Translations under genes and position numbers: made by a program
Assembly (NCBI RefSeq): GCF_017351175.1
Contig: NZ_JAFMPN010000001.1
Location: 1 to 64,000 of the forward strand
Length of the DNA: 64,000 nt
Reading direction: 5' to 3'
Source of the DNA: Desulfovibrio sp. Huiquan2017
Lineage (GTDB): Bacteria; Desulfobacterota; Desulfovibrionia; Desulfovibrionales; Desulfovibrionaceae
Notes under the pieces: model-generated
What the model was told of the DNA's origin: nothing
The model's input: only the letters and a program-made list of their open reading frames with translations
Database searches by the model: none
Shown here: positions 1 through 64,000 of the stretch, piece after piece
Layout of the letters: each line of letters begins with the position of its first letter
How positions within the stretch are numbered: position 1 is the first letter of the stretch

Positions 1-30
1 CAGGATGGAGTTGTCGGGCAGAAAGTTCAT
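1..30 (-). CDS. Start of a gene running off the left edge (unknown product)
   Basis: Only the first ten codons are inside the window, reading MNFLPDNSIL from an ATG at position 30. An AAAGGTG ribosome binding site lies just upstream on the minus strand, which makes the start credible. The gene follows a terminator that closes the PHP/miaB transcript, so it probably has its own promoter in the roughly 50 bases between. Too little protein is visible to name a family. Confidence 0.5.
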   Translation of the reverse strand, partial: MNFLPDNSIL

Positions 31-77
31 GGTTGCACCTTTGTCGGGTCTATGGGCCATGCGGCCCGCTTCATGCG

Positions 78-111
78 AAAAAAAGCCGGGCCTCAAGCAA
101 GCCACGGCTTT
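78..111 (-). terminator. Rho-independent terminator after the PHP gene
   Basis: Read on the minus strand, an AAAGCCG arm pairs with CGGCTTT and the hairpin runs directly into a T tract (plus-strand A run at 78-84). The stem continues with a bulged GGC/GCC. It lies about 60 bases past the stop of the PHP gene and closes the minus-strand kinase-miaB-PHP transcript. Confidence 0.7.
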
Positions 112-171
112 CCTGTATTTCTTTACGTGTCTACGCCTTCTTGGTCACGACCATGCGACGATCGGGAAACA

Positions 172-822
172 TCATTTCATGCATCGCTGGACGATCTCCC
201 ACGCATTGGCCTCGGTTTGCCGGTACTCGTCCGGGGTCAACCCTGCGCCCAGGGCGATGGTCCGCCGCAGATCCTCGCCGATGAGATCGCGCGGAGCGTG
301 CGCGTCGTTATCAACCACGAGCCTCGCCCCGTGCTTGCGGGCCATGGCGGCCACATGTCCGTTGGTGTAGCTGTGACCGCCGCGCGTGGTTATTTCCAGG
401 GCCACGCCCTTTTCCACGGCAAGCCGGACCTCCTCGTCGGTGATCAGGCCGGGATGGGCCAGAATGTCCACGCCCGCCTCGATGGCCGCCAGATTGGTGC
501 CGGGGGCCACGGGCTCCACCGGGGTCTCGCCATGCATGACCACCACTTGCGCCCCACTCTCTCGCGCGGCCCGGACCATTTCGCCGATAAGCGCGGGTGG
601 CACGTGGGTCAGCTCCACCCCGGCCAGGACATTGATGTCGAAGAAATGGCCATGCTTCCGGACGAAACGCAAGACGTTCTCCAGGGTGTGGTACATGGTC
701 GCCTCGTCCGCATGGTCGGTCATACACAGGGCCTTGTAGCCCATGACCTCGGCCCGACGGACGAGTTCGGCGGGAATAAGTTCCCCGTCGCTGAAAACGG
801 TGTGGGTATGCAGATCAATCAT
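172..822 (-). CDS. PHP-domain metal-dependent phosphoesterase (histidinol-phosphatase type)
   Basis: A 216-residue PHP-fold hydrolase. The metal-binding set typical of the family is present: H5 and H7 in LHTHT, D12, D36-H37 in TDH, E70, H97, H123 and the D173-A-H175 pair. PHP proteins of this size hydrolyse phosphate monoesters or act as phosphatase-like nucleases; the substrate cannot be read from sequence. Histidinol phosphate is one option, but the only his genes nearby, hisHF, are 48 kb away. I chose the ATG at 822 because the metal motif begins at residue 3 and the longer reading frame upstream lies inside the preceding gene. The start lies 7 bases after the DUF151 gene stop, so they are co-transcribed. 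Confidence 0.85.
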   Translation of the reverse strand: MIDLHTHTVFSDGELIPAELVRRAEVMGYKALCMTDHADEATMYHTLENVLRFVRKHGHFFDINVLAGVELTHVPPALIGEMVRAARESGAQVVVMHGETPVEPVAPGTNLAAIEAGVDILAHPGLITDEEVRLAVEKGVALEITTRGGHSYTNGHVAAMARKHGARLVVDNDAHAPRDLIGEDLRRTIALGAGLTPDEYRQTEANAWEIVQRCMK

Positions 823-829
823 GAAGGGC

Positions 830-1324
830 CTACATCTTGTATTTGATGTCGTCTTCGGAGAGCTTGTCCAGCTCCTCCTGCCATTTCTCGGCGTCCTCTG
901 TCTTGATGACCGCCTCGGGGTGTTCCGGAAACGCCCCGCCAGCCTCGTCCAGGACGGTTTCGCCCGCCAGGATGGGACATTCGGCGCGCACGGCCAGGGC
1001 AATGGCGTCCGACGGGCGGCTGTCGATACGCAGGGTCTCGTTTCCCGTGTCCACGACGATCTCGGCGAAAAAGGTCCCGTCCTCGATATCGGTAATCTCC
1101 ACGCGAGCGACGGCGCCGCCCAAGACGCGGATGGCGTTGAGCAGGAGGTCGTGAGTCATGGGTCGGGGAAACGGCACCTTGTTGATGGCCATGGAGATGG
1201 ACATGGCTTCCATGGCCCCGATCCAGATGGGCAGGACCCGGGTCTCTTCCTCGTCCTTGAGGACGATGATCGGGGACTTGCCCGCCTCGTCCACGGCCAA
1301 TCCGAAAATCTCGACCTTTACCAC
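830..1324 (-). CDS. Bifunctional nuclease family protein (DUF151/BFN)
   Basis: A 164-residue protein of the BFN/DUF151 family. The N-terminal half carries the conserved pattern LPIWIGAMEA and a stretch around DLLLNAIRVLGG. The middle has the family hallmark RPSDAIALAVRAECPI (about residues 103-118). Structural and plant work on the family reports DNase/RNase activity, but the bacterial role is unsettled. The start overlaps the end of miaB by 7 bases, so it is translationally coupled to it. A link to RNA metabolism is possible from context but is only inference. Confidence 0.85.
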   Translation of the reverse strand: MVKVEIFGLAVDEAGKSPIIVLKDEEETRVLPIWIGAMEAMSISMAINKVPFPRPMTHDLLLNAIRVLGGAVARVEITDIEDGTFFAEIVVDTGNETLRIDSRPSDAIALAVRAECPILAGETVLDEAGGAFPEHPEAVIKTEDAEKWQEELDKLSEDDIKYKM

Positions 1325-2664
1325 GGCTCGCCCGTCCTCTCTCCCACGAGGGAGTGTTTCTTGGCTTCCCTGATCCGCACCGGAACCATCATGCCAACCA
1401 TGTCGCCGCGCTCAACCATGGAGACGTTGACGATACGTCCAGCCGGGTCGCGCCCCTTCCATGAGAGGACGTCCCCCTCCTGCATGCGGCTTAACCCTTC
1501 GATGAACGCATCGGTTTGCGCGCCCACCAAATTCTTTAGACATTTTCTAGTAATATTATTTTGCAGAGTCTGCAAGCGCAGCAGCCGATCCGCCGCTTCT
1601 TCGGCCGTGACCTTGGGCTCCATGTTCACGGCCGCCACGCCCGGGCGGTCGGAATACTTGAAGGAAAAGCTGGATTCGAAGCCGACCCGCTCGACCATCT
1701 CCAAAGTCTGAAGGAAGTCCTCCTCCGTCTCGCCGGGGAAGCCGACAATGAGGTCCGTGGTCAGGGAGATGTCCGGCCTGGCCGCCCTCAGTCCGTCCAC
1801 GATGGAGAGATAGCGCTTCATGTCATACTTGCGGCGCATGGCCTTGAGTACCCGATCCGACCCGGCCTGCATGGGCAGATGCAACGAGGGACACAAATTT
1901 TCCAGCTCTCCGAAGGCTCGGACGACCTCCTCGGCGATGTCTTTGGGGTGGGACGTCGTGAAGCGCAGCCGGTCCAGGCCGGGGATGGCCGCCACCGAAC
2001 GCAGAAGCCCGGCGAAGCTGACGCCCGTCCCGCCCTTGTCCAGGCCGAAGCTGTTGACGTTTTGCCCGAGCAGGGTGATCTCGCGCACGCCGCTTTCCAC
2101 CAGCCCCCGGCACTCGTCCAGGATGGCGTCGGGGGTACGGGATTTCTGGCGGCCGCGCGTATAGGGCACGATACAGTAGGCGCAAAAATTGTCGCACCCC
2201 TGCATGATGTTGACGAATGCCTGCCGGGTGCCGTCCTGGGCGGCCGGGGCCTCGGGCTGCTCGCGCTCCTCGTACAGGGTCACGAAATCAAGCAGGGCCA
2301 CGCGGTCGTCCCGACCCGAGGCGATACGCTCCAGGGCGTTGGGCGCCCCGGCGATGCCGTCCGAACCGAAGACCAGACGAACAAAGGGGAAGCGCTCGAA
2401 AAAGCCCCGGCCCACCTGCTGGGCCACGCAACCGCCCACGGCGGCGAAGACATTTTCATCCCGCCGGAGATGCGCGGCCACCCGGCCCAGTTCGCTGTAG
2501 ACCTTCTGTTCCGGTTTGTCGCGTACGCTGCACGTGTTCAGAATGTAGACCTGGGCCTCGTCTTCGCCCGCCTGCTCCCAGCCCCTGCTTTCCAGGGCAC
2601 GGGTCAGCCATTGCGAATCGTGGACGTTCATCTGGCACCCGAAGGTGGTGATATGGAATTTCAT
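1318..2664 (-). CDS. miaB: tRNA-2-methylthio-N6-dimethylallyladenosine synthase
   Basis: A radical-SAM methylthiotransferase that adds a methylthio group to i6A37 in tRNAs reading UNN codons. The 448-residue length is normal. The N-terminal domain holds the three cysteines of the auxiliary 4Fe-4S cluster (C10, C45, C79). The radical SAM cluster motif CxxxCxxC is at C157, C161 and C164, in GCDNFCAYC followed by IVPYTRG. The C-terminal 65 residues form the TRAM RNA-binding domain. The IVPYTRG signature distinguishes MiaB from RimO. It sits 72 bases after the CysC-like kinase gene and overlaps the next gene. Confidence 0.97.
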   Translation of the reverse strand: MKFHITTFGCQMNVHDSQWLTRALESRGWEQAGEDEAQVYILNTCSVRDKPEQKVYSELGRVAAHLRRDENVFAAVGGCVAQQVGRGFFERFPFVRLVFGSDGIAGAPNALERIASGRDDRVALLDFVTLYEEREQPEAPAAQDGTRQAFVNIMQGCDNFCAYCIVPYTRGRQKSRTPDAILDECRGLVESGVREITLLGQNVNSFGLDKGGTGVSFAGLLRSVAAIPGLDRLRFTTSHPKDIAEEVVRAFGELENLCPSLHLPMQAGSDRVLKAMRRKYDMKRYLSIVDGLRAARPDISLTTDLIVGFPGETEEDFLQTLEMVERVGFESSFSFKYSDRPGVAAVNMEPKVTAEEAADRLLRLQTLQNNITRKCLKNLVGAQTDAFIEGLSRMQEGDVLSWKGRDPAGRIVNVSMVERGDMVGMMVPVRIREAKKHSLVGERTGEPW

Positions 2665-2736
2665 ATGTATGTATCCGGCCTCGGGGACCGTTTCGTTTCG
2701 GTTCAGGCCGACACATCGGCGTGGTTATGAGGGCAG

Positions 2737-3324
2737 TTAAACACTGGCGAGCCAAGTGTCCAGAAAGTGCAAGGTTTTTCTCAAGGTCTCCGGCTTGGCC
2801 AAGGCGGTGTTGTCGATGACGAATTCGGCCCCGGGATCCTTCTCGAAAGGAACGTCAACTCCGATGACCTCGCCCAACCCATCGAAATCGCGGCCTGTTT
2901 TCTTACGCTCCAAGGCCTTGCAATAGAGCCCCGCCATGATTTTTCCCTCGGGCCGCCCGGCCTCGCGGGCCATGGCCGTCTCCAGGTCGCAACGGACGAA
3001 TATCTCGGCGAACCGGGAGATAAGCGAACGCGCATACCGGCGCATGGATACCTGGTAGGCCGCCCCGTCCAGAATCACGTTGCGTCCCGCCCGCGTCAAC
3101 CGGGCCGCTTCCTCGGCAAACAACCGGTAAGCCGTTTCGCGCTCCTCCCGGGTGTATCGGGGCTCGGGAAAATAGACTTTCCTCCGCTCGTCCATCTGGA
3201 GCAGTTCCACATCCACGCCCCGGGCCCGAAGCGAGTCGCGCAGGCCGTACGCCAGGGCGGACTTGCCGCACCCAGGCAGGCCCACAACCCAGACCGCCCA
3301 GCCGTCGCCATCTTGCCCGGTCAT
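2737..3324 (-). CDS. CysC-like (adenylylsulfate kinase family) P-loop kinase
   Basis: A 195-residue P-loop kinase. Walker A GLPGCGKS is at residues 15-22. Later features recall APS kinase: a GLYCKAL helix, and VPFEKDP followed by FVIDNT near the end. The usual substrate loop LDGDNVR is replaced by LLQMDERRKVYFPEPRY, so the substrate may not be APS. It begins 2 bases after the stop of the APH-like gene, so the two are surely co-translated. In a sulfate reducer APS is normally reduced rather than phosphorylated, which adds to the doubt about an APS kinase role. Confidence 0.75.
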   Translation of the reverse strand: MTGQDGDGWAVWVVGLPGCGKSALAYGLRDSLRARGVDVELLQMDERRKVYFPEPRYTREERETAYRLFAEEAARLTRAGRNVILDGAAYQVSMRRYARSLISRFAEIFVRCDLETAMAREAGRPEGKIMAGLYCKALERKKTGRDFDGLGEVIGVDVPFEKDPGAEFVIDNTALAKPETLRKTLHFLDTWLASV

Positions 3325-3326
3325 GC

Positions 3327-4409
3327 CTACTCCAAATAGCGGTTGACGTGCCGCCAGTCGAAGACGTCGTCCTCAAGGACGTTGGCCACGAAGTTGAACA
3401 GACGGCGGCGTACCGGCGCCGGGTGGTCCGGATACCACTCGGGCGAGGCAATGACCAGCCCGCGAAAGACGCAAAATGGGGCCAGGACCTCCAGGACCTC
3501 GCCGTCCCCGGTGCGGTCCAGGTACTCTCCGAAATAAGCCAGATACAACTCCTTGAAGGGGCCGCCCAGCTTCTCGCGGTCGTACAGGGACCAGAGCAGG
3601 TAGTTGATCGCCATGGAAGCCAGGTCGCCGCCCGGTTCGCCCCACTCGCCCCGGCTGCGATCGAGCACCGAGAAATCACCGTCCTCGGTAACGAGCACAT
3701 TCCAGGGGTGGAAATCGCCGTGCACCGCGCTCAACCGATGAGCGTAGCCCTTGAGTTTCCAGCGCCAATCGATGAGCCGTTTTTCCAGGGCCCGAAAGCG
3801 GTCTTCCCCGAAGAAGGCGTAATCCCTGGGGAAGGCCTCATCCACCAGCCCGAGGATGCACTCGCTGGCCCCGAGCAGGTTGCGGATGCGCCGGGCGTAC
3901 AGGTGCGAATCGTCGAGCTTGTCCGCGTGCACCCGGGCCAGCCAGCGGGCGAACTCGCGAGCCGTGTCCAGGTCGCCGTCGCGCAGGCCGTGCGCGCGGA
4001 TCCGTTCCAGGTCCAGAAAATAATCGTGCCCGGGAAGCTTTGCGTTGACGATGAAGAACTCCTTGGGGGCCTCCATCGGAACGAGTTCGTCCGCATCGTT
4101 CACATAGCCGAGGCCGAGCGGCCGGACGTGGCGTTCCATGCGGGCGGAAGTCTCGTACTGGAACATGAGGATGGCTGCCCGGTCCCAGTAGAACTGGTGA
4201 CCATACTTGTCGCCTTTCATGACCGAGAACACAGCCTCCCGGACCTCGCCGCCCGCCTCGAAGCGAACCAGAAGGGGTTTGCCGTAGCCGAACCCCTTCA
4301 TGCCCTGGGCGTCGAGGCTGCCGATGTCTCCGGCCCCGAGGAGCCGGACGTCGTCGCCATGGACGCGCCGCAGATACTGTTCAATGGCACGGACTTCGAG
4401 TTCGATCAT
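3327..4409 (-). CDS. APH-fold phosphotransferase (aminoglycoside phosphotransferase/choline kinase family)
   Basis: A 360-residue kinase of the protein-kinase-like APH fold. The Brenner motif HGDFHPWN spans residues 230-237, giving D232 as catalytic base. The metal-binding aspartate of the activation segment is D250 (SVLD), and a further aspartate follows at 262. The N-lobe lacks an obvious glycine-rich loop, as is common in this family. Substrates in the family include sugars, choline, homoserine and antibiotics; nothing in the sequence chooses among them. It lies between a PfkB-family kinase (30 bases upstream) and a CysC-like kinase (2 bases downstream), suggesting a shared small-molecule pathway. 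Confidence 0.8.
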   Translation of the reverse strand: MIELEVRAIEQYLRRVHGDDVRLLGAGDIGSLDAQGMKGFGYGKPLLVRFEAGGEVREAVFSVMKGDKYGHQFYWDRAAILMFQYETSARMERHVRPLGLGYVNDADELVPMEAPKEFFIVNAKLPGHDYFLDLERIRAHGLRDGDLDTAREFARWLARVHADKLDDSHLYARRIRNLLGASECILGLVDEAFPRDYAFFGEDRFRALEKRLIDWRWKLKGYAHRLSAVHGDFHPWNVLVTEDGDFSVLDRSRGEWGEPGGDLASMAINYLLWSLYDREKLGGPFKELYLAYFGEYLDRTGDGEVLEVLAPFCVFRGLVIASPEWYPDHPAPVRRRLFNFVANVLEDDVFDWRHVNRYLE

Positions 4410-4439
4410 GTCGCCCTCCCCGGCCTGTTTGGCCGACGG

Positions 4440-5375
4440 CTACGTCAGCGGCCCGAAGACCGATTCATAGCGCTCGGTGAACTCCTCCAAAGTGAAGGAG
4501 TGTTCCTGGGTGCCCTTGAACTCCACCGCGTAGGTGGCGCAGGTGGCGCCCAATTTGCAAGCTTCGGCCACGGGTTTGCCCAAGGCCAGCCCCTTGAGCA
4601 GTCCGGCACGGAAGGCGTCGCCCGCCCCGGTGGGGTCGAGCACTTCTCTGGCCGGAACCATGCCCACGGAGATCTCCCCATCGCCGCTGCTGACGACGGA
4701 GCCCTTCTCCCCGAGAGTGGTAATCAGATACTCCACGCGCTCCACGATATCCGCCTTGGACAGGCCGGTGGACTTCATGACCATCTCCAACTCGTAGTCG
4801 TTGACGATCAGAATCTTCGCACCGTCGAGGGCCTCTTTCAGCCTGTCTCCGCCCAGGGCGGGAATCTGCTGGCCGGGATCAAAGATGTACGGGACGCCGT
4901 GCTCGCGATAATATCTCGGATGATCCACCATGTCGTTGATATTGCCGGGCGCGACGAGGCCGATGGCCTCGGCCGGGTCAATGCGGCTCATATCGTACTG
5001 CGAAGGGTATTTCATAGCCCCGGGGTTGAACCCGTTGATCTGGTTGTCCGACATGTCCGTGGTAATGTAACACCCGGCGGTGAACTCCTGCTCGATGGTC
5101 CGGATGCCGTCCACGGCAATGCCGTAGTGTTGCAGCCGCTCGTCATAGGGGCCGAAGTCCTTGCCCACCTGGCTCAGGATGGTCGATTTCTCGCCCAACA
5201 GGGAAAGGTTGTAGGCAATGTTGCCCGCAGTGCCGCCGAACCGCTCCACCAGCCCGTCCACCAAAAAGGAAACGTTAAGGATATGGATCTTGTCCGGCAG
5301 AATATGATTGGAAAACTTGTCGGGGAAAGTCATGATGCGGTCGAAGGCAAGGGAACCGGAAATATAAATCTGCAT
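4440..5375 (-). CDS. PfkB-family carbohydrate/nucleoside kinase (adenosine kinase-like)
   Basis: A 311-residue ribokinase-fold kinase. The N-terminal PfkB signature GGTAGNIAYNLSLLG is at residues 48-62. The ATP/anion-hole motif DPTGAGD is at 247-253, with D253 as catalytic base, followed by AFRAG. The layout is closest to adenosine kinase-like PfkB proteins, but the substrate is not certain. I chose the ATG at 5375, not the GTG two codons earlier, because an AAGGAG site lies five bases before this ATG and would abut the GTG. It is first of three adjacent kinase genes, with a promoter-like sequence upstream. Confidence 0.85.
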   Translation of the reverse strand: MQIYISGSLAFDRIMTFPDKFSNHILPDKIHILNVSFLVDGLVERFGGTAGNIAYNLSLLGEKSTILSQVGKDFGPYDERLQHYGIAVDGIRTIEQEFTAGCYITTDMSDNQINGFNPGAMKYPSQYDMSRIDPAEAIGLVAPGNINDMVDHPRYYREHGVPYIFDPGQQIPALGGDRLKEALDGAKILIVNDYELEMVMKSTGLSKADIVERVEYLITTLGEKGSVVSSGDGEISVGMVPAREVLDPTGAGDAFRAGLLKGLALGKPVAEACKLGATCATYAVEFKGTQEHSFTLEEFTERYESVFGPLT

Positions 5376-5408
5376 GAGCACTCCTTGGAAGCGGATTTGG
5401 TCAACGGG

Positions 5409-5438
5409 AACCTACTTGCATGATCCCGATGCTGTCAA
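5409..5438 (-). promoter_or_regulatory. Sigma-70-type promoter for the kinase operon
   Basis: On the minus strand a perfect TTGACA (-35) at 5433-5438 is followed after 18 bases by TAGGTT (-10) at 5409-5414. Transcription would start near 5402, giving a leader of about 27 bases before the PfkB gene. Confidence 0.5.
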
Positions 5439-5465
5439 CGATCCCCTTGCGGAGCGTGCTTACTA

Positions 5466-5780
5466 CTACTTCGTTTCATTCCCGATCCACTCCAGGAAGT
5501 CTTGGTTGCCGCCGGTAATGGGCAACGCGACCACGCACGGCACTTCGTAGCCGTGGGCCGCCTTCACCGCCCCGGTCAATTCGTCCACCAGGTCGGTGCG
5601 CGTCTTGGCGATGAGCACCACTTCCTCGGCCCGCTCCACCTTGCCACGCCACCAATAGAGCGAACGCATGCCGGGCAGGATATTCACGCAGGCGGCCAAG
5701 CGCGTTTCCACGAGCATCCTCCCGATGGTCTCGGCCTCCCCGGCGTCCGCGCAAGTCATGTAGATGAATGATTCGGACAT
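5466..5780 (-). CDS. cutA: Divalent cation tolerance protein CutA
   Basis: A 104-residue CutA1-family protein, the usual length for these small trimeric ferredoxin-fold proteins. Characteristic segments are the ACVNI stretch, the YWWRGKVE block and the EVPCVVALPI strand near the end. The family was named for copper tolerance, but its true role is uncertain. I placed the start at the ATG at 5780, which has GGAGG five bases upstream; the longer frame adds 16 residues with no family match. The stop is 90 bases from the PfkB gene start, with a promoter between, so it is probably a separate unit. Confidence 0.93.
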   Translation of the reverse strand: MSESFIYMTCADAGEAETIGRMLVETRLAACVNILPGMRSLYWWRGKVERAEEVVLIAKTRTDLVDELTGAVKAAHGYEVPCVVALPITGGNQDFLEWIGNETK

Positions 5781-5900
5781 GGTTGCCTCCATTCGTCCTG
5801 ATGATACATGGTTCGCCGACGGACGCAAGCGGGGGCCGCCGCCTTTGACGCTTGAGCCGCACGGCCACAGGTGTTAACAAGCCTCCGACACGGAGGACAC

Positions 5901-6539
5901 ATGAACAAGAAAGAACGCGCAGCCGAAATTTTCGACCGCCTCTCCAAGCGGTACCCATCTCCTCAACCGGCCCTGACCTACACCACTCCCTGGGAACTGC
6001 TGGTGGCCACGGCCCTGTCCGCCCAGTGCACGGACGAGCGGGTGAATATGGTCACCCCGGCCTTCTTCGAACGCTGGCCCGCCATCCGGGACGCGGCCGA
6101 GGCCGATGTGACCGAGATCGAAGAGGTCGTCCGCTCCACGGGATTCTTCCGCAACAAGGCCAAAAACATCAAGGCCGCGGCCCGACGGATCATGGACGAG
6201 TATAACGGCGAAGTCCCCCGGACCATGGCCGAACTGGTCACCCTGGGCGGCGTGGCCCGCAAAACGGCGAGCATCGTCCTGGCCAACGCCTTCGGCGTGA
6301 ACGAAGGCATCGCCGTGGACACTCATGTAAAACGGCTGGCCTTCCGCATGGGACTGACCACCAAGACCGACCCCATACAGATTGAAAAGGACCTCATGCC
6401 GCTCTTCCCGCGCGAACACTGGGGCGACGTCAACCATATCCTTGTTTTCTTTGGCCGTGAGGTATGCCCGGCCCGCAAGCCCCATTGCGACGCCTGCGAA
6501 CTGGCCGACATCTGTCCGAAAAAGGGGGTCGCACAATGA
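5901..6539 (+). CDS. nth: Endonuclease III (DNA glycosylase/AP lyase)
   Basis: Removes oxidised pyrimidines from DNA and cleaves the resulting abasic site. The 212-residue length is typical. The helix-hairpin-helix region contains [10 protein letters not shown], giving the catalytic lysine K121, and the catalytic aspartate D140 is in VDTHVKR. The 4Fe-4S cluster has the spacing C189-x6-C196-x2-C199-x5-C205. The ATG at 5901 was chosen over the upstream extension because GGAGG lies five bases before it. The last bases overlap the tgt start in an ATGA arrangement. It is divergent from cutA. Confidence 0.97.
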
Positions 6540-7654
6540 CCAAACCCGGAGATTTCGTCCTTCACGCCACGGACAACCTGGCCCGGCGCGGCACCCTGAC
6601 CACGGCCCACGGCGACATCCAGACGCCCATCTTCATGCCCGTGGGCACCCAAGGCACGGTCAAGAGCCTGACCCCGCGCGACCTTGAGGAGATGGAGGCC
6701 CAGATCATCCTGGGCAACACCTACCACCTGTACCTCCGGCCCGGCGACGAGTTGGTGGCCCGACGCGGCGGCCTGCACAAATTCGCGGGCTGGAAACGCC
6801 CCATCCTGACCGACTCCGGCGGTTTCCAGGTCTTCAGCCTGGAGGGCATCCGCAAACTGACCGAAGAAGGCGTGGAATTCCGCTCCTATATTGATGGATC
6901 AAAGCACTTTTTCTCGCCGGAAAAAGCCATAGACATTCAGAAGAACCTCGGCTCGGACATCATGATGGTGCTCGACGAATGCGTGGGGTACGGCAACGAC
7001 CGGGCCTACACCGAGAAATCCCTGGAGATGACCACCCGCTGGGCCCGACGATGCCGCGAGCATTACCCGAAAGGCAGCGGCGACCAAATCATGTTCGGCA
7101 TCGTTCAGGGCGGGTTCCACAAGGATCTGCGCGAGCGCAGCCTCGAACAGCTCAGGGAAATAGATTTCGAAGGTTTCGCCATCGGCGGCCTGTCCGTGGG
7201 CGAATCCACCGAGGAGATGTACGACATCCTCCATCACATCGCGCCCAAACTGCCCCGCGACAAACCGCGCTACCTCATGGGCGTGGGTACACCCCTGGAC
7301 ATCCTCGAAGGAGTCTCGGCGGGCGTGGACATGTTCGACTGCGTGCTGCCCTCGCGCAACGCCCGCAACGGGACCCTGTTTACCTCCATGGGCAAGGTCA
7401 ACATCAAGCGTGCCGAGTACGCCGAGGACGATTCACCCCTGGATCCCAACTGCGGCTGCTACACCTGCCGCAACTTCACCAAGGCATATCTGCGGCATCT
7501 GTACATGGCCAAGGAGCTGCTCTCCTACCGGCTGAACACCTACCACAACCTCTATTTCTATCTCGACCTGATGAAACAGATCAGACAGGCCGTGGAAACG
7601 GGAACCTTCCGCGAATTGAAGACGAAATACGAGACGGCCTACGGCCAGAAGTAA
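6536..7654 (+). CDS. tgt: Queuine/preQ1 tRNA-guanine transglycosylase
   Basis: Exchanges guanine-34 of tRNAs with GUN anticodons for preQ1, a step in queuosine synthesis. The 372-residue length fits bacterial enzymes. D93 in [11 protein letters not shown] is the general acid/base and D268 in [13 protein letters not shown] the nucleophile. The zinc site is C306, C308, C311 and H337. The start overlaps the nth stop by four bases and is therefore coupled to it; frames extending upstream lie inside nth. It converges with the YihY gene, with only six bases between the stops. Confidence 0.97.
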
Positions 7655-7660
7655 GCGGAA

Positions 7661-9049
7661 TCAAACGCGTTGCGGGCAACGGCCCGATTCATCTTCCGGC
7701 ACGATGCTGAAGACGGCCCCGGGGTACTCCTCGGCGCATTGCAGCAGGGTCAGGTTAGCCTCGCTTTCGGCCGTGGCCTGGCCCAGGCTGCCCAAAATAC
7801 GGTCCAGAAAGCCGTATTTCTCGTCGAACTCGGCAAAAACCCGCCGCTCCCCTTCCATGTTGACGGCCCGGATGACATCGAGCACGCGCACGTCGCTCAG
7901 ATCGCGCGCCGGGGCGTAGACCTCGCAGCCCGTCATCTCGGCCGGGATCGTATAACCTGCGCGCTGCAATACGCGAAACAGGTCCGAGACCAGCGATGCC
8001 GGGGCCATGAGGCCGTCGGAGATCTCTTCCACGGACGGCAGGGCCGCGCCCTCGTGGAACCGCTTGGCCAGAACGACCATCATCAGCACCGCGATCTTCT
8101 GCCGCTCGTAGGGCGAGGCCGTACCGAAGTAGCGTTGCTTGACGAAGGAATTGATATTCTGCCAGGCGTGGCTGACCTGGGCCCCGAGCAGGACGATGAC
8201 CCAGCTCAGGTAAATCCAGACCAGAAGCAGGGGCAACTGGGCGAAGCTGCCGTAGATGGCGTTGTACTTGACCGCCCCGATTTGCCAATTGATGTACAGC
8301 CATTGGGCCATCTGCCACAGGACGCCGCCGACCACGCCGCCGATGACCGCGGCCCGGATGCGCACCCTGGTATTGGGAATGAAGGCGTACATCATGGAAA
8401 AGGCCATGATGATTAAAAAGTACGGCACGGTCTTGAGAAACACCGACTCCAAGTAGCCGATGGCCTTGAGGCTCATGACCGTGGTGATGATCTCCTGGTT
8501 TTGCAGGCTGACGTTGAAGCTCGAAGCCACGAACAGGAAAATGGGCCCGAAGAGGATGACCGGGAAAAAATCCGTGACCCGACGCCAGGGCGACCGCCCC
8601 TTGTCCACGCTCCAGATGACGTTGAAGGCCTTTTCGATGGTCCCCACCAGGGAAAGGACGGTGAAAAGCAGTGTAACCACGCCCACCCAACCCAGAGCCT
8701 GCACATTGGTCCGGTCGATGTACTCGATGATCTTGTCCGCCACCTCGGGCTGCCCCGTGGTCAGATGGAGGATCAGGTCGCGCATCCTGTCGGTGTTCTG
8801 AAAGCCGAATCCCTTGGAGATGGAAAAGGCCACGGCCAAAAACGGCACGATGGACAGGATCGTGGTGAAAGTCAGAGCCGCAGCGCGGATGATGACCTGG
8901 TCTTTCACGAAGCTGAAGCAGATCAAATAGATCAGGCGGCAAGCGCCCCGCCAGAGACGCACGATATACGGCGTCCCGGCGGTATTGCGCTCCCAGATGC
9001 CCTCGAAAAATTGCCGTTTCAACTGCATGATCTTCCTGACCAGACTCAT
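7661..9049 (-). CDS. YihY/BrkB family integral membrane protein
   Basis: A 462-residue membrane protein of the YihY (formerly RNase BN) family. About six hydrophobic helices fill residues 20-290. Family segments visible are RAAALTFTTILSIVPFLAVAF near the first helix and a GAxxxxxLWQ-type stretch further on. The last 150 residues are soluble and look like a regulatory or winged-helix tail. The biochemical function of the family is unproven; the old RNase assignment was withdrawn. The ATG at 9049 has a GTGGAG site upstream. It lies 85 bases after the AsmA gene and is probably the last member of that transcript. Confidence 0.85.
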   Translation of the reverse strand: MSLVRKIMQLKRQFFEGIWERNTAGTPYIVRLWRGACRLIYLICFSFVKDQVIIRAAALTFTTILSIVPFLAVAFSISKGFGFQNTDRMRDLILHLTTGQPEVADKIIEYIDRTNVQALGWVGVVTLLFTVLSLVGTIEKAFNVIWSVDKGRSPWRRVTDFFPVILFGPIFLFVASSFNVSLQNQEIITTVMSLKAIGYLESVFLKTVPYFLIIMAFSMMYAFIPNTRVRIRAAVIGGVVGGVLWQMAQWLYINWQIGAVKYNAIYGSFAQLPLLLVWIYLSWVIVLLGAQVSHAWQNINSFVKQRYFGTASPYERQKIAVLMMVVLAKRFHEGAALPSVEEISDGLMAPASLVSDLFRVLQRAGYTIPAEMTGCEVYAPARDLSDVRVLDVIRAVNMEGERRVFAEFDEKYGFLDRILGSLGQATAESEANLTLLQCAEEYPGAVFSIVPEDESGRCPQRV

Positions 9050-9134
9050 AGCCGCTCCACGTGCATGATTGAAGTTCCGCCTTGCTGCCGCATACACTCA
9101 TTACGACCGCGCAGGCAAGCCGGCCGTCTTTCCA

Positions 9135-12100
9135 TCAAAACAGATCCCGCAGGAATTCGAACGATTTCTTGGGCAGGCTGAGGATGTTCAGGACCGTATC
9201 GTTGAGGATGCGTCCAGTGGGCACCTCCACTTTGGGGTCGCTCAATTTGCCCGTCAGACGCACTGTCACGCTTGGCACGGCCACGAAGTCGTTGCGTACC
9301 GACAGATTGATGGTATTGGCGGGCAGGCTGAAATTGCCTTCGCCGTAGGATTGAAGCATGGGCGGAGCCTCCAGCCGAAAATTATTGAGCGTGAATACGC
9401 CCTTTTCCACTGTGGCCTCGGTGGCCGCCCGGCGAAAGACGGTGCGTCCGTCGGTCTTGCGCTGCCGGTCTTCGCCGATCTGCGAGCTCCGCCCCTGGTT
9501 GACGGGCTTGGACGGCAGGTCCCAGCCGGTGAACTTGAAAGATCCATCGGTGATCCGCACTGAAGCCGTGCCGTTCAAGTTGGCCAGGATGTTGTCGTCG
9601 GTCCGGCCCACGCTGTTCAGGTCCGCCTTGATGTCCGTTGCGCCGCGCAGATATTCGCGCTTGGCCATTTCCCGCATGAACGGGCCGGCCTGCATATTGT
9701 CCACATCCAGAATCAGATGCAGGGCCAGGGCGGCGTCTCCCGCCTGGCCCCCCAGGTCCGCCTTAAGGTTCCCGCCGTAGAGTTTGCCCTGAACCTTGGC
9801 CAGGTGCAGGATGCCCTCGTTGGCCCGGATGTAACCTTCCAAGGACTCGCTGCGGATGCGCGCCAGGGTGAATTCCTGAAAAAAGACCTTGCCGTTGAGC
9901 TTGAGACCACGAAGAAATCCGAGCGGCAGATCCGCAGGCGCGGCCTCGGGCTCGCGGCCCTCGCGGATGTCGTTCAGGCTCCGGGCCGGGGGAGGCGGAA
10001 GGTAACGGTCCAGGTTGAAAGCCCCGGCGGCCAGGGAAAAGGCCAATAGGGGATCGGCATACCCTGTGCCGACCACGTGCCCCTTGACCGGCGTGCCATC
10101 CAGCTCGCCGTTCAGGTCGCTCAGGGTGAATCCGCTCCGGTCGGCCTTGAATTTCGCCGCAAGCGAGGCCTTGCGCAGGGCCGCGCCGTCCCGGGTGCGG
10201 AGACTCTTGCCGGTCAGGAGATACACGATCCGTTTGGGATCGGCCTCGGTCACGGCCAGGTTGCCTTCCACATGCCGCTCCCGAGCGGGACCCGCCAAAC
10301 GGGCATCAGCCGTAAGTGTGGCCCCCAGGGCCTGGAACATACCGTCCGAAAGCGACACGAAGTCGTCCGCCGAGTCGAAGGCCACGGTACCGCCGAAGGC
10401 CAGCCTGCGGGCTTCCTGGGGCAGACGAGGCGAAGTCAGATACCCATTGACCACCATGTCCCGGCTCCGGGCGCGCAGTTCGTCGATGCCCGAAGAGAGC
10501 CCCCCCTCGACCGTAACGTTCAGGGATTCCAACTCGCCGCCGGTGCGCAACTTGAGAGCGGCCGAAAGGCGGCTGTTCCAGAACCCCTTGGCGACGTTGC
10601 CGTCGGGACGGACTTTCACTTCCAGATCGGCCTTGGCGTAGTCTAGGGAAAGAGGGGCTTCCTCGCCCCGCCGGAATGTCGCCCCGCCCCGGCCCAGGGA
10701 GAGCCGGGCCAGCCCGCCGAGATGTTGCAAAAGATAAATGGAACGGGCCTCGGGCGGGCAGGCCATCCGGGGAACCGAGGCTTCCAGATGGATCGAGCCA
10801 CGGCCGCCCACGTTCAACGGATCCCGTTGCAGGAACGCGAAGCCCTGCCGTTGTGACTCGGCATCCACCGCCGCGTTCAGGGCCAGGGTCGGCTGCCCTT
10901 TCTTGTCCATACCGATAACCACGTTCATGGTCCCGCCCAGGGAGGCCAGTCCCTCGCGGATGGCGCCGGCATCGAAGGTCATGCCCTGGTCCGTGGCGGC
11001 CACCTTTATGCGGATGTCCGAGACCAGGGTGTCGAGAACCTTGAAGCCGTCCGCCCGAATCGTGCCGCCGCCCCGGAATGCCCGGAAGAACGGCAGGCTG
11101 AAATCGTCCCAGATAAACGGAGTGCCGGTGCGGAACAAGGGCAGGTAGCGGTCCAGGTCGATGGTGTCCGCATGCAGATCGAAATCGAAGACCGGGCGGC
11201 TCCACCCCGTAAAGCCGCACTGGCCGCGCACGGTGATGTCGTCCAGGGTCAGGGCCAGATTTTCCAAGCGCACCCCTTGCTCGGTGACGTGCACGAAGGA
11301 GGCCACCGCGCCGCTGCGCAGACCGTCCACGTCCTTGATGGGCATGCCCGGAGCATATTGGGCGATGAGGTCGCGCGGCACATAGGGGCGAACAGTGATA
11401 TGTCCCTGGAAATCCCACCCCTTGTCCAAATCCCCGCTGGTCACATTGCCTTCGGCGCGCAGGCCGAACAGACTGGCTTCGAAATTATCGAAGGTCACGA
11501 CCCGGTTGTCCCAATCCAGATTCACGGCGGCGATGAACTCCCCCCGGGCGGCGTTCCTGGGCAGGAAATCGCCGTAAACCTTGGCCTGGACCGTGGTCTG
11601 GGAAAAAACGGGCGGCGTGCCGTCATCCCTCACCCGGATCATGCCCTTGAGGATCAGATCCGCCCTGAGGCCTTGGTCGGCCCACGAAAATCCGCTGCTC
11701 AGAGAAAACGGCACATCCTCGTCCAAAGAGACGGTCCCGGTATTGATGTCGATACCGGAAAGGCGATACTCGGTGGATCCCATCTCGTCGCGAAAGAGGA
11801 TATCGGCGTTCGCGATCTCCACGCTGTCCACGGCAATGGTCCAGTCGCCCAGGGTCATTCCCTGGCCGTCTTCGTCGCCATGCTCCACCAGGGATTGCCA
11901 ATTGAAGACGCCTTTCTTGTTGCGGACCACGACGCCGTCCAGGCCGTTCAGTTCCAGGAATTCCACCTCCACGTGCCGGGAGAAAAGCGGAATGATGCGC
12001 ACGCTGATACCGATGTCCTCGAACCGGGCCGCGGGGATATCGCCGAAGCCCGGGGCCTCGCCAATACTTAAATCCTCAACGGTCAGAGCCAGTCGCGGCC

Positions 12101-12302
12101 AGATCGCGATATCCAAATCGCCATTCAGGATCACGGGCCGGGCCAGGACAGCTTCAAGGGTCTCGGTGAACCGGGCGCGGAATTCACCGGTGTCGATGTA
12201 GTAGGAAGCCCAAAGCAGAAGCCCCGTGCAGCCCAGGACGAGAGCTACCAGACTCTCGACCAGGATGCGCGGCAGCCGCCTAAGCATGATCCGCCCCGCC
12301 AT
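9135..12302 (-). CDS. AsmA-family envelope protein
   Basis: A very large protein (about 1055 residues) with one N-terminal membrane helix and a long periplasmic region rich in beta strands. The N-terminus matches the AsmA domain: a helix, then LEAVLARPVILNGDLDIAIWPRLALTVEDLSIGE-type text and an LFSRHVEVEFLELNG repeat. AsmA-like proteins form long lipid-transfer grooves and are tied to outer-membrane lipid homeostasis, which suits the adjacent lipid A and BamA genes. The start is uncertain: the ATG at 12302 has GGAG four bases upstream, while ATGs at 12320 and 12287 are also possible. It overlaps the end of the DUF89 gene. Confidence 0.85.
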   Translation of the reverse strand: MAGRIMLRRLPRILVESLVALVLGCTGLLLWASYYIDTGEFRARFTETLEAVLARPVILNGDLDIAIWPRLALTVEDLSIGEAPGFGDIPAARFEDIGISVRIIPLFSRHVEVEFLELNGLDGVVVRNKKGVFNWQSLVEHGDEDGQGMTLGDWTIAVDSVEIANADILFRDEMGSTEYRLSGIDINTGTVSLDEDVPFSLSSGFSWADQGLRADLILKGMIRVRDDGTPPVFSQTTVQAKVYGDFLPRNAARGEFIAAVNLDWDNRVVTFDNFEASLFGLRAEGNVTSGDLDKGWDFQGHITVRPYVPRDLIAQYAPGMPIKDVDGLRSGAVASFVHVTEQGVRLENLALTLDDITVRGQCGFTGWSRPVFDFDLHADTIDLDRYLPLFRTGTPFIWDDFSLPFFRAFRGGGTIRADGFKVLDTLVSDIRIKVAATDQGMTFDAGAIREGLASLGGTMNVVIGMDKKGQPTLALNAAVDAESQRQGFAFLQRDPLNVGGRGSIHLEASVPRMACPPEARSIYLLQHLGGLARLSLGRGGATFRRGEEAPLSLDYAKADLEVKVRPDGNVAKGFWNSRLSAALKLRTGGELESLNVTVEGGLSSGIDELRARSRDMVVNGYLTSPRLPQEARRLAFGGTVAFDSADDFVSLSDGMFQALGATLTADARLAGPARERHVEGNLAVTEADPKRIVYLLTGKSLRTRDGAALRKASLAAKFKADRSGFTLSDLNGELDGTPVKGHVVGTGYADPLLAFSLAAGAFNLDRYLPPPPARSLNDIREGREPEAAPADLPLGFLRGLKLNGKVFFQEFTLARIRSESLEGYIRANEGILHLAKVQGKLYGGNLKADLGGQAGDAALALHLILDVDNMQAGPFMREMAKREYLRGATDIKADLNSVGRTDDNILANLNGTASVRITDGSFKFTGWDLPSKPVNQGRSSQIGEDRQRKTDGRTVFRRAATEATVEKGVFTLNNFRLEAPPMLQSYGEGNFSLPANTINLSVRNDFVAVPSVTVRLTGKLSDPKVEVPTGRILNDTVLNILSLPKKSFEFLRDLF

Positions 12303-13194
12303 CACGCTCCGGGCCGTCATGGAGCGATCGCTCGCGAACGCTCAGGCACAGGGCGCTCGCCCCGAATCGTAGGCCGGTCTTGCGGGCGATGCGCGGGCAT
12401 TTGACCTTGAAGGCGCAGAACACGCCGGGCCAGACCCCATCCAGGGCCTCGAAGTTGCCCTGCCCCTTACTCAGGATGACGTCGCTTGCGCGCATGCGCT
12501 CGATAAACGAGGGGGTGCAGCGGCTCAAGACCGTGCCGGGGGTGTCCACGCCGGATTCCACAACAGGACACAACGCGGTCATGCCCACGGCCACGGCGTC
12601 GTCCATGGTGGCGTCGTTGAGCACGGGTCGGGAGCGGACGGCATAGGTCACTTCGCAGCCAAGTCTGGTCAACTCGCGGACCAACAAGGTGTCCAAGACG
12701 ATCTCGCCGGTATTGTCGCCCAGGATAAGCACGGACGCACCGGGCTCCACACGCTTGCGGAAGGCGTTCAGAACCTCGGGGGACACCGATTCGGCCACGT
12801 GGGCCAGCTCCTTCTCCAGATCGAAATCCAACTCCACGCCCCGGTCGATGTAGTTGCCGATGATGGCCAGCTCCAGGGCAAGGCTCAGGGGATCGCCCGA
12901 AGACCGCCGGGCTTCCACACGTTCCTCAAGGGACGGCAGCAACCCGAGAACAAAAGCGTTGGCGGCCCGCTTGTCCTCCGCATATAGATCGGTGCAACCG
13001 GAGATATCGCGGACCAGTTCGGCCAGACGGCGGGCGATGGCAGGCGGCGGCTCGTCCATGTCCAGCTGGGGAAGAAGCGCCTCCCACCGGGCCACGATTT
13101 CTTCGCGTAATGCGGGGTCGTTCGGACAGGCGATTCTCGCCTCCCTGATCGCCATCCGCTTGAAGCAGGGCATGCATTCGAGGGCAGTATCCAT
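12280..13194 (-). CDS. DUF89/ARMT1-like damage-control phosphatase
   Basis: A 304-residue protein of the DUF89 family. Hallmarks are the N-terminal CMPC pair, the acidic metal site GDNTGEIVLD in the middle, and SKGQGNFEAL in the last third. Known members are metal-dependent phosphatases acting on damaged sugar or cofactor phosphates; the substrate here is unknown. It lies 131 bases downstream of lpxI, more than the gaps inside the lpx block, and its stop overlaps the AsmA start. A palindrome at 13236-13253 lies 42 bases upstream. Confidence 0.85.
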   Translation of the reverse strand: MDTALECMPCFKRMAIREARIACPNDPALREEIVARWEALLPQLDMDEPPPAIARRLAELVRDISGCTDLYAEDKRAANAFVLGLLPSLEERVEARRSSGDPLSLALELAIIGNYIDRGVELDFDLEKELAHVAESVSPEVLNAFRKRVEPGASVLILGDNTGEIVLDTLLVRELTRLGCEVTYAVRSRPVLNDATMDDAVAVGMTALCPVVESGVDTPGTVLSRCTPSFIERMRASDVILSKGQGNFEALDGVWPGVFCAFKVKCPRIARKTGLRFGASALCLSVRERSLHDGPERDGGADHA

Positions 13195-13235
13195 GGAGCC
13201 ATCCGTCTTTGAAGGGAAATCAGAAAAACATGGGC

Positions 13236-13253
13236 GTTATGGCCAACCATAAC
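13236..13253. promoter_or_regulatory. Palindrome upstream of the DUF89 gene
   Basis: Perfect inverted repeat GTTATGG-CCAA-CCATAAC with seven-base arms, in the 131-base gap between lpxI and the DUF89 gene and 42 bases before the latter's start. No T tract follows on either strand, so it is not an obvious terminator. It could be an operator or an RNA hairpin. Confidence 0.35.
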
Positions 13254-13325
13254 TCCATGACTTCAAAGAGTAATCGCACAACGTCCCGCCATTGGCAAGA
13301 CGTCGAAGGAATCGTCGAAAAGATG

Positions 13326-14165
13326 TCAGGAGGATTCGGGGAAGGAATCCGGGGTCAGACCGACCAAGGCGATGCCTGCCTTGTCGGCGAATTCGATGGC
13401 CGCTTCGCGATCGAAGAACAGGCTCTTGCCCGCCTCCACGCCAAGACAGGTGGCCTTGCCCTCGGCCATGAGCTTGACGGTATCCAGACCGAGGCTCGGC
13501 AGGTCCACTTCCTTTTGCTGGCCGGGCTTGAAGACCTTGACCACCACGCATTCCGGACCGCCATACTGGAAACCGCGGCGCAGGGTCTCGTCCGTGCCTT
13601 CCAAGGCTTCCACCGCAGCCACGATGCCTTCGCGGACCACGACGCACTGCCCCACGTCCAGACGGCCGAGTTCCTTGGCGATGCCCCAGGCGAAACGAAG
13701 ATCGCCCCACTCACGCGCATCCGGTTCGCGCCGGGTCATGACGCCCTCGGGCGAAAGCAGATCCGGCATATATTCATGGGCCGGGACCACGGGCATGCCC
13801 TCCTGCTCGAACTCCCGGGCGATGATGCCCAACAGCGCGGAATCGCCTTTGTCCCGGCGTCCGAGAACGAGTTTGATGGCCCGCATGTCCAGATGACGGA
13901 TATCCATGACCTTGGGTTTTTCGATGGTCCCGGCCATGATGACCCGGTCCACCTTCTCGTCCTTGAAGAAAGAGATGAGTTGGTTGAGCTTGCCAAGCTT
14001 CAATTCGCGAAAGACGTCGGCCAGCGGCGCCACATCCATGTTGGTGTGGCCGGTGAATCCAGCCACCACGAGTCGGTGGCCCCTGGCTTTGACGCCGCGG
14101 GCCACCAACTCGGGAAACTGCTTGCCTCCGGCAATGAGGCCGATGGTGCTGACGGATTCGGACAT
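13326..14165 (-). CDS. lpxI: UDP-2,3-diacylglucosamine pyrophosphatase LpxI
   Basis: Hydrolyses UDP-2,3-diacylglucosamine to lipid X, the fourth step of lipid A synthesis, in lineages that lack LpxH. The 279-residue length and the N-terminus IGLIAGGKQFPELVARG match the LpxI (formerly DUF1009) family. Other family text includes VIMAGTIEKPK (about 76-86), the LGIIAREFE helix and a C-terminal GVEAGKSLFFDRE stretch. It follows lpxA by 11 bases, with its ribosome site in the lpxA tail. LpxB is not in the window; gene order in related bacteria often places lpxB elsewhere. Confidence 0.93.
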   Translation of the reverse strand: MSESVSTIGLIAGGKQFPELVARGVKARGHRLVVAGFTGHTNMDVAPLADVFRELKLGKLNQLISFFKDEKVDRVIMAGTIEKPKVMDIRHLDMRAIKLVLGRRDKGDSALLGIIAREFEQEGMPVVPAHEYMPDLLSPEGVMTRREPDAREWGDLRFAWGIAKELGRLDVGQCVVVREGIVAAVEALEGTDETLRRGFQYGGPECVVVKVFKPGQQKEVDLPSLGLDTVKLMAEGKATCLGVEAGKSLFFDREAAIEFADKAGIALVGLTPDSFPESS

Positions 14166-14176
14166 ATTGCTCCGGC

Positions 14177-14986
14177 CTAGTGGCCGTTGGCGCAGCGCTG
14201 CTTATGATCGGGCACCACGCCGTTCTTGCTTTCGCGGATAAAGCCGATGAGTCGGTCCACCTGCGGAATGCCGGGAAGCTCCTCCTCCACTTGGGCCAAG
14301 CTCTGTTCCTTGGTCAGGCCGGAGCGGAAGATGATCTTGTATGCCTTCTTGAGCGCCTTGCAGGTCGCGGAGTCGAAACCGTTGCGCCTGAGACCGATGA
14401 GGTTGGGGCCGAAAAGCATGCCCCGAACGCCGTGGGCCAGCATGAACGGCGGCACATCGAGCTTGTAGCCGCTGGCCCCGCCGAGGAAGGAATACTCGCC
14501 GATGCGGATGAACTGCTGAACCGCGGACATGCCGGAGATGGTCACGTTGCGGCCGACCTCCACGTGCCCGGCCAGCTGCACGGCGTTCGCCAGGATGACG
14601 TGATCGCCGATCTTACAGTCGTGGGCAACGTGCGAATAGGCCATGAACATGCAGCCCGAACCGATGACGGTCTCCTGCACGCCCTGCACCGTGCCGCGAT
14701 GAATGGTCACGCATTCGCGGATGATGTTGTTGTCGCCGATGCGGGTGAAGGTCTTCTCGCCCTTGAAGGCGGAATGCTGCGGCTCGCCGCCGATAACGGC
14801 ATGCGGGTGTATGTGATTATTCTTTCCGAGTTCGGTGTTGGCCTGGATGACGCAGTGGGCCTCCAGGAAGGTACCGTCGCCGATCTTGGTGTCGGCCCCC
14901 ACAACCACGTAAGGGTCGATACGGACATCGGCTCCCAGTTCCGCCGAGGGATGAATGATGGCGCTGGGATGGATCTGACTGGACAT
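14177..14986 (-). CDS. lpxA: UDP-N-acetylglucosamine O-acyltransferase
   Basis: Transfers a 3-hydroxyacyl chain from ACP to UDP-GlcNAc, the first step of lipid A synthesis. The 269 residues form a left-handed beta helix of hexapeptide repeats, visible as recurring I-G-D/N-x-x-x spacing between residues 5 and 190. The catalytic histidine is H122 in YSHVAHDC. The C-terminal helical domain holds LRRNGFDSATCKALKKAYKIIF. Its ATG at 14986 overlaps the fabZ stop by one base (TAATG) and has AAGGGGGA upstream, so the much longer frame is rejected. Confidence 0.97.
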   Translation of the reverse strand: MSSQIHPSAIIHPSAELGADVRIDPYVVVGADTKIGDGTFLEAHCVIQANTELGKNNHIHPHAVIGGEPQHSAFKGEKTFTRIGDNNIIRECVTIHRGTVQGVQETVIGSGCMFMAYSHVAHDCKIGDHVILANAVQLAGHVEVGRNVTISGMSAVQQFIRIGEYSFLGGASGYKLDVPPFMLAHGVRGMLFGPNLIGLRRNGFDSATCKALKKAYKIIFRSGLTKEQSLAQVEEELPGIPQVDRLIGFIRESKNGVVPDHKQRCANGH

Positions 14987-15444
14987 TACATGTCCCCCTT
15001 GTGGGCGATGGCGGCGGAGAATTCGCCCTGGCAGGTCACTTGGCCGTCCACTTTGGCGACGCCGCGCATCTTCCATATGTTCAATTTTTGTTTCAAGAAT
15101 TCGACGTTCAGGATGAGTTGGTCACCCGGAACAACGGGCCTACGGAATTTGACCTTGTCCAGGCCGGTGAACAGGAACACCCTGTCTCCCAAGGGTTCAT
15201 CGAAGGAATTCACGACGAACAGCCCGCCGGTCTGAGCCAGGGCCTCCAGTTGGAGCACGCCGGGCATAACCGGCAGCCCCGGGAAATGTCCCTGGAAAAA
15301 ATTCTCGTTGATGGTCACGTTTTTCATGGCCGTGAGGTGCCCCCCAGGCTCGAACTCCAGGACGCGGTCCACCAGCAGAAACGGGTACCGGTGGGGGAGC
15401 ATCTCCATGATCTTGCGTATATCGAGTGGATAGCCGTTATTCAT
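14986..15444 (-). CDS. fabZ: 3-hydroxyacyl-ACP dehydratase FabZ
   Basis: Dehydrates 3-hydroxyacyl-ACP in fatty acid elongation and so competes with LpxA and LpxD for the same ACP substrate. The 152-residue length is typical of a hot-dog-fold FabZ. The active-site histidine H53 is in [16 protein letters not shown], and the acidic partner is E67. The N-terminus contains the conserved [13 protein letters not shown]. It starts inside the end of lpxD (8-base overlap) and ends one base into lpxA. The lpxD-fabZ-lpxA order is conserved in many Gram-negative bacteria. Confidence 0.97.
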
Positions 15445-16477
15445 CGCTCCCTCCGGCGGCCGCTTTCAGCGCAGCCAATTCTTTTTCCATTTTCTTCACG
15501 CGCTTGAACAGCTCGGGCAATTGGGGCGTGCAGACGCCCACGGCCTTGAGGTAGGTCTTGGCAGGCATGGCCGGACTGCCTGCGATCCTGCTGCCGGGCT
15601 CGACGTCGCCGAGGACGCCGCTCTGAGCGGCCACCATGGCCCCGTCGCCGATCTTCACGTTGTCGGGCACGCCGGTCTGCCCCGCCAGAACCACGCCGTT
15701 GCCGATCCGGGAGGACCCGCCTATGCCGGTCTGGCCGATGATCAGGCAGTGTTCGCCGATCTCCACATTGTGGCCGATCTGAACCAGGTTATCGATCTTG
15801 GTCCCCCGGCGGATGCGGGTGGTGTCCAGGGCGGCCCGGTCAATAGCCGTGTTGGAGCCGACCTCCACGTCGTTTTCGATGACCACGGTGCCGATCTGCG
15901 GAATCTTCATATGTCCGACAGGAGTTTGGGCATAGCCGTAACCATCGCCGCCGAGCACTGCTCCGGGCTGGAGGATGACATTGTCGCCGAGAGTCAGCCC
16001 GCCCATGACCACACAATTCGGGTAGAGGATGCAACCGCTTCCGATCACGCTCCCTTCGCCCACGTAGGCTCCGGCGAAGATCACGGTGTCCGGACCAACG
16101 GTCGCGCCCTCGCCCACGAAGGCGAAGGGATACACCGTGGCGGATTCAGCCACGTCGGCATCCGGATGGACGAAGGCAAGTTCATGCACGCCGGTCAGGC
16201 AACCCTGAGGACGGGCAAAGACATTCACCACACGGGCCAAGTCCATATAGACGTTCTCGCTTATGAGCGCGCACGGGACTTTGGCGGCATAAGAGCCGGA
16301 TGTGAGAACACATCCGGCCTTGGTGATTTCCAATTGCGACAGATACTTGGGATTAACCAGGAACGACAGGTCGCCATCCCCGGCCCTCTCCAGGGTATTG
16401 ACCCCGGATATCTCCCTATCCGCGCCGGTAAATGCAAGCCCGAGCCTTTCGGCCAGGGCGGACAGCTTGATGTTCAT
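15437..16477 (-). CDS. lpxD: UDP-3-O-(3-hydroxyacyl)glucosamine N-acyltransferase
   Basis: Adds the second 3-hydroxyacyl chain, at the amine, in the third step of lipid A synthesis. The 346 residues comprise an N-terminal uridine-binding domain (1-100), a hexapeptide-repeat beta helix (about 105-310) and a short C-terminal helix ([14 protein letters not shown]). The catalytic histidine is H236 in [11 protein letters not shown], and GGDGYGYA at 177-184 is another family mark. It begins 4 bases after the skp stop and overlaps fabZ. Confidence 0.97.
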
Positions 16478-16481
16478 TCAA

Positions 16482-16997
16482 CTACTTTCCGGCCTTTTTG
16501 AGATTGTCGAGTTCCTTGATAAGCTGGGGGGTAATGTCCACGCCGTCGGCGATGTAGGCCAGGCCCGGAGTCTGTTTGTCGAAGGCGAGGGTATAGCCGT
16601 GCGCGGAGCAGTAAGTCATGACGACTTTCTCAAGCTTCTTGAGGACGGGCTTGCCCAACTCGTTCTGCTCGGCCTGGATGGCCTTCTGGTAGACGGAAAA
16701 ATCTTCGTTCCAGTCGCGGCCGCGACGGCGAAGCTCAGTCACCTTGTCCTGCAGAACCTTGCCCTCGAAGGCATTGCTATCGATCTGCATTTTCAACTTC
16801 TCAAGGTCTTCGCGCTCTTTCTTCAGCTGATTGCCGCGTGCGGTGAATTTGGCGTCGAGCTTTGCCCGCACATCTTTGCCAAAAGCGGACTCCTGCACGA
16901 CTTCCTTGGTGCTGAAAACCGCGATCTTGGTCTCGGCAAAGGCCGCGGACTGGAGCAGGAAGACGAAACAAATGGCAAACAGACAGACTTTCTTCAT
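16482..16997 (-). CDS. skp: Skp/OmpH-family periplasmic chaperone
   Basis: A 171-residue secreted protein that should hold unfolded outer-membrane proteins in the periplasm on their way to BamA. A signal peptide fills residues 1-21, with cleavage after AFA. The mature part starts KIAVFSTKEVVQESAFGK and then forms a charged coiled coil (RGNQLKKEREDLEKLKMQI), as expected for the tentacles of the Skp trimer. The gene lies directly between bamA and lpxD, the classic order. Sequence identity in this family is low, so the call rests on size, signal peptide, coiled coil and position. Confidence 0.88.
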   Translation of the reverse strand: MKKVCLFAICFVFLLQSAAFAETKIAVFSTKEVVQESAFGKDVRAKLDAKFTARGNQLKKEREDLEKLKMQIDSNAFEGKVLQDKVTELRRRGRDWNEDFSVYQKAIQAEQNELGKPVLKKLEKVVMTYCSAHGYTLAFDKQTPGLAYIADGVDITPQLIKELDNLKKAGK

Positions 16998-17033
16998 TGT
17001 ATGACTCCTTAACTGATTGAAGGCTGTGTCAGG

Positions 17034-19757
17034 TTAAAATTGCTGGCCCATGATCAACTCGATGGTGTGCTGCTTCGAGTCGGACAGGTCATCCAAAGCG
17101 TAAGCGTAAATCAAGCCCACGGGACCGATGGGAGAATACCAGTTAACGCCCGCGCCGACGCTCTTGTACAGGCCCATTGAGGGCTCGCCTACATCGCCGC
17201 GCTCCACGGACTCGAACCAATCCTCGTCCTCCTTCCAGGAGTTACCGGCGTCGAAGAAGCCCAGCGCGGTGATGCCGAGTTCCTTGCTGATGGGACGCTT
17301 GAGCTCAAGGTTGGTGTAGAAGGCCTTGTTGCCGCCGACGTCCGCGTCGGACTTGGGACCTTCCGTAGGCGTAATCAAGTAGTTGGAATAGCCGCGAACT
17401 GTGTATTGGCCGCCAAGTTCGAAACGTTGCGCAGTGGGGATTTCGTCGCCACCCCAGTTCTTGTGCAGATAGCCGCCCCAGAACTTGGAATGGAAGACAA
17501 TCTGCTCAAGCACCGGGTGCCACCACTCGAAACTTCCGATATATTTGACAAAATCATCAGTACCGCCCACAGGACCGCCACCGAAGACAATCGCCAGAGA
17601 GGTCTTGGTACCCGAGGACGTATCGCGGTAGTTGTCGCGTGTATCGCGAACAGCCTGTCCGCTCACGGTCGAAGCCAAATGTGAACCGGCGTCGGCCTTG
17701 ACCTTCCGGGAGGCGTCGTGATCCACGTCGGTGATGTCGTAGGATTCGAGGCCGTATCCCCACTTGAGTCGCGTATATTCGCCGATGGGATAGAAGAAGT
17801 TCAGGTCGCTTCCCACTCTATTGATGGAGTATTGGGAGTAGTCGGTATCGCGTTTGTAGGCCTGAACTCCGAAACCAAGATCCGTATCGTTGATGTGCGG
17901 ATTGGTGAAATGCAGCACATACTTGTTGTTGGACCCGCCGATCTGGCCGGTAAAGCCCACGTCGTAGCCCCGTCCGAAGAGGTTCTTTTCGGAAATTTCA
18001 CCGCCGAAGAAGACGCCGTCATAAGTGGAGAAGCCCACGCCGCCGCTGATCTTGCCGGTGGCCTTGTCCTTGACTTTGACCACCAGGTCCATCTCCTCGG
18101 GGTTGCCCGTGGGCACGGGGGCGATGTCCACCTTCTCAAAGAAATCAAGGTTGGTCAGCCTTTGGCTGGAGCGTTTGAGCTTGCTGCCGCTGAACTGATC
18201 ACCGTCGGCCAGACGCATCTCGCGCAGTATGACGTTGTCCCGGGTGACCGTATTGCCCTCGATGAGCACTCGGCGGATGTGCACCCGTTGATGCTTGCTG
18301 ATATTGTAGATGACGTTGACGATTTTGGTCTCGGGGTTGTCATCAAGTTTCACGCCCACGTCGGCGTAGGCGTAACCATAATTATTGTAATAATTGGTCA
18401 GGGCCGAGACGTCTTTCTGGAGGATGAGCCGATCGAAATATTCATCTTCATCCTTGAGCTGATCGATCTGGGTCACCTGCATGAGCTTGGACGGATCGTC
18501 GATGAGATCGCCGGTGAAGGAGGTGCTGCCCATCTTGTACCGGTCGCCCTCCCAAACTTTATAGATGACGTCGATGCCGTCGTCCTTGATATCCACCTCG
18601 GGCTGGCCAACCTTGGCGGTCAAAAAGCCCTTGGACTGATAGTAGGCCATGATGGCGGAGGCGTCGCGGTCGAGGAGTTCCTCCTTGAGCACGCCGGAAT
18701 TGTCGATCCAGGAGAGCCAGCCGCGTTCCTTGAGAGCCAGGACCTTTTTGATGTCGTCGGGGTCGAGTTGCTCGGCACCGTCGATGATGACGTGTTCGAT
18801 ATATAATTGCGGGCCTTCGTCGATGACAAAGGTCAGCCTGGCGATGCCGGAGCCGGCGTCATCGATCTCCTGGGTGACGTTGGCCTTGTAATAACCGTCC
18901 TTGCGGTACATTTCTCGGATGACGCGGATGTCGTCGGCCAGGACTTTGGGGTTGATGACGCTGCCCTTTTTGGTGGATACCGCCTCAAGGATGTCGTCGG
19001 AATCGATTTCCTTGGCTCCGCGGACGCCTATGGCCTGAATGCGCGGCTTCTCCTTGACCACGAAAACGACCTTCTTGCCCTCATCTCCATCCTCGACCCG
19101 GACGCGAACGTCATCGAAGTAACCGAGGTCATAAACATTCTTCAGTGCAGTATTGATGGACTTGGCGGTAATCGTATCGCCTTTCTGCATGGTCATGCGC
19201 ATGAGGACCACGTCCTTGTCCAGGACCTTGGTCCCCTCCACGTCGACCTCGGATACGATGTCCAGGCGCAGGAGATCCATGCGCATATGATCCACCAGGG
19301 CGTCCACTGCGGGCAGCAGATTGATCAGCCCCTTCTTGGTCACGGAAATTTTCTTGCCCGAATCGCTGGTATAGGCGTCGATCAGCCGGGCGTCGATGGT
19401 CAAATTTTCCCCGATCTGATTCAGGGCGCCGTAGACGCCGAATTGGGCCCCGGCCAGCAAAGCGATCTCGCGCGCCTTGTCCGGATCAAACTGGGTGTAT
19501 CCCTTGTCGTGAACCATGCGGGCCACTTCCTCGGGAGCGATGACCTTGAACCCGGCTTCCTTCAGCCGGTCGGCCAACAGTTCGGGCAGGCTGTCCTTGA
19601 GATAGCTCAAGTCATCCCCCGCGTTGACTGCGAAGGGAAGCACCGCGACGGAGACATCCTGATTGAGTTTTTCGGCGGCATGACCCGTAGCGGCGGCCAG
19701 CAGGACAAAGGTTGCGATCACTCCCATCGCCAGGCCGCGAACGAGATTACTGAGCAT
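17034..19757 (-). CDS. bamA: Outer-membrane protein assembly factor BamA with TolB-like N-terminal extension
   Basis: Central component of the BAM complex, which inserts beta-barrel proteins into the outer membrane. After a signal peptide (1-28) an extra domain of about 130 residues begins VAVLPFAVNAGDDLSYLKDSL-like and resembles the TolB/CsgG-type alpha-beta fold. Five POTRA repeats follow (roughly 170-560), with phrases such as GNTVTRDNVILREMRLADGD. A C-terminal barrel then ends in the terminal phenylalanine signal (MGQQF). At 907 residues it is about 100 longer than the E. coli protein, matching the extra domain. The start overlaps the lolD stop by 11 bases. Confidence 0.95.
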   Translation of the reverse strand: MLSNLVRGLAMGVIATFVLLAAATGHAAEKLNQDVSVAVLPFAVNAGDDLSYLKDSLPELLADRLKEAGFKVIAPEEVARMVHDKGYTQFDPDKAREIALLAGAQFGVYGALNQIGENLTIDARLIDAYTSDSGKKISVTKKGLINLLPAVDALVDHMRMDLLRLDIVSEVDVEGTKVLDKDVVLMRMTMQKGDTITAKSINTALKNVYDLGYFDDVRVRVEDGDEGKKVVFVVKEKPRIQAIGVRGAKEIDSDDILEAVSTKKGSVINPKVLADDIRVIREMYRKDGYYKANVTQEIDDAGSGIARLTFVIDEGPQLYIEHVIIDGAEQLDPDDIKKVLALKERGWLSWIDNSGVLKEELLDRDASAIMAYYQSKGFLTAKVGQPEVDIKDDGIDVIYKVWEGDRYKMGSTSFTGDLIDDPSKLMQVTQIDQLKDEDEYFDRLILQKDVSALTNYYNNYGYAYADVGVKLDDNPETKIVNVIYNISKHQRVHIRRVLIEGNTVTRDNVILREMRLADGDQFSGSKLKRSSQRLTNLDFFEKVDIAPVPTGNPEEMDLVVKVKDKATGKISGGVGFSTYDGVFFGGEISEKNLFGRGYDVGFTGQIGGSNNKYVLHFTNPHINDTDLGFGVQAYKRDTDYSQYSINRVGSDLNFFYPIGEYTRLKWGYGLESYDITDVDHDASRKVKADAGSHLASTVSGQAVRDTRDNYRDTSSGTKTSLAIVFGGGPVGGTDDFVKYIGSFEWWHPVLEQIVFHSKFWGGYLHKNWGGDEIPTAQRFELGGQYTVRGYSNYLITPTEGPKSDADVGGNKAFYTNLELKRPISKELGITALGFFDAGNSWKEDEDWFESVERGDVGEPSMGLYKSVGAGVNWYSPIGPVGLIYAYALDDLSDSKQHTIELIMGQQF

Positions 19758-20430
19758 AAAGTTCTCCTGAACGCAGTTCGAAGCGCCGATGCATCATCGC
19801 TGCGAGTTCCGGATTATGTGTGACGACGATAAAGGTCATACCCAATTCATTATTCAGAGAAGCCAGCAAATTCCCGATCCTGGCGCCGTTTTCCTCATCA
19901 AGATTGCCCGTGGGCTCGTCGGCAAGCAACACCTTGGGACGGAGGAGAATCGCCCGGGCGATGGCCGCCCGCTGTCTCTCGCCGCCCGACAATGTCGTTA
20001 CCTTGTGTTCGAGCCTGTGCGCAAGTCCTACCATGTCGAGCGCCTCCCGCGCCATGCGCAGACCTTCGCTGCGCCCCTTCCCTGCAATGAAGGCGGGCAT
20101 CGCCACGTTCTCCAGCGTGGAGAACTCAGGCAGGAGGTGATGGAACTGGAACACGAAACCGATGTCCCTGTTCCGCAGCACCGCCCGATCCCTGTCTCCC
20201 AGGGTACCGAGATCGACACCATTCAAAAAAATCTTGCCGCTAGTCACGGTATCCAGCGTGCCGAGCATGTGCAGCAATGTGGTCTTTCCGGATCCGGACG
20301 CCCCTAGAATGGCCAGGGATTCACCCCGTCGAATCTCCAGATCGACCCCACGAAGCACGCGGACCACTTCGGACGGCCCGTCGAACTCCTTACTGACGTC
20401 AATCAGTTGGTATATCGACTCCCTACTCAT
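19747..20430 (-). CDS. lolD: Lipoprotein-releasing ABC transporter ATPase
   Basis: ATPase of the Lol system, which extracts mature lipoproteins from the inner membrane for transfer to the outer membrane. The 227 residues contain Walker A GASGSGKTT (about 42-50), the signature LSGGERQRAAIARA, Walker B VLLADEPTGNLDE and the H-loop THNPELA. The Q-loop region reads GFVFQFHHLLPEFSTLENV, as in LolD/MacB-type ATPases. It overlaps both the permease gene upstream (8 bases) and bamA downstream (11 bases), so the three are translationally linked. Confidence 0.95.
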   Translation of the reverse strand: MSRESIYQLIDVSKEFDGPSEVVRVLRGVDLEIRRGESLAILGASGSGKTTLLHMLGTLDTVTSGKIFLNGVDLGTLGDRDRAVLRNRDIGFVFQFHHLLPEFSTLENVAMPAFIAGKGRSEGLRMAREALDMVGLAHRLEHKVTTLSGGERQRAAIARAILLRPKVLLADEPTGNLDEENGARIGNLLASLNNELGMTFIVVTHNPELAAMMHRRFELRSGELYAQ

Positions 20431-21652
20431 AACGCAAGGCCTCCGACGGGCTCAAACCCGCCGCCCGGCGCGCCGGGTAAATGGTGGCCACGAAACAGAG
20501 CAGAAAAGCGGCGGCCCCGATGGTGAACAGGTCAAGCGCCTCCAGGCGCACGGGCAGGTAGTCGACGGGGTAAACGTTGCTCGGCAACTTGATGAACTGA
20601 TACTCCTTGAGAAGCAGGCTCAACGGCACGCCGAGGAGGAAGCCGAAGAGCGTCCCGGCCAGGCCGATGAACGTCCCCTGGAGCATGAAAATGTTGCGGA
20701 TGCTGCGTTTGTCCGCGCCCAGCGACATGAGGACGGCGATGTCCTTGGTCTTCTGGATGACCAGCATAACCAAGGTGGTGACGATGGAAAAGGACCCCAC
20801 CAGGACGATCATGGCCAGGATGATGAACATGGCCGTTTTTTCAAGCTCCAGCGCGGCGAAGAGATTGGCGTTCATTTCCTGCCAGTTGCGTACGTAGACC
20901 GTAAAGGACGAGACCTTGTCGCGCAGATCGTTTGAAATCTGTTTGACATTATACACGTCGTTCACGCTGATCTCCAGGCCGGAAACCACGTCGCCCTTGA
21001 AGCCGAGCAGCTGACGGGCCGCCGGGATGCTGACGTAGCCCATGGAGGAATCGTATTCGAACATGCCGGTACGAAAAATGCCGGCCACGGCGAAGCGGCG
21101 AACCTTGGGAGCGAAACCGGCCGAACTGGTCCGCCCCGAGGGCGAGAGCAGATTGACCAGGGATCCCTCGGTCAGGCCGAGACGCTTGGCCAGCTCCGAG
21201 CCGATGATGATCCCGGGGAAGTCCCCGTTGTCGTTGAGGCGGTTGACGCTGCCGCTGACCATGTCTTTGGACAGGGACAGGACCGAAGACGAGGTGGAGG
21301 GGTCGATGCCGCGCAGGACCACGCCCTTGACCCCGGTACGGGTGGACAGCATGACCTCGGAATAGACAAAGGGCGTCACACCCGTGACGCCCGGAACTTT
21401 TTTCGCCTCGTCGGCCAGTTCCTCGTAATCGCTGATGCCGCCGCGCAGCGAGGTGATCAGGATATGCGCGTTGACCCCGAGGATTTTGTCCCGCAGGTCG
21501 GTGGAAAAACCGTTCATAACCCCGATGACCACGATGAGCGCCCCCACGCCGATGGCCACCCCGCAAACCGCAAACAACGATATGACGGAAATGAACGACT
21601 GCTTGCGCAGGGCGAACAGATATCTCAGTGCGACGAAACTCTCAAACCGCAT
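20423..21652 (-). CDS. lolC: Lipoprotein-releasing ABC transporter permease (LolC/E type)
   Basis: A 409-residue permease with one N-terminal membrane helix (about 18-45, starting FISVISLFAVCGVAIGVGAL), a large periplasmic domain (about 50-265) and three C-terminal helices. This is the LolC/LolE (FtsX-like) topology. Only one permease gene is present, so the transporter may be a homodimer as in bacteria with a single LolF-type subunit, or a partner may lie elsewhere. It starts five bases after lysS and overlaps lolD. Confidence 0.92.
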   Translation of the reverse strand: MRFESFVALRYLFALRKQSFISVISLFAVCGVAIGVGALIVVIGVMNGFSTDLRDKILGVNAHILITSLRGGISDYEELADEAKKVPGVTGVTPFVYSEVMLSTRTGVKGVVLRGIDPSTSSSVLSLSKDMVSGSVNRLNDNGDFPGIIIGSELAKRLGLTEGSLVNLLSPSGRTSSAGFAPKVRRFAVAGIFRTGMFEYDSSMGYVSIPAARQLLGFKGDVVSGLEISVNDVYNVKQISNDLRDKVSSFTVYVRNWQEMNANLFAALELEKTAMFIILAMIVLVGSFSIVTTLVMLVIQKTKDIAVLMSLGADKRSIRNIFMLQGTFIGLAGTLFGFLLGVPLSLLLKEYQFIKLPSNVYPVDYLPVRLEALDLFTIGAAAFLLCFVATIYPARRAAGLSPSEALRYE

Positions 21653-21657
21653 AACCC

Positions 21658-23241
21658 CTACCCGACCTCAGGCCTGAGCAGCGGGAAGAGGATGACCTCG
21701 CGGATGGAAGCGGAGTCCGTGAGCAGCATCACCAGGCGGTCGATGCCGATGCCCTGCCCGGCAGCCGGGGGCATGCCGTATTCCAGGGCGCGGACATAGT
21801 CCTCATCCATGAAGTGGGCCTCTTCGTCGCCAGCCTCCTTTTCCTGAACCTGGACCTCGAAACGACCGCGCTGGTCAACGGGATCGTTCAGTTCGGAAAA
21901 GGCGTTGGCCAACTCGCGGCCGGTCATGAACAATTCGAAGCGGTCGGTTATGTCGGGATTGTCCTCGTTTCGGCGGGACAACGGCGAAATATCGGTCGGG
22001 TAATGATAGATGAAGTGAGGCTGGACCAGCCGGGGTTCCACCAGCAGGTCGAAGAGCTTGGCCTGGAGCTTGCCGAGCTTCTCGCCCTTGATAATCTTCT
22101 CGCCTTTTTCCTTCACCAGGGCCGCGCACTTGTCGTAATCCGTGTAGACCTCGGGGGAAACGCCGCCGATCTTCTCCAGGGATTCGTGAAACGGCAGACG
22201 CGTCCAGGCACCCGGGGACAGGTCGATCATCTCGCCCTGGTACGGGACCACGGTGTCCCCGGTAACCTTCTTGGCCACGCGGGAGAAAATCTCCTCGGTC
22301 AGGTCCATGAGGTCCATGAAGTCCGCATATGCCCAGTAAAATTCGAGCATGGTGAACTCGGGATTGTGCTGGGTGTCCATGCCTTCGTTGCGGAAATTAC
22401 GGTTGATCTCGTAGACCCGTTCAAAGCCACCCACCAAAAGGCGCTTCAAGTAGAGCTCGGGCGCGATGCGCATGTACAGCTTCATGTCCATGGCGTTGTG
22501 ATGGGTCTCGAAGGGCTTGGCCGTGGCCCCGCCGGGGATGGCCTGCATCATGGGCGTCTCCACTTCCATGAAGCCCTTTTCATCGAGAATCGTCCGCAAT
22601 TCCCGGATGATGGCCGTTCTGGCCTGGAAAATCTCCTTGGTCCGGGGAGTGACGATAAGGTCCACATAGCGCTGGCGGTAGCGCGTCTCCACGTCCTTGA
22701 GCCCATGGTATTTCTCGGGCAGAGGGCGCATGGACTTGGTCACCAGCTGAAAATGCCGGGTCTTGACGGTCAGTTCGCCGGTCTTGGTTCGGAACAGGGA
22801 GCCGGTCACGCCGACGATGTCGCCGATGTCGGTCTTCTTGAACAACTGATATTCATCGGGGCCGAGTTCGTCGCGGGCGGCGTAGACCTGGATGTTCCCG
22901 CTGCGGTCCTGCATGTGGAAGAAGGTGACCTTGCCGAAAGAACGGTAGGAAACCACCCGTCCGGCGATAGTGAACTGAACGTCCGTATTCTCGAAATCCT
23001 CGCCGTCCATATCTCCGCACTGATCCCAGATGGCCTGTATTTCGGAATCACGCCGAAAGTCGTTGGGGTACAGGGGGATATCGTTATCCATGAGAAGACA
23101 CGCTTTTTCCACGCGCGTCTTGATGACGGAGTTGAGTTCGTCCTTGGCCTGAAGGGCCTCCAACATGTGGGTGAACCGGGCCGCGTTCGGCGACTTGGTT
23201 GCCAGCTTAATTTTCTTTTCTTTTTTAGTATCTTGTGCCAA
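21658..23241 (-). CDS. lysS: Lysyl-tRNA synthetase, class II
   Basis: Charges tRNA-Lys. The 527 residues hold an N-terminal OB-fold anticodon-binding domain (about 75-190) and a class II catalytic core. Motif 2 is visible in FRNEGMDTQHNPEFTMLEFY, and motif 3 near the end in GMPPAAGQGIGIDRLVMLL. The likely start is a TTG at 23241: it has an AGGGA site about eight bases upstream, while the first in-frame ATG (23166) has none. The extra lysine-rich N-terminus (KKEKKIKLATK) is compatible with class II LysRS. It heads the envelope gene series. Confidence 0.93.
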   Translation of the reverse strand: MAQDTKKEKKIKLATKSPNAARFTHMLEALQAKDELNSVIKTRVEKACLLMDNDIPLYPNDFRRDSEIQAIWDQCGDMDGEDFENTDVQFTIAGRVVSYRSFGKVTFFHMQDRSGNIQVYAARDELGPDEYQLFKKTDIGDIVGVTGSLFRTKTGELTVKTRHFQLVTKSMRPLPEKYHGLKDVETRYRQRYVDLIVTPRTKEIFQARTAIIRELRTILDEKGFMEVETPMMQAIPGGATAKPFETHHNAMDMKLYMRIAPELYLKRLLVGGFERVYEINRNFRNEGMDTQHNPEFTMLEFYWAYADFMDLMDLTEEIFSRVAKKVTGDTVVPYQGEMIDLSPGAWTRLPFHESLEKIGGVSPEVYTDYDKCAALVKEKGEKIIKGEKLGKLQAKLFDLLVEPRLVQPHFIYHYPTDISPLSRRNEDNPDITDRFELFMTGRELANAFSELNDPVDQRGRFEVQVQEKEAGDEEAHFMDEDYVRALEYGMPPAAGQGIGIDRLVMLLTDSASIREVILFPLLRPEVG

Positions 23242-23390
23242 AATTTTTTTCCCTGTTTCCCACTAAATCTAGAAAAATTCGAAAGACGTTGATTCCGTAA
23301 GCCATATAACGGATGCCGTCAAGAAAATGGGAGCCTTAGCCCCCGGTAAAAGCGTATTCGCATTTTCCTGAAAAAGTCTACTTTTTTTGC

Positions 23391-23419
23391 TTGACCCTCC
23401 GAAACGATTTGTTTAAACA
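23391..23419 (+). promoter_or_regulatory. Sigma-70 promoter for tRNA-Asn
   Basis: TTGACC (-35) at 23391-23396, a 17-base spacer, and TAAACA (-10) at 23414-23419. The predicted start near 23426 leaves a leader of about 19 bases before the tRNA. The rest of the 23242-23444 gap shows a run of A/T next to lysS and, on the minus strand, a TTGACG at 23317-23322 that could serve lysS. Confidence 0.6.
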
Positions 23420-23444
23420 CTCTCTCGCTTCGACGAAAAAATGT

Positions 23445-23520
23445 TCCCCAGTAGCTCAATTGGCAGAGCGGGTGACTGTTAATCACTAGGTTCGCGGTTC
23501 AAGTCCGTGCTGGGGAGCCA
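23445..23520 (+). tRNA. tRNA-Asn (anticodon GTT)
   Basis: A full cloverleaf of 76 bases. The acceptor TCCCCAG pairs with CTGGGGA, the D stem is GCTC/GAGC, and the anticodon stem GGTGA/TCACT encloses the loop CTGTTAA with anticodon GTT. The T stem CGCGG/CCGTG encloses TTCAAGT. The discriminator base is G and the CCA end is encoded in the gene. Confidence 0.97.
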
Positions 23521-23531
23521 AAGAGAACAAG

Positions 23532-23560
23532 GCCCTTACGAGAAATCGTAAGGGCTTTTT
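23532..23560 (+). terminator. Rho-independent terminator after tRNA-Asn
   Basis: A perfect 10-base-pair stem GCCCTTACGA/TCGTAAGGGC with a GAAA tetraloop is followed by five T residues. It lies 12 bases past the tRNA. Confidence 0.9.
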
Positions 23561-23744
23561 CTTGTCCCGTTCCCGGCCCCCACGCCCCCTATTCTTCGCG
23601 ACGCAGTAGACACTTCTTCGCAGCCCCGCGCCGCCAACAAGTTATAATCACATAGGCGATATTTTTCTGGTATCATTCTATCTTGACATTATAACCATAT
23701 GCATTTTCAAAACTTTTCATGACGATGCATAACGGGAGGAAAGA

Positions 23745-25817
23745 ATGAGCCTGAGAGTGAAGCTGTATTCGGCCATAGGACTGCTGCTGGCCGTGGGGCT
23801 GGCCATGTTCGTGGCCACCGTGATCATTACCTCGGCACAGGAGCACGATGGGCTGGTCGTCAATCTGGCGGGCCGCCAACGCATGCTCAGCCAGAAAATG
23901 GCCAAGGAGGCCCTGCTTTACCTTGAGGAACGTCAGGCCGGACGGGATGGAGCCGAACTCGGCGGGCAGGTCCGAGCCACTTCGCGCCTGTTCCGTCAGA
24001 CCCTGGCCGCCCTGACCGACTCGGGACCGGCCCCGATAACAGCCGACCCAGACGGCGAAACGCGGGATCTGCCCGCCCCGTCGGACGCGGTCCGAGAACA
24101 ATTGCTCAAGGTCCAGCAGCTCTGGACACGCTACAGCTCCGCCCTGGACGACATCCTGGAGCGCCAAGTCCTGAATGACGACTTCAACAAGAAGAGCCTG
24201 GCCGTGCTGGTCAACATGAACCAGGCCGTGGCCATGATGCAGGGCGAGTCCGAGAGCCGGGTGGACGGTCTGCTCGCCTCGCAGGTCGTCGGCATAGCCA
24301 TTATGATCCTGACCACCCTGATCAGTTTCCTGGCCATCCAGCGCAAGCTGATCCGACCACTGCACGACTTCAGTTCGACCATGGACAACATCTGCCGGGG
24401 CGACCTGACCCAGGTTTGCTTCAGTCCGCAAAACGATGAAATCGGCCTGGTCGCGCGCACGTTGAGTTCCATGGAGGATAAGCTCAAGGGCGTGGTCAGC
24501 CACGCCAAGGACTCCACCGTGACCATGGCCGACCGCAGCTCGAGCCTGAACGACATGGCCTCCACCCTGGCCCAGAACGCCACGCGGCAGGCCGGTTCCG
24601 TCAGCGAAATAGCCTCCCTGATGGAGGGCATGAACGCCAATATCTCCACCACGGCCGCCAACTCCCGGGAAACCTATCAATTGGCCACCAAGGCGGCCGA
24701 GGACGCCCGCCGAAGCGGCCGATCCGTGGGCGTGGCCCTGGAGGCCATCACAACCATCGCGGGAAAGATTACGGTCATTGAGGAAATTGCCCGGCAGACC
24801 AACCTCCTGGCCCTGAACGCGGCCATCGAGGCAGCCCGGGCCGGCGACCACGGCAAGGGGTTCGCCGTGGTCGCCTCCGAAGTCCGCAAGCTGGCCGAGC
24901 GCAGCGGCGGCGCGGCCAAGGAAATCGGCGAGCTGTCGGCCAGCACCCTGGACATCTCCAACGAGGCCGGAAAACTGCTGGAGTTGCTCGTGCCAGACAT
25001 TGAGAAAACTTCGGCCATGATTGAGGAGATCAACACGTCCAGTTCTGAGCAGCAGCGCGACACCGAGATGATCGGCCGGTCCGTCCATGACCTGGACCGA
25101 GGCATCGGCGAAACCGCCCGCATGGCCCGCGAGTTGTCCGACACTACCGCGGAACTGTCCAGCGAGGCGTCCGGCCTGCGCCAGGAACTGCTCTTTTTTA
25201 AGACCGACGACGACGGCCAATGCTCCCCTCCGGCCCGGATGGCAAACCCGGCGTCGATTCCACCGCTGACCGCGCAACCGATCCGCCCCGCGCCAAAACC
25301 GGCCGCGCTCCGGCCGTCCGGCCCACCGCGATCCGCGCCAAAACCCGTTGCAGCCCAACCGGCCGCAACACGGAGCGACCAGCCCGAGGGAGTTGAGGAA
25401 GCCAAACCGCTCATCGTCTGGGATGACACCATCGCCACGGGCATCGACCTTATCGACGATCAGCACATGGAACTGGTCAAGATGGTCAATCGGCTGAACA
25501 GCGCCATGCAACAGGGTAAGGGCAAAGCCGCAGTCGGCAAAATATTGGACGAATTGCGCCACTATACCACCTTCCATTTCAGCCAGGAGGAGGCCCTGTT
25601 CGACAAGTACGGCTATGCCGAAACAGAGGAGCACAAAAAATCCCACCAGAAACTGCTTGCCCAGGCCGTGGCCTTCAGCGAGGACTTCGAATCGGGCCGG
25701 TCGGCCATGAGCCGCGACCTCTTCCACTTCCTCAAAGATTGGTTGGTAGGGCATATTCAGGGCGTTGACCGGCGCTATGTCGCCTTTCTCAAGGAGGCCC
25801 TCGAACGGGACGCCTGA
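23745..25817 (+). CDS. Methyl-accepting chemotaxis protein with C-terminal hemerythrin domain
   Basis: A 690-residue chemoreceptor. Residues 1-200 are a PilJ-type sensor, with a first membrane helix at about 8-30, the motif [20 protein letters not shown], and a second helix at about 182-200. A HAMP domain follows. The cytoplasmic hairpin carries [14 protein letters not shown] near residue 355. A proline/alanine-rich linker leads to a hemerythrin domain (about 558-690) that keeps the iron ligands: [25 protein letters not shown] and GHIQGVD. Receptors of this design (DcrH in Desulfovibrio) sense oxygen through a di-iron site. The ribosome site GGGAGG is strong. A TTGACA at 23683-23688 lacks a good -10. 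Confidence 0.93.
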
Positions 25818-25834
25818 CCCATCGCCTGCCACGG

Positions 25835-25860
25835 GTCCCGGACCGACGACGGTCCGGGAC
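25835..25860 (+). terminator. Strong hairpin after the chemoreceptor gene
   Basis: A 10-base-pair stem GTCCCGGACC/GGTCCGGGAC with a GACGAC loop begins 18 bases after the stop. There is no T tract, so it may be a weak or factor-dependent terminator, or a 3'-end stabiliser. Confidence 0.5.
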
Positions 25861-25957
25861 CGACGACCGTTCCACGCCCGCCGAACTCTGCCTACACCAT
25901 GCTCATGGAAAACAATATCATAATTTCAGCTGGTTATGTGAAAAATCAGCCCGTATC

Positions 25958-26096
25958 CCGGCCGCATCCCGACACGCCAAACCTTGAGCGGCCGAAAGGC
26001 TGAACGCGGGGATCCGCCTGTGCACCCAAACGAAGCATTGCCCAAAGCGGGCGCGCGGGGTAGCCTTGAACCCGACGGGGCGGCCGGACCGCCCCG
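25958..26096. ncRNA. Candidate structured RNA in a 354-base gap (unknown family)
   Basis: No credible gene lies between 25818 and 26171. Within the gap, CCGGCCGC (25958-25965) pairs with GCGGCCGG (26080-26087), and CCCG (25968-25971) with CGGG (26076-26079). This makes a 12-pair closing stem with a two-base bulge around about 100 bases. Inside, GCC-GAAA-GGC and GCGG-GGAT-CCGC can form small hairpins. The 3' arm can instead fold locally as CGGGGCGG/CCGCCCCG (26076-26096). The strand is unknown. It could be a 6S-like RNA, a leader of the next gene, or GC-rich chance; no known consensus was recognised. Confidence 0.3.
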
Positions 26097-26171
26097 AGGC
26101 CGCCGAAGCGGACGACGAGTACGCCTGGGACCACGAAAAGCAACCACTACCCCCTGCCGGGAGGCAAGGTC

Positions 26172-27218
26172 ATGAAACAAAACCGGACCGCCCTCATATT
26201 GATCAGTTGCGCCGTGCTGCTTGCCGTCGGCGCCTTTCTCATCCTAAACCGGAGCCGGGATGAATCCTCCGCCGTCCGGCAGGAGGTCGCCCAACCCGCC
26301 GCCGAGCCCGCCAAGGCCCCGGACTGGGTGGACAAGGGCCAAGAGGCCAAGCCCGACTACTCGGCCGCCACGGCCGAGCCCGAGACCACCACCCCGGTTC
26401 CGGCCGCCGAATCCGAGCAGCCCAAGGAACCAAAGACCATCGAAGTGACCGAGGACAAGGTTGTCACATTCACCTTCGTGGAATCCCTGGCGGACTTCCT
26501 GCTTCAGCGTTTTCAGCCGCGCGGTCCCAACGGCAAGCCCGATACCCTGGCCACGGCCGTGGCCCTGAACCGCTACTACGGCCGCGAACTGGACGGCTTC
26601 GCCGTCTCCGGAAACGACATCCGAGCCTCGCGCAAGGCGGTCTACGACTACGTCTTCAATCCGGCCATGATCAAAACCCTGTATGAACTCTACGCCCCGG
26701 CCTTCATGGTCCACTTGGTGGACACCGCGGCCAACACCGAACGCGAATACACGGTCGGCAACGCCACCGAAACCCGGCCCCTGACCACCGAGGAAATCAA
26801 GGTCATGCTCCGGCTCAACGCCGGGCGCATCGAGCGCACCGCAGAAGTGCTCCACGCCTTTGCCGACGACCCGGCCATCCTCGAAATGGCGGGCAAATAC
26901 CGCCGCGCGGCCAAGGCCGTGGAGCGGGCCAACGGCCAGTTGCAGACCGCCATGGCCGACGGCAAGGACACGGGAGCGGCAGGCGACCGCCTCAAGCAGG
27001 CCATCCTGTTCCGCGAACGGACCCGGGGCGAGATCGTCACGCAGCTCCGGCGGGTCTGCCAGGCCTGCCCGGAATCCGAGCTCTTCCACCTCTCCCAGTG
27101 GGGATACCGGCGCACCCTCGACCAGCCCGAGGAAAAGACTAAGACCTTCGGCGCGGCTGCCGACGTCCTGGATGACTTGGCCGCGCGCTTCCGCACCAAG
27201 GCCGAAGAACTCAAATAG
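26172..27218 (+). CDS. Membrane-anchored periplasmic protein of unknown function
   Basis: A 348-residue protein I cannot assign. A single hydrophobic helix (about 7-25) is followed by a disordered linker rich in proline, alanine and glutamate (about 30-95). A mainly helical soluble domain makes up the rest (100-348). The domain has no catalytic motif I recognise. It contains VESLADFLLQRFQPRG, a VSGNDIRASRKAVYDYVF stretch and a CQAC pair near residue 298 that could bind metal or form a disulfide. The likely topology is N-in with the domain in the periplasm. The ribosome site GGGAGG lies upstream. It is flanked by the possible RNA and by a promoter for the next gene. Confidence 0.7.
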   Translation: MKQNRTALILISCAVLLAVGAFLILNRSRDESSAVRQEVAQPAAEPAKAPDWVDKGQEAKPDYSAATAEPETTTPVPAAESEQPKEPKTIEVTEDKVVTFTFVESLADFLLQRFQPRGPNGKPDTLATAVALNRYYGRELDGFAVSGNDIRASRKAVYDYVFNPAMIKTLYELYAPAFMVHLVDTAANTEREYTVGNATETRPLTTEEIKVMLRLNAGRIERTAEVLHAFADDPAILEMAGKYRRAAKAVERANGQLQTAMADGKDTGAAGDRLKQAILFRERTRGEIVTQLRRVCQACPESELFHLSQWGYRRTLDQPEEKTKTFGAAADVLDDLAARFRTKAEELK

Positions 27219-27229
27219 GTGCTCATATG

Positions 27230-27258
27230 TTGCATTGACCCCCCTTTGTGCTTATCCT
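27230..27258 (+). promoter_or_regulatory. Possible promoter of the MBL-rhodanese gene
   Basis: TTGCAT (27230-27235), a 17-base spacer and TATCCT (27253-27258). The start would be near 27265, about 30 bases before the ATG. Confidence 0.4.
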
Positions 27259-27295
27259 TGCGATAGCAAGAAGAGAATTCACCAAGGAGCTCTCA

Positions 27296-28678
27296 ATGTA
27301 CTTCAAACAGATCACCACCCCCGGACTCGGTTGCTTTTCCTACGTCATCGGCTGCCCCGCCGCCGGTGAAATGGTCGTCGTGGATCCCAAGCGGGACGTA
27401 CAGGACTACCTGGACATCTCCCGCGAGGAAGGCATGAAAATCGTCCATGTCATCGACACCCACGTGCACGCGGACCACGTGTCTGGCGCGCAGGAGATCA
27501 AATCCCAGACCGGCTGCGACGTCATGGTCTACGAGACCTCGCCGGTGAGCTACGACTTCACCCCGCTCAAGGAAGGCCAGCAACTGGTCGTGGGCAACGC
27601 CAAGCTCGAAGTCCTGCATACCCCCGGGCATACCCCGGATTCCCTGTCCCTGCTGGTCACGGATACCACGCGGGGCGACGAGCCGTGGATGCTGCTGACC
27701 GGCGACGTGCTCTTCGTGGGCGACATCGGACGGCCCGACCTGGTGGGCGGCGCCAAGCTCGACGAACAGGTCCACAACTTGTGGGATTCCCTGTACGTGA
27801 AGTTCGCCAAGTTCCCCGACAGCCTGGAGGTCTTCCCGGCCCACGGCGCGGGTTCCCTGTGCGGGCGCGGCATGTCCTCGAAGCCAAGCTCCACATTGGG
27901 CTTCGAACGCCGCCATAACCCCATGCTCGGCTTCGGCGATTTCGAGGCGTTCCGCCGGGCCATGAGCCAGAACTTCCCGGCCCGGCCCAAGTCCTTCACC
28001 CACATCATCTCCACCAATGCCTCGGGAGCGCCCCTGCTGGAACGCTGCCCGCTCGACCTGGCCATGAACCCCTATAAGTTCGAGGAGAAGATGCAGGACG
28101 GCGCCGTGGTCATCGACGTGCGCGACGCTGCCGCCTTCGCCGGGTACCATATCCCCGGTTCCCTGAACATCGGCTTCGAGCCCAGCTTGGCCAATTGGGT
28201 GGGCATGACCGTGGAGCCCGATGCCGACATCCTCCTGGTGGTCGATACCCGCGACGACTACGAGCGCATGCGCATAGAGCTGCACCGCATCGGCTACGAC
28301 CGCATCTACGGCTACCTGTCCGGCGGCATCCAGGCCTGGGTCTACTCCGGCCGCCCGGTGGATTCCCTGGCCATAGACTCGGCCCAGGTCCTCCAAAACA
28401 TCCAGGCGGAAGGCAAGCCCCTCAGCCTGATCGACGTGCGCACCCCCGCCGAATGGGCGGGCGGGCACATTCCCGGGGCCAGGCACATCCCGCTCATCGA
28501 CATCCTGGACGGCAAATTCGACCTCGACGAAAACGCCCACCACCTGCTCTACTGCGCGGCGGGCTATCGCGCGAACATTGCCGCGTCCTATCTGCAAAAG
28601 CACGGCTATTGGGACGTCCGCAGCCTGGCGGGCGGCTACCTCGCCTGGAGCCGCGCCGGCTTCCATACCGAAAAATAA
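27296..28678 (+). CDS. Metallo-beta-lactamase-fold hydrolase fused to two rhodanese domains
   Basis: A 460-residue protein resembling persulfide dioxygenase-rhodanese fusions used in sulfide and glutathione-persulfide handling. The MBL domain (1-240) has THVHADHVSG, HTPGHTPDS and TGDVLFVGDIGRPDL, the metal-site pattern of the ETHE1/glyoxalase II branch. The first rhodanese domain (about 260-350) has VVDTRDD where a cysteine loop is expected, so it is probably inactive. The second (about 365-460) has the active loop CAAGYR. The ATG at 27296 was chosen for its AAGGAG site and because the MBL fold begins there. In an anaerobe an oxygen-dependent reaction is uncertain. Confidence 0.88.
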   Translation: MYFKQITTPGLGCFSYVIGCPAAGEMVVVDPKRDVQDYLDISREEGMKIVHVIDTHVHADHVSGAQEIKSQTGCDVMVYETSPVSYDFTPLKEGQQLVVGNAKLEVLHTPGHTPDSLSLLVTDTTRGDEPWMLLTGDVLFVGDIGRPDLVGGAKLDEQVHNLWDSLYVKFAKFPDSLEVFPAHGAGSLCGRGMSSKPSSTLGFERRHNPMLGFGDFEAFRRAMSQNFPARPKSFTHIISTNASGAPLLERCPLDLAMNPYKFEEKMQDGAVVIDVRDAAAFAGYHIPGSLNIGFEPSLANWVGMTVEPDADILLVVDTRDDYERMRIELHRIGYDRIYGYLSGGIQAWVYSGRPVDSLAIDSAQVLQNIQAEGKPLSLIDVRTPAEWAGGHIPGARHIPLIDILDGKFDLDENAHHLLYCAAGYRANIAASYLQKHGYWDVRSLAGGYLAWSRAGFHTEK

Positions 28679-28694
28679 AGCCCAAAAAACGTCG

Positions 28695-28726
28695 GGCGGT
28701 CCCGGAACTCCGGGGCCGCCTTTTTT
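28695..28726 (+). terminator. Rho-independent terminator after the MBL-rhodanese gene
   Basis: An 11-pair stem GGCGGTCCCGG/CCGGGGCCGCC (one G-T pair) with an AACT loop runs into six T residues. Confidence 0.9.
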
Positions 28727-28873
28727 CTGTCCGCCATCCCCTCCAGGCGGCAAGGGCTATCCAACCGCAAAAACACCCGATCCAGCGTCACTCCGACGGC
28801 CAGGGCAATGCGTCGAATTATATCATCAAACCGGTTTTCCGCGCCCTTGCCGCGCGATAAATCCGGTAAATGG

Positions 28874-32567
<3,694 letters not shown>

Positions 32568-32590
32568 CCGACCCGCGATCACGCACCATC

Positions 32591-32620
32591 AAGGCCGGGG
32601 CAAATGCCCCGGCCTTTTTT
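32591..32620 (+). terminator. Rho-independent terminator after the pyruvate oxidoreductase gene
   Basis: Arms AAGGCCGGGGCA and TGCCCCGGCCTT pair around a short A-rich loop, and the 3' arm continues into a T tract ending at 32620. Confidence 0.92.
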
Positions 32621-32828
32621 GGCCCCCGGCCCATACGCTCCCCATCCCGCCTGCATTTTTCAGCGCTGGAGGGGGGGACGAACGAACGCGGGGAGACGGT
32701 TCCCGGGATGGCAAAACTCGGATTTACCGAGCGCCGGGCATTGACGTTGAAAGGGAATGGATCAATCCTGAACGCGTCGGCCGTCCGAAAATGGCCATGG
32801 ATGAACGCATCAACAAGGAAAAAGTATC
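32621..32828 (+). other. Leader region of the thiamine operon, no gene seen
   Basis: The 208 bases before the thiamine-binding protein gene hold small hairpins such as CTCGG-ATTTA-CCGAG. They do not hold the CTGAGA and ACCTGATC-type blocks of a TPP riboswitch that I would expect before thiM/thiE. A frame open through this region joins thiM but has no coding character. Confidence 0.4.
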
Positions 32829-33131
32829 ATGAGTTGTGTAGCCACCTTCAGCATATTCCCGCTGGAACGGCCCGATCAGGGGTCATTCGCCCCATATGTG
32901 GCGCGGACCATCGAGATCGTCCGGGAATCCGGACTGCCCTACGAACTCGGTGCCATGGGCACCGTTCTCGAAGGCGATCTCGATCGAATCATGGAAACCA
33001 TCAAGCACTGTCACGACGACATGCGCAAGGAATGTGGCCGAGTCTACCTGAGCCTGACCGTGGATTCCCGCTCCGGCGAATCCGGACGCATGCACGGCAA
33101 GGTGGACAGCGTCGGGGAGCTGCTGAAATGA
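32829..33131 (+). CDS. MTH1187-family thiamine-binding protein (DUF77)
   Basis: A 100-residue protein of the MTH1187/YkoF-like family, which binds thiamine or its hydroxymethylpyrimidine part. It starts MSCVATFSIFPLER and contains SGLPYELGAMGTVLEGDLDRIM, the hallmark of the family, with a short ferredoxin-like fold. An AAGGAAAAAG purine run precedes the ATG. Its stop overlaps the thiM start in an ATGA arrangement. The position ahead of thiM-thiE supports a role in uptake or salvage of thiamine parts, but the exact ligand is not proven by sequence. Confidence 0.88.
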   Translation: MSCVATFSIFPLERPDQGSFAPYVARTIEIVRESGLPYELGAMGTVLEGDLDRIMETIKHCHDDMRKECGRVYLSLTVDSRSGESGRMHGKVDSVGELLK

Positions 33132-33943
33132 GTGCCCCCGAAGAACTTATCAAGGCCATATGGAAGGACGTCTGCGAAGTCCGCAGGCAGACGCCGCTCA
33201 TCGTCAACATCACCAACTACGTGGTCACGAACAATACGGCCAATTCCCTGCTTGCCCTGGGCGCGTCCCCGGCCATGAACCATGTGGCCGAAGACCTGCC
33301 CGGTCTGGTGGACCTGGCCGGAGCCCTGGTGGTCAACATCGGCACCCTGGCCGACGACTACGTGGAGGGCATGCACGTGGCCATGGCCCAGGCCAACGAC
33401 ATGGGCATGCCCGTGATCCTCGATCCGGTGGCCGCCGGGGTGAACGCCCTTCGGACAGACACCTGTTTGGAATTTTTGGAGAAGTATCATCCCGACATAG
33501 TTCGGGGCAATGCCTCGGAAATCATGGCCCTGGCCGGCGAGGACGGTCGGCCCAAGGGAGTGGATACCTCCATGGAAGTGAACGAGGCCCGGGGCGCGGC
33601 CAGAGAACTGAACAGGCGCTACGGCTGCGTGGTCCTGGTCAGCGGTGAAACCGACCTGGTGGTCGGCGCGGACCGTGAAACGCGTCTGGCCGGCGGTTCG
33701 GCCATGATGCCGCGCGTGACCGGACTGGGCTGCACCTGCACCGCGCTGGCAGGTGCGTTCGCCGCCGTCCAACGCGACTTCTTCCAGGCCGCCGTGGACA
33801 CCGCCGCAGCCATGGACATTGCGGGCGAAATGGCCGCCGAACACTCGCCGGGACCCGGCAGCCTCCAGATGCACCTCCAGGATGCCCTCTACCTCCTGGA
33901 CGAGGAAGCCATACGGAACCGCCTCAAGGTGGTGGCGTCATGA
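33128..33943 (+). CDS. thiM: Hydroxyethylthiazole kinase
   Basis: Phosphorylates the thiazole alcohol for thiamine salvage. The 271 residues have the ribokinase-like ThiM layout. The substrate region is PLIVNITNYVVTNNTANSLLALGASPAM near the N-terminus, then LDPVAAG. The nucleotide and catalytic region is MMPRVTGLGCTCTALAGAFAAV, with the cysteine typical of ThiM. The ATG at 33128 was taken because it overlaps the preceding stop, and the frame upstream lacks family sequence. It overlaps thiE by four bases. Confidence 0.95.
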   Translation: MSAPEELIKAIWKDVCEVRRQTPLIVNITNYVVTNNTANSLLALGASPAMNHVAEDLPGLVDLAGALVVNIGTLADDYVEGMHVAMAQANDMGMPVILDPVAAGVNALRTDTCLEFLEKYHPDIVRGNASEIMALAGEDGRPKGVDTSMEVNEARGAARELNRRYGCVVLVSGETDLVVGADRETRLAGGSAMMPRVTGLGCTCTALAGAFAAVQRDFFQAAVDTAAAMDIAGEMAAEHSPGPGSLQMHLQDALYLLDEEAIRNRLKVVAS

Positions 33944-34578
33944 GAACCGAAGACCTGCTCGTCTATCTCGTCACGGACCGCAGCCTCTGCCTGGGACGCC
34001 CCCTCGAAGAGGTAGTGGCCCAAGCCGCCGAGGGCGGCTGCACCATGGTCCAGTTGCGCGAAAAGACGGCCGACACCGGGGAATTCGTCGAGTTGGCCCG
34101 CGCCCTGCACAAACTGCTCAAGCCGTTGTCCATCCCCCTGCTCATCAACGACCGCGTGGACGTGGCCCTGGCCGCCGGGGTCGAGGGCGTGCATGTGGGC
34201 CAATCGGACATGCGTCCCGAGGATGTTCGCCGGATCCTCGGTCCGAACGCCATTCTCGGCCTGTCCGTGGACACCGAAGCCGAACTCCTGGATGCCCAGA
34301 ACCGGCCCGTGGATTACCTCGGCATCGGCCCGGCCTACCCCACCCAGACCAAGAAGGATGTCAAGGGTTCGCCGTGGGGACCGGAAGGGCTCAGGCGCGC
34401 GGTCCGGCAATCCGCCATCCCGCTGGTGGCTATCGGCGGCGTGCAGCGCGACAACGTCCGGGCCGTGGCAGGTTCGGGCGTGGCGGGCATCGCCGTGGTT
34501 TCGGCCATCTGTTCCGCGTCTTCGCCCGCTGAAGCCGCGCGCGAACTGGCCTACGCCATGAAGGAAGGCGCGCGGTAA
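33940..34578 (+). CDS. thiE: Thiamine-phosphate synthase
   Basis: Joins hydroxymethylpyrimidine pyrophosphate with thiazole phosphate to give thiamine phosphate. The 212-residue TIM barrel has the family segments MVQLREKTADTGEF, PLLINDRVDVALAAGVEGVHVGQ and YLGIGPAYPTQTKKD, and it ends with IGGVQRDNV and the GIAVVSAI strand. It is last in the three-gene salvage operon and is followed by a terminator. ThiD, the pyrimidine kinase, is not in the window. Confidence 0.96.
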   Translation: MRTEDLLVYLVTDRSLCLGRPLEEVVAQAAEGGCTMVQLREKTADTGEFVELARALHKLLKPLSIPLLINDRVDVALAAGVEGVHVGQSDMRPEDVRRILGPNAILGLSVDTEAELLDAQNRPVDYLGIGPAYPTQTKKDVKGSPWGPEGLRRAVRQSAIPLVAIGGVQRDNVRAVAGSGVAGIAVVSAICSASSPAEAARELAYAMKEGAR

Positions 34579-34617
34579 ACCCGCCGCTCTCCATACCCCG
34601 GTTACCGGGGCGTATGC

Positions 34618-34648
34618 GCGGCCTCCCTCGGGAGGCCGCGTCGTTTTT
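34618..34648 (+). terminator. Rho-independent terminator after thiE
   Basis: A nine-pair stem GCGGCCTCC/GGAGGCCGC with a CTCG loop is followed by GTCG and five T residues. A second hairpin, CCCCGG-TTA-CCGGGG (34596-34610), sits just before it. Confidence 0.8.
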
Positions 34649-34797
34649 CTTCCGACCGCCTCCGACGCGCTCCACAGGGCCTTCGCGACTCCTATGCGGC
34701 GGAAGAGAATCCGGAAGGATGATAAAAGTTGTTAAACAATGTAAAAGGGTGCGCCCGGACCTTTTCATCCCGCACGACATGCGGGTAAGGGAGATTC

Positions 34798-35496
34798 ATG
34801 AAGAGCAACGGCCCGATCCTGATTATCGACGACGACCGCAAGCTGCGCGACCTCGTGGTCGAGTACCTGGAGGAATACAATTTCGCCACGGCCACCCTGC
34901 CCTCGGGCATGAAGGCGGTGGAGACCATCCGCTCGCTCGCCCCGAGCGTCATCGTCCTGGATGTGATGATGCCGGGCAGGAACGGGCTCGATGTCCTGCG
35001 CGACATCCGCGTCGAGTTCGCCACGCCGGTGATCATGCTCACGGCCAAGGGAGAGGATACCGACCGCATCGTCGGGCTCGAACTCGGGGCCGACGATTAC
35101 ATGGCCAAACCGTTCAACCCGCGCGAATTGCTGGCCCGGATCAAGGCCGTGCTCCGCCGGGTGAATACCGGCGCGGAACGCAAAACGGACACGCCGGTCA
35201 TCCACGCGGGCGGGCTTGCCCTGACCCTCTCCCGCCAGGTCCTGACCATCGACCGGGACGAAATCGAGCTGGCGCCCACGGAGTTTCGGCTGCTCAAGGC
35301 GCTCATGGCCCACGCCGACCGCACCCTGACCCGGGACGAACTCATGGACATGGTCTGGGACAAGGACTTCGCGGCCTACGACCGGTCCATCGACGTGCAT
35401 ATTTCCAAACTCCGCTCCCAGCTCAGGCCGTACCCGGCCCACGCCAAGCGGATCAGGACCGTCTGGGGCACGGGCTACATGTTTGTGGGTGAATGA
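34798..35496 (+). CDS. OmpR-family response regulator (CpxR-like)
   Basis: A 232-residue DNA-binding response regulator. The receiver domain (6-122) has the acidic pocket DDD at 11-13, the phospho-acceptor D55 in VIVLDVMMPG, and TAKGED and MAKPFNP further on. The C-terminal winged helix (about 138-230) has the OmpR-type ending SIDVHISKLRSQL and RTVWGTGYMF. The stop overlaps the kinase start. The pair stands just upstream of opgGH, suggesting envelope or osmotic sensing, but the target genes are not shown by the sequence. An AAGGGAG site precedes the ATG. Confidence 0.92.
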   Translation: MKSNGPILIIDDDRKLRDLVVEYLEEYNFATATLPSGMKAVETIRSLAPSVIVLDVMMPGRNGLDVLRDIRVEFATPVIMLTAKGEDTDRIVGLELGADDYMAKPFNPRELLARIKAVLRRVNTGAERKTDTPVIHAGGLALTLSRQVLTIDRDEIELAPTEFRLLKALMAHADRTLTRDELMDMVWDKDFAAYDRSIDVHISKLRSQLRPYPAHAKRIRTVWGTGYMFVGE

Positions 35497-36881
35497 TGAA
35501 AGTCAGCCGGTTGTATCTCAAAATACTTCTCGCCTTCGTCCTGGTCCTGGCGGTGACCATAGTCGGCATCGGCGGACTGCTCAAGATGGGGCACATGCGT
35601 CCGCCCCTCAACCGTCATGCCCTCAACCGCAACGGGGCCCTCAAGCGGATCATCGGGCTGGAGATCGACGGAGCGGCCGAGCTCGACCCGGAACTCCGCA
35701 ACCGCCTGAACCGCATCCTGACCATCTATGCCAACGCCTTTGACGGCGAGGCGTGGATCGCCAACGAACGCGGCGAGATCGTGGCCCAATCCTACCGCAC
35801 CCCGCCTCTGGACGGCGGGGAAGAACTGGATCTCAAGCTGGTCACGGACCAGGGCGACCACGTCTACTTCGTGAGCAAGGGCGATCAAGGGTCCATCTAT
35901 TCCTACGGCCCCCTGAAAACGCCGATGGGCCCCTTGTCCGTGCACCTGCTCAACAAGTGGATCACCCGCAACGAGGAAATCTGGTTCATGGAGGGGCTCG
36001 CCCTCATGGCCACGGTGGCCGCCCTGCTGCTCATCCCGGTGTCGCGGCGCATTACACGGCCCATGATCCAAATGACCCGGTCCGCACAGCGGTTGGCCCG
36101 GGGAGACTTTTCTCCGCGCGTGGACGAAAACCGCAAGGACGAGATGGGCACCCTGGCCCGGACCTTCAACCACATGGCCAGCAGCCTGGAAAAAATGGTC
36201 CGAGGCGGACGCGAACTGACTGCCAACCTCTCCCATGAACTGCGGTCCCCCCTGGCGCGCATCCGCGTCTCCCAGCAGATCGTCCTCGAACGGCTGGAAG
36301 CGGGCCGCACGGACGGTGTGGTCAAGCACGTCCGTCGCATGGAGGCGGAGATCGACCACATGGACTCGCTCATCGACCAGATCATGAAGCTGTCCAAGCT
36401 CGACCTCCAGGAACCCCCGCCGCGCGCGGACATGGTCAACATGAACGAAATGCTCGAAGAAGCCGCCGAACGGGTTGGCCCGCTCACGGGCGGGCGGTCC
36501 ATCCGGCTCCAACCGCATCTCGCGCCCGTACCCTTCTTCCGTTGCCGCAGGCAGGATCTGCGCATCGTCCTGGACAATGTCCTGTCCAACGCGGTCAAGT
36601 ACAGCCAGGACAACGGCCGTGTGGACATCCATTGCGAGGCCGAGCGCAAAAATGACCAGGAGGCCGTCGTCATCCGGATTTCCAACGGCTACCCCGATCT
36701 GACCGGCGAGGAACTGGAGGCGGTGTTCGCGCCGTTCCGACGGCTGGGCTACGACAACGTCGAGGGCCATGGCCTGGGCCTGGCCTTCGCCCGCAAGATC
36801 GTCGAGGACCACGGCGGGACCATCCACGCGGAAAGCGTAAACGGAACCTTCCGCGTGACCATCAAACTGCCCCTCGACTGA
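35493..36881 (+). CDS. Sensor histidine kinase (CpxA-like)
   Basis: A 462-residue membrane kinase and the partner of the upstream regulator. The first helix is at about 8-30, a periplasmic domain of about 130 residues follows, and the second helix is at about 165-185 (LALMATVAALLLIPV). HAMP then leads to the phospho-acceptor H248 in NLSHELRSPLARIR. The ATPase domain has a DNVLSNAVKYS N-box and GHGLGLAFARKI G-box. The start may be the ATG at 35493 or the next one at 35496; both overlap the regulator stop. The periplasmic sensor matches no ligand-binding family I recognise. Confidence 0.92.
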   Translation: MMKVSRLYLKILLAFVLVLAVTIVGIGGLLKMGHMRPPLNRHALNRNGALKRIIGLEIDGAAELDPELRNRLNRILTIYANAFDGEAWIANERGEIVAQSYRTPPLDGGEELDLKLVTDQGDHVYFVSKGDQGSIYSYGPLKTPMGPLSVHLLNKWITRNEEIWFMEGLALMATVAALLLIPVSRRITRPMIQMTRSAQRLARGDFSPRVDENRKDEMGTLARTFNHMASSLEKMVRGGRELTANLSHELRSPLARIRVSQQIVLERLEAGRTDGVVKHVRRMEAEIDHMDSLIDQIMKLSKLDLQEPPPRADMVNMNEMLEEAAERVGPLTGGRSIRLQPHLAPVPFFRCRRQDLRIVLDNVLSNAVKYSQDNGRVDIHCEAERKNDQEAVVIRISNGYPDLTGEELEAVFAPFRRLGYDNVEGHGLGLAFARKIVEDHGGTIHAESVNGTFRVTIKLPLD

Positions 36882-36982
36882 GCCCTTCCCCCGCCCCGCC
36901 CGCGGGCCGTCCGCCGCCTCCGGCGCGCGCAATAGTTGAAAAAAGCCTATCCTTCCATCCGCCCTCACCGGGCCCACTTGGT

Positions 36983-36998
36983 GCGCGATTGGTCGCGC
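36983..36998. promoter_or_regulatory. Palindrome upstream of opgG
   Basis: Perfect inverted repeat GCGCGA-TTGG-TCGCGC, 156 bases before opgG, within an otherwise featureless 273-base gap (36882-37154). The region just after it is AT-rich, suggesting promoter activity, but no convincing -35/-10 pair was found. Confidence 0.3.
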
Positions 36999-37154
36999 GA
37001 CATGGCAACGCATTGAATATTAAGCATAAAATGAGCTTGTGCAAAAAGCCGTTTCAAAATTGATAATCCCTTGGGCATCGCGTACTGTGCTGTTTCTTGC
37101 GGCCACGGACCTGGTCCTGCCCCGGAAACAACCAACAAGCGAAAACCCGTACCC

Positions 37155-38756
37155 ATGCCACAACGCAAACAATTGTCCGGCCACGCCATCAGGCGCATAT
37201 ACCTCCTGCTTCCGGCCCTGCTTCTGCTCGCCCAACTCCTGCCAAAAACCGTATCGGCGGAACCGGCCCCGACCGGGAAGGCCGAACCCTTTTCCCGCCA
37301 ACTGGTGGTGGACAAGGCTCGGCAATTGAGCCAGGCCCCCTTCAATCCGGCCCAAGGGGAGGTGCCCCAATCTCTGCTCGCCCTCAGCTACAGCGCCTGG
37401 CGCGACATCCGCTATCGCCCTGAAAAGGCCCTGTGGAAGAAAGAAAAACTCCCCTTCCAACTGCAATTCTTCCACCCCGGCCTGTTTTACGACCGGCTGG
37501 TGACCATTAACATTGTCAGCGGAGGCGAGGTCCGGGGGGTCCCCTTTGAAACCGCCCTGTTCGACTACGGCAACAACCATACCCTGCCGGAGCAGATCCC
37601 GGAACGGTTCGGCTTTGCCGGATTCCGCATCCACGGCCCGATCAATACACCCGGACACTTTGACGAAATCGCCGTGTTCCTGGGCGCAAGCTATCTCCGG
37701 GCCGTGGCCAAAGGCCAGGCCTACGGACTGTCGGCGCGCGGGCTGGCTGTGGACACCGCCCTGCCCGACGGCGAGGAATTTCCCTATTTCAAGGAATTCT
37801 GGATCGAAAAGCCGACCCGCCGGAGCACGAGCCTAACCGTACACGCCCTGCTGGACAGCAAAAGCCTGACCGGGGCCTACACCTTTGTCGTTCGCGGTGG
37901 CAAAACCACCACCATGGACGTCACCGCCACTTTGTTTCTGCGCATGCCCGTGACCAAGATCGGCATCGCTCCGCTGACCAGCATGTTCCTGTTCGGCGAA
38001 AATACCGACGACCGCAAGGTCCGGGACTTCCGCCCCGAGGTGCACGACTCGGACGGCCTGCTCATCAAGAACAACTCGGGCGAATGGTTCTGGCGTCCCT
38101 TGGACAACCCGGAGAACCTCGACATCAACGCCTTTCAGGCGGATAATGTGCGCGGCTTCGGGCTCATCCAGCGGGACCGCGAGTTTGCCCATTACCAGGA
38201 CCTCGAAGCGAGCTACGAACGCCGTCCGACCCTCTGGGTGGAGCCCGTGGGCGACTGGGGTCGCGGCCATGTGGAGTTAATCAATATCCCCACGGACCGG
38301 GACATCCACGACAACATTGTGGCCTTCTGGCGACCCAAGGATGAACTGCCCGTAGGGGTCCCCCAGACGTATGAATACCGGCTGCTGTGGTATAACGGCG
38401 GCTTCACCCACCCGCCCCTCGGCTATGTCGGGGCCACCCGGACCGGCGAAACCGAAAACGGCGGCCAGCGATTCATCGTCGATTTTCAAAGCAAAGCCCT
38501 GGGGCTGCTGCAACCGCCGGCCGAGGTGAAGGGCGTGGTCACCTGCGGCAAGGGCGCGGTGGTCGTCGAGCAGATTGTGGAGAAAAACCCCCATACCGGC
38601 GGCTGGCGCCTCTCTTTCGTGATTCGACCGGACCAGGCCCCCTCAGCCCTGGACAAGGTCCTGCCCAAACGCAGACAGCCCGTAGACCTGCGCGCCTTCC
38701 TAAAAATCAACGACACCACCCTGACGGAAACCTGGAACTATGCCTACCGCCCCTAA
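37155..38756 (+). CDS. opgG: Periplasmic glucan biosynthesis protein OpgG (MdoG)
   Basis: A 533-residue secreted protein required for osmoregulated periplasmic glucans, probably processing or branching the glucan backbone. The signal peptide ends after VSA at residue 35. The mature protein begins near FSRQLVVDKARQLSQAPF and carries family text such as YSAWRDIRYRPEKALW, PFQLQFFHPG and FLGASYLRAVAKGQAYGLSARGLA. The ATG at 37155 gives a clean signal peptide; a TTG at 37071 would add 28 residues without family match. It overlaps the next small gene by 17 bases. Confidence 0.95.
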   Translation: MPQRKQLSGHAIRRIYLLLPALLLLAQLLPKTVSAEPAPTGKAEPFSRQLVVDKARQLSQAPFNPAQGEVPQSLLALSYSAWRDIRYRPEKALWKKEKLPFQLQFFHPGLFYDRLVTINIVSGGEVRGVPFETALFDYGNNHTLPEQIPERFGFAGFRIHGPINTPGHFDEIAVFLGASYLRAVAKGQAYGLSARGLAVDTALPDGEEFPYFKEFWIEKPTRRSTSLTVHALLDSKSLTGAYTFVVRGGKTTTMDVTATLFLRMPVTKIGIAPLTSMFLFGENTDDRKVRDFRPEVHDSDGLLIKNNSGEWFWRPLDNPENLDINAFQADNVRGFGLIQRDREFAHYQDLEASYERRPTLWVEPVGDWGRGHVELINIPTDRDIHDNIVAFWRPKDELPVGVPQTYEYRLLWYNGGFTHPPLGYVGATRTGETENGGQRFIVDFQSKALGLLQPPAEVKGVVTCGKGAVVVEQIVEKNPHTGGWRLSFVIRPDQAPSALDKVLPKRRQPVDLRAFLKINDTTLTETWNYAYRP

Positions 38757-39114
38757 CCAAAGCCCGGCCGACGAAAAAGCGTCACGCGAACGGGCGGCTC
38801 GTTGCCTGACGGCCTACGCCGAACAATTGCCCATGGATACCGAGGACCGTCTGGTCCTGGTCCTTGAGACATTGCGCTCCCTGCCCGCCGGGGCCACCCC
38901 GGAACAGGCCCTGGACGCGCTCCTCTCCCGGTTGCCCGCCCAGGCTCCCAGGGCGTATCCACCGGACCGGCCGCCCATGTGCCGCAACCACATGCCCGGC
39001 CAGTATCTCGGCCGCCCTCGCTCCGGCCTGTCCGGATTTGCAGCCCAATGGGGCTGGCTGGCCATGCTCGGCCTCCTGCTGGCCTTGACGCTCCTGCTGA
39101 ACTTTTTTCAATGA
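38740..39114 (+). CDS. Small tail-anchored membrane protein between opgG and opgH
   Basis: A 124-residue protein I do not recognise. Residues 1-55 are a charged helical region (ADEKASRERAARCLTAYAEQL), 60-95 are proline- and arginine-rich, and one hydrophobic helix fills about 103-122 at the very end (WLAMLGLLLALTLLL). It would be anchored with its body in the cytoplasm. It overlaps opgG by 17 bases and opgH by four, so it is translated with both. OpgH here starts just before its first helix and lacks the long cytoplasmic N-terminus of the E. coli enzyme; this protein may stand in for that region. Confidence 0.75.
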   Translation: MPTAPNQSPADEKASRERAARCLTAYAEQLPMDTEDRLVLVLETLRSLPAGATPEQALDALLSRLPAQAPRAYPPDRPPMCRNHMPGQYLGRPRSGLSGFAAQWGWLAMLGLLLALTLLLNFFQ

Positions 39115-41219
39115 GACGGACCATGCAACGCGATGCGCAGAAGTCCCGCGCCCAGTTCTCCACCGCCAAACGCCGCTCGGTGCTGACCCTGCTCATCCTG
39201 ATCCCGTCGGCCCTGGCCAGTGCCTACGTCGGATCCGTGCTGCCCGAAAAGGGGTCCACCCCGCTGGAGCTGGCCATCATCATCGTCTACTCGATCCTCT
39301 TCGCCTGGATATCCGTCGGGTTCTGGACGGCCATCATGGGCTGGTTCACGTTGATGCGCCGCTATGACCGCTTTACGGCCAGTCACGCCCTGAGCGAACC
39401 GCTGGAGCCGGAATCCGCCCCGCGCACGGCCGTGCTCTTCCCCATTTGCAATGAGGATACGCCGAGGGTCATGGCCGGGGTCAAGACCACTTACCTCTCC
39501 CTGCAACGCACGGGAAAGACGGAGCAATTCGACATCCACATCCTGAGCGACTCCGGCAGCGCGGACAAATGGATGGAGGAAGAGGCCGCCTGGGCCGGGC
39601 TGGTGGAGGAACTCGGAGCGCAAGAGCGCATCTTCTACCGCAACCGAAAGGTGAACCTGAAGCGCAAGAGCGGCAACGTAGCCGACTTCTGCCGCCGCCA
39701 TGGCCGAAGCTACACTTACATGGCCGTGTTCGACGCGGACAGCGTCATGCGCGGCGACACCCTGTGCGACATGGTCCACATCATGGAGCGGCGGCCCCGC
39801 ATCGGCATCCTGCAAACCGCGCCCGCCTGCTTCGGGCGGGAAACCCTGCTCGGGCGGCTGCAACAGTTCGCCAACCGCGCCTACGGCCCCATGTTCGCGG
39901 CCGGACTGCACTTCTGGCAGCTGGGCGACGCCCAATACTGGGGCCACAACGCGCTCATCCGCGTGGAACCGTTCATGCGCCACTGCGGCCTGCCCCGGCT
40001 GTCGGGCAATCCGCCTCTGGGCGGCGACATCCTCAGTCACGACTTCGTGGAAGCCTCGCTCATGCGCCGCGCCGGGTGGGAAGTTTGGCTGGCCTTCGAC
40101 CTGACCGGCAGTTGGGAGGAGAACCCGCCCAACCTGCTCTCGGAGCTGAAACGCGACCGGCGCTGGTGCCAGGGCAATCTGCAACACCTCCGCCTGCTGT
40201 TCACCGAAGGGCTCTTCCCGGCCCACCGGGTGCTTTTTCTCAACGGCGCCATGAGCTACGTCTCGGCCCTGTTGTGGTTCCTCTTCCTGATGCTATCCTC
40301 GGCCGAGGCCGTGCTCCAAGCCATGGTCGGACCGAGCTACTTCGCGGCAACGCGCTCCCTGTTCCCGTCCTGGCCCGTATGGCAGCCCCTCTGGGCCCTG
40401 GTTCTGCTGGGCACCACGGGCGTCCTGCTCTTCTTTCCCAAGGTCCTGAGCTACCTGATAATCGTGTTCAAGACCCGACAGGCAAAACAGTTCGGCGGCG
40501 CATTGAAGTTGCTGTCGAGTATTGTCCTGGAAGTGGCCTTCTCGGCATTGCTCGCACCCATACGCATGTTTTTCCATAGCAAGTTTGTGTGCATCACCCT
40601 GCTTGGCCGGAAAATAGGCTGGGGGTCGCAACAGCGCGACGACCGACCGACCACCTGGGGCGACGCTCTGCGTTTTCACGGCGGGGGCACCCTCTTTGGA
40701 CTACTTTGGGGCGGAATCGTCTGGCTCTATGCCCCGCGCTTTTTCTGGTGGATCGCCCCCATCGTCCTGCCCATCGTCCTGTCCATGCCCCTGTCCGTGT
40801 TGACCAGCCACGACGGCCCAGGCCGCTGGCTGCGCAAGAAGGGACTGCTCCTCATTCCCGAGGAGACCTGCCCGGATCAAGAAATTCGGGATGTGACCCG
40901 CTTCACGGCCGAAATGGAGGCCGCGCCCGTGCCCCTCAATCTGCCCCGCCAGGCGGGCTTCCTGCGCGCGCTGCTCGACCCGGCAGTCAACGGCCTGCGC
41001 CGCGCCCTGCTCCTGCGCCACAAGCGTAATCCGGGCGAAGCAGCCCGCAAACGAAGCGCCAGCCTGACGGAAAAGGTGTTGACGGCGGGTCCCAACGCCC
41101 TGTCCCCCGGCGAAAAGCTGACCTTGTTGCGCGACCCGGACGGTCTCCTGGCCGTGCATCGCCAGGCCTGGACCGCCGACGACGGCGCCGTGCGCCGGGC
41201 ATGGCTCAAACAGGCCTGA
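39111..41219 (+). CDS. opgH: Glucan glucosyltransferase OpgH (MdoH)
   Basis: A membrane-embedded family 2 glycosyltransferase that polymerises UDP-glucose into the linear backbone of periplasmic glucans. It has 702 residues against about 850 in E. coli; the missing part is the N-terminal cytoplasmic region. Two helices come first, then the catalytic domain with PICNEDTPRV, the metal motif FDADSV, the GGDILSHDF acid motif and the acceptor motif RDRRWCQGN. Several helices follow, then a soluble tail. The ATG at 39111 forms an ATGA overlap with the upstream stop; an ATG at 39123 is possible. Confidence 0.93.
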   Translation: MRRTMQRDAQKSRAQFSTAKRRSVLTLLILIPSALASAYVGSVLPEKGSTPLELAIIIVYSILFAWISVGFWTAIMGWFTLMRRYDRFTASHALSEPLEPESAPRTAVLFPICNEDTPRVMAGVKTTYLSLQRTGKTEQFDIHILSDSGSADKWMEEEAAWAGLVEELGAQERIFYRNRKVNLKRKSGNVADFCRRHGRSYTYMAVFDADSVMRGDTLCDMVHIMERRPRIGILQTAPACFGRETLLGRLQQFANRAYGPMFAAGLHFWQLGDAQYWGHNALIRVEPFMRHCGLPRLSGNPPLGGDILSHDFVEASLMRRAGWEVWLAFDLTGSWEENPPNLLSELKRDRRWCQGNLQHLRLLFTEGLFPAHRVLFLNGAMSYVSALLWFLFLMLSSAEAVLQAMVGPSYFAATRSLFPSWPVWQPLWALVLLGTTGVLLFFPKVLSYLIIVFKTRQAKQFGGALKLLSSIVLEVAFSALLAPIRMFFHSKFVCITLLGRKIGWGSQQRDDRPTTWGDALRFHGGGTLFGLLWGGIVWLYAPRFFWWIAPIVLPIVLSMPLSVLTSHDGPGRWLRKKGLLLIPEETCPDQEIRDVTRFTAEMEAAPVPLNLPRQAGFLRALLDPAVNGLRRALLLRHKRNPGEAARKRSASLTEKVLTAGPNALSPGEKLTLLRDPDGLLAVHRQAWTADDGAVRRAWLKQA

Positions 41220-41415
41220 CCCCGCCCGCGCAACGACGCGCCAGGGGCGTCCCCTATCGAACATCATTCCATTGACCTGACGCCAGGGTAAGGTAAGATA
41301 AATTCGCGCCGGAAAGACCGCAGGCCGTACGGCGTGCGCTCAGGCAATCACCCAGATCAGCGACGAGAACATCCATGAACAACACCGCCAACGGCATTCA
41401 CGGAATCAGGAAACG

Positions 41416-41441
41416 AAAAAACCCCGCCATTGCTGACGGGG
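41416..41441 (-). terminator. Rho-independent terminator after tRNA-Lys
   Basis: On the minus strand CCCCGTC pairs with GGCGGGG around an AGCAAT loop, followed by six T residues. Between opgH (stop 41219) and this point nothing coding is seen; a GACGC/GCGTC hairpin at 41235-41251 lacks a T tract. Confidence 0.85.
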
Positions 41442-41454
41442 TGTGTTTTCTGAG

Positions 41455-41530
41455 TGGTGGGTCACCAAGGAATCGAACCTTGAACCTCCGGATTAAGAGT
41501 CCGCTGCTCTGCCAATTGAGCTAGTGACCC
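41455..41530 (-). tRNA. tRNA-Lys (anticodon CTT)
   Basis: A complete 76-base cloverleaf on the minus strand. The acceptor GGGTCAC pairs with GTGACCC, the D stem is GCTC/GAGC, and the anticodon loop is CTCTTAA with anticodon CTT. The T loop is TTCGATT. The discriminator is A and CCA is encoded. Confidence 0.97.
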
Positions 41531-41565
41531 ACTCGGTCGCGCCGTTGTTCGTCACGACGGAGAGA

Positions 41566-41594
41566 TAACTATAAGTAGGCCCAGAAAAAGTCAA
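41566..41594 (-). promoter_or_regulatory. Sigma-70 promoter for tRNA-Lys
   Basis: On the minus strand TTGACT (41589-41594) is followed after 17 bases by TAGTTA, or after 15 by TATAGT, giving a start 25-30 bases before the tRNA. The rest of the gap to the DsbD gene is A/T-rich. Confidence 0.5.
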
Positions 41595-41628
41595 CAACAA
41601 ATTTCCATTTTTTTTAAATAGGACCTAA

Positions 41629-43458
41629 ATGCCCATAAACAAGCTGTTTTTCACCCTCCTTCTAAGCGCCCTTCTGTTCCTGCCCGCATCGCCCGCAAAG
41701 GCTCTGATGCAGCCATCTTCCCTGCCAATGAAGACTTCGATGGAACCGTTCGGCCTGGCCCCGGACGCGATTAGAACCGGTTCTCCGGGCGGCGTCCTGC
41801 TGGCCCTGACCCTGCACATCGAAAAGGATTGGTACGCCTATTCCAACGTGCCGGGCGAGACGGGCAAGCCCACGCGGCTGACGGCCACCGCCGCCGACGG
41901 GACCTCCCTGGCCGTGTTCTATCCCAAAGGCGAGGACAAGCCGGATTCCTACGATCCGACGATCACCGTGGCCGCGTACCACGACGGGACCACCCTATTC
42001 GTTCTGGTGCCCAACGGCCTGAAACGCCCCTTCCCGGTGAATCTGTCCCTGGACCTGCTCCTGTGCCACCCGACCAAGTGCGTCCCGGCCCGGGTCGAAT
42101 CCGCCTTCGGACAGGCCGAACTCGACGCCGGCGCCCTCCCGGCCGCCGCCGCACAACCGTGGTGGGACGACTTCCGGCACATGGCTCGCGGCACGGCGCA
42201 GTCCCCGGCCGAGCCTGCCCCCGAGGCCGATGCGGCCGTCATAAACTGGCAATTTGCCCCGACCTACTTCCAGCCGGGACTCGAAGTGGGCGGTCTGCTC
42301 TCGGCCGTGCTCATGGGGCTTTTGGCAGGACTCATCCTCAACATCATGCCGTGCGTCCTGCCGGTGGTCAGCCTGAAGCTCTCCTCCCTGCTCGGAGCCG
42401 GGGCCGACGGAGACCCACACGCGCGTATCCGGGCCTTCCGCGAGCACAACGTCTTTTTCGTGCTCGGCGTATTGACCTTCTTCCTGATTCTGGCCCTGGT
42501 CCTGGGCGCCACGGGCTCGGCCTGGGGGGCGCTGTTCCAGAACCGCTGGCTGGTATTCGGCATGGCCGCAATCATGGGCGCCCTGGCCCTGAGCCTGTTC
42601 GGCCTGTTCCACCTGCCGGTCATCGACCTCAAATTCGGGGCCGGGCACAACACCCCGCGCAAGCAGGCGTTCTTCACCGGAATGCTGACGACCCTGCTGG
42701 CCACCCCATGCAGCGGCCCGTTTCTGGGCGGCGTGCTCGGTTGGGCACTCATCCAGGGGCCGGTGATCATCGCCACGGTTTTCGTTTCCATCGGCCTGGG
42801 CATGTCCGCGCCCTACTTGCTGCTCATAGTGAGCCCCGGCCTGTCACGCTTCCTGCCTCGGTCCGGACCGTGGATCGTGTACGTGGAAAAGGGCATCGCC
42901 TTCTTCCTGCTGGGCACGGCCTTCTATCTGCTCGGCATCGCCTTGGGCGGCGCGAGCATGCGCATCCTCGCCCCCTTGTGGGTCATCCTGTTCGGCGGCT
43001 GGCTGTGGGTCCGCTCCCGCCCTCTCCGGCAGGGGACCCAACTCGTCCTGCGCATCGCCATGCTCGTGCTCCTGGCCGCCACGGTCTACTGGACTCTCCC
43101 CATGCAAACCCAATCCGATCCGTGGGAGCAATTCTCTCCCGCCACACTCGACCGCGACCTGGGCGGCGAAAAGATCTTCCTGGAATTCACCGCCGACTGG
43201 TGTCCCACCTGCAAGGCCCTTGAGGCCACGGTCATGACCAGGAAAAACGTAACCACGTGGAAGGAGCGCTACGGCGTCCGCTTCATCAAGGTGGACATGA
43301 CCAAACGCGACCCCGAGGCCGAGGCGCTGCTGGCCGCGCTGGGCAGCCGCAGCCTGCCCACGGCTGCCGTGTTCCGGGTCAACGGTCGCGAGACCCCGGT
43401 GGTCATCCGCGATCTGTACACAGCCGACCAGCTTGAAAGCTTGCTGAAATCCCTTTAG
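41629..43458 (+). CDS. dsbD: DsbD/ScsB-type thiol:disulfide interchange protein
   Basis: Carries electrons from cytoplasmic thioredoxin across the membrane to periplasmic disulfide enzymes. The 609 residues include a signal peptide (1-25) and an N-terminal periplasmic domain (about 30-170) with one cysteine pair (LLCHPTKC). The membrane domain (about 215-500) has redox cysteines in MPCVLP (near 241) and TPCSGP (361). A C-terminal thioredoxin domain has the active site WCPTCK (about 524-529). All three redox units are therefore present. The 31-base gap to the alcohol dehydrogenase gene may put them on one transcript. Confidence 0.93.
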   Translation: MPINKLFFTLLLSALLFLPASPAKALMQPSSLPMKTSMEPFGLAPDAIRTGSPGGVLLALTLHIEKDWYAYSNVPGETGKPTRLTATAADGTSLAVFYPKGEDKPDSYDPTITVAAYHDGTTLFVLVPNGLKRPFPVNLSLDLLLCHPTKCVPARVESAFGQAELDAGALPAAAAQPWWDDFRHMARGTAQSPAEPAPEADAAVINWQFAPTYFQPGLEVGGLLSAVLMGLLAGLILNIMPCVLPVVSLKLSSLLGAGADGDPHARIRAFREHNVFFVLGVLTFFLILALVLGATGSAWGALFQNRWLVFGMAAIMGALALSLFGLFHLPVIDLKFGAGHNTPRKQAFFTGMLTTLLATPCSGPFLGGVLGWALIQGPVIIATVFVSIGLGMSAPYLLLIVSPGLSRFLPRSGPWIVYVEKGIAFFLLGTAFYLLGIALGGASMRILAPLWVILFGGWLWVRSRPLRQGTQLVLRIAMLVLLAATVYWTLPMQTQSDPWEQFSPATLDRDLGGEKIFLEFTADWCPTCKALEATVMTRKNVTTWKERYGVRFIKVDMTKRDPEAEALLAALGSRSLPTAAVFRVNGRETPVVIRDLYTADQLESLLKSL

Positions 43459-43489
43459 ATAATCGAAAACAACTTCGAGGAGACACCCC

Positions 43490-44686
43490 TTGCTCAACTT
43501 TCAGTACTTCATGCCCACCCGCATAGTCTTCGGTCCCGACAGCCTCGACCGCCTGGGAGACACCCCCCACCTGCCGCGCGGCGACAAGGCCATGATCGTC
43601 ATCGGCCAGTCCGGTGCAATGATCGACCAGGGCTACCTGGCCCGCGTCCAGTCCCTGCTCTCCAAGCAGGACGTCCAGACCATCGTCTACGACAAAATCC
43701 AACCCAACCCCGAATCCGACACCGTGGACGAGGCGGCCGCCGTCTGCCGCGACATGGGCGTCAAGTTCGTGGTCGGCCTGGGCGGCGGGTCCACCATCGA
43801 CTCGGCCAAGGCCATCGCCACCATGGCAACCAATCCCGGCAAATACTGGGACTACATGCAGGCGGGTTCCGGCGGAGGCCAGACCCCGGCAAACGAGCCC
43901 CTGCCCATCGTGGCCATCCCGACCACGGCGGGCACCGGCACCGAGGCCGACCCGTGGACTGTCATCACCAAGTCCGGCACCGACGCGCAAGAGAAAGTCG
44001 GCTGGGGGTATGACGGAACCTTCCCGGCCCTGTCCATCGTGGATCCCAAGTTGATGCTTTCCGTGCCGCCGAGGCAGACCGCCTACACCGGCATGGACGC
44101 CTTTTTCCACGCGGCTGAGGCATATCTGGCCACCTGCCGCCAGCCTGCCAGCGACGCGCTCGCCCTGGAGGCCGTGCACCTCATCAGCCACACCCTGCCC
44201 CAGGCCGTGGCCGATGGCGGCAACCTGGAGGCGCGGACCGTCATGGCCTGGGCCAGCACTGCGGCCGGGCTGTGCGAAACCTACTCCTCGTGCATCTCCC
44301 AGCACTCCCTGGAACACGCCCTGTCGGCCTTCCACCCCCATCTGCCCCACGGGGCCGGGCTGGTGCTGCTGTCCAAGGCGTACTTCGGCTTCCTGGCCGC
44401 CCGGGGCGAGGAACGCCTGGGCGATCTGGCCCTGGCCATGGGCGATACCCTGGCCGAGGACCTGGAAGAGGAAGTGAGCGGCGTGGCCTTCCTGGACGCC
44501 CTGGACACGCTCATCACCGAGGTCGGCCTGGGCGAGGAGAAATTGTCCGACTACGGCGTGACCCGCGAGGAAATCCCGGCCCTGGCCGAAAATGCGCTGT
44601 CCACCATGGGCGAACTCTTCGCCGTCACCCCGGTGGACATGTCCGTGGAGGACGTCATCGCCATCTACGAGGCGGCCTACGAATAA
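43490..44686 (+). CDS. Iron-containing alcohol dehydrogenase
   Basis: A 398-residue group III alcohol dehydrogenase that oxidises or reduces small alcohols and aldehydes with NAD(P). The nucleotide-binding glycine motif is GLGGGSTIDSAKAIA, followed by IPTTAGTGTEA. The iron site uses the aspartate of GMDAFFHAAEAYL (about 203) with a histidine four positions later, and histidines in HSLEHALSAFHPHLPHG. The TTG at 43490 is well supported by GAGGAG seven bases upstream, and the family N-terminus begins there. In sulfate reducers such enzymes commonly oxidise ethanol. Confidence 0.94.
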   Translation: MLNFQYFMPTRIVFGPDSLDRLGDTPHLPRGDKAMIVIGQSGAMIDQGYLARVQSLLSKQDVQTIVYDKIQPNPESDTVDEAAAVCRDMGVKFVVGLGGGSTIDSAKAIATMATNPGKYWDYMQAGSGGGQTPANEPLPIVAIPTTAGTGTEADPWTVITKSGTDAQEKVGWGYDGTFPALSIVDPKLMLSVPPRQTAYTGMDAFFHAAEAYLATCRQPASDALALEAVHLISHTLPQAVADGGNLEARTVMAWASTAAGLCETYSSCISQHSLEHALSAFHPHLPHGAGLVLLSKAYFGFLAARGEERLGDLALAMGDTLAEDLEEEVSGVAFLDALDTLITEVGLGEEKLSDYGVTREEIPALAENALSTMGELFAVTPVDMSVEDVIAIYEAAYE

Positions 44687-44711
44687 ACCGCCCCCCTGTG
44701 CGCAGATAAAG

Positions 44712-44738
44712 AAAAGGCTCCCTTTCGGGAGCCTTTTT
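44712..44738. terminator. Bidirectional terminator between the alcohol dehydrogenase and STAS-like genes
   Basis: Stem AAAGGCTCCC/GGGAGCCTTT with a TTTC loop, flanked by A residues on the left and T residues on the right, so it works for both convergent genes. It touches the stop codon of the minus-strand gene. Confidence 0.88.
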
Positions 44739-45127
44739 CATTCCGGCAGGGACGATTCGCGAAGGAGCCAGTGTTGCGCGTCCTGTTGGGTATGGAAACT
44801 CTTGTAGGAAGCGGAACGGTTGACCAGGGCGGTTTCCACCAGCCGGCTGGCCTCCGGGTTGTGCGGATTGGACAGGACGGCCAGGCGCAGGCCGAGCTTG
44901 GCCACGTCCCTGTTCTCCATGAAATTGGCGAAGGTGATGACGTCCAATGGCGAAAGGTCCAGGCGAAAGGTCCGGTTATCTACCAAAATGCGCGTCCGGC
45001 GGGTCTCCCGGGCCTTGGACAGCAAGTGCAGCCCCCATTCGATAAAGGTCTCGGCATCGTTGACCACGCCATCGGTGATGCACAGAAGATACTCATCCTT
45101 GGATGTGAAAATCTGGGTGTAATCCAT
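44738..45127 (-). CDS. Small protein with SpoIIAA/STAS-like pattern
   Basis: A 129-residue soluble protein with no signal or membrane helix. The strand-helix pattern, with a conserved middle strand RTRILVDNRTFRLDLSP followed by a helix (VITFANFM), recalls the SpoIIAA-like STAS proteins, some of which bind lipids or act as anti-anti-sigma factors. There is no phosphorylatable serine at the usual place that I can identify, so a sigma-control role is not supported. The ATG at 45127 has a GGGGGAA site upstream; the longer frame is rejected. It stands alone. Confidence 0.65.
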   Translation of the reverse strand: MDYTQIFTSKDEYLLCITDGVVNDAETFIEWGLHLLSKARETRRTRILVDNRTFRLDLSPLDVITFANFMENRDVAKLGLRLAVLSNPHNPEASRLVETALVNRSASYKSFHTQQDAQHWLLRESSLPE

Positions 45128-45216
45128 GCTTCCCCCGGTTGTTGCGAACAGGTGGCGGAAGGCCCGCCTTTGTTTCACCTTACAACACCCGACGGAAAGA
45201 ATCCAATCAGGCTCTC

Positions 45217-46440
45217 CTATTTCACCGGAATCATGTCGTAGCGGTCGCCCGAAATGCAGCGGCAGCCGTCGGCCGTGATCTCGAAGGTGTTCTCCACGCC
45301 GACCATGGCCACGTCGCGAATGCCTTGTTTGGGCTCCAAGGCGATAACCATGCCCTGTTCCAGCGGCTGGGTGAACCCCTTGGCCATGGGCGGGAACTCG
45401 TCCACGGTCAAGCCGATGCCATGGCCCACGAACGGGACCTTGTTCTCATCCAGCCCCATGAAGCCGTCGGCAAAGCCCCGTTTCCCGGCCTCCTCTACGC
45501 AATGGACGTAGAGTGTCTCCGGCGTGACGCCCGGTCCGGCCTCGGCGCACATCCAGTCCTGAAGCTCCATGCAGAACTCGTGGGCGCGGCGGATGTCGGC
45601 GGGGATGGACGAGGCGGCCCCGGCGAAATAGGCCTGGGTCTTGTCCGTATGGTAACCTTCGAGCTGGAAGCCGATGTCGAGCATGAGCGGCTCACCCTCC
45701 CGCCAGATCTTGTTTGCGTTCCCCATAAGCGCCGAGGCGGGATGCTCGCCGCGCAATCCCAAGGGCCCGTTGAACCCGCTGGGGTAGTTGCCGGAATCCC
45801 CGGCCGAGACATGGCCCAGGAAAGCCTCTTCGTCGTGAGCCTGCATGCGCAGAATGCCCATATGCCCTTCGCCGAAGAAGACCTCCCACGCCTTGTGAGC
45901 GATCTCGCGCTCGGTCATGCCGGGATGGATCCTGCCGGGCAGGACGTCATACAGGCAGTGATGGTGCTTTTCGCCGCAGCGGCGCAGGATGTCCAGCTCG
46001 AACTCGGACTTGACCATTCTGGCCAAGGCCACGGCATGATCGCCGGGAACGAGGGTGTAATCCTTAAGCTTGGCCGCCAGCATGGTCCCGAGCTGCCAGG
46101 TGAGCCCGGACATGACCGCGGCCAGGGTCGGGGTAAAGGGACTGCCGACGTCAGCGCACAGGCCGGGCAGTTCCGAATAGGATTTGTATGGAAGGATATG
46201 ATCGATGCCCGCCTCCAGCCGGGCCCGGTTAACGCCCTTGCGGATGAGCAGCACGGAATCGCCCTCGAGCGGAACCCAAAGCACGCCCTGGCCGAACGTG
46301 CCGGTCAGGTAGTAGATGTTCAGCCTGGAAAAGACTAGGATGCCGCCCGCTTCGGGAGCGAGAACATGCAGATGGCGCCGAACGGCGTCACGGCGGCGCT
46401 TCAGTTCTTCTTCGGGGATACGGGCAAGGGCTTCGAACAT
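45217..46440 (-). CDS. M24-family metallopeptidase (Xaa-Pro aminopeptidase type)
   Basis: A 407-residue pita-bread-fold peptidase. The N-terminal creatinase-like domain (1-165) starts with RRDAVRRHL and contains FSRLNIYYLTGT. The catalytic domain has the metal ligands in MLDIGFQLEGYHTDKTQ (two aspartates), VGHGIGL, IALEPKQG and GVENTFEI, so the full five-residue set is present. It should trim N-terminal residues before proline or act on a related substrate. It is transcribed away from the CoA-binding gene across an 86-base divergent region. Confidence 0.92.
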   Translation of the reverse strand: MFEALARIPEEELKRRRDAVRRHLHVLAPEAGGILVFSRLNIYYLTGTFGQGVLWVPLEGDSVLLIRKGVNRARLEAGIDHILPYKSYSELPGLCADVGSPFTPTLAAVMSGLTWQLGTMLAAKLKDYTLVPGDHAVALARMVKSEFELDILRRCGEKHHHCLYDVLPGRIHPGMTEREIAHKAWEVFFGEGHMGILRMQAHDEEAFLGHVSAGDSGNYPSGFNGPLGLRGEHPASALMGNANKIWREGEPLMLDIGFQLEGYHTDKTQAYFAGAASSIPADIRRAHEFCMELQDWMCAEAGPGVTPETLYVHCVEEAGKRGFADGFMGLDENKVPFVGHGIGLTVDEFPPMAKGFTQPLEQGMVIALEPKQGIRDVAMVGVENTFEITADGCRCISGDRYDMIPVK

Positions 46441-46526
46441 GGGGAGGCTCCTTCAAGGATATATCGACTAGGCAATCGGAAGGCTTTGCTGTACAACGGC
46501 CTTCGCAATCAACGAGGTATCGAACT

Positions 46527-46946
46527 ATGCTGATCGACATCAAAGAGCTAGCGCCCCTGCTGCGCGAGGTCAAGACCATCGCGGTGATCGGAGCCGTGGA
46601 CAAACCGGGACGCCCCGTGGACATGGTGGGCCGCGCCCTCATCGACATGGGCTTCACCGTCATCCCCGTCCACCCAAAACGCACCGATGTCTGGGGATTG
46701 GCCACCTACCCCACCCTGGGCGACATTCCCGTGCCCGTGGACCTGGTGGACGTTTTCCGGGCCCCGCAGTTCTGCCCGGATCACGCCCGCGAAACCCTGG
46801 CCCTGGAGCCGCGGCCGAAGGTTTTCTGGATGCAGTCCGGCATCGTCAGCCCCGAAGCCCGCAACATCCTCGCCGGAAGCGGCATCACCGTGGTCGAAGA
46901 TCACTGCACCCAGGTCGAAATGCGGGCCATGGGGATCCGCCCATGA
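46527..46946 (+). CDS. CoA-binding domain protein
   Basis: A 139-residue Rossmann-fold protein of the CoA_binding_2 family (YccU-like). Family segments are the nucleotide loop IAVIGAVDKPGRPVDMVGRAL, the strand GFTVIPVHPKR, PVDLVDVFRAP and the glycine/serine turn VFWMQSGIVSPEA. Function in the family is unknown beyond CoA or nucleotide binding. It overlaps the next gene in an ATGA arrangement and starts a short plus-strand operon. Confidence 0.88.
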   Translation: MLIDIKELAPLLREVKTIAVIGAVDKPGRPVDMVGRALIDMGFTVIPVHPKRTDVWGLATYPTLGDIPVPVDLVDVFRAPQFCPDHARETLALEPRPKVFWMQSGIVSPEARNILAGSGITVVEDHCTQVEMRAMGIRP

Positions 46947-47380
46947 CCGTGGCCGCCTTCACCTGCCGCATGTGCGGCCATTGTTGCCAGGGCGAGGGCG
47001 GCATCGTCATGACCGACAAGGACCGCGAACGGCTCGCCGACTTTCTCGATATTTCCGTGGAGGAACTGGTCGCGCGCTACGCCCATACGCGCGGCGGCAA
47101 GATTCAGCTCAACGTGGGCGAGGACAACTACTGCGTCTTTTACAAAGACGGCTGTGGAGTGCACCCCGGCCGCCCCGACATCTGCCGGGCCTGGCCCTAT
47201 TTCCGGGGCAACCTCATCGACGAAACCAGTTGGGAAATGATTCAGGAATACTGTCCCGGCATAAATCCGGAAGCCGGCCACGCTGAATTCGTCCGCCAGG
47301 GGCGCGCCTATTTGCGCGAGCACGGCCTTTTGCGCTATGATCCCGACACGTCGCCCAACGCATTGATTTCCGACGAGTAA
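46943..47380 (+). CDS. YkgJ-family cysteine-cluster protein
   Basis: A 145-residue protein of the YkgJ/CxxCxxCC family, thought to bind zinc or an iron-sulfur centre. The N-terminal cluster is [14 protein letters not shown] second group is in [25 protein letters not shown], and one further cysteine follows near EYCPG. The spacing is typical and no cysteine appears lost. It overlaps the CoA-binding gene by four bases and lies 16 bases before the J-domain gene. Confidence 0.88.
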
Positions 47381-47396
47381 ACCAAGGACGCATCCC

Positions 47397-48170
47397 ATGA
47401 ATCTCCAGGAATGCCTCAAAGAGCTTCAGCTCGCCCCCGGGGCGAACCTGGAAGAGGTCAAATCCGCCTTCCGCAAACTGGCCTTCAAGTACCACCCGGA
47501 CCTGAACCCGAGCCCCCGGGCCGCCGAACGGTTCCGCGTGGTCAACGAGGCCTACGTCACGGCCCGCAAGATCCTGGACGAAGCAGGTCCGGCACGGACC
47601 GCGTCTCGCGGCCCCGATTCGGAAGGCCCGAAGACCGGCCGCGAACAAGGGGCCAAGGCCTACGCACGCCAACAGGGCAAAACGGTCCCGCCCAAACCGG
47701 AAAGAAGACGGCGCTCCACCCGGGCCAGGACTCAAAGCTATTATTACAAGGAAGAGGAAGTCCTGCGGACCATCCTCAACGACCCCTTTGCCAAGAAGGT
47801 GTTCGAGGACATCTACTCCCAGATCCGCAAGGACAAACCCGGCTACAAGGGACCGCTGGAACTCAAGAAGCGCAGTCTGCAACTGCACTGGGGCGAGCGG
47901 ACCCTCAACCTGGACTTCTCCAAGGGCATCAAGGGATGGCTCAAGGGCCAGATGGACTTTGAGCAGACCGTCCACTATCCGGCCTCCCACCTCCTGCCGG
48001 GCCGCAAGATCCGCATCACCGTGGAACATCCCTTCACCAAGGGGACCAAGACCATCGAGGTCACCCTGCCCCGGGATTTCGTGGTCGGCCGTCCCATCCG
48101 GCTCAAGGGACTGGGCCGCAAGCTCGGCCCTTTCAAGGGCGACCTGCTTTTGCGCATCCTCGGAAAATGA
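47397..48170 (+). CDS. J-domain protein with DnaJ-like C-terminal domain, no zinc fingers
   Basis: A 257-residue co-chaperone-like protein. The J domain (1-65) has the HPD motif in [18 protein letters not shown] basic linker follows ([17 protein letters not shown]). The last 110 residues resemble a DnaJ client-binding half, with [31 protein letters not shown] and FKGDLLLRI. The zinc-finger region of type I DnaJ is absent. It is distinct from the full dnaJ at 50.3-51.4 kb. The context suggests it may serve the CoA-binding/YkgJ pair. Confidence 0.85.
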
Positions 48171-48327
48171 CAATTTCAGGGCCGAAATCCGCCTCGGCCA
48201 ACCCCCTGCCGAAACGAACATTTGCCAATTCTGGCATACACTTTTGCCGCTGAAATAAAAGCCTTGTTTTCCACCGGTATTTTTACTAGTCGCTGTAGCA
48301 TACCGAGTATAAAGCGGAGGAACCCCC

Positions 48328-48969
48328 ATGCTCGCCATCTTCGATTACAAGGCGGGGAACCAGACCAGCGTCCACAGGGCCCTGGAGCATCTGGGTATCC
48401 CGAATGAAATTACCAACGATCCGGAAAAATTGGACAAAGCCTCAGGGATCATCTTTCCGGGCGTTGGCGCCGCAGGCCAAGCCATGGAAGAACTGGAATC
48501 CGGCGGCCTCGACGAAGTCATCAAGAAACTCATCGGGCAAAAGAAGCCCGTGCTGGGCATTTGCGTGGGCTGCCAGATTCTCCTGGACTACTCCGAGGAA
48601 AACGACACCAAGGCCCTGGAGGTCATCCCCGGCGAATGCCGCCTGTTCAACCCTTCCTGGGTGGACTACGAGGACATTCAAATCCGCGTGCCGCACATGG
48701 GCTGGAACCAGGTGGAGCTGCTCAAGGAATGCGAACTCTTCGACGGAATCGACCCGGACGCGGATTTCTACTTCGTGCACAGCTACTACCCCGCCCCCAA
48801 GGAGGAGTTCGTCATCGGCACCACCCGCTACGGCATCGACTTCTGCTCAGTGCATGGCCGCAAGGGACTGTGGGCCGTTCAATTCCACCCGGAAAAGAGC
48901 GGCCGTCCCGGCCTGAAGATGCTCCGCAATTTCTACGACTACTGTCTGGAGGCCTCCGATGCTGAGTAA
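48328..48969 (+). CDS. hisH: Imidazole glycerol phosphate synthase, glutamine amidotransferase subunit
   Basis: Supplies ammonia to HisF in histidine and purine-intermediate synthesis. The 213 residues have the class I amidotransferase triad: nucleophile C79 in GICVGCQ, then H187 and E189 in VQFHPEKSG. The oxyanion region reads [10 protein letters not shown]. Other family text is VPHMGWNQV and [10 protein letters not shown]. The GICVGCQ loop differs slightly from the usual GICLGMQ. A GGAGG site precedes the ATG. It overlaps hisF by 11 bases. The 157-base gap upstream holds no gene. Confidence 0.94.
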
Positions 48970-49738
48970 ACGCGTCATCCCCTGCCTCGACGTGCGCAAC
49001 GGCCGTCTGACCAAGGGCATCAAGTTCGAGGGCAACGTGGACATCGGCGACCCGGTTGAATCCGCCAGGCGATACTACGAGGAAGGCGCGGACGAAATCG
49101 TCTTCTACGACATCACCGCCTCGCACGAAGCGCGCGGCATCTTCCTGGACGTGGTCGAAAAAGTCGCCTCCCAGATTTTCATACCCTTCTCCGTGGGCGG
49201 CGGCATCAACACCGTGGCCGACATGCGCGATGTGCTCGTGGCCGGAGCGGAAAAGGTCTCGGTCAACTCCGGCGCGGTCAAGAACCCCGACATAATCAGC
49301 GAAGGCGCGGCCATGTTCGGCTCCCAGTGCGTGGTGCTCGGCATGGACGTCAAACGCGTGCCCAAATCCGAAGACATCCCCTCGGGTTTCGAGATCGTCA
49401 TCCACGGCGGCCGCAAATACATGGGCATGGACGCCATCGAATGGGCCAAGACCGGCGAAGCGCTGGGTGCGGGTGAAATCTGCCTGAACTCCATTGACGC
49501 CGACGGCGTGAAGAACGGCTATGACCTGGAGCTGACCCGCCTGGTGGCCGAATCCGTGACCATCCCGGTCATCGCCTCCGGTGGTGCGGGCAACCCTCAG
49601 CACATGGTGGACGCCGTGACCGAAGGCAAGGCCACTGCCGCGCTCATCGCCTCCATCGTCCATTACGGCGAGTACACCATCCCACAAATCAAGAAATACA
49701 TGTCCGAGCACGGCGTCCAGACGCGAATGGTCTGGTAG
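48959..49738 (+). CDS. hisF: Imidazole glycerol phosphate synthase, cyclase subunit
   Basis: Cyclises PRFAR with ammonia from HisH to imidazole glycerol phosphate and AICAR. The 259-residue barrel has both catalytic aspartates, D11 in PCLDVRNGR and D130 in [10 protein letters not shown]. The phosphate loops are also clear: [12 protein letters not shown] and [26 protein letters not shown] is the expected seventh strand. Start and stop fit a coupled hisHF pair. No other his genes are in the window, so the rest of the pathway lies elsewhere. Confidence 0.96.
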
Positions 49739-49763
49739 TGCCGCAACGAGCGAAACAAACAAG

Positions 49764-49796
49764 AAAGCCCCGCCGGATCAATCCGACGGGGCTTTT
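49764..49796. terminator. Bidirectional terminator between hisF and moaC
   Basis: AAAGCCCCG pairs with CGGGGCTTT, and an inner CGGAT/ATCCG extends the stem. A residues lie on the left and T residues on the right, serving both convergent genes. Confidence 0.88.
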
Positions 49797-49826
49797 CCTT
49801 CTCTTGAAGAAGCGCTTTGGTCCGGC

Positions 49827-50306
49827 CTATTCACCCCGGAACGTACCGCTTTTGCCGCCGGATTTGAAAATCAAGCGGCAATTGTCGATGACGATATCCT
49901 TCTGGACCGCCTTGCACATGTCGTAGATAGTCGCGGCCGCCGCCTGGCAGCCGATCAAGGCTTCCATCTCGACACCGGTCTTGTAGGCTGTCCGAACCTC
50001 GCATTCCAGCTCGATGGTCGAATCCTCGTCATGCACGGTGAATCGCACGTCGATGTAGCTGATGGGCAGGGGATGGCACATGGGGATCAGATCACTGGTC
50101 CGTTTGGCCGCCTGGATGCCCGCTATCTTGGCCGTGGTCAACACGTCTCCCTTGGGCAGGGCGTCCGCCTTGAGCAGACGCAAGGTTTCCGAGGAAAGGC
50201 GAACCAGCCCCCGGACAATAGCCGTGCGGGTCGTGTCGTTCTTGGCGGAAACGTCCACCATGCGGGCATTGCCGTCACGGTCCATGTGCGAAAATCCGTC
50301 TGCCAT
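49827..50306 (-). CDS. moaC: Cyclic pyranopterin monophosphate synthase MoaC
   Basis: Forms the cyclic phosphate of the molybdopterin precursor, acting after MoaA. The 159 residues start with [18 protein letters not shown] and hold [26 protein letters not shown] and [23 protein letters not shown]. These contain the conserved lysine, histidine and glutamate residues of the active site. It ends with a typical [12 protein letters not shown] tail. It begins 4 bases after dnaJ, last in a four-gene minus-strand run. Molybdo/tungsto-enzymes are common in sulfate reducers. Confidence 0.96.
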
Positions 50307-50309
50307 AGT

Positions 50310-51422
50310 CTACTCTCCCATGACCTTGTCCTTGGCCTTCTTGAAGAAGCCCTTGGCCCGGTTCTTGAGTTTTCCGGCTTCGATCTCGGCGAACTCCTTG
50401 AGAAGCTCCTCTTGGCGGCCGTTCAGCTTGGAGGGCGTCTTCACGCGGACCTCCACAAGCAGGTCGCCATTCTGGGTGGAACCGAGATGGGGCAAACCCA
50501 GGCCGCGCAGCCGAAAGACTTCGCCGGACTGGGTGCCACTGGGGATGTCCAGGTTCACCGGCTCGTCCAGAGTAGGCACTTCCAGGCGGTGCCCCAGAGC
50601 AGCCTCGACCATGGAGATTTCTCGGCTGAGGATCAAATTCTGGCCCTGGCGCTCGAAGGTTTCGTCCGGAGTGACCCGGATGACCACGTAGAGATCGCCC
50701 GGAGGGCCTCCGTTAACCCCGGCCTCGCCCTCGCCGCGCAGGCGCAGGCGCGAATTGTTGTCCACGCCCGCCGGAATGCGGACGTTGAGGTCCTTGTCCT
50801 TGATGACCGTGCCGCGCCCCATGCAGGTGTCGCAGGGCTCGGTGATCAGCTTACCCGCGCCCCGACATTGGGGACAGGTGGCGGAAATGCGGAAGAACCC
50901 CTGGGATTGCTGGACCGTGCCGGACCCGCCGCACTGGGGACAGGTCTGGGGCGAAGAGCCGGGGGCCGCCCCGCTGCCGCCACAGGTCTCGCAGGTGGAT
51001 TCCACGGGAATTTTGATGGAAACTTCGGTGCCCTTGGCCGCATCCCGAAAGGAAATCTCCAGGTTGTACCGCAGGTCGGAACCGGCCCGGGGCCGATTGG
51101 TCCGCCCGGCCGAAGAAAACCCGAAGACTTCGCCAAAGATATCGCTGAACGCGCCGAAGATGTCCTCGTTGCTCGAAAATCCGGAGAAGCCGTTGCCGTT
51201 CACGCCGTCATGGCCGAACCGGTCATAGGACTGGCGTTTTTCCGGGCTGCCCAGGACCTCGTAGGCCTCGGCGGCTTCCTTGAACTTGGATTCGGCGTCG
51301 GGATCATCCTGGTTGCGGTCGGGATGAAACTTGAAGGCCAACCTCCGATACGCCGTCTTGATCTCGTCCTGGGAGGCGGTTCGCTCCACCTCCAGGATCT
51401 CGTAATAATCGCGTTTGGACAT
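50310..51422 (-). CDS. dnaJ: Chaperone DnaJ (type I)
   Basis: Delivers clients to DnaK and stimulates its ATPase. The 370 residues have the J domain (1-70, with HPD in [11 protein letters not shown]), a glycine/phenylalanine region ([13 protein letters not shown]), and four zinc-finger repeats: [24 protein letters not shown] and CDTCMGRG. Two C-terminal beta domains follow. All eight zinc cysteines are present. It lies 6 bases after rpoZ and 3 bases before moaC. DnaK and GrpE are not in the window. Confidence 0.97.
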
Positions 51423-51428
51423 GGTCGG

Positions 51429-51659
51429 CTACTGAGCGTCCTCGGTTTCGGAAGCATGCAGGTGAAGGTCCGAGGAAGTGTCGGGAATGACTTTGGCCGC
51501 CGCGATCTCACGCAGGGCATTGACTATTTCCTTATTCTTGGAATCAACCAGCGGCTCGTAGCCTTCACGGTACTGCTTGACCCGCTTGATAGCCATCTGG
51601 GTGATGAGAAAACGATTGCTCACTTTGGCCAGACAATCTTCAACGGTAATCCTTGCCAT
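51429..51659 (-). CDS. rpoZ: RNA polymerase omega subunit
   Basis: A 76-residue subunit that helps assemble the beta-prime subunit. The N-terminus [19 protein letters not shown] is the family signature, and [10 protein letters not shown] lies in the second half. The short acidic tail is variable in the family. It begins 34 bases after the DUF4340 gene and directly precedes dnaJ, with an AAGGAG site before the ATG. Confidence 0.95.
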
Positions 51660-51693
51660 GATATTCTCCTTAAAGACTTCGTTTGAAGCGCCG

Positions 51694-53040
51694 TTATTCG
51701 TTTTTTACGGACTCGCCCGCCGGGAACATCCCCTGCAGGTCCTTGAGCAGCCGGGCGGAGACCGGGTAATACATACCGTCTCCGTTCTTTACCCAACACT
51801 GCCCCTGGGGCAGCTTGGGGTCCGCGTAGAAGGTAACCGCCTTCAACTCGTTTCCGTTGCCGTCCAGCAGGCGGCAGTGCATGAGCTTCACAGCCGTGGC
51901 GGCCAGATTATTCAGGGGCAACGCCTCAAACTGTAATTCAGTAAATCGCCAGAGCGCCATGTCAATGCCGGGGATGTCTTTTCCCCCACCTTCCACGCGC
52001 CAGCCGGCATGCTCACGACGGACCACGTAGCGCCGATCGCCGTTGACGATGACGATGACGGCCACTTGGCCGATATCCAGGGTAAACACGTTGCGCCCCT
52101 GAACGTCGAATGCGCTCTTCACCAGTTGGCTGACGCTCTCCGCATCGAGCAGGAACGGCACGGTCAACCAGGACGAGCGGCCGAAATAGTATTTGGAGTC
52201 ATCCGCAATGGTAAAAAACTCCACCGACGACGGCTCATCATTCCCCGTCCAGACCTTAATGGTCAGGGCCGCCATGCTCTTTTCCGGCTCCGCAGGTTCA
52301 AGCACCAGCTTGCCCGCCCGAAGCAAGGCCAGGGTGTGCAGGTAGAGCTTGAGCTCCGAGCTGGACGCCTCCTTGCCTTTGAGGTAGCCGGGCTGGACGA
52401 AGGTGAACCCCTTGGCCCCGCGCCTGGCCACCCAACTCGAACCGAACGGCTGGACGAGCTGCACCTGGCTGACTCGCTCCTCGTTGAAGCGAAAAATCCT
52501 GGTGTCGAGAAAATGGGCGACAGGATGGGCCAACTGCCCGAAAACCTCGCCCCCGAATTCGTATACCCGGCCAGGTGTCTCCGAATTCCATCCGTAGGTC
52601 TTGCCCGACTCGCCCGGGACGAACCGAATGTTCAGGGACGGCGAATTTTCGTCGCCGGACTGGACTACGAGCCTGAGTCCGGGTTCGTTCAGGCCGTATT
52701 GCCTGAGCAACCCGACCTCGTCCCCTTCGAAGACGAGCAACGGAACCAACCCGGCCAGGCGATTCAGGTAATCACGAACCCGGGAATCCACGGCCTTGGC
52801 CGAAACGTTCCAGGACGCGCCTGGAACCCGCGCCGCCCAATGGCCGCCCGAGGCGACCAGGGTATATGCGTCGCCACCCTGTCGGATGTGCAACGACTTG
52901 ACCTTGTTCAGGGAATGTGCCAGCCAACGGGACGTCACGACCTGTTTCTCCATACCGGACCTGAGCCAGTACGCGCCACCGGCCAAGGCGGCCGCAAGCA
53001 CGACAATGACGAGAAACAGAATCCGTTTCAAAACAGGCAT
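51694..53040 (-). CDS. DUF4340-domain membrane-anchored protein
   Basis: A 448-residue protein with one N-terminal membrane helix (about 5-25) and a periplasmic region made of DUF4340-type repeats. The repeats are strand-rich units such as [22 protein letters not shown] and [25 protein letters not shown]. In other bacteria this domain is often encoded beside ABC-type gliding or export genes, but no such partner is near here. The function is unknown. It is first of the minus-strand group ending in moaC and divergent from the TtcA-family gene. Confidence 0.8.
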
Positions 53041-53196
53041 CCTCCGGAAGGACCTGGCGCCGACCCCGAACGGCGGCTCGAACCGTGACGCGAAAGCTTG
53101 TAAAGCTGCCCCAAGGGGGCTTGCAAGTCAAGCAGGAATACTCTATCTGCCTGACCTGGCAAGCCCTGCATAGCAAATCGAACGGGAGAAAAACAG

Positions 53197-53946
53197 ATGG
53201 CCTCATGGGGCAAACTCACCTTCGCGCAGAAAAAATGCGTCACCGCCACGGGCAAGCTCATGCAGCAGACCGACATGGTCACCGGGGGAGCACGCATCGG
53301 CCTGGCCATCTCCGGCGGCGTGGACAGTTTCCTCATGCTCAAGGTCATGACCATTCGCCGGGCGATCATGCCCTTTCCGGTCGAACTGATGGCCCTGCAC
53401 GTCAACCCGGGCTTCGACCCCGCCTCCCACAAACCGCTGGTCAAATGGTGCGCGGAGAACGGACTGGCCGCGCATGTGGAGCTGACCGACTTCGGGCCGC
53501 GCGCCCATGGCGAGGAAAACCGCAAGAATTCTCCGTGCTTCTGGTGTGCCATGCAACGCCGAAAGCGCCTCTTCGAGCTCTGCCGCAACTACGGCTTGAC
53601 CCACCTGGCCTTCGGTCACAACGCCGACGACAACGTAGTCACATTCTTCATGAACGTGGTCCAAAACGGACGCGCCGACGGACTTTCCGCCAACGAACCG
53701 TTCTTCGGCGGCAAGCTCAAGGTCATCCGGCCGACCATGCTTCTGGACAAAAAAACCGTCATCAAGGCGGCCTCCCAGTGGGATCTGCCCATCTGGGAAA
53801 ACGTCTGCCCTTCCAACGGATTCACCAAGCGGGACGAAATTCATGAATGGTTGCGGACCATGTGGAAAAAAGATAAACGCATAAAAAACAACATCTTCAA
53901 TGCCATAACTCGGCAACAAGTCAACTTGACAAGTAAAAAAGTCTAG
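53197..53946 (+). CDS. TtcA-family PP-loop ATPase (tRNA 2-thiolation type)
   Basis: A 249-residue adenylating enzyme of the TtcA/TtuA group, which thiolates tRNA bases using an iron-sulfur cluster. The PP-loop SGGVDS is at 39-44. The cluster cysteines are C114 and C117 in SPCFWC, with C204 in ENVCPSNG as the third ligand. HLAFGHNADDNVVTFFMN is the conserved middle stretch. It has no N-terminal zinc finger, so TtcA (cytidine-32) is more likely than TtuA. It is divergent from the DUF4340 gene; the 156-base gap holds a GCCC/GGGC hairpin. Confidence 0.88.
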   Translation: MASWGKLTFAQKKCVTATGKLMQQTDMVTGGARIGLAISGGVDSFLMLKVMTIRRAIMPFPVELMALHVNPGFDPASHKPLVKWCAENGLAAHVELTDFGPRAHGEENRKNSPCFWCAMQRRKRLFELCRNYGLTHLAFGHNADDNVVTFFMNVVQNGRADGLSANEPFFGGKLKVIRPTMLLDKKTVIKAASQWDLPIWENVCPSNGFTKRDEIHEWLRTMWKKDKRIKNNIFNAITRQQVNLTSKKV

Positions 53947-54008
53947 ACTAAAAGTACTCAAAGCCCGTATCCGGCTGCTCTGCAAACTTCTAACATCCTG
54001 GAAAGGTA

Positions 54009-54914
54009 ATGCTTTTCCGAAAATATCATATAGTTGTCTTTAAAGACAAACAGGGTTCGTGCAAGAAGTTCCAGCTTCGAGGCTGGTTTATCGTGTTTCT
54101 TTTCTTCCTGACGGTGTCCATGGCCGCGGGCAACGTCATCCTTTGGAACAAATACGCCGAGCACTCCCGCGTCGAGCAAGGCCTGAACATCGCGGAAAAA
54201 ACCGTCCAGGAACAAAAGACCCAACTCCTCAGCCTGTCTCAAAAAATCACCTCCCTGCAGAGCAACCTGAACCGCATCCGCGATTTCGACTCCAAACTCC
54301 GGGTCATGATCAACCTGGATCAGGACGGCAGTCAGGCCGCCGCCCCCAAGGGCGGTCCCGCCAACGAAAATTTCTCCAAGGGCTACCTGCCCCTCTATCG
54401 CCAAGAACTGCTCGCCCGCAAAATGCATGAATTCTTGCGCCAGTTGAACGTTGAGGCGCGCCTCGAAGAGGTCCGCCAGCAGGAAATCATGCACACCCTG
54501 CGCTCCAATCAAAACATCCTCGAAGCCACTCCGTCCATCTGGCCGACCTCCGGCTGGGTGACCTCGGGCTTCGCCTGGCGCACCTCGCCCTTCACGGGCA
54601 AACGCGAATTCCACAAGGGACTGGACATCTCGGCCCCGCGCGGCACCCCTGTCTATGCCCCGGCCCGCGGCTCCGTGACCTTTGCGGGCCGCGACGGTTC
54701 CTACGGCCTGTCCATCCGCCTAAAGCACAATGCCAGCCTGTCCACCCGGTTCGCGCACCTCAACCGTATCGCCATCAAGAGCGGCCAGGAGGTCACCCGG
54801 GGAGAACTCATTGGCTATGTAGGCAATACCGGTCGCTCCACCGGCCCTCACCTGCACTATGAAGTCCGCCTGAACGGCGTGCCGGTGAACCCCAAACGGT
54901 ACATCCTCAACTAA
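54009..54914 (+). CDS. M23-family (LytM-type) metallopeptidase, membrane anchored
   Basis: A 301-residue cell-wall enzyme or enzyme activator. One membrane helix is at about 27-46, a coiled coil follows (about 55-100), and the LytM domain fills about 185-300. The zinc site is intact: the first histidine and aspartate are in FHKGLDIS, and the other ligands in TRFAHLN and GPHLHYEV. It may cut peptide crosslinks in peptidoglycan. The start at 54009 has a GGAAAGG site. Its place just before the flagellar operon may be chance, though wall remodelling is needed for flagellar passage. Confidence 0.88.
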   Translation: MLFRKYHIVVFKDKQGSCKKFQLRGWFIVFLFFLTVSMAAGNVILWNKYAEHSRVEQGLNIAEKTVQEQKTQLLSLSQKITSLQSNLNRIRDFDSKLRVMINLDQDGSQAAAPKGGPANENFSKGYLPLYRQELLARKMHEFLRQLNVEARLEEVRQQEIMHTLRSNQNILEATPSIWPTSGWVTSGFAWRTSPFTGKREFHKGLDISAPRGTPVYAPARGSVTFAGRDGSYGLSIRLKHNASLSTRFAHLNRIAIKSGQEVTRGELIGYVGNTGRSTGPHLHYEVRLNGVPVNPKRYILN

Positions 54915-54943
54915 ACCGGTCCCCGGTCCAAGAATGCTCCAGG

Positions 54944-54983
54944 CCCTTTTGGAATACGACATTCCAGGAGGGTCTGTTTGTTT
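54944..54983 (+). terminator. Terminator-like hairpin between the M23 peptidase and fliR
   Basis: GGAAT-ACGAC-ATTCC with flanking CCCT/AGGG arms forms an imperfect stem, followed by the T-rich stretch TCTGTTTGTTTC. It would separate the peptidase gene from the flagellar operon. Confidence 0.4.
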
Positions 54984-55008
54984 CGGGACGCTCCGGATGA
55001 CGCCCCGA

Positions 55009-55025
55009 TTGGTTCGGGTTTTGCA
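55009..55025 (+). promoter_or_regulatory. Sigma-54-type promoter motif in front of fliR
   Basis: TTGG (55009-55012), ten bases, then GCA (55023-55025) matches the sigma-54 pattern TTGGCACG-N4-TTGC at most positions, with exact GG-to-GC spacing. Transcription would start about 12 bases on, near 55036, right at the fliR ATG (55037). That would give an almost leaderless message, a reason for caution. Confidence 0.4.
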
Positions 55026-55036
55026 GTGATGCGGTA

Positions 55037-55825
55037 ATGGAGATTTTCGGATTTCAACCGAGCGACATGCTCAGCTACTTCCTGACGCTGTTCCGCATCA
55101 GCGTTGTTCTCTTTCTGCTGCCTTTTTTCGGAGGACAGTCCATCCCCAAAACGATCAAAGCGGCCCTGGTTTTGGTCCTGTCCATGGCCTTTTGGCCACA
55201 ACTCTCCTTCCCCGGCTCCATGATGCCCACGGGCTGGAACATCGCGATCATGTTCCTCGGTGAATTGGTGCTCGGCCTGATTCTCGGCATGCTCGTCAAT
55301 TTTTTGTTCGCCGCGGTCCAGTTGGGCGGCCAGATCATCGGCTTCCAGATGGGATTCGCCATGGTCAACGTGGTCGATCCCATCACCGGCACCAGCAACG
55401 CGGTCTCGGCTCATTTCCTGTACATGTGCACCATGCTGACCTTCCTGGTCCTTAACGGACACCTCTACCTGCTCAAGGCCGTGGGCACGAGCTTCCAATA
55501 CATCCCGCCGGGCACTCTGTTGCTCCAGCCCGAACTGGCCGACCACATTTTCCACTTCTCCAACATCATGTTTACCCTGGCCATCAAGATTGCGGCCCCG
55601 GTCATGGCCTCCCTGTTCCTGGTGGACCTCTCCCTGGCGCTCATCTCGCGGGCCGCGCCCCAGATGCACGTGCTCGTTCTCGGCTTCCCCATCAAGATCA
55701 CCGTGGGGTTCTTCTTCCTGGGATTCATCTTCAGCATCATGGCGTTATATGTGGGCGACTTCCTGTCCGGCCTGAACAACATGTACGACAACGTCATGAA
55801 GTTCGGCACGATAAACCTGCAATAG
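55037..55825 (+). CDS. fliR: Flagellar export gate protein FliR
   Basis: An integral membrane part of the flagellar type III export gate, together with FliP and FliQ. The 262 residues have about six hydrophobic helices. Family text includes FRISVVLFLLPFFGGQSIPKT near the N-terminus, FAAVQLGGQIIGFQMGFAM in the middle and PQMHVLVLGFPIKITVGF near the end. FliP and FliQ are not in the window. It is the first gene of the operon and is followed by flhB after 12 bases. Confidence 0.95.
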   Translation: MEIFGFQPSDMLSYFLTLFRISVVLFLLPFFGGQSIPKTIKAALVLVLSMAFWPQLSFPGSMMPTGWNIAIMFLGELVLGLILGMLVNFLFAAVQLGGQIIGFQMGFAMVNVVDPITGTSNAVSAHFLYMCTMLTFLVLNGHLYLLKAVGTSFQYIPPGTLLLQPELADHIFHFSNIMFTLAIKIAAPVMASLFLVDLSLALISRAAPQMHVLVLGFPIKITVGFFFLGFIFSIMALYVGDFLSGLNNMYDNVMKFGTINLQ

Positions 55826-55837
55826 GAAACGACTGTC

Positions 55838-56908
55838 ATGATCGGCCAGGACGACCCGAGTAAAACCGAAAAAGCCACATCCAAACGGCGCGACAAGCAA
55901 CGCGGTGAAGGCAACGTCGCCAAGGGACAGGAAATCCCCAAGGTCATGACCCTGCTCGTCGGAGTCCTGTTCCTGCGCGCCACGATCGGCTTCTACCACA
56001 ATCAGTTTACCGAGATATACCGCTGGACTTTCCTGGAAGCCATCAACTTCCAGTTGGACAAATCCATGGCGTATTCTCTGTTCACCTGGGGACTCGGAAA
56101 GCTGGCCCTCCTCGTGGTGCCGCTCATGCTGGTCCTTGCACTGATGTCCTTTCTCTCCATGCGGCTTCAGGTGGGCGCCCTGTGGACCTCCAAGCCCCTC
56201 CAACCGAAATTCGGCAAGCTGTTCAACATCGCAAACGGCATCAAGAAGCTCATGCTCAGCCCGGACGCCCTGCTCAAGCTGTGCAAGAGTTTGCTTCAGG
56301 CCATGGCCGTGGCCATAGCTCCTTACATTGTCATCAAGCAGGAGCTGCCCAACCTGCTGCCCCTGTTCCACGCCAACGTCCAGGGAATCATTATCTTTAT
56401 CCTCTCGGCGGGCTACAAAATGGTCTGCTATGCGCTCGTCCCCATGCTGCTCATCGCCGTGGCCGACCTCGTCTACGAACGCTGGAACTACGAGGAACAG
56501 ATCAAGATGACCAAGGACGAAATCAAGGACGAACGCAAACAGGCCGAAGGTGATCCGAGGATCAAGCAGAAGCAGCGCCAGAAGATGATGGAGGCCATAA
56601 CCTCCCGCATGTTCCAGGACATCCCCAAGGCCGACGTGGTCATCACCAACCCGACCCATTACGCCGTTGCCCTCCAGTACGACCCGCTCAAGGCCCCCGC
56701 GCCCCTGGTCCTGGCCAAGGGCGTGAACAAGGTTGCCGAACGAATCAAGGAAGTTGCCCGGGAAAACTCCATCCCCATCGAAGAAAACAGACCCTTGGCA
56801 CAGGCTTTGTATAAACAGGTGGAGATCGGAGAAACCATCCCGGAGGAACTGTTCCAGGCCGTGGCCGCGATTCTGGCAAAGCTGGAGAAATTCAAGCATC
56901 GCCAATAG
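55838..56908 (+). CDS. flhB: Flagellar export protein FlhB (substrate-specificity switch)
   Basis: Export gate protein that switches from rod/hook to filament export. The 356 residues begin with KTEKATSKRRDKQRGEGNVAKGQEIPK, the conserved cytoplasmic N-terminus. Four helices then span about 30-210. The cytoplasmic domain has the self-cleavage motif NPTH with N271, followed by YAVALQYD. The C-terminus ends IPEELFQAVAAILA, normal for FlhB. A ribosome-site stem lies in the 61-base gap to flhA. Confidence 0.97.
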   Translation: MIGQDDPSKTEKATSKRRDKQRGEGNVAKGQEIPKVMTLLVGVLFLRATIGFYHNQFTEIYRWTFLEAINFQLDKSMAYSLFTWGLGKLALLVVPLMLVLALMSFLSMRLQVGALWTSKPLQPKFGKLFNIANGIKKLMLSPDALLKLCKSLLQAMAVAIAPYIVIKQELPNLLPLFHANVQGIIIFILSAGYKMVCYALVPMLLIAVADLVYERWNYEEQIKMTKDEIKDERKQAEGDPRIKQKQRQKMMEAITSRMFQDIPKADVVITNPTHYAVALQYDPLKAPAPLVLAKGVNKVAERIKEVARENSIPIEENRPLAQALYKQVEIGETIPEELFQAVAAILAKLEKFKHRQ

Positions 56909-56918
56909 TTGCACAGCC

Positions 56919-56964
56919 TGACACCTTCCCCGGAATCCACAGACAAACCATCCGAGAGGTGTCA
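56919..56964 (+). promoter_or_regulatory. Inverted repeat that can hide the flhA ribosome binding site
   Basis: TGACACCT (56919-56926) is the exact complement of AGGTGTCA (56957-56964). The second arm contains the AGGTG ribosome binding site of flhA, whose ATG is at 56970. The first arm starts 11 bases after the flhB stop, so ribosomes finishing flhB would open the stem. Confidence 0.5.
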
Positions 56965-56969
56965 AAAAC

Positions 56970-59069
56970 ATGGCCCAGCCTTCCGCCAAGACCGCGACCC
57001 CCAGAATCGACTACACCCAGTTCGCCAAACAGGGCGACATCCTCCTGGCCGGGGGTGTGGTGGTCATCCTCTTCGTGATGCTCATTCCCCTGCCCACTCC
57101 GTTCATCGACTTCATGCTCTCGGTTTCCATTTCCCTGGGGCTGGTCATTCTGGTCACCTCCATGTTCATGACCTCGCCGCTCGAATTCTCCATCTTCCCG
57201 TCGCTGCTGCTGGTCACCACCCTGCTCCGGCTGGCGCTGAACGTGGCCACCACCCGGGCCATCCTGCTGCACGGCGACGAGGGTACTTCAGCCGCAGGCT
57301 CGGTCATCCAAAGTTTCGGAGAATTCGTCGTCGGAGGCAATTACGTCATCGGCATCGTCATTTTCATGATCCTGTTCATCCTGAACAAGACCGTCATCGT
57401 CAGCGGTACCACCCGCATCGCCGAGGTAGCCGCCCGCTTCACCCTGGACGCCATGCCGGGCAAACAGATGGCCATTGAGGCCGACCTCAACGCCGGACTC
57501 ATCGACGAGGAGCAAGCCACCCAAAAACGCGAGAACTTGCGTCGCGAGGCAGACTTTTACGGTGCCATGGACGGTGCGGGCAAGTTCGTGTCCGGAGACG
57601 TCAAGGCCGGCCTGATGATTACGGCCATCAACATCATCGGCGGCTTCCTCATCGGCGTGCTGCAAAAGGACATGCCGTGGATGGACGCGGCCCAGACCTA
57701 CACCTTACTGACCATCGGTGACGGCCTGGTGGCCACCATTCCCTCGCTGATCATCTCCACGTCGGCGGGTATCATTGTCTCCCGCGCGGCCGCCGAGGCC
57801 AAGATGGGCGAGGAATTCATCGGCCAGCTCTCCTACCACCACCGGGCACTCAAGCTTGTTTCCGGCATCCTGGTGATCTTCGGCATCGTCCCGGGCATGC
57901 CGACCATCCCGTTCCTGACCCTGGCCGCCATCGTCTTCAGCGTGGCGCGGATCTCATCGCGCCAACAGCACCATCTTACCGTGACCCAGGACGAAAAGGA
58001 GCAGAAGCAGCCCACCACCTTGGATACTCCCGAGGAGGTCCAGGCCCTGCTGCCGCTCGATCAACTGGAGCTGGAAGTGGGCTACGGGCTTATTCCGCTG
58101 GTGGACGAGGAACAGAGCGGCAACCTGCTCTCGCGCATCCGCTCCATCCGCCGCCAGTTCGCCCTGGACATGGGCGTTGTCGTCCCGTCCCTGCATCTGC
58201 GCGACAACCTCCAACTCAAGCCCGGCGAATACCGCGTGCTCATCAAGGGCAACCCGGTGGCCGGTGCGGAACTGCTTATCGACCATTATCTGGCCATGGA
58301 CCCGGGCGACGCCAAGCACCGTATAGAGGGCGTGGACACCGTGGAACCCGCCTTCAACCTCCCGGCCGTCTGGATTCCCGAGGCCCAGAAGGAAGAGGCC
58401 ATGCTGGCTGGCTACACCGTGGTCGATCCGTCCACGGTCATCGCCACCCATCTGACCGAAATATTCCGCCGCAACCTGCACGAATTCCTCGGCCGCCAGG
58501 AGACGCAGGAACTGCTCAACAACCTGTCCAAGCGCGCGCCCAAGGCCGTGGAATCCCTGGTGCCCGCCGTGCTCAGCCTGGGCGGTGTGCAGAAGGTTCT
58601 CCAGGGACTGGTCCAGGAAAACGTATCCATTCGCGACCTGCTGACCATCGTGGAGACACTGGCCGATTACGGCACGGCCACCCAGGATCCGCACCAGCTC
58701 ACGGAGTACGTCCGCGCCCGCATGGGCCGGACCATCGTCAAGCCATATCTCGGCGACAACGGGGTGTTGCCGATCATCACCCTGAACCCGCAGATCGACG
58801 AAATCCTGAACAACGCCATGCGCCCGGCCGAACAGGGCGGTTATCTGGCCTTGGAACCGGGCATGGCCCAGCAGATCATCCAGGCCATCAACCGCTCCAC
58901 AGAGGATGCCATGGTGGCCGACGGCCAGCCCATCCTGCTGGTCACCCCGCAACTCCGCTCCCAGCTCGCACAGCTCCTGACCCGGTTCATCCCGACCCTG
59001 CCGGTGATCTCCCAGGCCGAGATTCCGGCGGACGTCAAAATTCAGTCAGTCGCAACCGTTGAACTCTAG
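56970..59069 (+). CDS. flhA: Flagellar export apparatus protein FlhA
   Basis: The largest export-gate subunit and docking site for export substrates and chaperones. The 699 residues have about eight helices in the first half (30-330). They also carry the FHIPEP-type loop, here LLRLALNVATTRAILLHGDEG followed by GTTRIAEVAARFTLDAMPGKQMAIEADLNAG. The cytoplasmic domain fills the second half, with YVRARMGRTIV and LNPQIDEIL. The length is normal. It follows flhB and precedes flhF by nine bases. Confidence 0.97.
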   Translation: MAQPSAKTATPRIDYTQFAKQGDILLAGGVVVILFVMLIPLPTPFIDFMLSVSISLGLVILVTSMFMTSPLEFSIFPSLLLVTTLLRLALNVATTRAILLHGDEGTSAAGSVIQSFGEFVVGGNYVIGIVIFMILFILNKTVIVSGTTRIAEVAARFTLDAMPGKQMAIEADLNAGLIDEEQATQKRENLRREADFYGAMDGAGKFVSGDVKAGLMITAINIIGGFLIGVLQKDMPWMDAAQTYTLLTIGDGLVATIPSLIISTSAGIIVSRAAAEAKMGEEFIGQLSYHHRALKLVSGILVIFGIVPGMPTIPFLTLAAIVFSVARISSRQQHHLTVTQDEKEQKQPTTLDTPEEVQALLPLDQLELEVGYGLIPLVDEEQSGNLLSRIRSIRRQFALDMGVVVPSLHLRDNLQLKPGEYRVLIKGNPVAGAELLIDHYLAMDPGDAKHRIEGVDTVEPAFNLPAVWIPEAQKEEAMLAGYTVVDPSTVIATHLTEIFRRNLHEFLGRQETQELLNNLSKRAPKAVESLVPAVLSLGGVQKVLQGLVQENVSIRDLLTIVETLADYGTATQDPHQLTEYVRARMGRTIVKPYLGDNGVLPIITLNPQIDEILNNAMRPAEQGGYLALEPGMAQQIIQAINRSTEDAMVADGQPILLVTPQLRSQLAQLLTRFIPTLPVISQAEIPADVKIQSVATVEL

Positions 59070-59078
59070 GACCAGATT

Positions 59079-60155
59079 ATGAGAATGAAGACTTACCGGG
59101 CGGCCACGTCCACGGCCGCATTCGCCAAGGTCAAATCCGAACTCGGTGATGAGGCCGTCATCCTGTCCAACAAGACCGTCACGGAGAACGGCTGCAAATG
59201 CTGCGAGATAGTGGCCGCCGTGGAAAGCGACATCCGACCGCGCCGCCCGCAACAAGACACCAAGGAAGACGTGGTGGACGCCGCACTTCGGGATTCGGTC
59301 GGCTGGCAACGCGAGTGGAGCCAGATCAAGGGACAGATACTGGCCCTGATGAAGCCACAGATGGACTTGAACCTCCTCTCGCCCAAGCAGCGCATCGCTC
59401 TGGAATATTTGGAACGCGAAGAAGTGGACGAACGGGTTTTGACCCACGTCTACTGCACCATGCGCGAGACCCGCGACCTGCCGGTAATGGGTGCCCTGGA
59501 CCCGCTGCTCAAGGCCACTCCGTTCAAGGCCGGGACCTGGGCCAATACCTTTCACGCCTTTGCCGGACCCGGCGGTGCCGGAAAAACTTCCAGCCTGGTG
59601 CGCCTGGCCCTGCGCATGAAGAAGGAGCAGCCCCGCATGCGGCTGTGCCTGGCCACGGCTGACGGGGGACGGGGCAAGGGCCGCCTGGTCCTCAAGCACT
59701 ACGCCGAACTGAGCGGCCTGGCCTTCCGCGAGATCATCACCAAGGAAGACTTCGCCCTGCTCCAAAGCGAGGCCCGGCAGTTCGACATGATTCTCATCGA
59801 CCTGCCCGGCCTGTCCGGCCGGACCACGCTGGAGGAATGGTCGCATCTCTACGGCCTGGACGAGTGCCCCGACCTGTCCATCCACCTGGTCATGAATCCC
59901 TATTACAGCAAGGGCCAGTTCGAGCGTTTCGTGGACAAATACAAAAGTGAACAACTAGCCAGCGTTATCTGGACGAAACTCGACGAAGCCTGTACATTCG
60001 GGGCAATATTGAACATGGCGTTCGCCGGCGGACTGCCGGTTTCGGCCCTGTCGTACGCTCCCGGCCTGAAAAACAGCATCAGCCCGGCGTCGGAAGAGAT
60101 GATCTGGCGACTTATGTTCATGCGCAAGCTGCCCGACGGCAACACACAACCCTAA
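59079..60155 (+). CDS. flhF: Flagellar GTPase FlhF (SRP-like)
   Basis: An SRP-family GTPase that fixes the pole or site of flagellar assembly. The 358 residues have a basic/variable N-terminal B domain (1-90), an N domain (about 95-155) and a G domain. G1 is GPGGAGKTSS, a DLPGLSG motif stands in place of DTAG, and G4 is TKLDE. The usual DxxR motif in G2 appears as TADGGRGKG, a shift from the common form, and the DLPG change is also unusual, so GTPase kinetics may differ. FlhG follows at once. Confidence 0.9.
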   Translation: MRMKTYRAATSTAAFAKVKSELGDEAVILSNKTVTENGCKCCEIVAAVESDIRPRRPQQDTKEDVVDAALRDSVGWQREWSQIKGQILALMKPQMDLNLLSPKQRIALEYLEREEVDERVLTHVYCTMRETRDLPVMGALDPLLKATPFKAGTWANTFHAFAGPGGAGKTSSLVRLALRMKKEQPRMRLCLATADGGRGKGRLVLKHYAELSGLAFREIITKEDFALLQSEARQFDMILIDLPGLSGRTTLEEWSHLYGLDECPDLSIHLVMNPYYSKGQFERFVDKYKSEQLASVIWTKLDEACTFGAILNMAFAGGLPVSALSYAPGLKNSISPASEEMIWRLMFMRKLPDGNTQP

Positions 60156-60171
60156 GGAGCGCGTCACCGTC

Positions 60172-60999
60172 ATGAGTTCGAATCTCCCCCTGGTCCTCTC
60201 CGTCACCTCCGGCAAAGGAGGCGTCGGCAAGACCAACATGTCGGTCAACCTGGCCTACTCCCTCAGCGCCGCGGGCAAGAACGTGGTCCTGCTGGACGCC
60301 GACCTGGGATTGGCCAACGTGGACGTCATCCTCGGTCTTGCCCCTGAGCACAATCTCTTCCACCTGTTCCACGAAGACATGACCCTGGATAAAATCCTCT
60401 TCGATACCCCCTACGGCTTCCGTATCCTCCCCGCCTCCTCGGGCGTGAGCGACATGGTCAATCTGGACAAGGGCCAAAAATTGGACCTCCTGGACGCCAT
60501 GGACTCTCTGGAAGACAGCGTGGACTACCTCATCGTGGACACGGGCGCGGGCATCAACGACAACGTACTCTATTTCAATCTGGCCGTGCAGGAACGGCTC
60601 CTCATCATCACCCCGGAGCCTACATCCCTGACCGACGCCTATGCGCTCATCAAGGTTCTCAAGCTACATCACGGCGTGGAAAAATTCCGCGTGCTGGTGA
60701 ACATGGTCAAGGACGTGAACATGGCCCGGGAGGTCTATCTCAAGCTCCTGAACGCCTGCGACCACTTTCTTGATGGCATTTCGCTCGACCTGGTGGGCTT
60801 CGTGCCCTATGACCAGAACGTGCGCAACGCGGTCATCGCGCAAACCCCGTTCTGTCACAAATTTCCCAAGACCCCGGCCAGCGTCGCTGTCCGGCAGACG
60901 GCCCAGAAGGTCAAAAACTGGCAGGTAACCCCCAACACCGATGGCAATATTAAATTCTTCTGGAAAAAGCTCCTCTTCCAGGAACGATCCGTGGCTTGA
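60172..60999 (+). CDS. flhG: MinD-like ATPase FlhG (FleN), flagellar number regulator
   Basis: A ParA/MinD-family ATPase that limits the number of flagella and acts on FlhF. The 275 residues have the deviant Walker A SGKGGVGKT at 13-21, VLLDADLGLANVDVILG for switch I, and the Walker B region YLIVDTGAGI. The PEPTSLTDAYALIKVL stretch is typical of FlhG. The C-terminal amphipathic helix that binds membranes is less clear; the tail KFFWKKLLFQ could serve. It overlaps fliA by 59 bases. Confidence 0.95.
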   Translation: MSSNLPLVLSVTSGKGGVGKTNMSVNLAYSLSAAGKNVVLLDADLGLANVDVILGLAPEHNLFHLFHEDMTLDKILFDTPYGFRILPASSGVSDMVNLDKGQKLDLLDAMDSLEDSVDYLIVDTGAGINDNVLYFNLAVQERLLIITPEPTSLTDAYALIKVLKLHHGVEKFRVLVNMVKDVNMAREVYLKLLNACDHFLDGISLDLVGFVPYDQNVRNAVIAQTPFCHKFPKTPASVAVRQTAQKVKNWQVTPNTDGNIKFFWKKLLFQERSVA

Positions 61000-61726
61000 G
61001 CTGGAACAGGGCGTCAAGCATTGGGACGATTTTTCCCCGCGCGACCGGGAAAACATCGTCCGCTACTATGCGCCCAAAATCCGGATTCTGGCGTTGCGGC
61101 TCAAAGCCAAGTTGCCCCAAAGTGTGGAGCTCAACGAGCTCATCAGTGCGGGCAGCCTCGGGCTTCTGGACGCCTTGGGGAAATTCAACCCGGAATTGGG
61201 GATCAAATTCGACACCTATTCGGAAAACCGGATCAAGGGGGCCATGCTCGACGAGCTGCGACGCATGGACTGGTTTTCCCGGGGGCTGCGGCAAAAGGTC
61301 AAGGTGCTGGAGGACTCCATGCGCCGGATCGAACACGAGACGGGATCCCCGGCCACGCCGGAACAGCTCTGCGCCCATACCGGCATGTCCGACAAGGAAG
61401 TCCAGCAGGGACTCGAAGCCCTGAACAATCAGGTATGTCTCAGTCTCGACACGTTCCAGGAAAACCTCATCAGCCAAAAGAAGATGACCGACAACGAACC
61501 GTTCCAGTCGGCCGCCTTCCAGGAGATTGTTGACAAAGTAGCCAATCTAATTGAAGAATTGACGCCAAGAGAAAAATTGGTCATATCTCTCTACTACGGG
61601 GAGGAGTTGAACATGAAGGAGACGGCCGAAGTTATGGACATAACCGAGGGGCGCGTCTCGCAACTCCACTCTCAAGCATTGAATAAATTAAGAAAAACGT
61701 TCAGAGCTCGTTACGAAAACGAGTAG
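60941..61726 (+). CDS. fliA: Flagellar sigma factor sigma-28 (FliA)
   Basis: Directs transcription of late flagellar and chemotaxis genes. The 261 residues have region 2 (LNELISAGSLGLLDALGKF and KFDTYSENRIKGAMLDELR), region 3 and region 4 with the helix-turn-helix MKETAEVMDITEGRVSQLHSQAL. The only usual start in frame before region 1/2 is the ATG at 60941, inside flhG; the first 59 bases are thus shared. A purine-rich GGAAAAAG lies inside the coding start, not before it, so initiation may depend on translation of flhG. Confidence 0.95.
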   Translation: MAILNSSGKSSSSRNDPWLELEQGVKHWDDFSPRDRENIVRYYAPKIRILALRLKAKLPQSVELNELISAGSLGLLDALGKFNPELGIKFDTYSENRIKGAMLDELRRMDWFSRGLRQKVKVLEDSMRRIEHETGSPATPEQLCAHTGMSDKEVQQGLEALNNQVCLSLDTFQENLISQKKMTDNEPFQSAAFQEIVDKVANLIEELTPREKLVISLYYGEELNMKETAEVMDITEGRVSQLHSQALNKLRKTFRARYENE

Positions 61727-61749
61727 CATCCATGTAAAGGAGACTTTCG

Positions 61750-62130
61750 ATGGCTTACGACACCAACATGCGCGTTCTGGTTGTAGACGATTTTTCCACG
61801 ATGCGTAAAATCATCAAAAACATCCTGCGCCAACTGGGTTTCAACAACATCGTCGAGGCCGATGACGGCTCCACCGCCTGGGAAGTGCTCAACAAGGACA
61901 ATATCGATTTCATCGTTTCCGACTGGAACATGCCGACCATGTCCGGCATCGAACTGCTCCGCAAGGTTCGCGCCAGCGAGGAGTACTCCGACATCCCCTT
62001 CCTGATGGTCACCGCCGAGGCCCAGCAGGAAAATATCATCGAGGCAGTGCAGGCCAAGGTGTCCAATTACATCGTCAAGCCGTTCACTCCCGAAACACTG
62101 GGCCAGAAGATCGACAAAATCTTCAGCTAA
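61750..62130 (+). CDS. cheY: Chemotaxis response regulator CheY
   Basis: A 126-residue single receiver domain that, when phosphorylated, binds the flagellar motor switch. D13 and D14 form the metal pocket, D58 in VSDWNMPTMSG is the phospho-acceptor, T88 the signalling threonine and K110 the conserved lysine. NNIVEADDGSTAWEVL is a typical helix-2/strand-2 stretch. The strong AAAGGAG site and 23-base gap after fliA place it in the operon. CheA and other che genes are not in the window. Confidence 0.96.
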   Translation: MAYDTNMRVLVVDDFSTMRKIIKNILRQLGFNNIVEADDGSTAWEVLNKDNIDFIVSDWNMPTMSGIELLRKVRASEEYSDIPFLMVTAEAQQENIIEAVQAKVSNYIVKPFTPETLGQKIDKIFS

Positions 62131-62156
62131 ATGACGTTGCCAAATAGGCGTATGCC

Positions 62157-62861
62157 ATGGTCTTGCTCGTCCCGGATGATGCCGATGATGTAACCGACGC
62201 TCCCGCGGGACAGCGGAAAGCGGAGTTGGACGATGCCGCGGCGAGTCGGGCCACCCAGAAGGTCGATCTCGACCTCGACGATGCCCCATTCCTTGAAGAC
62301 GAGGACGAAGAGGAGGAGATCGAGGCCACCGAGAGCGAAATCCCGTTCCCGACCGAGGACGACGCCAAGCCCAAGCCGGGCCTGGTCGCCCTGCTCAAGA
62401 ACAAATTCGTTCTCATGGGGATGGGCGTCATCCTGATCCTGCTGGTCATCATCGCCATCCTCCTTTTGCGCGAACCCGAATCGCCACCTCCTCCGCCGCC
62501 CGCGCCCGCCGAGGAAGCGGCTGCCCCGGAACCGGAACCAGCGGTCCCGGAAACGCCGCAGGTCCTCATCAAGTTGGATCCGTTCCTCATCGAACAACGG
62601 GACGAATCAGGCAAGATCCGCTTCCTTGAGATCACTCTCCTCCTGTCCACCGAGGACGAGGGGCTGGCCAGGCAATTCAAACAGGAGACGTTTGCCGTAC
62701 GCAACGCCCTGTACTACTATCTCAAGAATAAGGATCTCCAATTTCTGTCCGATGAGAAGAACAGCGAGAAGTTAAAAAATGAATTACTGGTCATCGTCAA
62801 CCAGTACATGGGGTTTGGTCAGTTCGATACGTTGATGTTCGAACAATATCTTGTGAGGTGA
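62157..62861 (+). CDS. fliL: Flagellar basal-body-associated protein FliL
   Basis: A single-pass inner-membrane protein that surrounds the stator and helps torque. The 234 residues start with a long acidic cytoplasmic part rich in D/E (about 45-65). One helix (about 86-106) follows, then a proline/alanine linker (PPPPPPAPAEEAA) and a periplasmic stomatin-like FliL domain with LIKLDPFLIEQRDESGKIRFLEITLLL. The acidic N-terminus of about 80 residues is much longer than in E. coli. It precedes the next small gene by three bases. Confidence 0.9.
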   Translation: MVLLVPDDADDVTDAPAGQRKAELDDAAASRATQKVDLDLDDAPFLEDEDEEEEIEATESEIPFPTEDDAKPKPGLVALLKNKFVLMGMGVILILLVIIAILLLREPESPPPPPPAPAEEAAAPEPEPAVPETPQVLIKLDPFLIEQRDESGKIRFLEITLLLSTEDEGLARQFKQETFAVRNALYYYLKNKDLQFLSDEKNSEKLKNELLVIVNQYMGFGQFDTLMFEQYLVR

Positions 62862-62864
62862 TCC

Positions 62865-63191
62865 ATGAGCTCCACGCCGTTGGACCTGCCCATACTCATT
62901 TCCCAACTGCCCTTCGTGCAGAAGATCGCCCACGCGGAAAAGGCTACGCCCGAGATCAACCAACAACTCTTCGGTCCGTTGATCCAAGAACAGCTCCGTC
63001 AGCGCGAGGGCACGGTGCAGAAGGTCCAGGAGAACGCCGCCGCCGATCCCGTGGACCGCGACGGCCATAATGATCAGCGGCAGGAAGCCTCTTCCGAGCG
63101 CAAAGGATGCGCCCCCGAAGAGGAAGACCCGGATGCCGGGGCCTCCGACGGGTCCCCCTGGTCCGGCAACATCGTCAACGTCAAGATCTGA
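62865..63191 (+). CDS. Small soluble protein in the flagellar operon, function unknown
   Basis: A 108-residue hydrophilic protein with no helix across the membrane. Residues 1-55 form a helical part with FVQKIAHAEKATPEINQQLFG and a QEQLRQREGTVQKVQEN heptad-like stretch. The rest is disordered and acidic (EEEDPDAGASDG), ending NIVNVKI. Short proteins with a similar leading helix and a valine/glutamine pattern occur in flagellar clusters of other bacteria, but I cannot name a family. It follows fliL by three bases. Confidence 0.65.
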   Translation: MSSTPLDLPILISQLPFVQKIAHAEKATPEINQQLFGPLIQEQLRQREGTVQKVQENAAADPVDRDGHNDQRQEASSERKGCAPEEEDPDAGASDGSPWSGNIVNVKI

Positions 63192-63213
63192 CCATCAAGA
63201 GACAAGACCCATC

Positions 63214-63621
63214 ATGTCCAATATGCTCATCATTCTCTTCACCCTCAGCGAGGTCGTCTTGCTCGGCGTGGTTATTGTCTTCTTCCTCCGGCTGCGCAAA
63301 TCCGAGATCCTGCTGTCCGGCCTGCACGCCAAGCAGGAGGAGTTCATCAAACGCCTCCAATTCAATACCCAGCTCGAAAATGAACTGGTGGCCACCTTCG
63401 AACAGCGGCAGCAGGAACTGGTCGCCTTGAACACCCAACTCGAAAACAAGGCCACCGAACTCAGGAAGCTGGTCAGGCTCGCCAACGAATACGCCAAGTC
63501 TCCACAATTCATGCGTGAAATCATCATCCAAGGACACCGTTCCGGCAAGACCGCCACGCAACTCGCCAAGTCATCCGGCCTCGGGCTGGACGAAGTCGAA
63601 CTGATCATCGACCAATCCTAG
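63214..63621 (+). CDS. Membrane protein with DUF2802-like C-terminus (FipA-like candidate)
   Basis: A 135-residue protein. A single N-terminal helix (about 5-25) is followed by a coiled coil (about 38-90) and a C-terminal segment of about 35 residues. That segment resembles the DUF2802 domain: G111-K-T-A-T, then SGLGLDEVELI with E127 and L130. The G-x15-E-x2-L spacing is that of FipA, a membrane factor that recruits FlhF to the cell pole in gammaproteobacteria (as I recall the published work). The N-out, C-in layout also fits. It sits four genes after flhG. The start at 63214 gives the helix at once; the frame further upstream is rejected. Confidence 0.6.
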   Translation: MSNMLIILFTLSEVVLLGVVIVFFLRLRKSEILLSGLHAKQEEFIKRLQFNTQLENELVATFEQRQQELVALNTQLENKATELRKLVRLANEYAKSPQFMREIIIQGHRSGKTATQLAKSSGLGLDEVELIIDQS

Positions 63622-63630
63622 GGCACCGCC

Positions 63631-64000
63631 ATGCGCATCTCCGGTTCCGGCACAGGCGGTTTTTCCTTCGACGGCGACAGTCGGTCCGACCGATTCCGCA
63701 ACCGGCACCGGCCCGGTCAAAAAGTCCGGGGTGTGCTGCTCAAGAACCTTCCGGACTCCATGGCCTGGGTAGACATCGACGGCGAACGGCTTCTGGCCCA
63801 GCTCGAAACCGCCCACGCCGAAGGCAGCCGCCTGCTTTTCCTCATCCAGCAACTTGTGCCGCACATTGTCCTCAAGGAGCTGACCGGCGGAGGGCAAGGG
63901 CGCACCGCCACCACCCTGTCCAGGGTCGGCGATTTCGATTCCGCGCGTACCCTCTTCGAGAACCGCTTTCGCCCGGCGCTCAAGCAGGCCGGTCTTTTCG
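63631..64000 (+). CDS. Unknown protein at the right edge, 3' end outside the window
   Basis: An open frame from the ATG at 63631 runs to the window edge (123 codons) without a stop. The start MRISGSGTGGFSFDGD is followed by a basic stretch and VRGVLLKNLPDSMAWVDIDGERLLAQLE, which recalls a small beta-barrel segment like those in flagellar hook-length or FliK-like proteins. A helix-rich part with LFLIQQLVPHIVLKEL comes next. It begins nine bases after the FipA-like gene. The ribosome site is weak (AGGGCACC). The call is tentative because the rest of the protein is missing. Confidence 0.55.
   Translation, partial: MRISGSGTGGFSFDGDSRSDRFRNRHRPGQKVRGVLLKNLPDSMAWVDIDGERLLAQLETAHAEGSRLLFLIQQLVPHIVLKELTGGGQGRTATTLSRVGDFDSARTLFENRFRPALKQAGLF

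Follow-up and report, generated by a model that had tools for sequence, protein, structure and literature searches.

A coiled-coil membrane protein encoded with flhF in Desulfovibrionales and its probable kinship with FipA and SwrB

Near the 3′ end of the flhB-flhA-flhF-flhG-fliA-cheY-fliL operon of Desulfovibrio sp. Huiquan2017, whose nearest relatives carry the name Pseudodesulfovibrio, a gene encodes a 135-residue protein that is best explained as the Desulfovibrionales representative of a single FlhF-linked superfamily of membrane proteins, to which FipA (DUF2802, gammaproteobacteria) and SwrB (DUF6115, Bacillota) also belong, and as working by the mechanism proposed below (probability about 0.6). 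The evidence computed here comprises homology, a common architecture, conserved residues, gene position and co-occurrence with FlhF. Judged from its sequence, the protein appears to add a new branch to a family in which FipA and SwrB are united, and it is most likely a membrane-anchored partner of FlhF.

The window, i.e. the whole stretch of 64,000 nucleotides that was analysed, contains the gene in the same run as flhF and flhG (Table 1), as the preliminary description had stated. The neighbouring 108-residue protein had no match in Pfam, NCBIfam or PHROGs and carries the pattern QLPFVQKIAH. No Pfam match was obtained for the in-window part of the 275-residue gene that closes the run. Several loci of other Desulfobacterota contain a second FlhB-like stretch, about 1.7 kb downstream of the family gene.

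Table 1. Flagellar gene run at the end of the window
Feature	Position	Strand	Basis or description
flhA	56970..59069	+	tblastn to flhA of other phyla, 44-46% identity
flhF, 358 aa	59079..60155	+	NCBIfam FlhF E 5.2e-35, below the model's own cut-off; motif survey and alignment
flhG, MinD/ParA-type ATPase	60172..60999	+	MinD-type ATPase matches; without N-terminal DQAxxLR
fliA (sigma-28)	60941..61726	+	ORF call and synteny
cheY	61750..62130	+	60-62% identity to cheY of Aeromonas and Pseudomonas
fliL-like protein	62157..62861	+	Pfam FliL 5.7e-11
108-aa protein, no assigned function	62865..63191	+	syntenic in many Desulfovibrionales
Studied gene, 135 aa	63214..63621	+	membrane helix at about 5-27, then a coiled coil up to about 94; C-terminal domain of three helices at 97-134, containing G111, E127 and L130
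Next gene, last of run, 275 aa in genome	63631..64000, cut by window end	+	locus survey (L252:832-1659)

The open reading frame starts with ATG and its coding residues span 63214-63618. A hydrophobic segment of 19 residues begins at position 5 (mean hydropathy 2.8), and AlphaFold2, supplied with 61 sequences, predicted a helix at residues 2-94 followed by three shorter ones at 97-109, 114-121 and 125-134 (mean pLDDT 91.9), the long helix being modelled as the membrane part plus the coiled coil. Hydropathy and model together give the architecture of FipA, namely a single N-terminal membrane helix, a coiled coil and a predicted cytoplasmic C-terminal domain. The G-x15-E-x2-L pattern occurs once, as G111, E127 and L130. 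By itself this motif is weak evidence, since at least one copy arises by chance in 9.2% of whole-protein shuffles (1.6% when residues 95-135 are shuffled); it is meaningful here because the orthologues conserve its residues, with G111 in 45/45, E127 in 45/45 and L130 in 40/45 sequences of the window family alignment (A1, 45 orthologues), and in 60/61, 61/61 and 60/61 sequences, respectively, of a second alignment (A3). The reading frame, the model and the alignments hence confirm the earlier account of 135 residues with one N-terminal helix, a coiled coil and three residues in the FipA spacing.

Against Pfam, the protein matched DUF6115 with an E-value of 7e-5 and 23.7 bits (cut-off 27) and DUF2802 with an E-value of 0.0037 and 17.8 bits (cut-off 33.5), and so belongs formally to neither family. 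The DUF2802/FipA label of the preliminary description was consequently dropped, the score being under the Pfam cut-off, while a distant kinship with FipA stands through the intermediate set presented below. As the DUF6115 match is slightly better than the DUF2802 match, FipA appears, in sequence terms, to be no nearer a relative of the protein than Bacillus SwrB is. Among the 45 orthologues, 24 matched DUF6115 and 23 DUF2802 at an E-value of 0.01; the best DUF2802 match reached 2.1e-6, by which the refuting condition of the preliminary description, lack of a meaningful DUF2802 match, is only half avoided, and one orthologue (L087) cleared the DUF6115 cut-off with 28.4 bits. A search of the source genome with PF10975 gave no match at 1e-3. 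FipA of P. aeruginosa and of Aeromonas match DUF2802 at 5e-23 and 2e-25, and the B. velezensis gene between sigD and rpsB, which is the place of SwrB, matches DUF6115 at 2.2e-8, over the cut-off. In NCBIfam there were stray matches only; in PHROGs the C-terminal domain weakly matched a single family, phrog_21636, which is uncharacterised (E 0.00028).

Direct comparison of the window-family profile with a single FipA or SwrB sequence was too weak alone (12-15%), and an intermediate set was therefore used: A2, a wider Desulfobacterota set of 39 members that takes in two Desulfovibrionales loci with a canonical FlhF besides members from other classes. With hhalign, A1 and A2 aligned end to end over 139 columns (99.4% probability, E 9.6e-22; reversed-alignment control, 3%). 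Within A2, 33/39 members match DUF6115 (best 5.8e-10), 30/39 match DUF2802 (best 2.5e-11, one member reaching 44 bits, above the cut-off) and all 39 contain G-x15-E. When seven reference flagellar loci, with 594 ORFs in all, were searched with the A2 profile, B. velezensis SwrB came first (3.1e-14), followed by FipA of Aeromonas (1.4e-8) and of Pseudomonas (2.3e-7) and by a clostridial Acetoanaerobium gene downstream of fliA (6.9e-5), the next ORF standing at 0.01. The same four proteins were on top with the window family's own profile, and all four share G-x15-E-x2-L. The A2 profile gave 39-89 bits to 71 Desulfovibrionales sequences, at most 15.7 to 710 segment-wise shuffles and at most 6.7 to reversals. 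No convincing family member was found on the flagellar megaplasmids of Pontibacillus, Rossellomorea and Priestia. This full-length relationship through intermediate sequences, with its controls, suggests that the protein is a distant relative of both FipA and SwrB and represents the Desulfovibrionales branch of one family.

Orthologues are present in 83 of the 98 genomes of the order Desulfovibrionales, usually adjoining flhF. Among 40 diverse loci, flhF is found in cis in 34, in the order flhB-flhA-flhF-flhG-fliA-(cheY)-fliL-(108-aa gene)-studied gene-next gene; of the remaining six, three are cut off by the end of the contig, and in L066, L076 and L090 the gene is apart from flhF. The latter three could serve to separate a functional link with flhF from operon inertia. 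Outside the window's family, the window-family profile detects distant members in 38 genomes of the same phylum, and 28 of the 37 loci from other classes, which were picked by sequence and not by position, contain flhF within the stretch examined, arranged as fliR-flhB-flhA-flhF-flhG-fliA-(cheY)-family gene. The expectation that the gene stays near flhF in related genomes was thus borne out in both sets.

The gene is absent from 15/98 Desulfovibrionales genomes, a count that includes one (G038) whose contig ends inside fliL, and most of these genomes are also devoid of FlhF. Five of the 15 (G062, G068, G084, G088 and G092; loci L246-L248, L250 and L251) combine a canonical 440-residue FlhF with a diverged family member whose gene immediately follows fliA, and the rest gave no recognisable FlhF, only Ffh/FtsY-type matches. 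Three of the five loci are only partly independent of the profile: L247 and L250, which were left out of the building of the wider profile, score 9e-11 and 2e-7, and L251 bears the same match as L248, which was included. Flagellar rod/hook-type genes come next after the diverged member. Some Desulfovibrionales thus have another type of flagellar cluster, which may reflect replacement of their flagellar system.

In 375 genomes that belong to the phylum but not to the window's family, a survey (homologue at E 1e-6, FlhF at E 1e-38) counted 138 with both proteins, 43 with FlhF only, 34 with the homologue only and 160 with neither, an odds ratio of about 15; as genomes that are related do not count as independent observations, the Fisher p-value should not be taken at face value. 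The 34 homologue-only genomes are an overestimate, since the FlhF threshold misses divergent FlhF such as that of G132, where flhF lies beside the gene. With the wider profile, 33 of the 181 FlhF genomes gave no homologue. Of 14 control genomes, only those of B. subtilis and T. maritima gave FlhF at E 1e-38; DUF6115 was present in both of them and in Synechococcus. The gene is hence located downstream of flhF-flhG-fliA and co-occurs with FlhF/FlhG, a context of the FipA type.

The FlhF of the window has retained the FliG-binding N-terminus, the P-loop and TKLD, and lacks DTYR, DTAG and GQxVP. Simple pattern counts, complemented by an alignment, gave a similar picture for 92 Desulfovibrionales FlhF sequences (DTYR and GQxVP 0/92 each, DTAG 12, P-loop 83, TKLD 74), and the DQAxxL motif by which FlhG stimulates FlhF is in none of the Desulfovibrionales FlhG sequences. 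These altered forms were seen in the window and in loci L059-L098 and L129-L208. In the three canonical-FlhF loci surveyed from the same order, GQxVP and DQAxxL are present in 3/3 and DTAG in 2/3, and the other Desulfobacterota have DTYR in 15/28, DTAG in 19/28 and DQAxxL in 16/28. With most GTPase motifs of FlhF and the activating motif of FlhG gone, the putative partner of the 135-residue protein is altered, a pattern suggestive of a coupled loss of the GTPase cycle run by FlhF and FlhG. FipA has been proposed to stabilise GTP-bound FlhF; if the motif loss is right, this cannot be the whole job of the family member in Desulfovibrionales.

FipA (DUF2802, PF10975) brings FlhF to the pole in Vibrio parahaemolyticus, Pseudomonas putida and Shewanella putrefaciens; its G110A and L129A variants abolish FlhF binding, E126A does not, and its function is abolished without the membrane helix (PMC11620751). 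It resembles our protein in size, N-terminal membrane helix, coiled coil, a C-terminal domain with G-x15-E-x2-L and a gene downstream of flhA-flhF-flhG-fliA-cheY. It differs in that our protein falls well short of the DUF2802 cut-off and is closer in sequence to the Desulfobacterota set, and in that the FlhF here, a putative ligand, is devoid of canonical GTPase motifs. SwrB/YlxL (DUF6115, PF19610) of Bacillus likewise has an N-terminal membrane helix, a charged/coiled middle, which is longer and less regular than in our protein, and the same C-terminal pattern (G124, E140 and L143 in B. velezensis), which contains the residues probed for FlhF binding in FipA. The flhF operon of Bacillus closes with swrB, immediately behind sigD/fliA, and the studied gene likewise has its place behind the sigma-28 gene towards the end of its operon. 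SwrB is known for export activation in peritrichous cells, and our protein scores below the cut-off of its family. The polar landmark HubP/FimV also anchors FlhF at the membrane/pole and is, unlike our protein, a large LysM/TPR protein. FipA was reported to be restricted to gammaproteobacteria with polar flagella and to be missing from Bacillus (PMC11620751). SwrB is unmentioned in the portion of the main text considered (PMC11620751), and a search index lists three mentions in that record, probably in other parts such as peer review; the FipA-SwrB link may already have been raised by someone. A 2025 review includes FipA and not SwrB, and a 2026 SwrB paper mentions neither FipA nor FlhF.

We infer the following chain of dimerisation, FlhF binding and nucleation. 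The N-terminal helix would keep the protein in the inner membrane and the coiled coil would make it dimeric, while the C-terminal three-helix domain would bind FlhF via a surface made by G111 and L130. FlhF held in this way would capture FliG by its N-terminal domain, which would help the MS-ring/C-ring nucleus to form and export to start. FlhF contacts FliG through its first 60 residues and the landmark HubP through its GTPase part (PMC11236974). A membrane dimer holding FlhF, and FliG through FlhF, would fit the observations on FipA and SwrB alike.

A SwrB-like role, in which the protein would be a basal-body maturation factor that acts through FliF/FliG/FliP to activate the export apparatus and does not touch FlhF directly, draws on DUF6115 being the best Pfam match and the family to which B. 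velezensis SwrB belongs above the cut-off, and on the GTPase-degenerate look of Desulfovibrionales FlhF. SwrB itself promotes basal-body maturation and the activation of flagellar export, and the need for it is bypassed by a gain-of-function allele of FliG (PMC4526659). We nevertheless consider this role less likely, given the linkage of the gene to flhF both in cis and by co-occurrence and the conservation of the residues that FipA requires for FlhF binding.

The shape of the C-terminal domain raises two further readings. It might be a helix-turn-helix acting on DNA, the protein then being a membrane-tethered regulator: Foldseek against the PDB gave helix-turn-helix domains as nearest matches (best E 0.068), and sigma-70 region 4 is weakly matched by 9/39 of the wider members. 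None of the Foldseek matches is significant, however, the same domain of FipA binds FlhF and the gene keeps a fixed position in a flagellar assembly operon, which makes DNA binding very improbable. A PDB sequence search with the wider profile was uninformative, with coiled-coil, designed-repeat and helix-turn-helix matches only. Even more strongly disfavoured is a chance likeness to FipA and SwrB, produced by a coiled coil and a common helix-turn-helix-like shape. The motif alone does turn up in 9% of shuffles, but the shuffle and reversal controls, the rank of the positional counterparts as the top four of 594 ORFs, and the E-values of about 0.01 or worse that the wider profile gives to fliA ORFs of the same loci, which have their own helix-turn-helix, all speak against it.

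The claim that a FipA-FlhF module explains polar placement in these bacteria is not supported in that form: SwrB serves peritrichous Bacillus and FlhF has lost most GTPase motifs, so the presence of the protein does not by itself account for polarity, and the gammaproteobacterial scheme is not simply transferable, given the motif losses in both FlhF and FlhG. Tentatively, we would go further and see FipA and SwrB as branches of one ancient family of FlhF partners, in which SwrB of peritrichous Bacillus would bind FlhF by the same residues, the Desulfovibrionales partnership would have outlived the FlhF GTP cycle, and the core job would be membrane anchoring of FlhF/FliG and not control of the nucleotide state. 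The Desulfovibrionales would be a lineage that keeps the partner protein while the GTPase motifs of FlhF are lost. If the family spans SwrB and the Desulfobacterota, the recruitment of FlhF and the role of SwrB become one question and, if this is true, both could be tested with the point mutants already defined in FipA.
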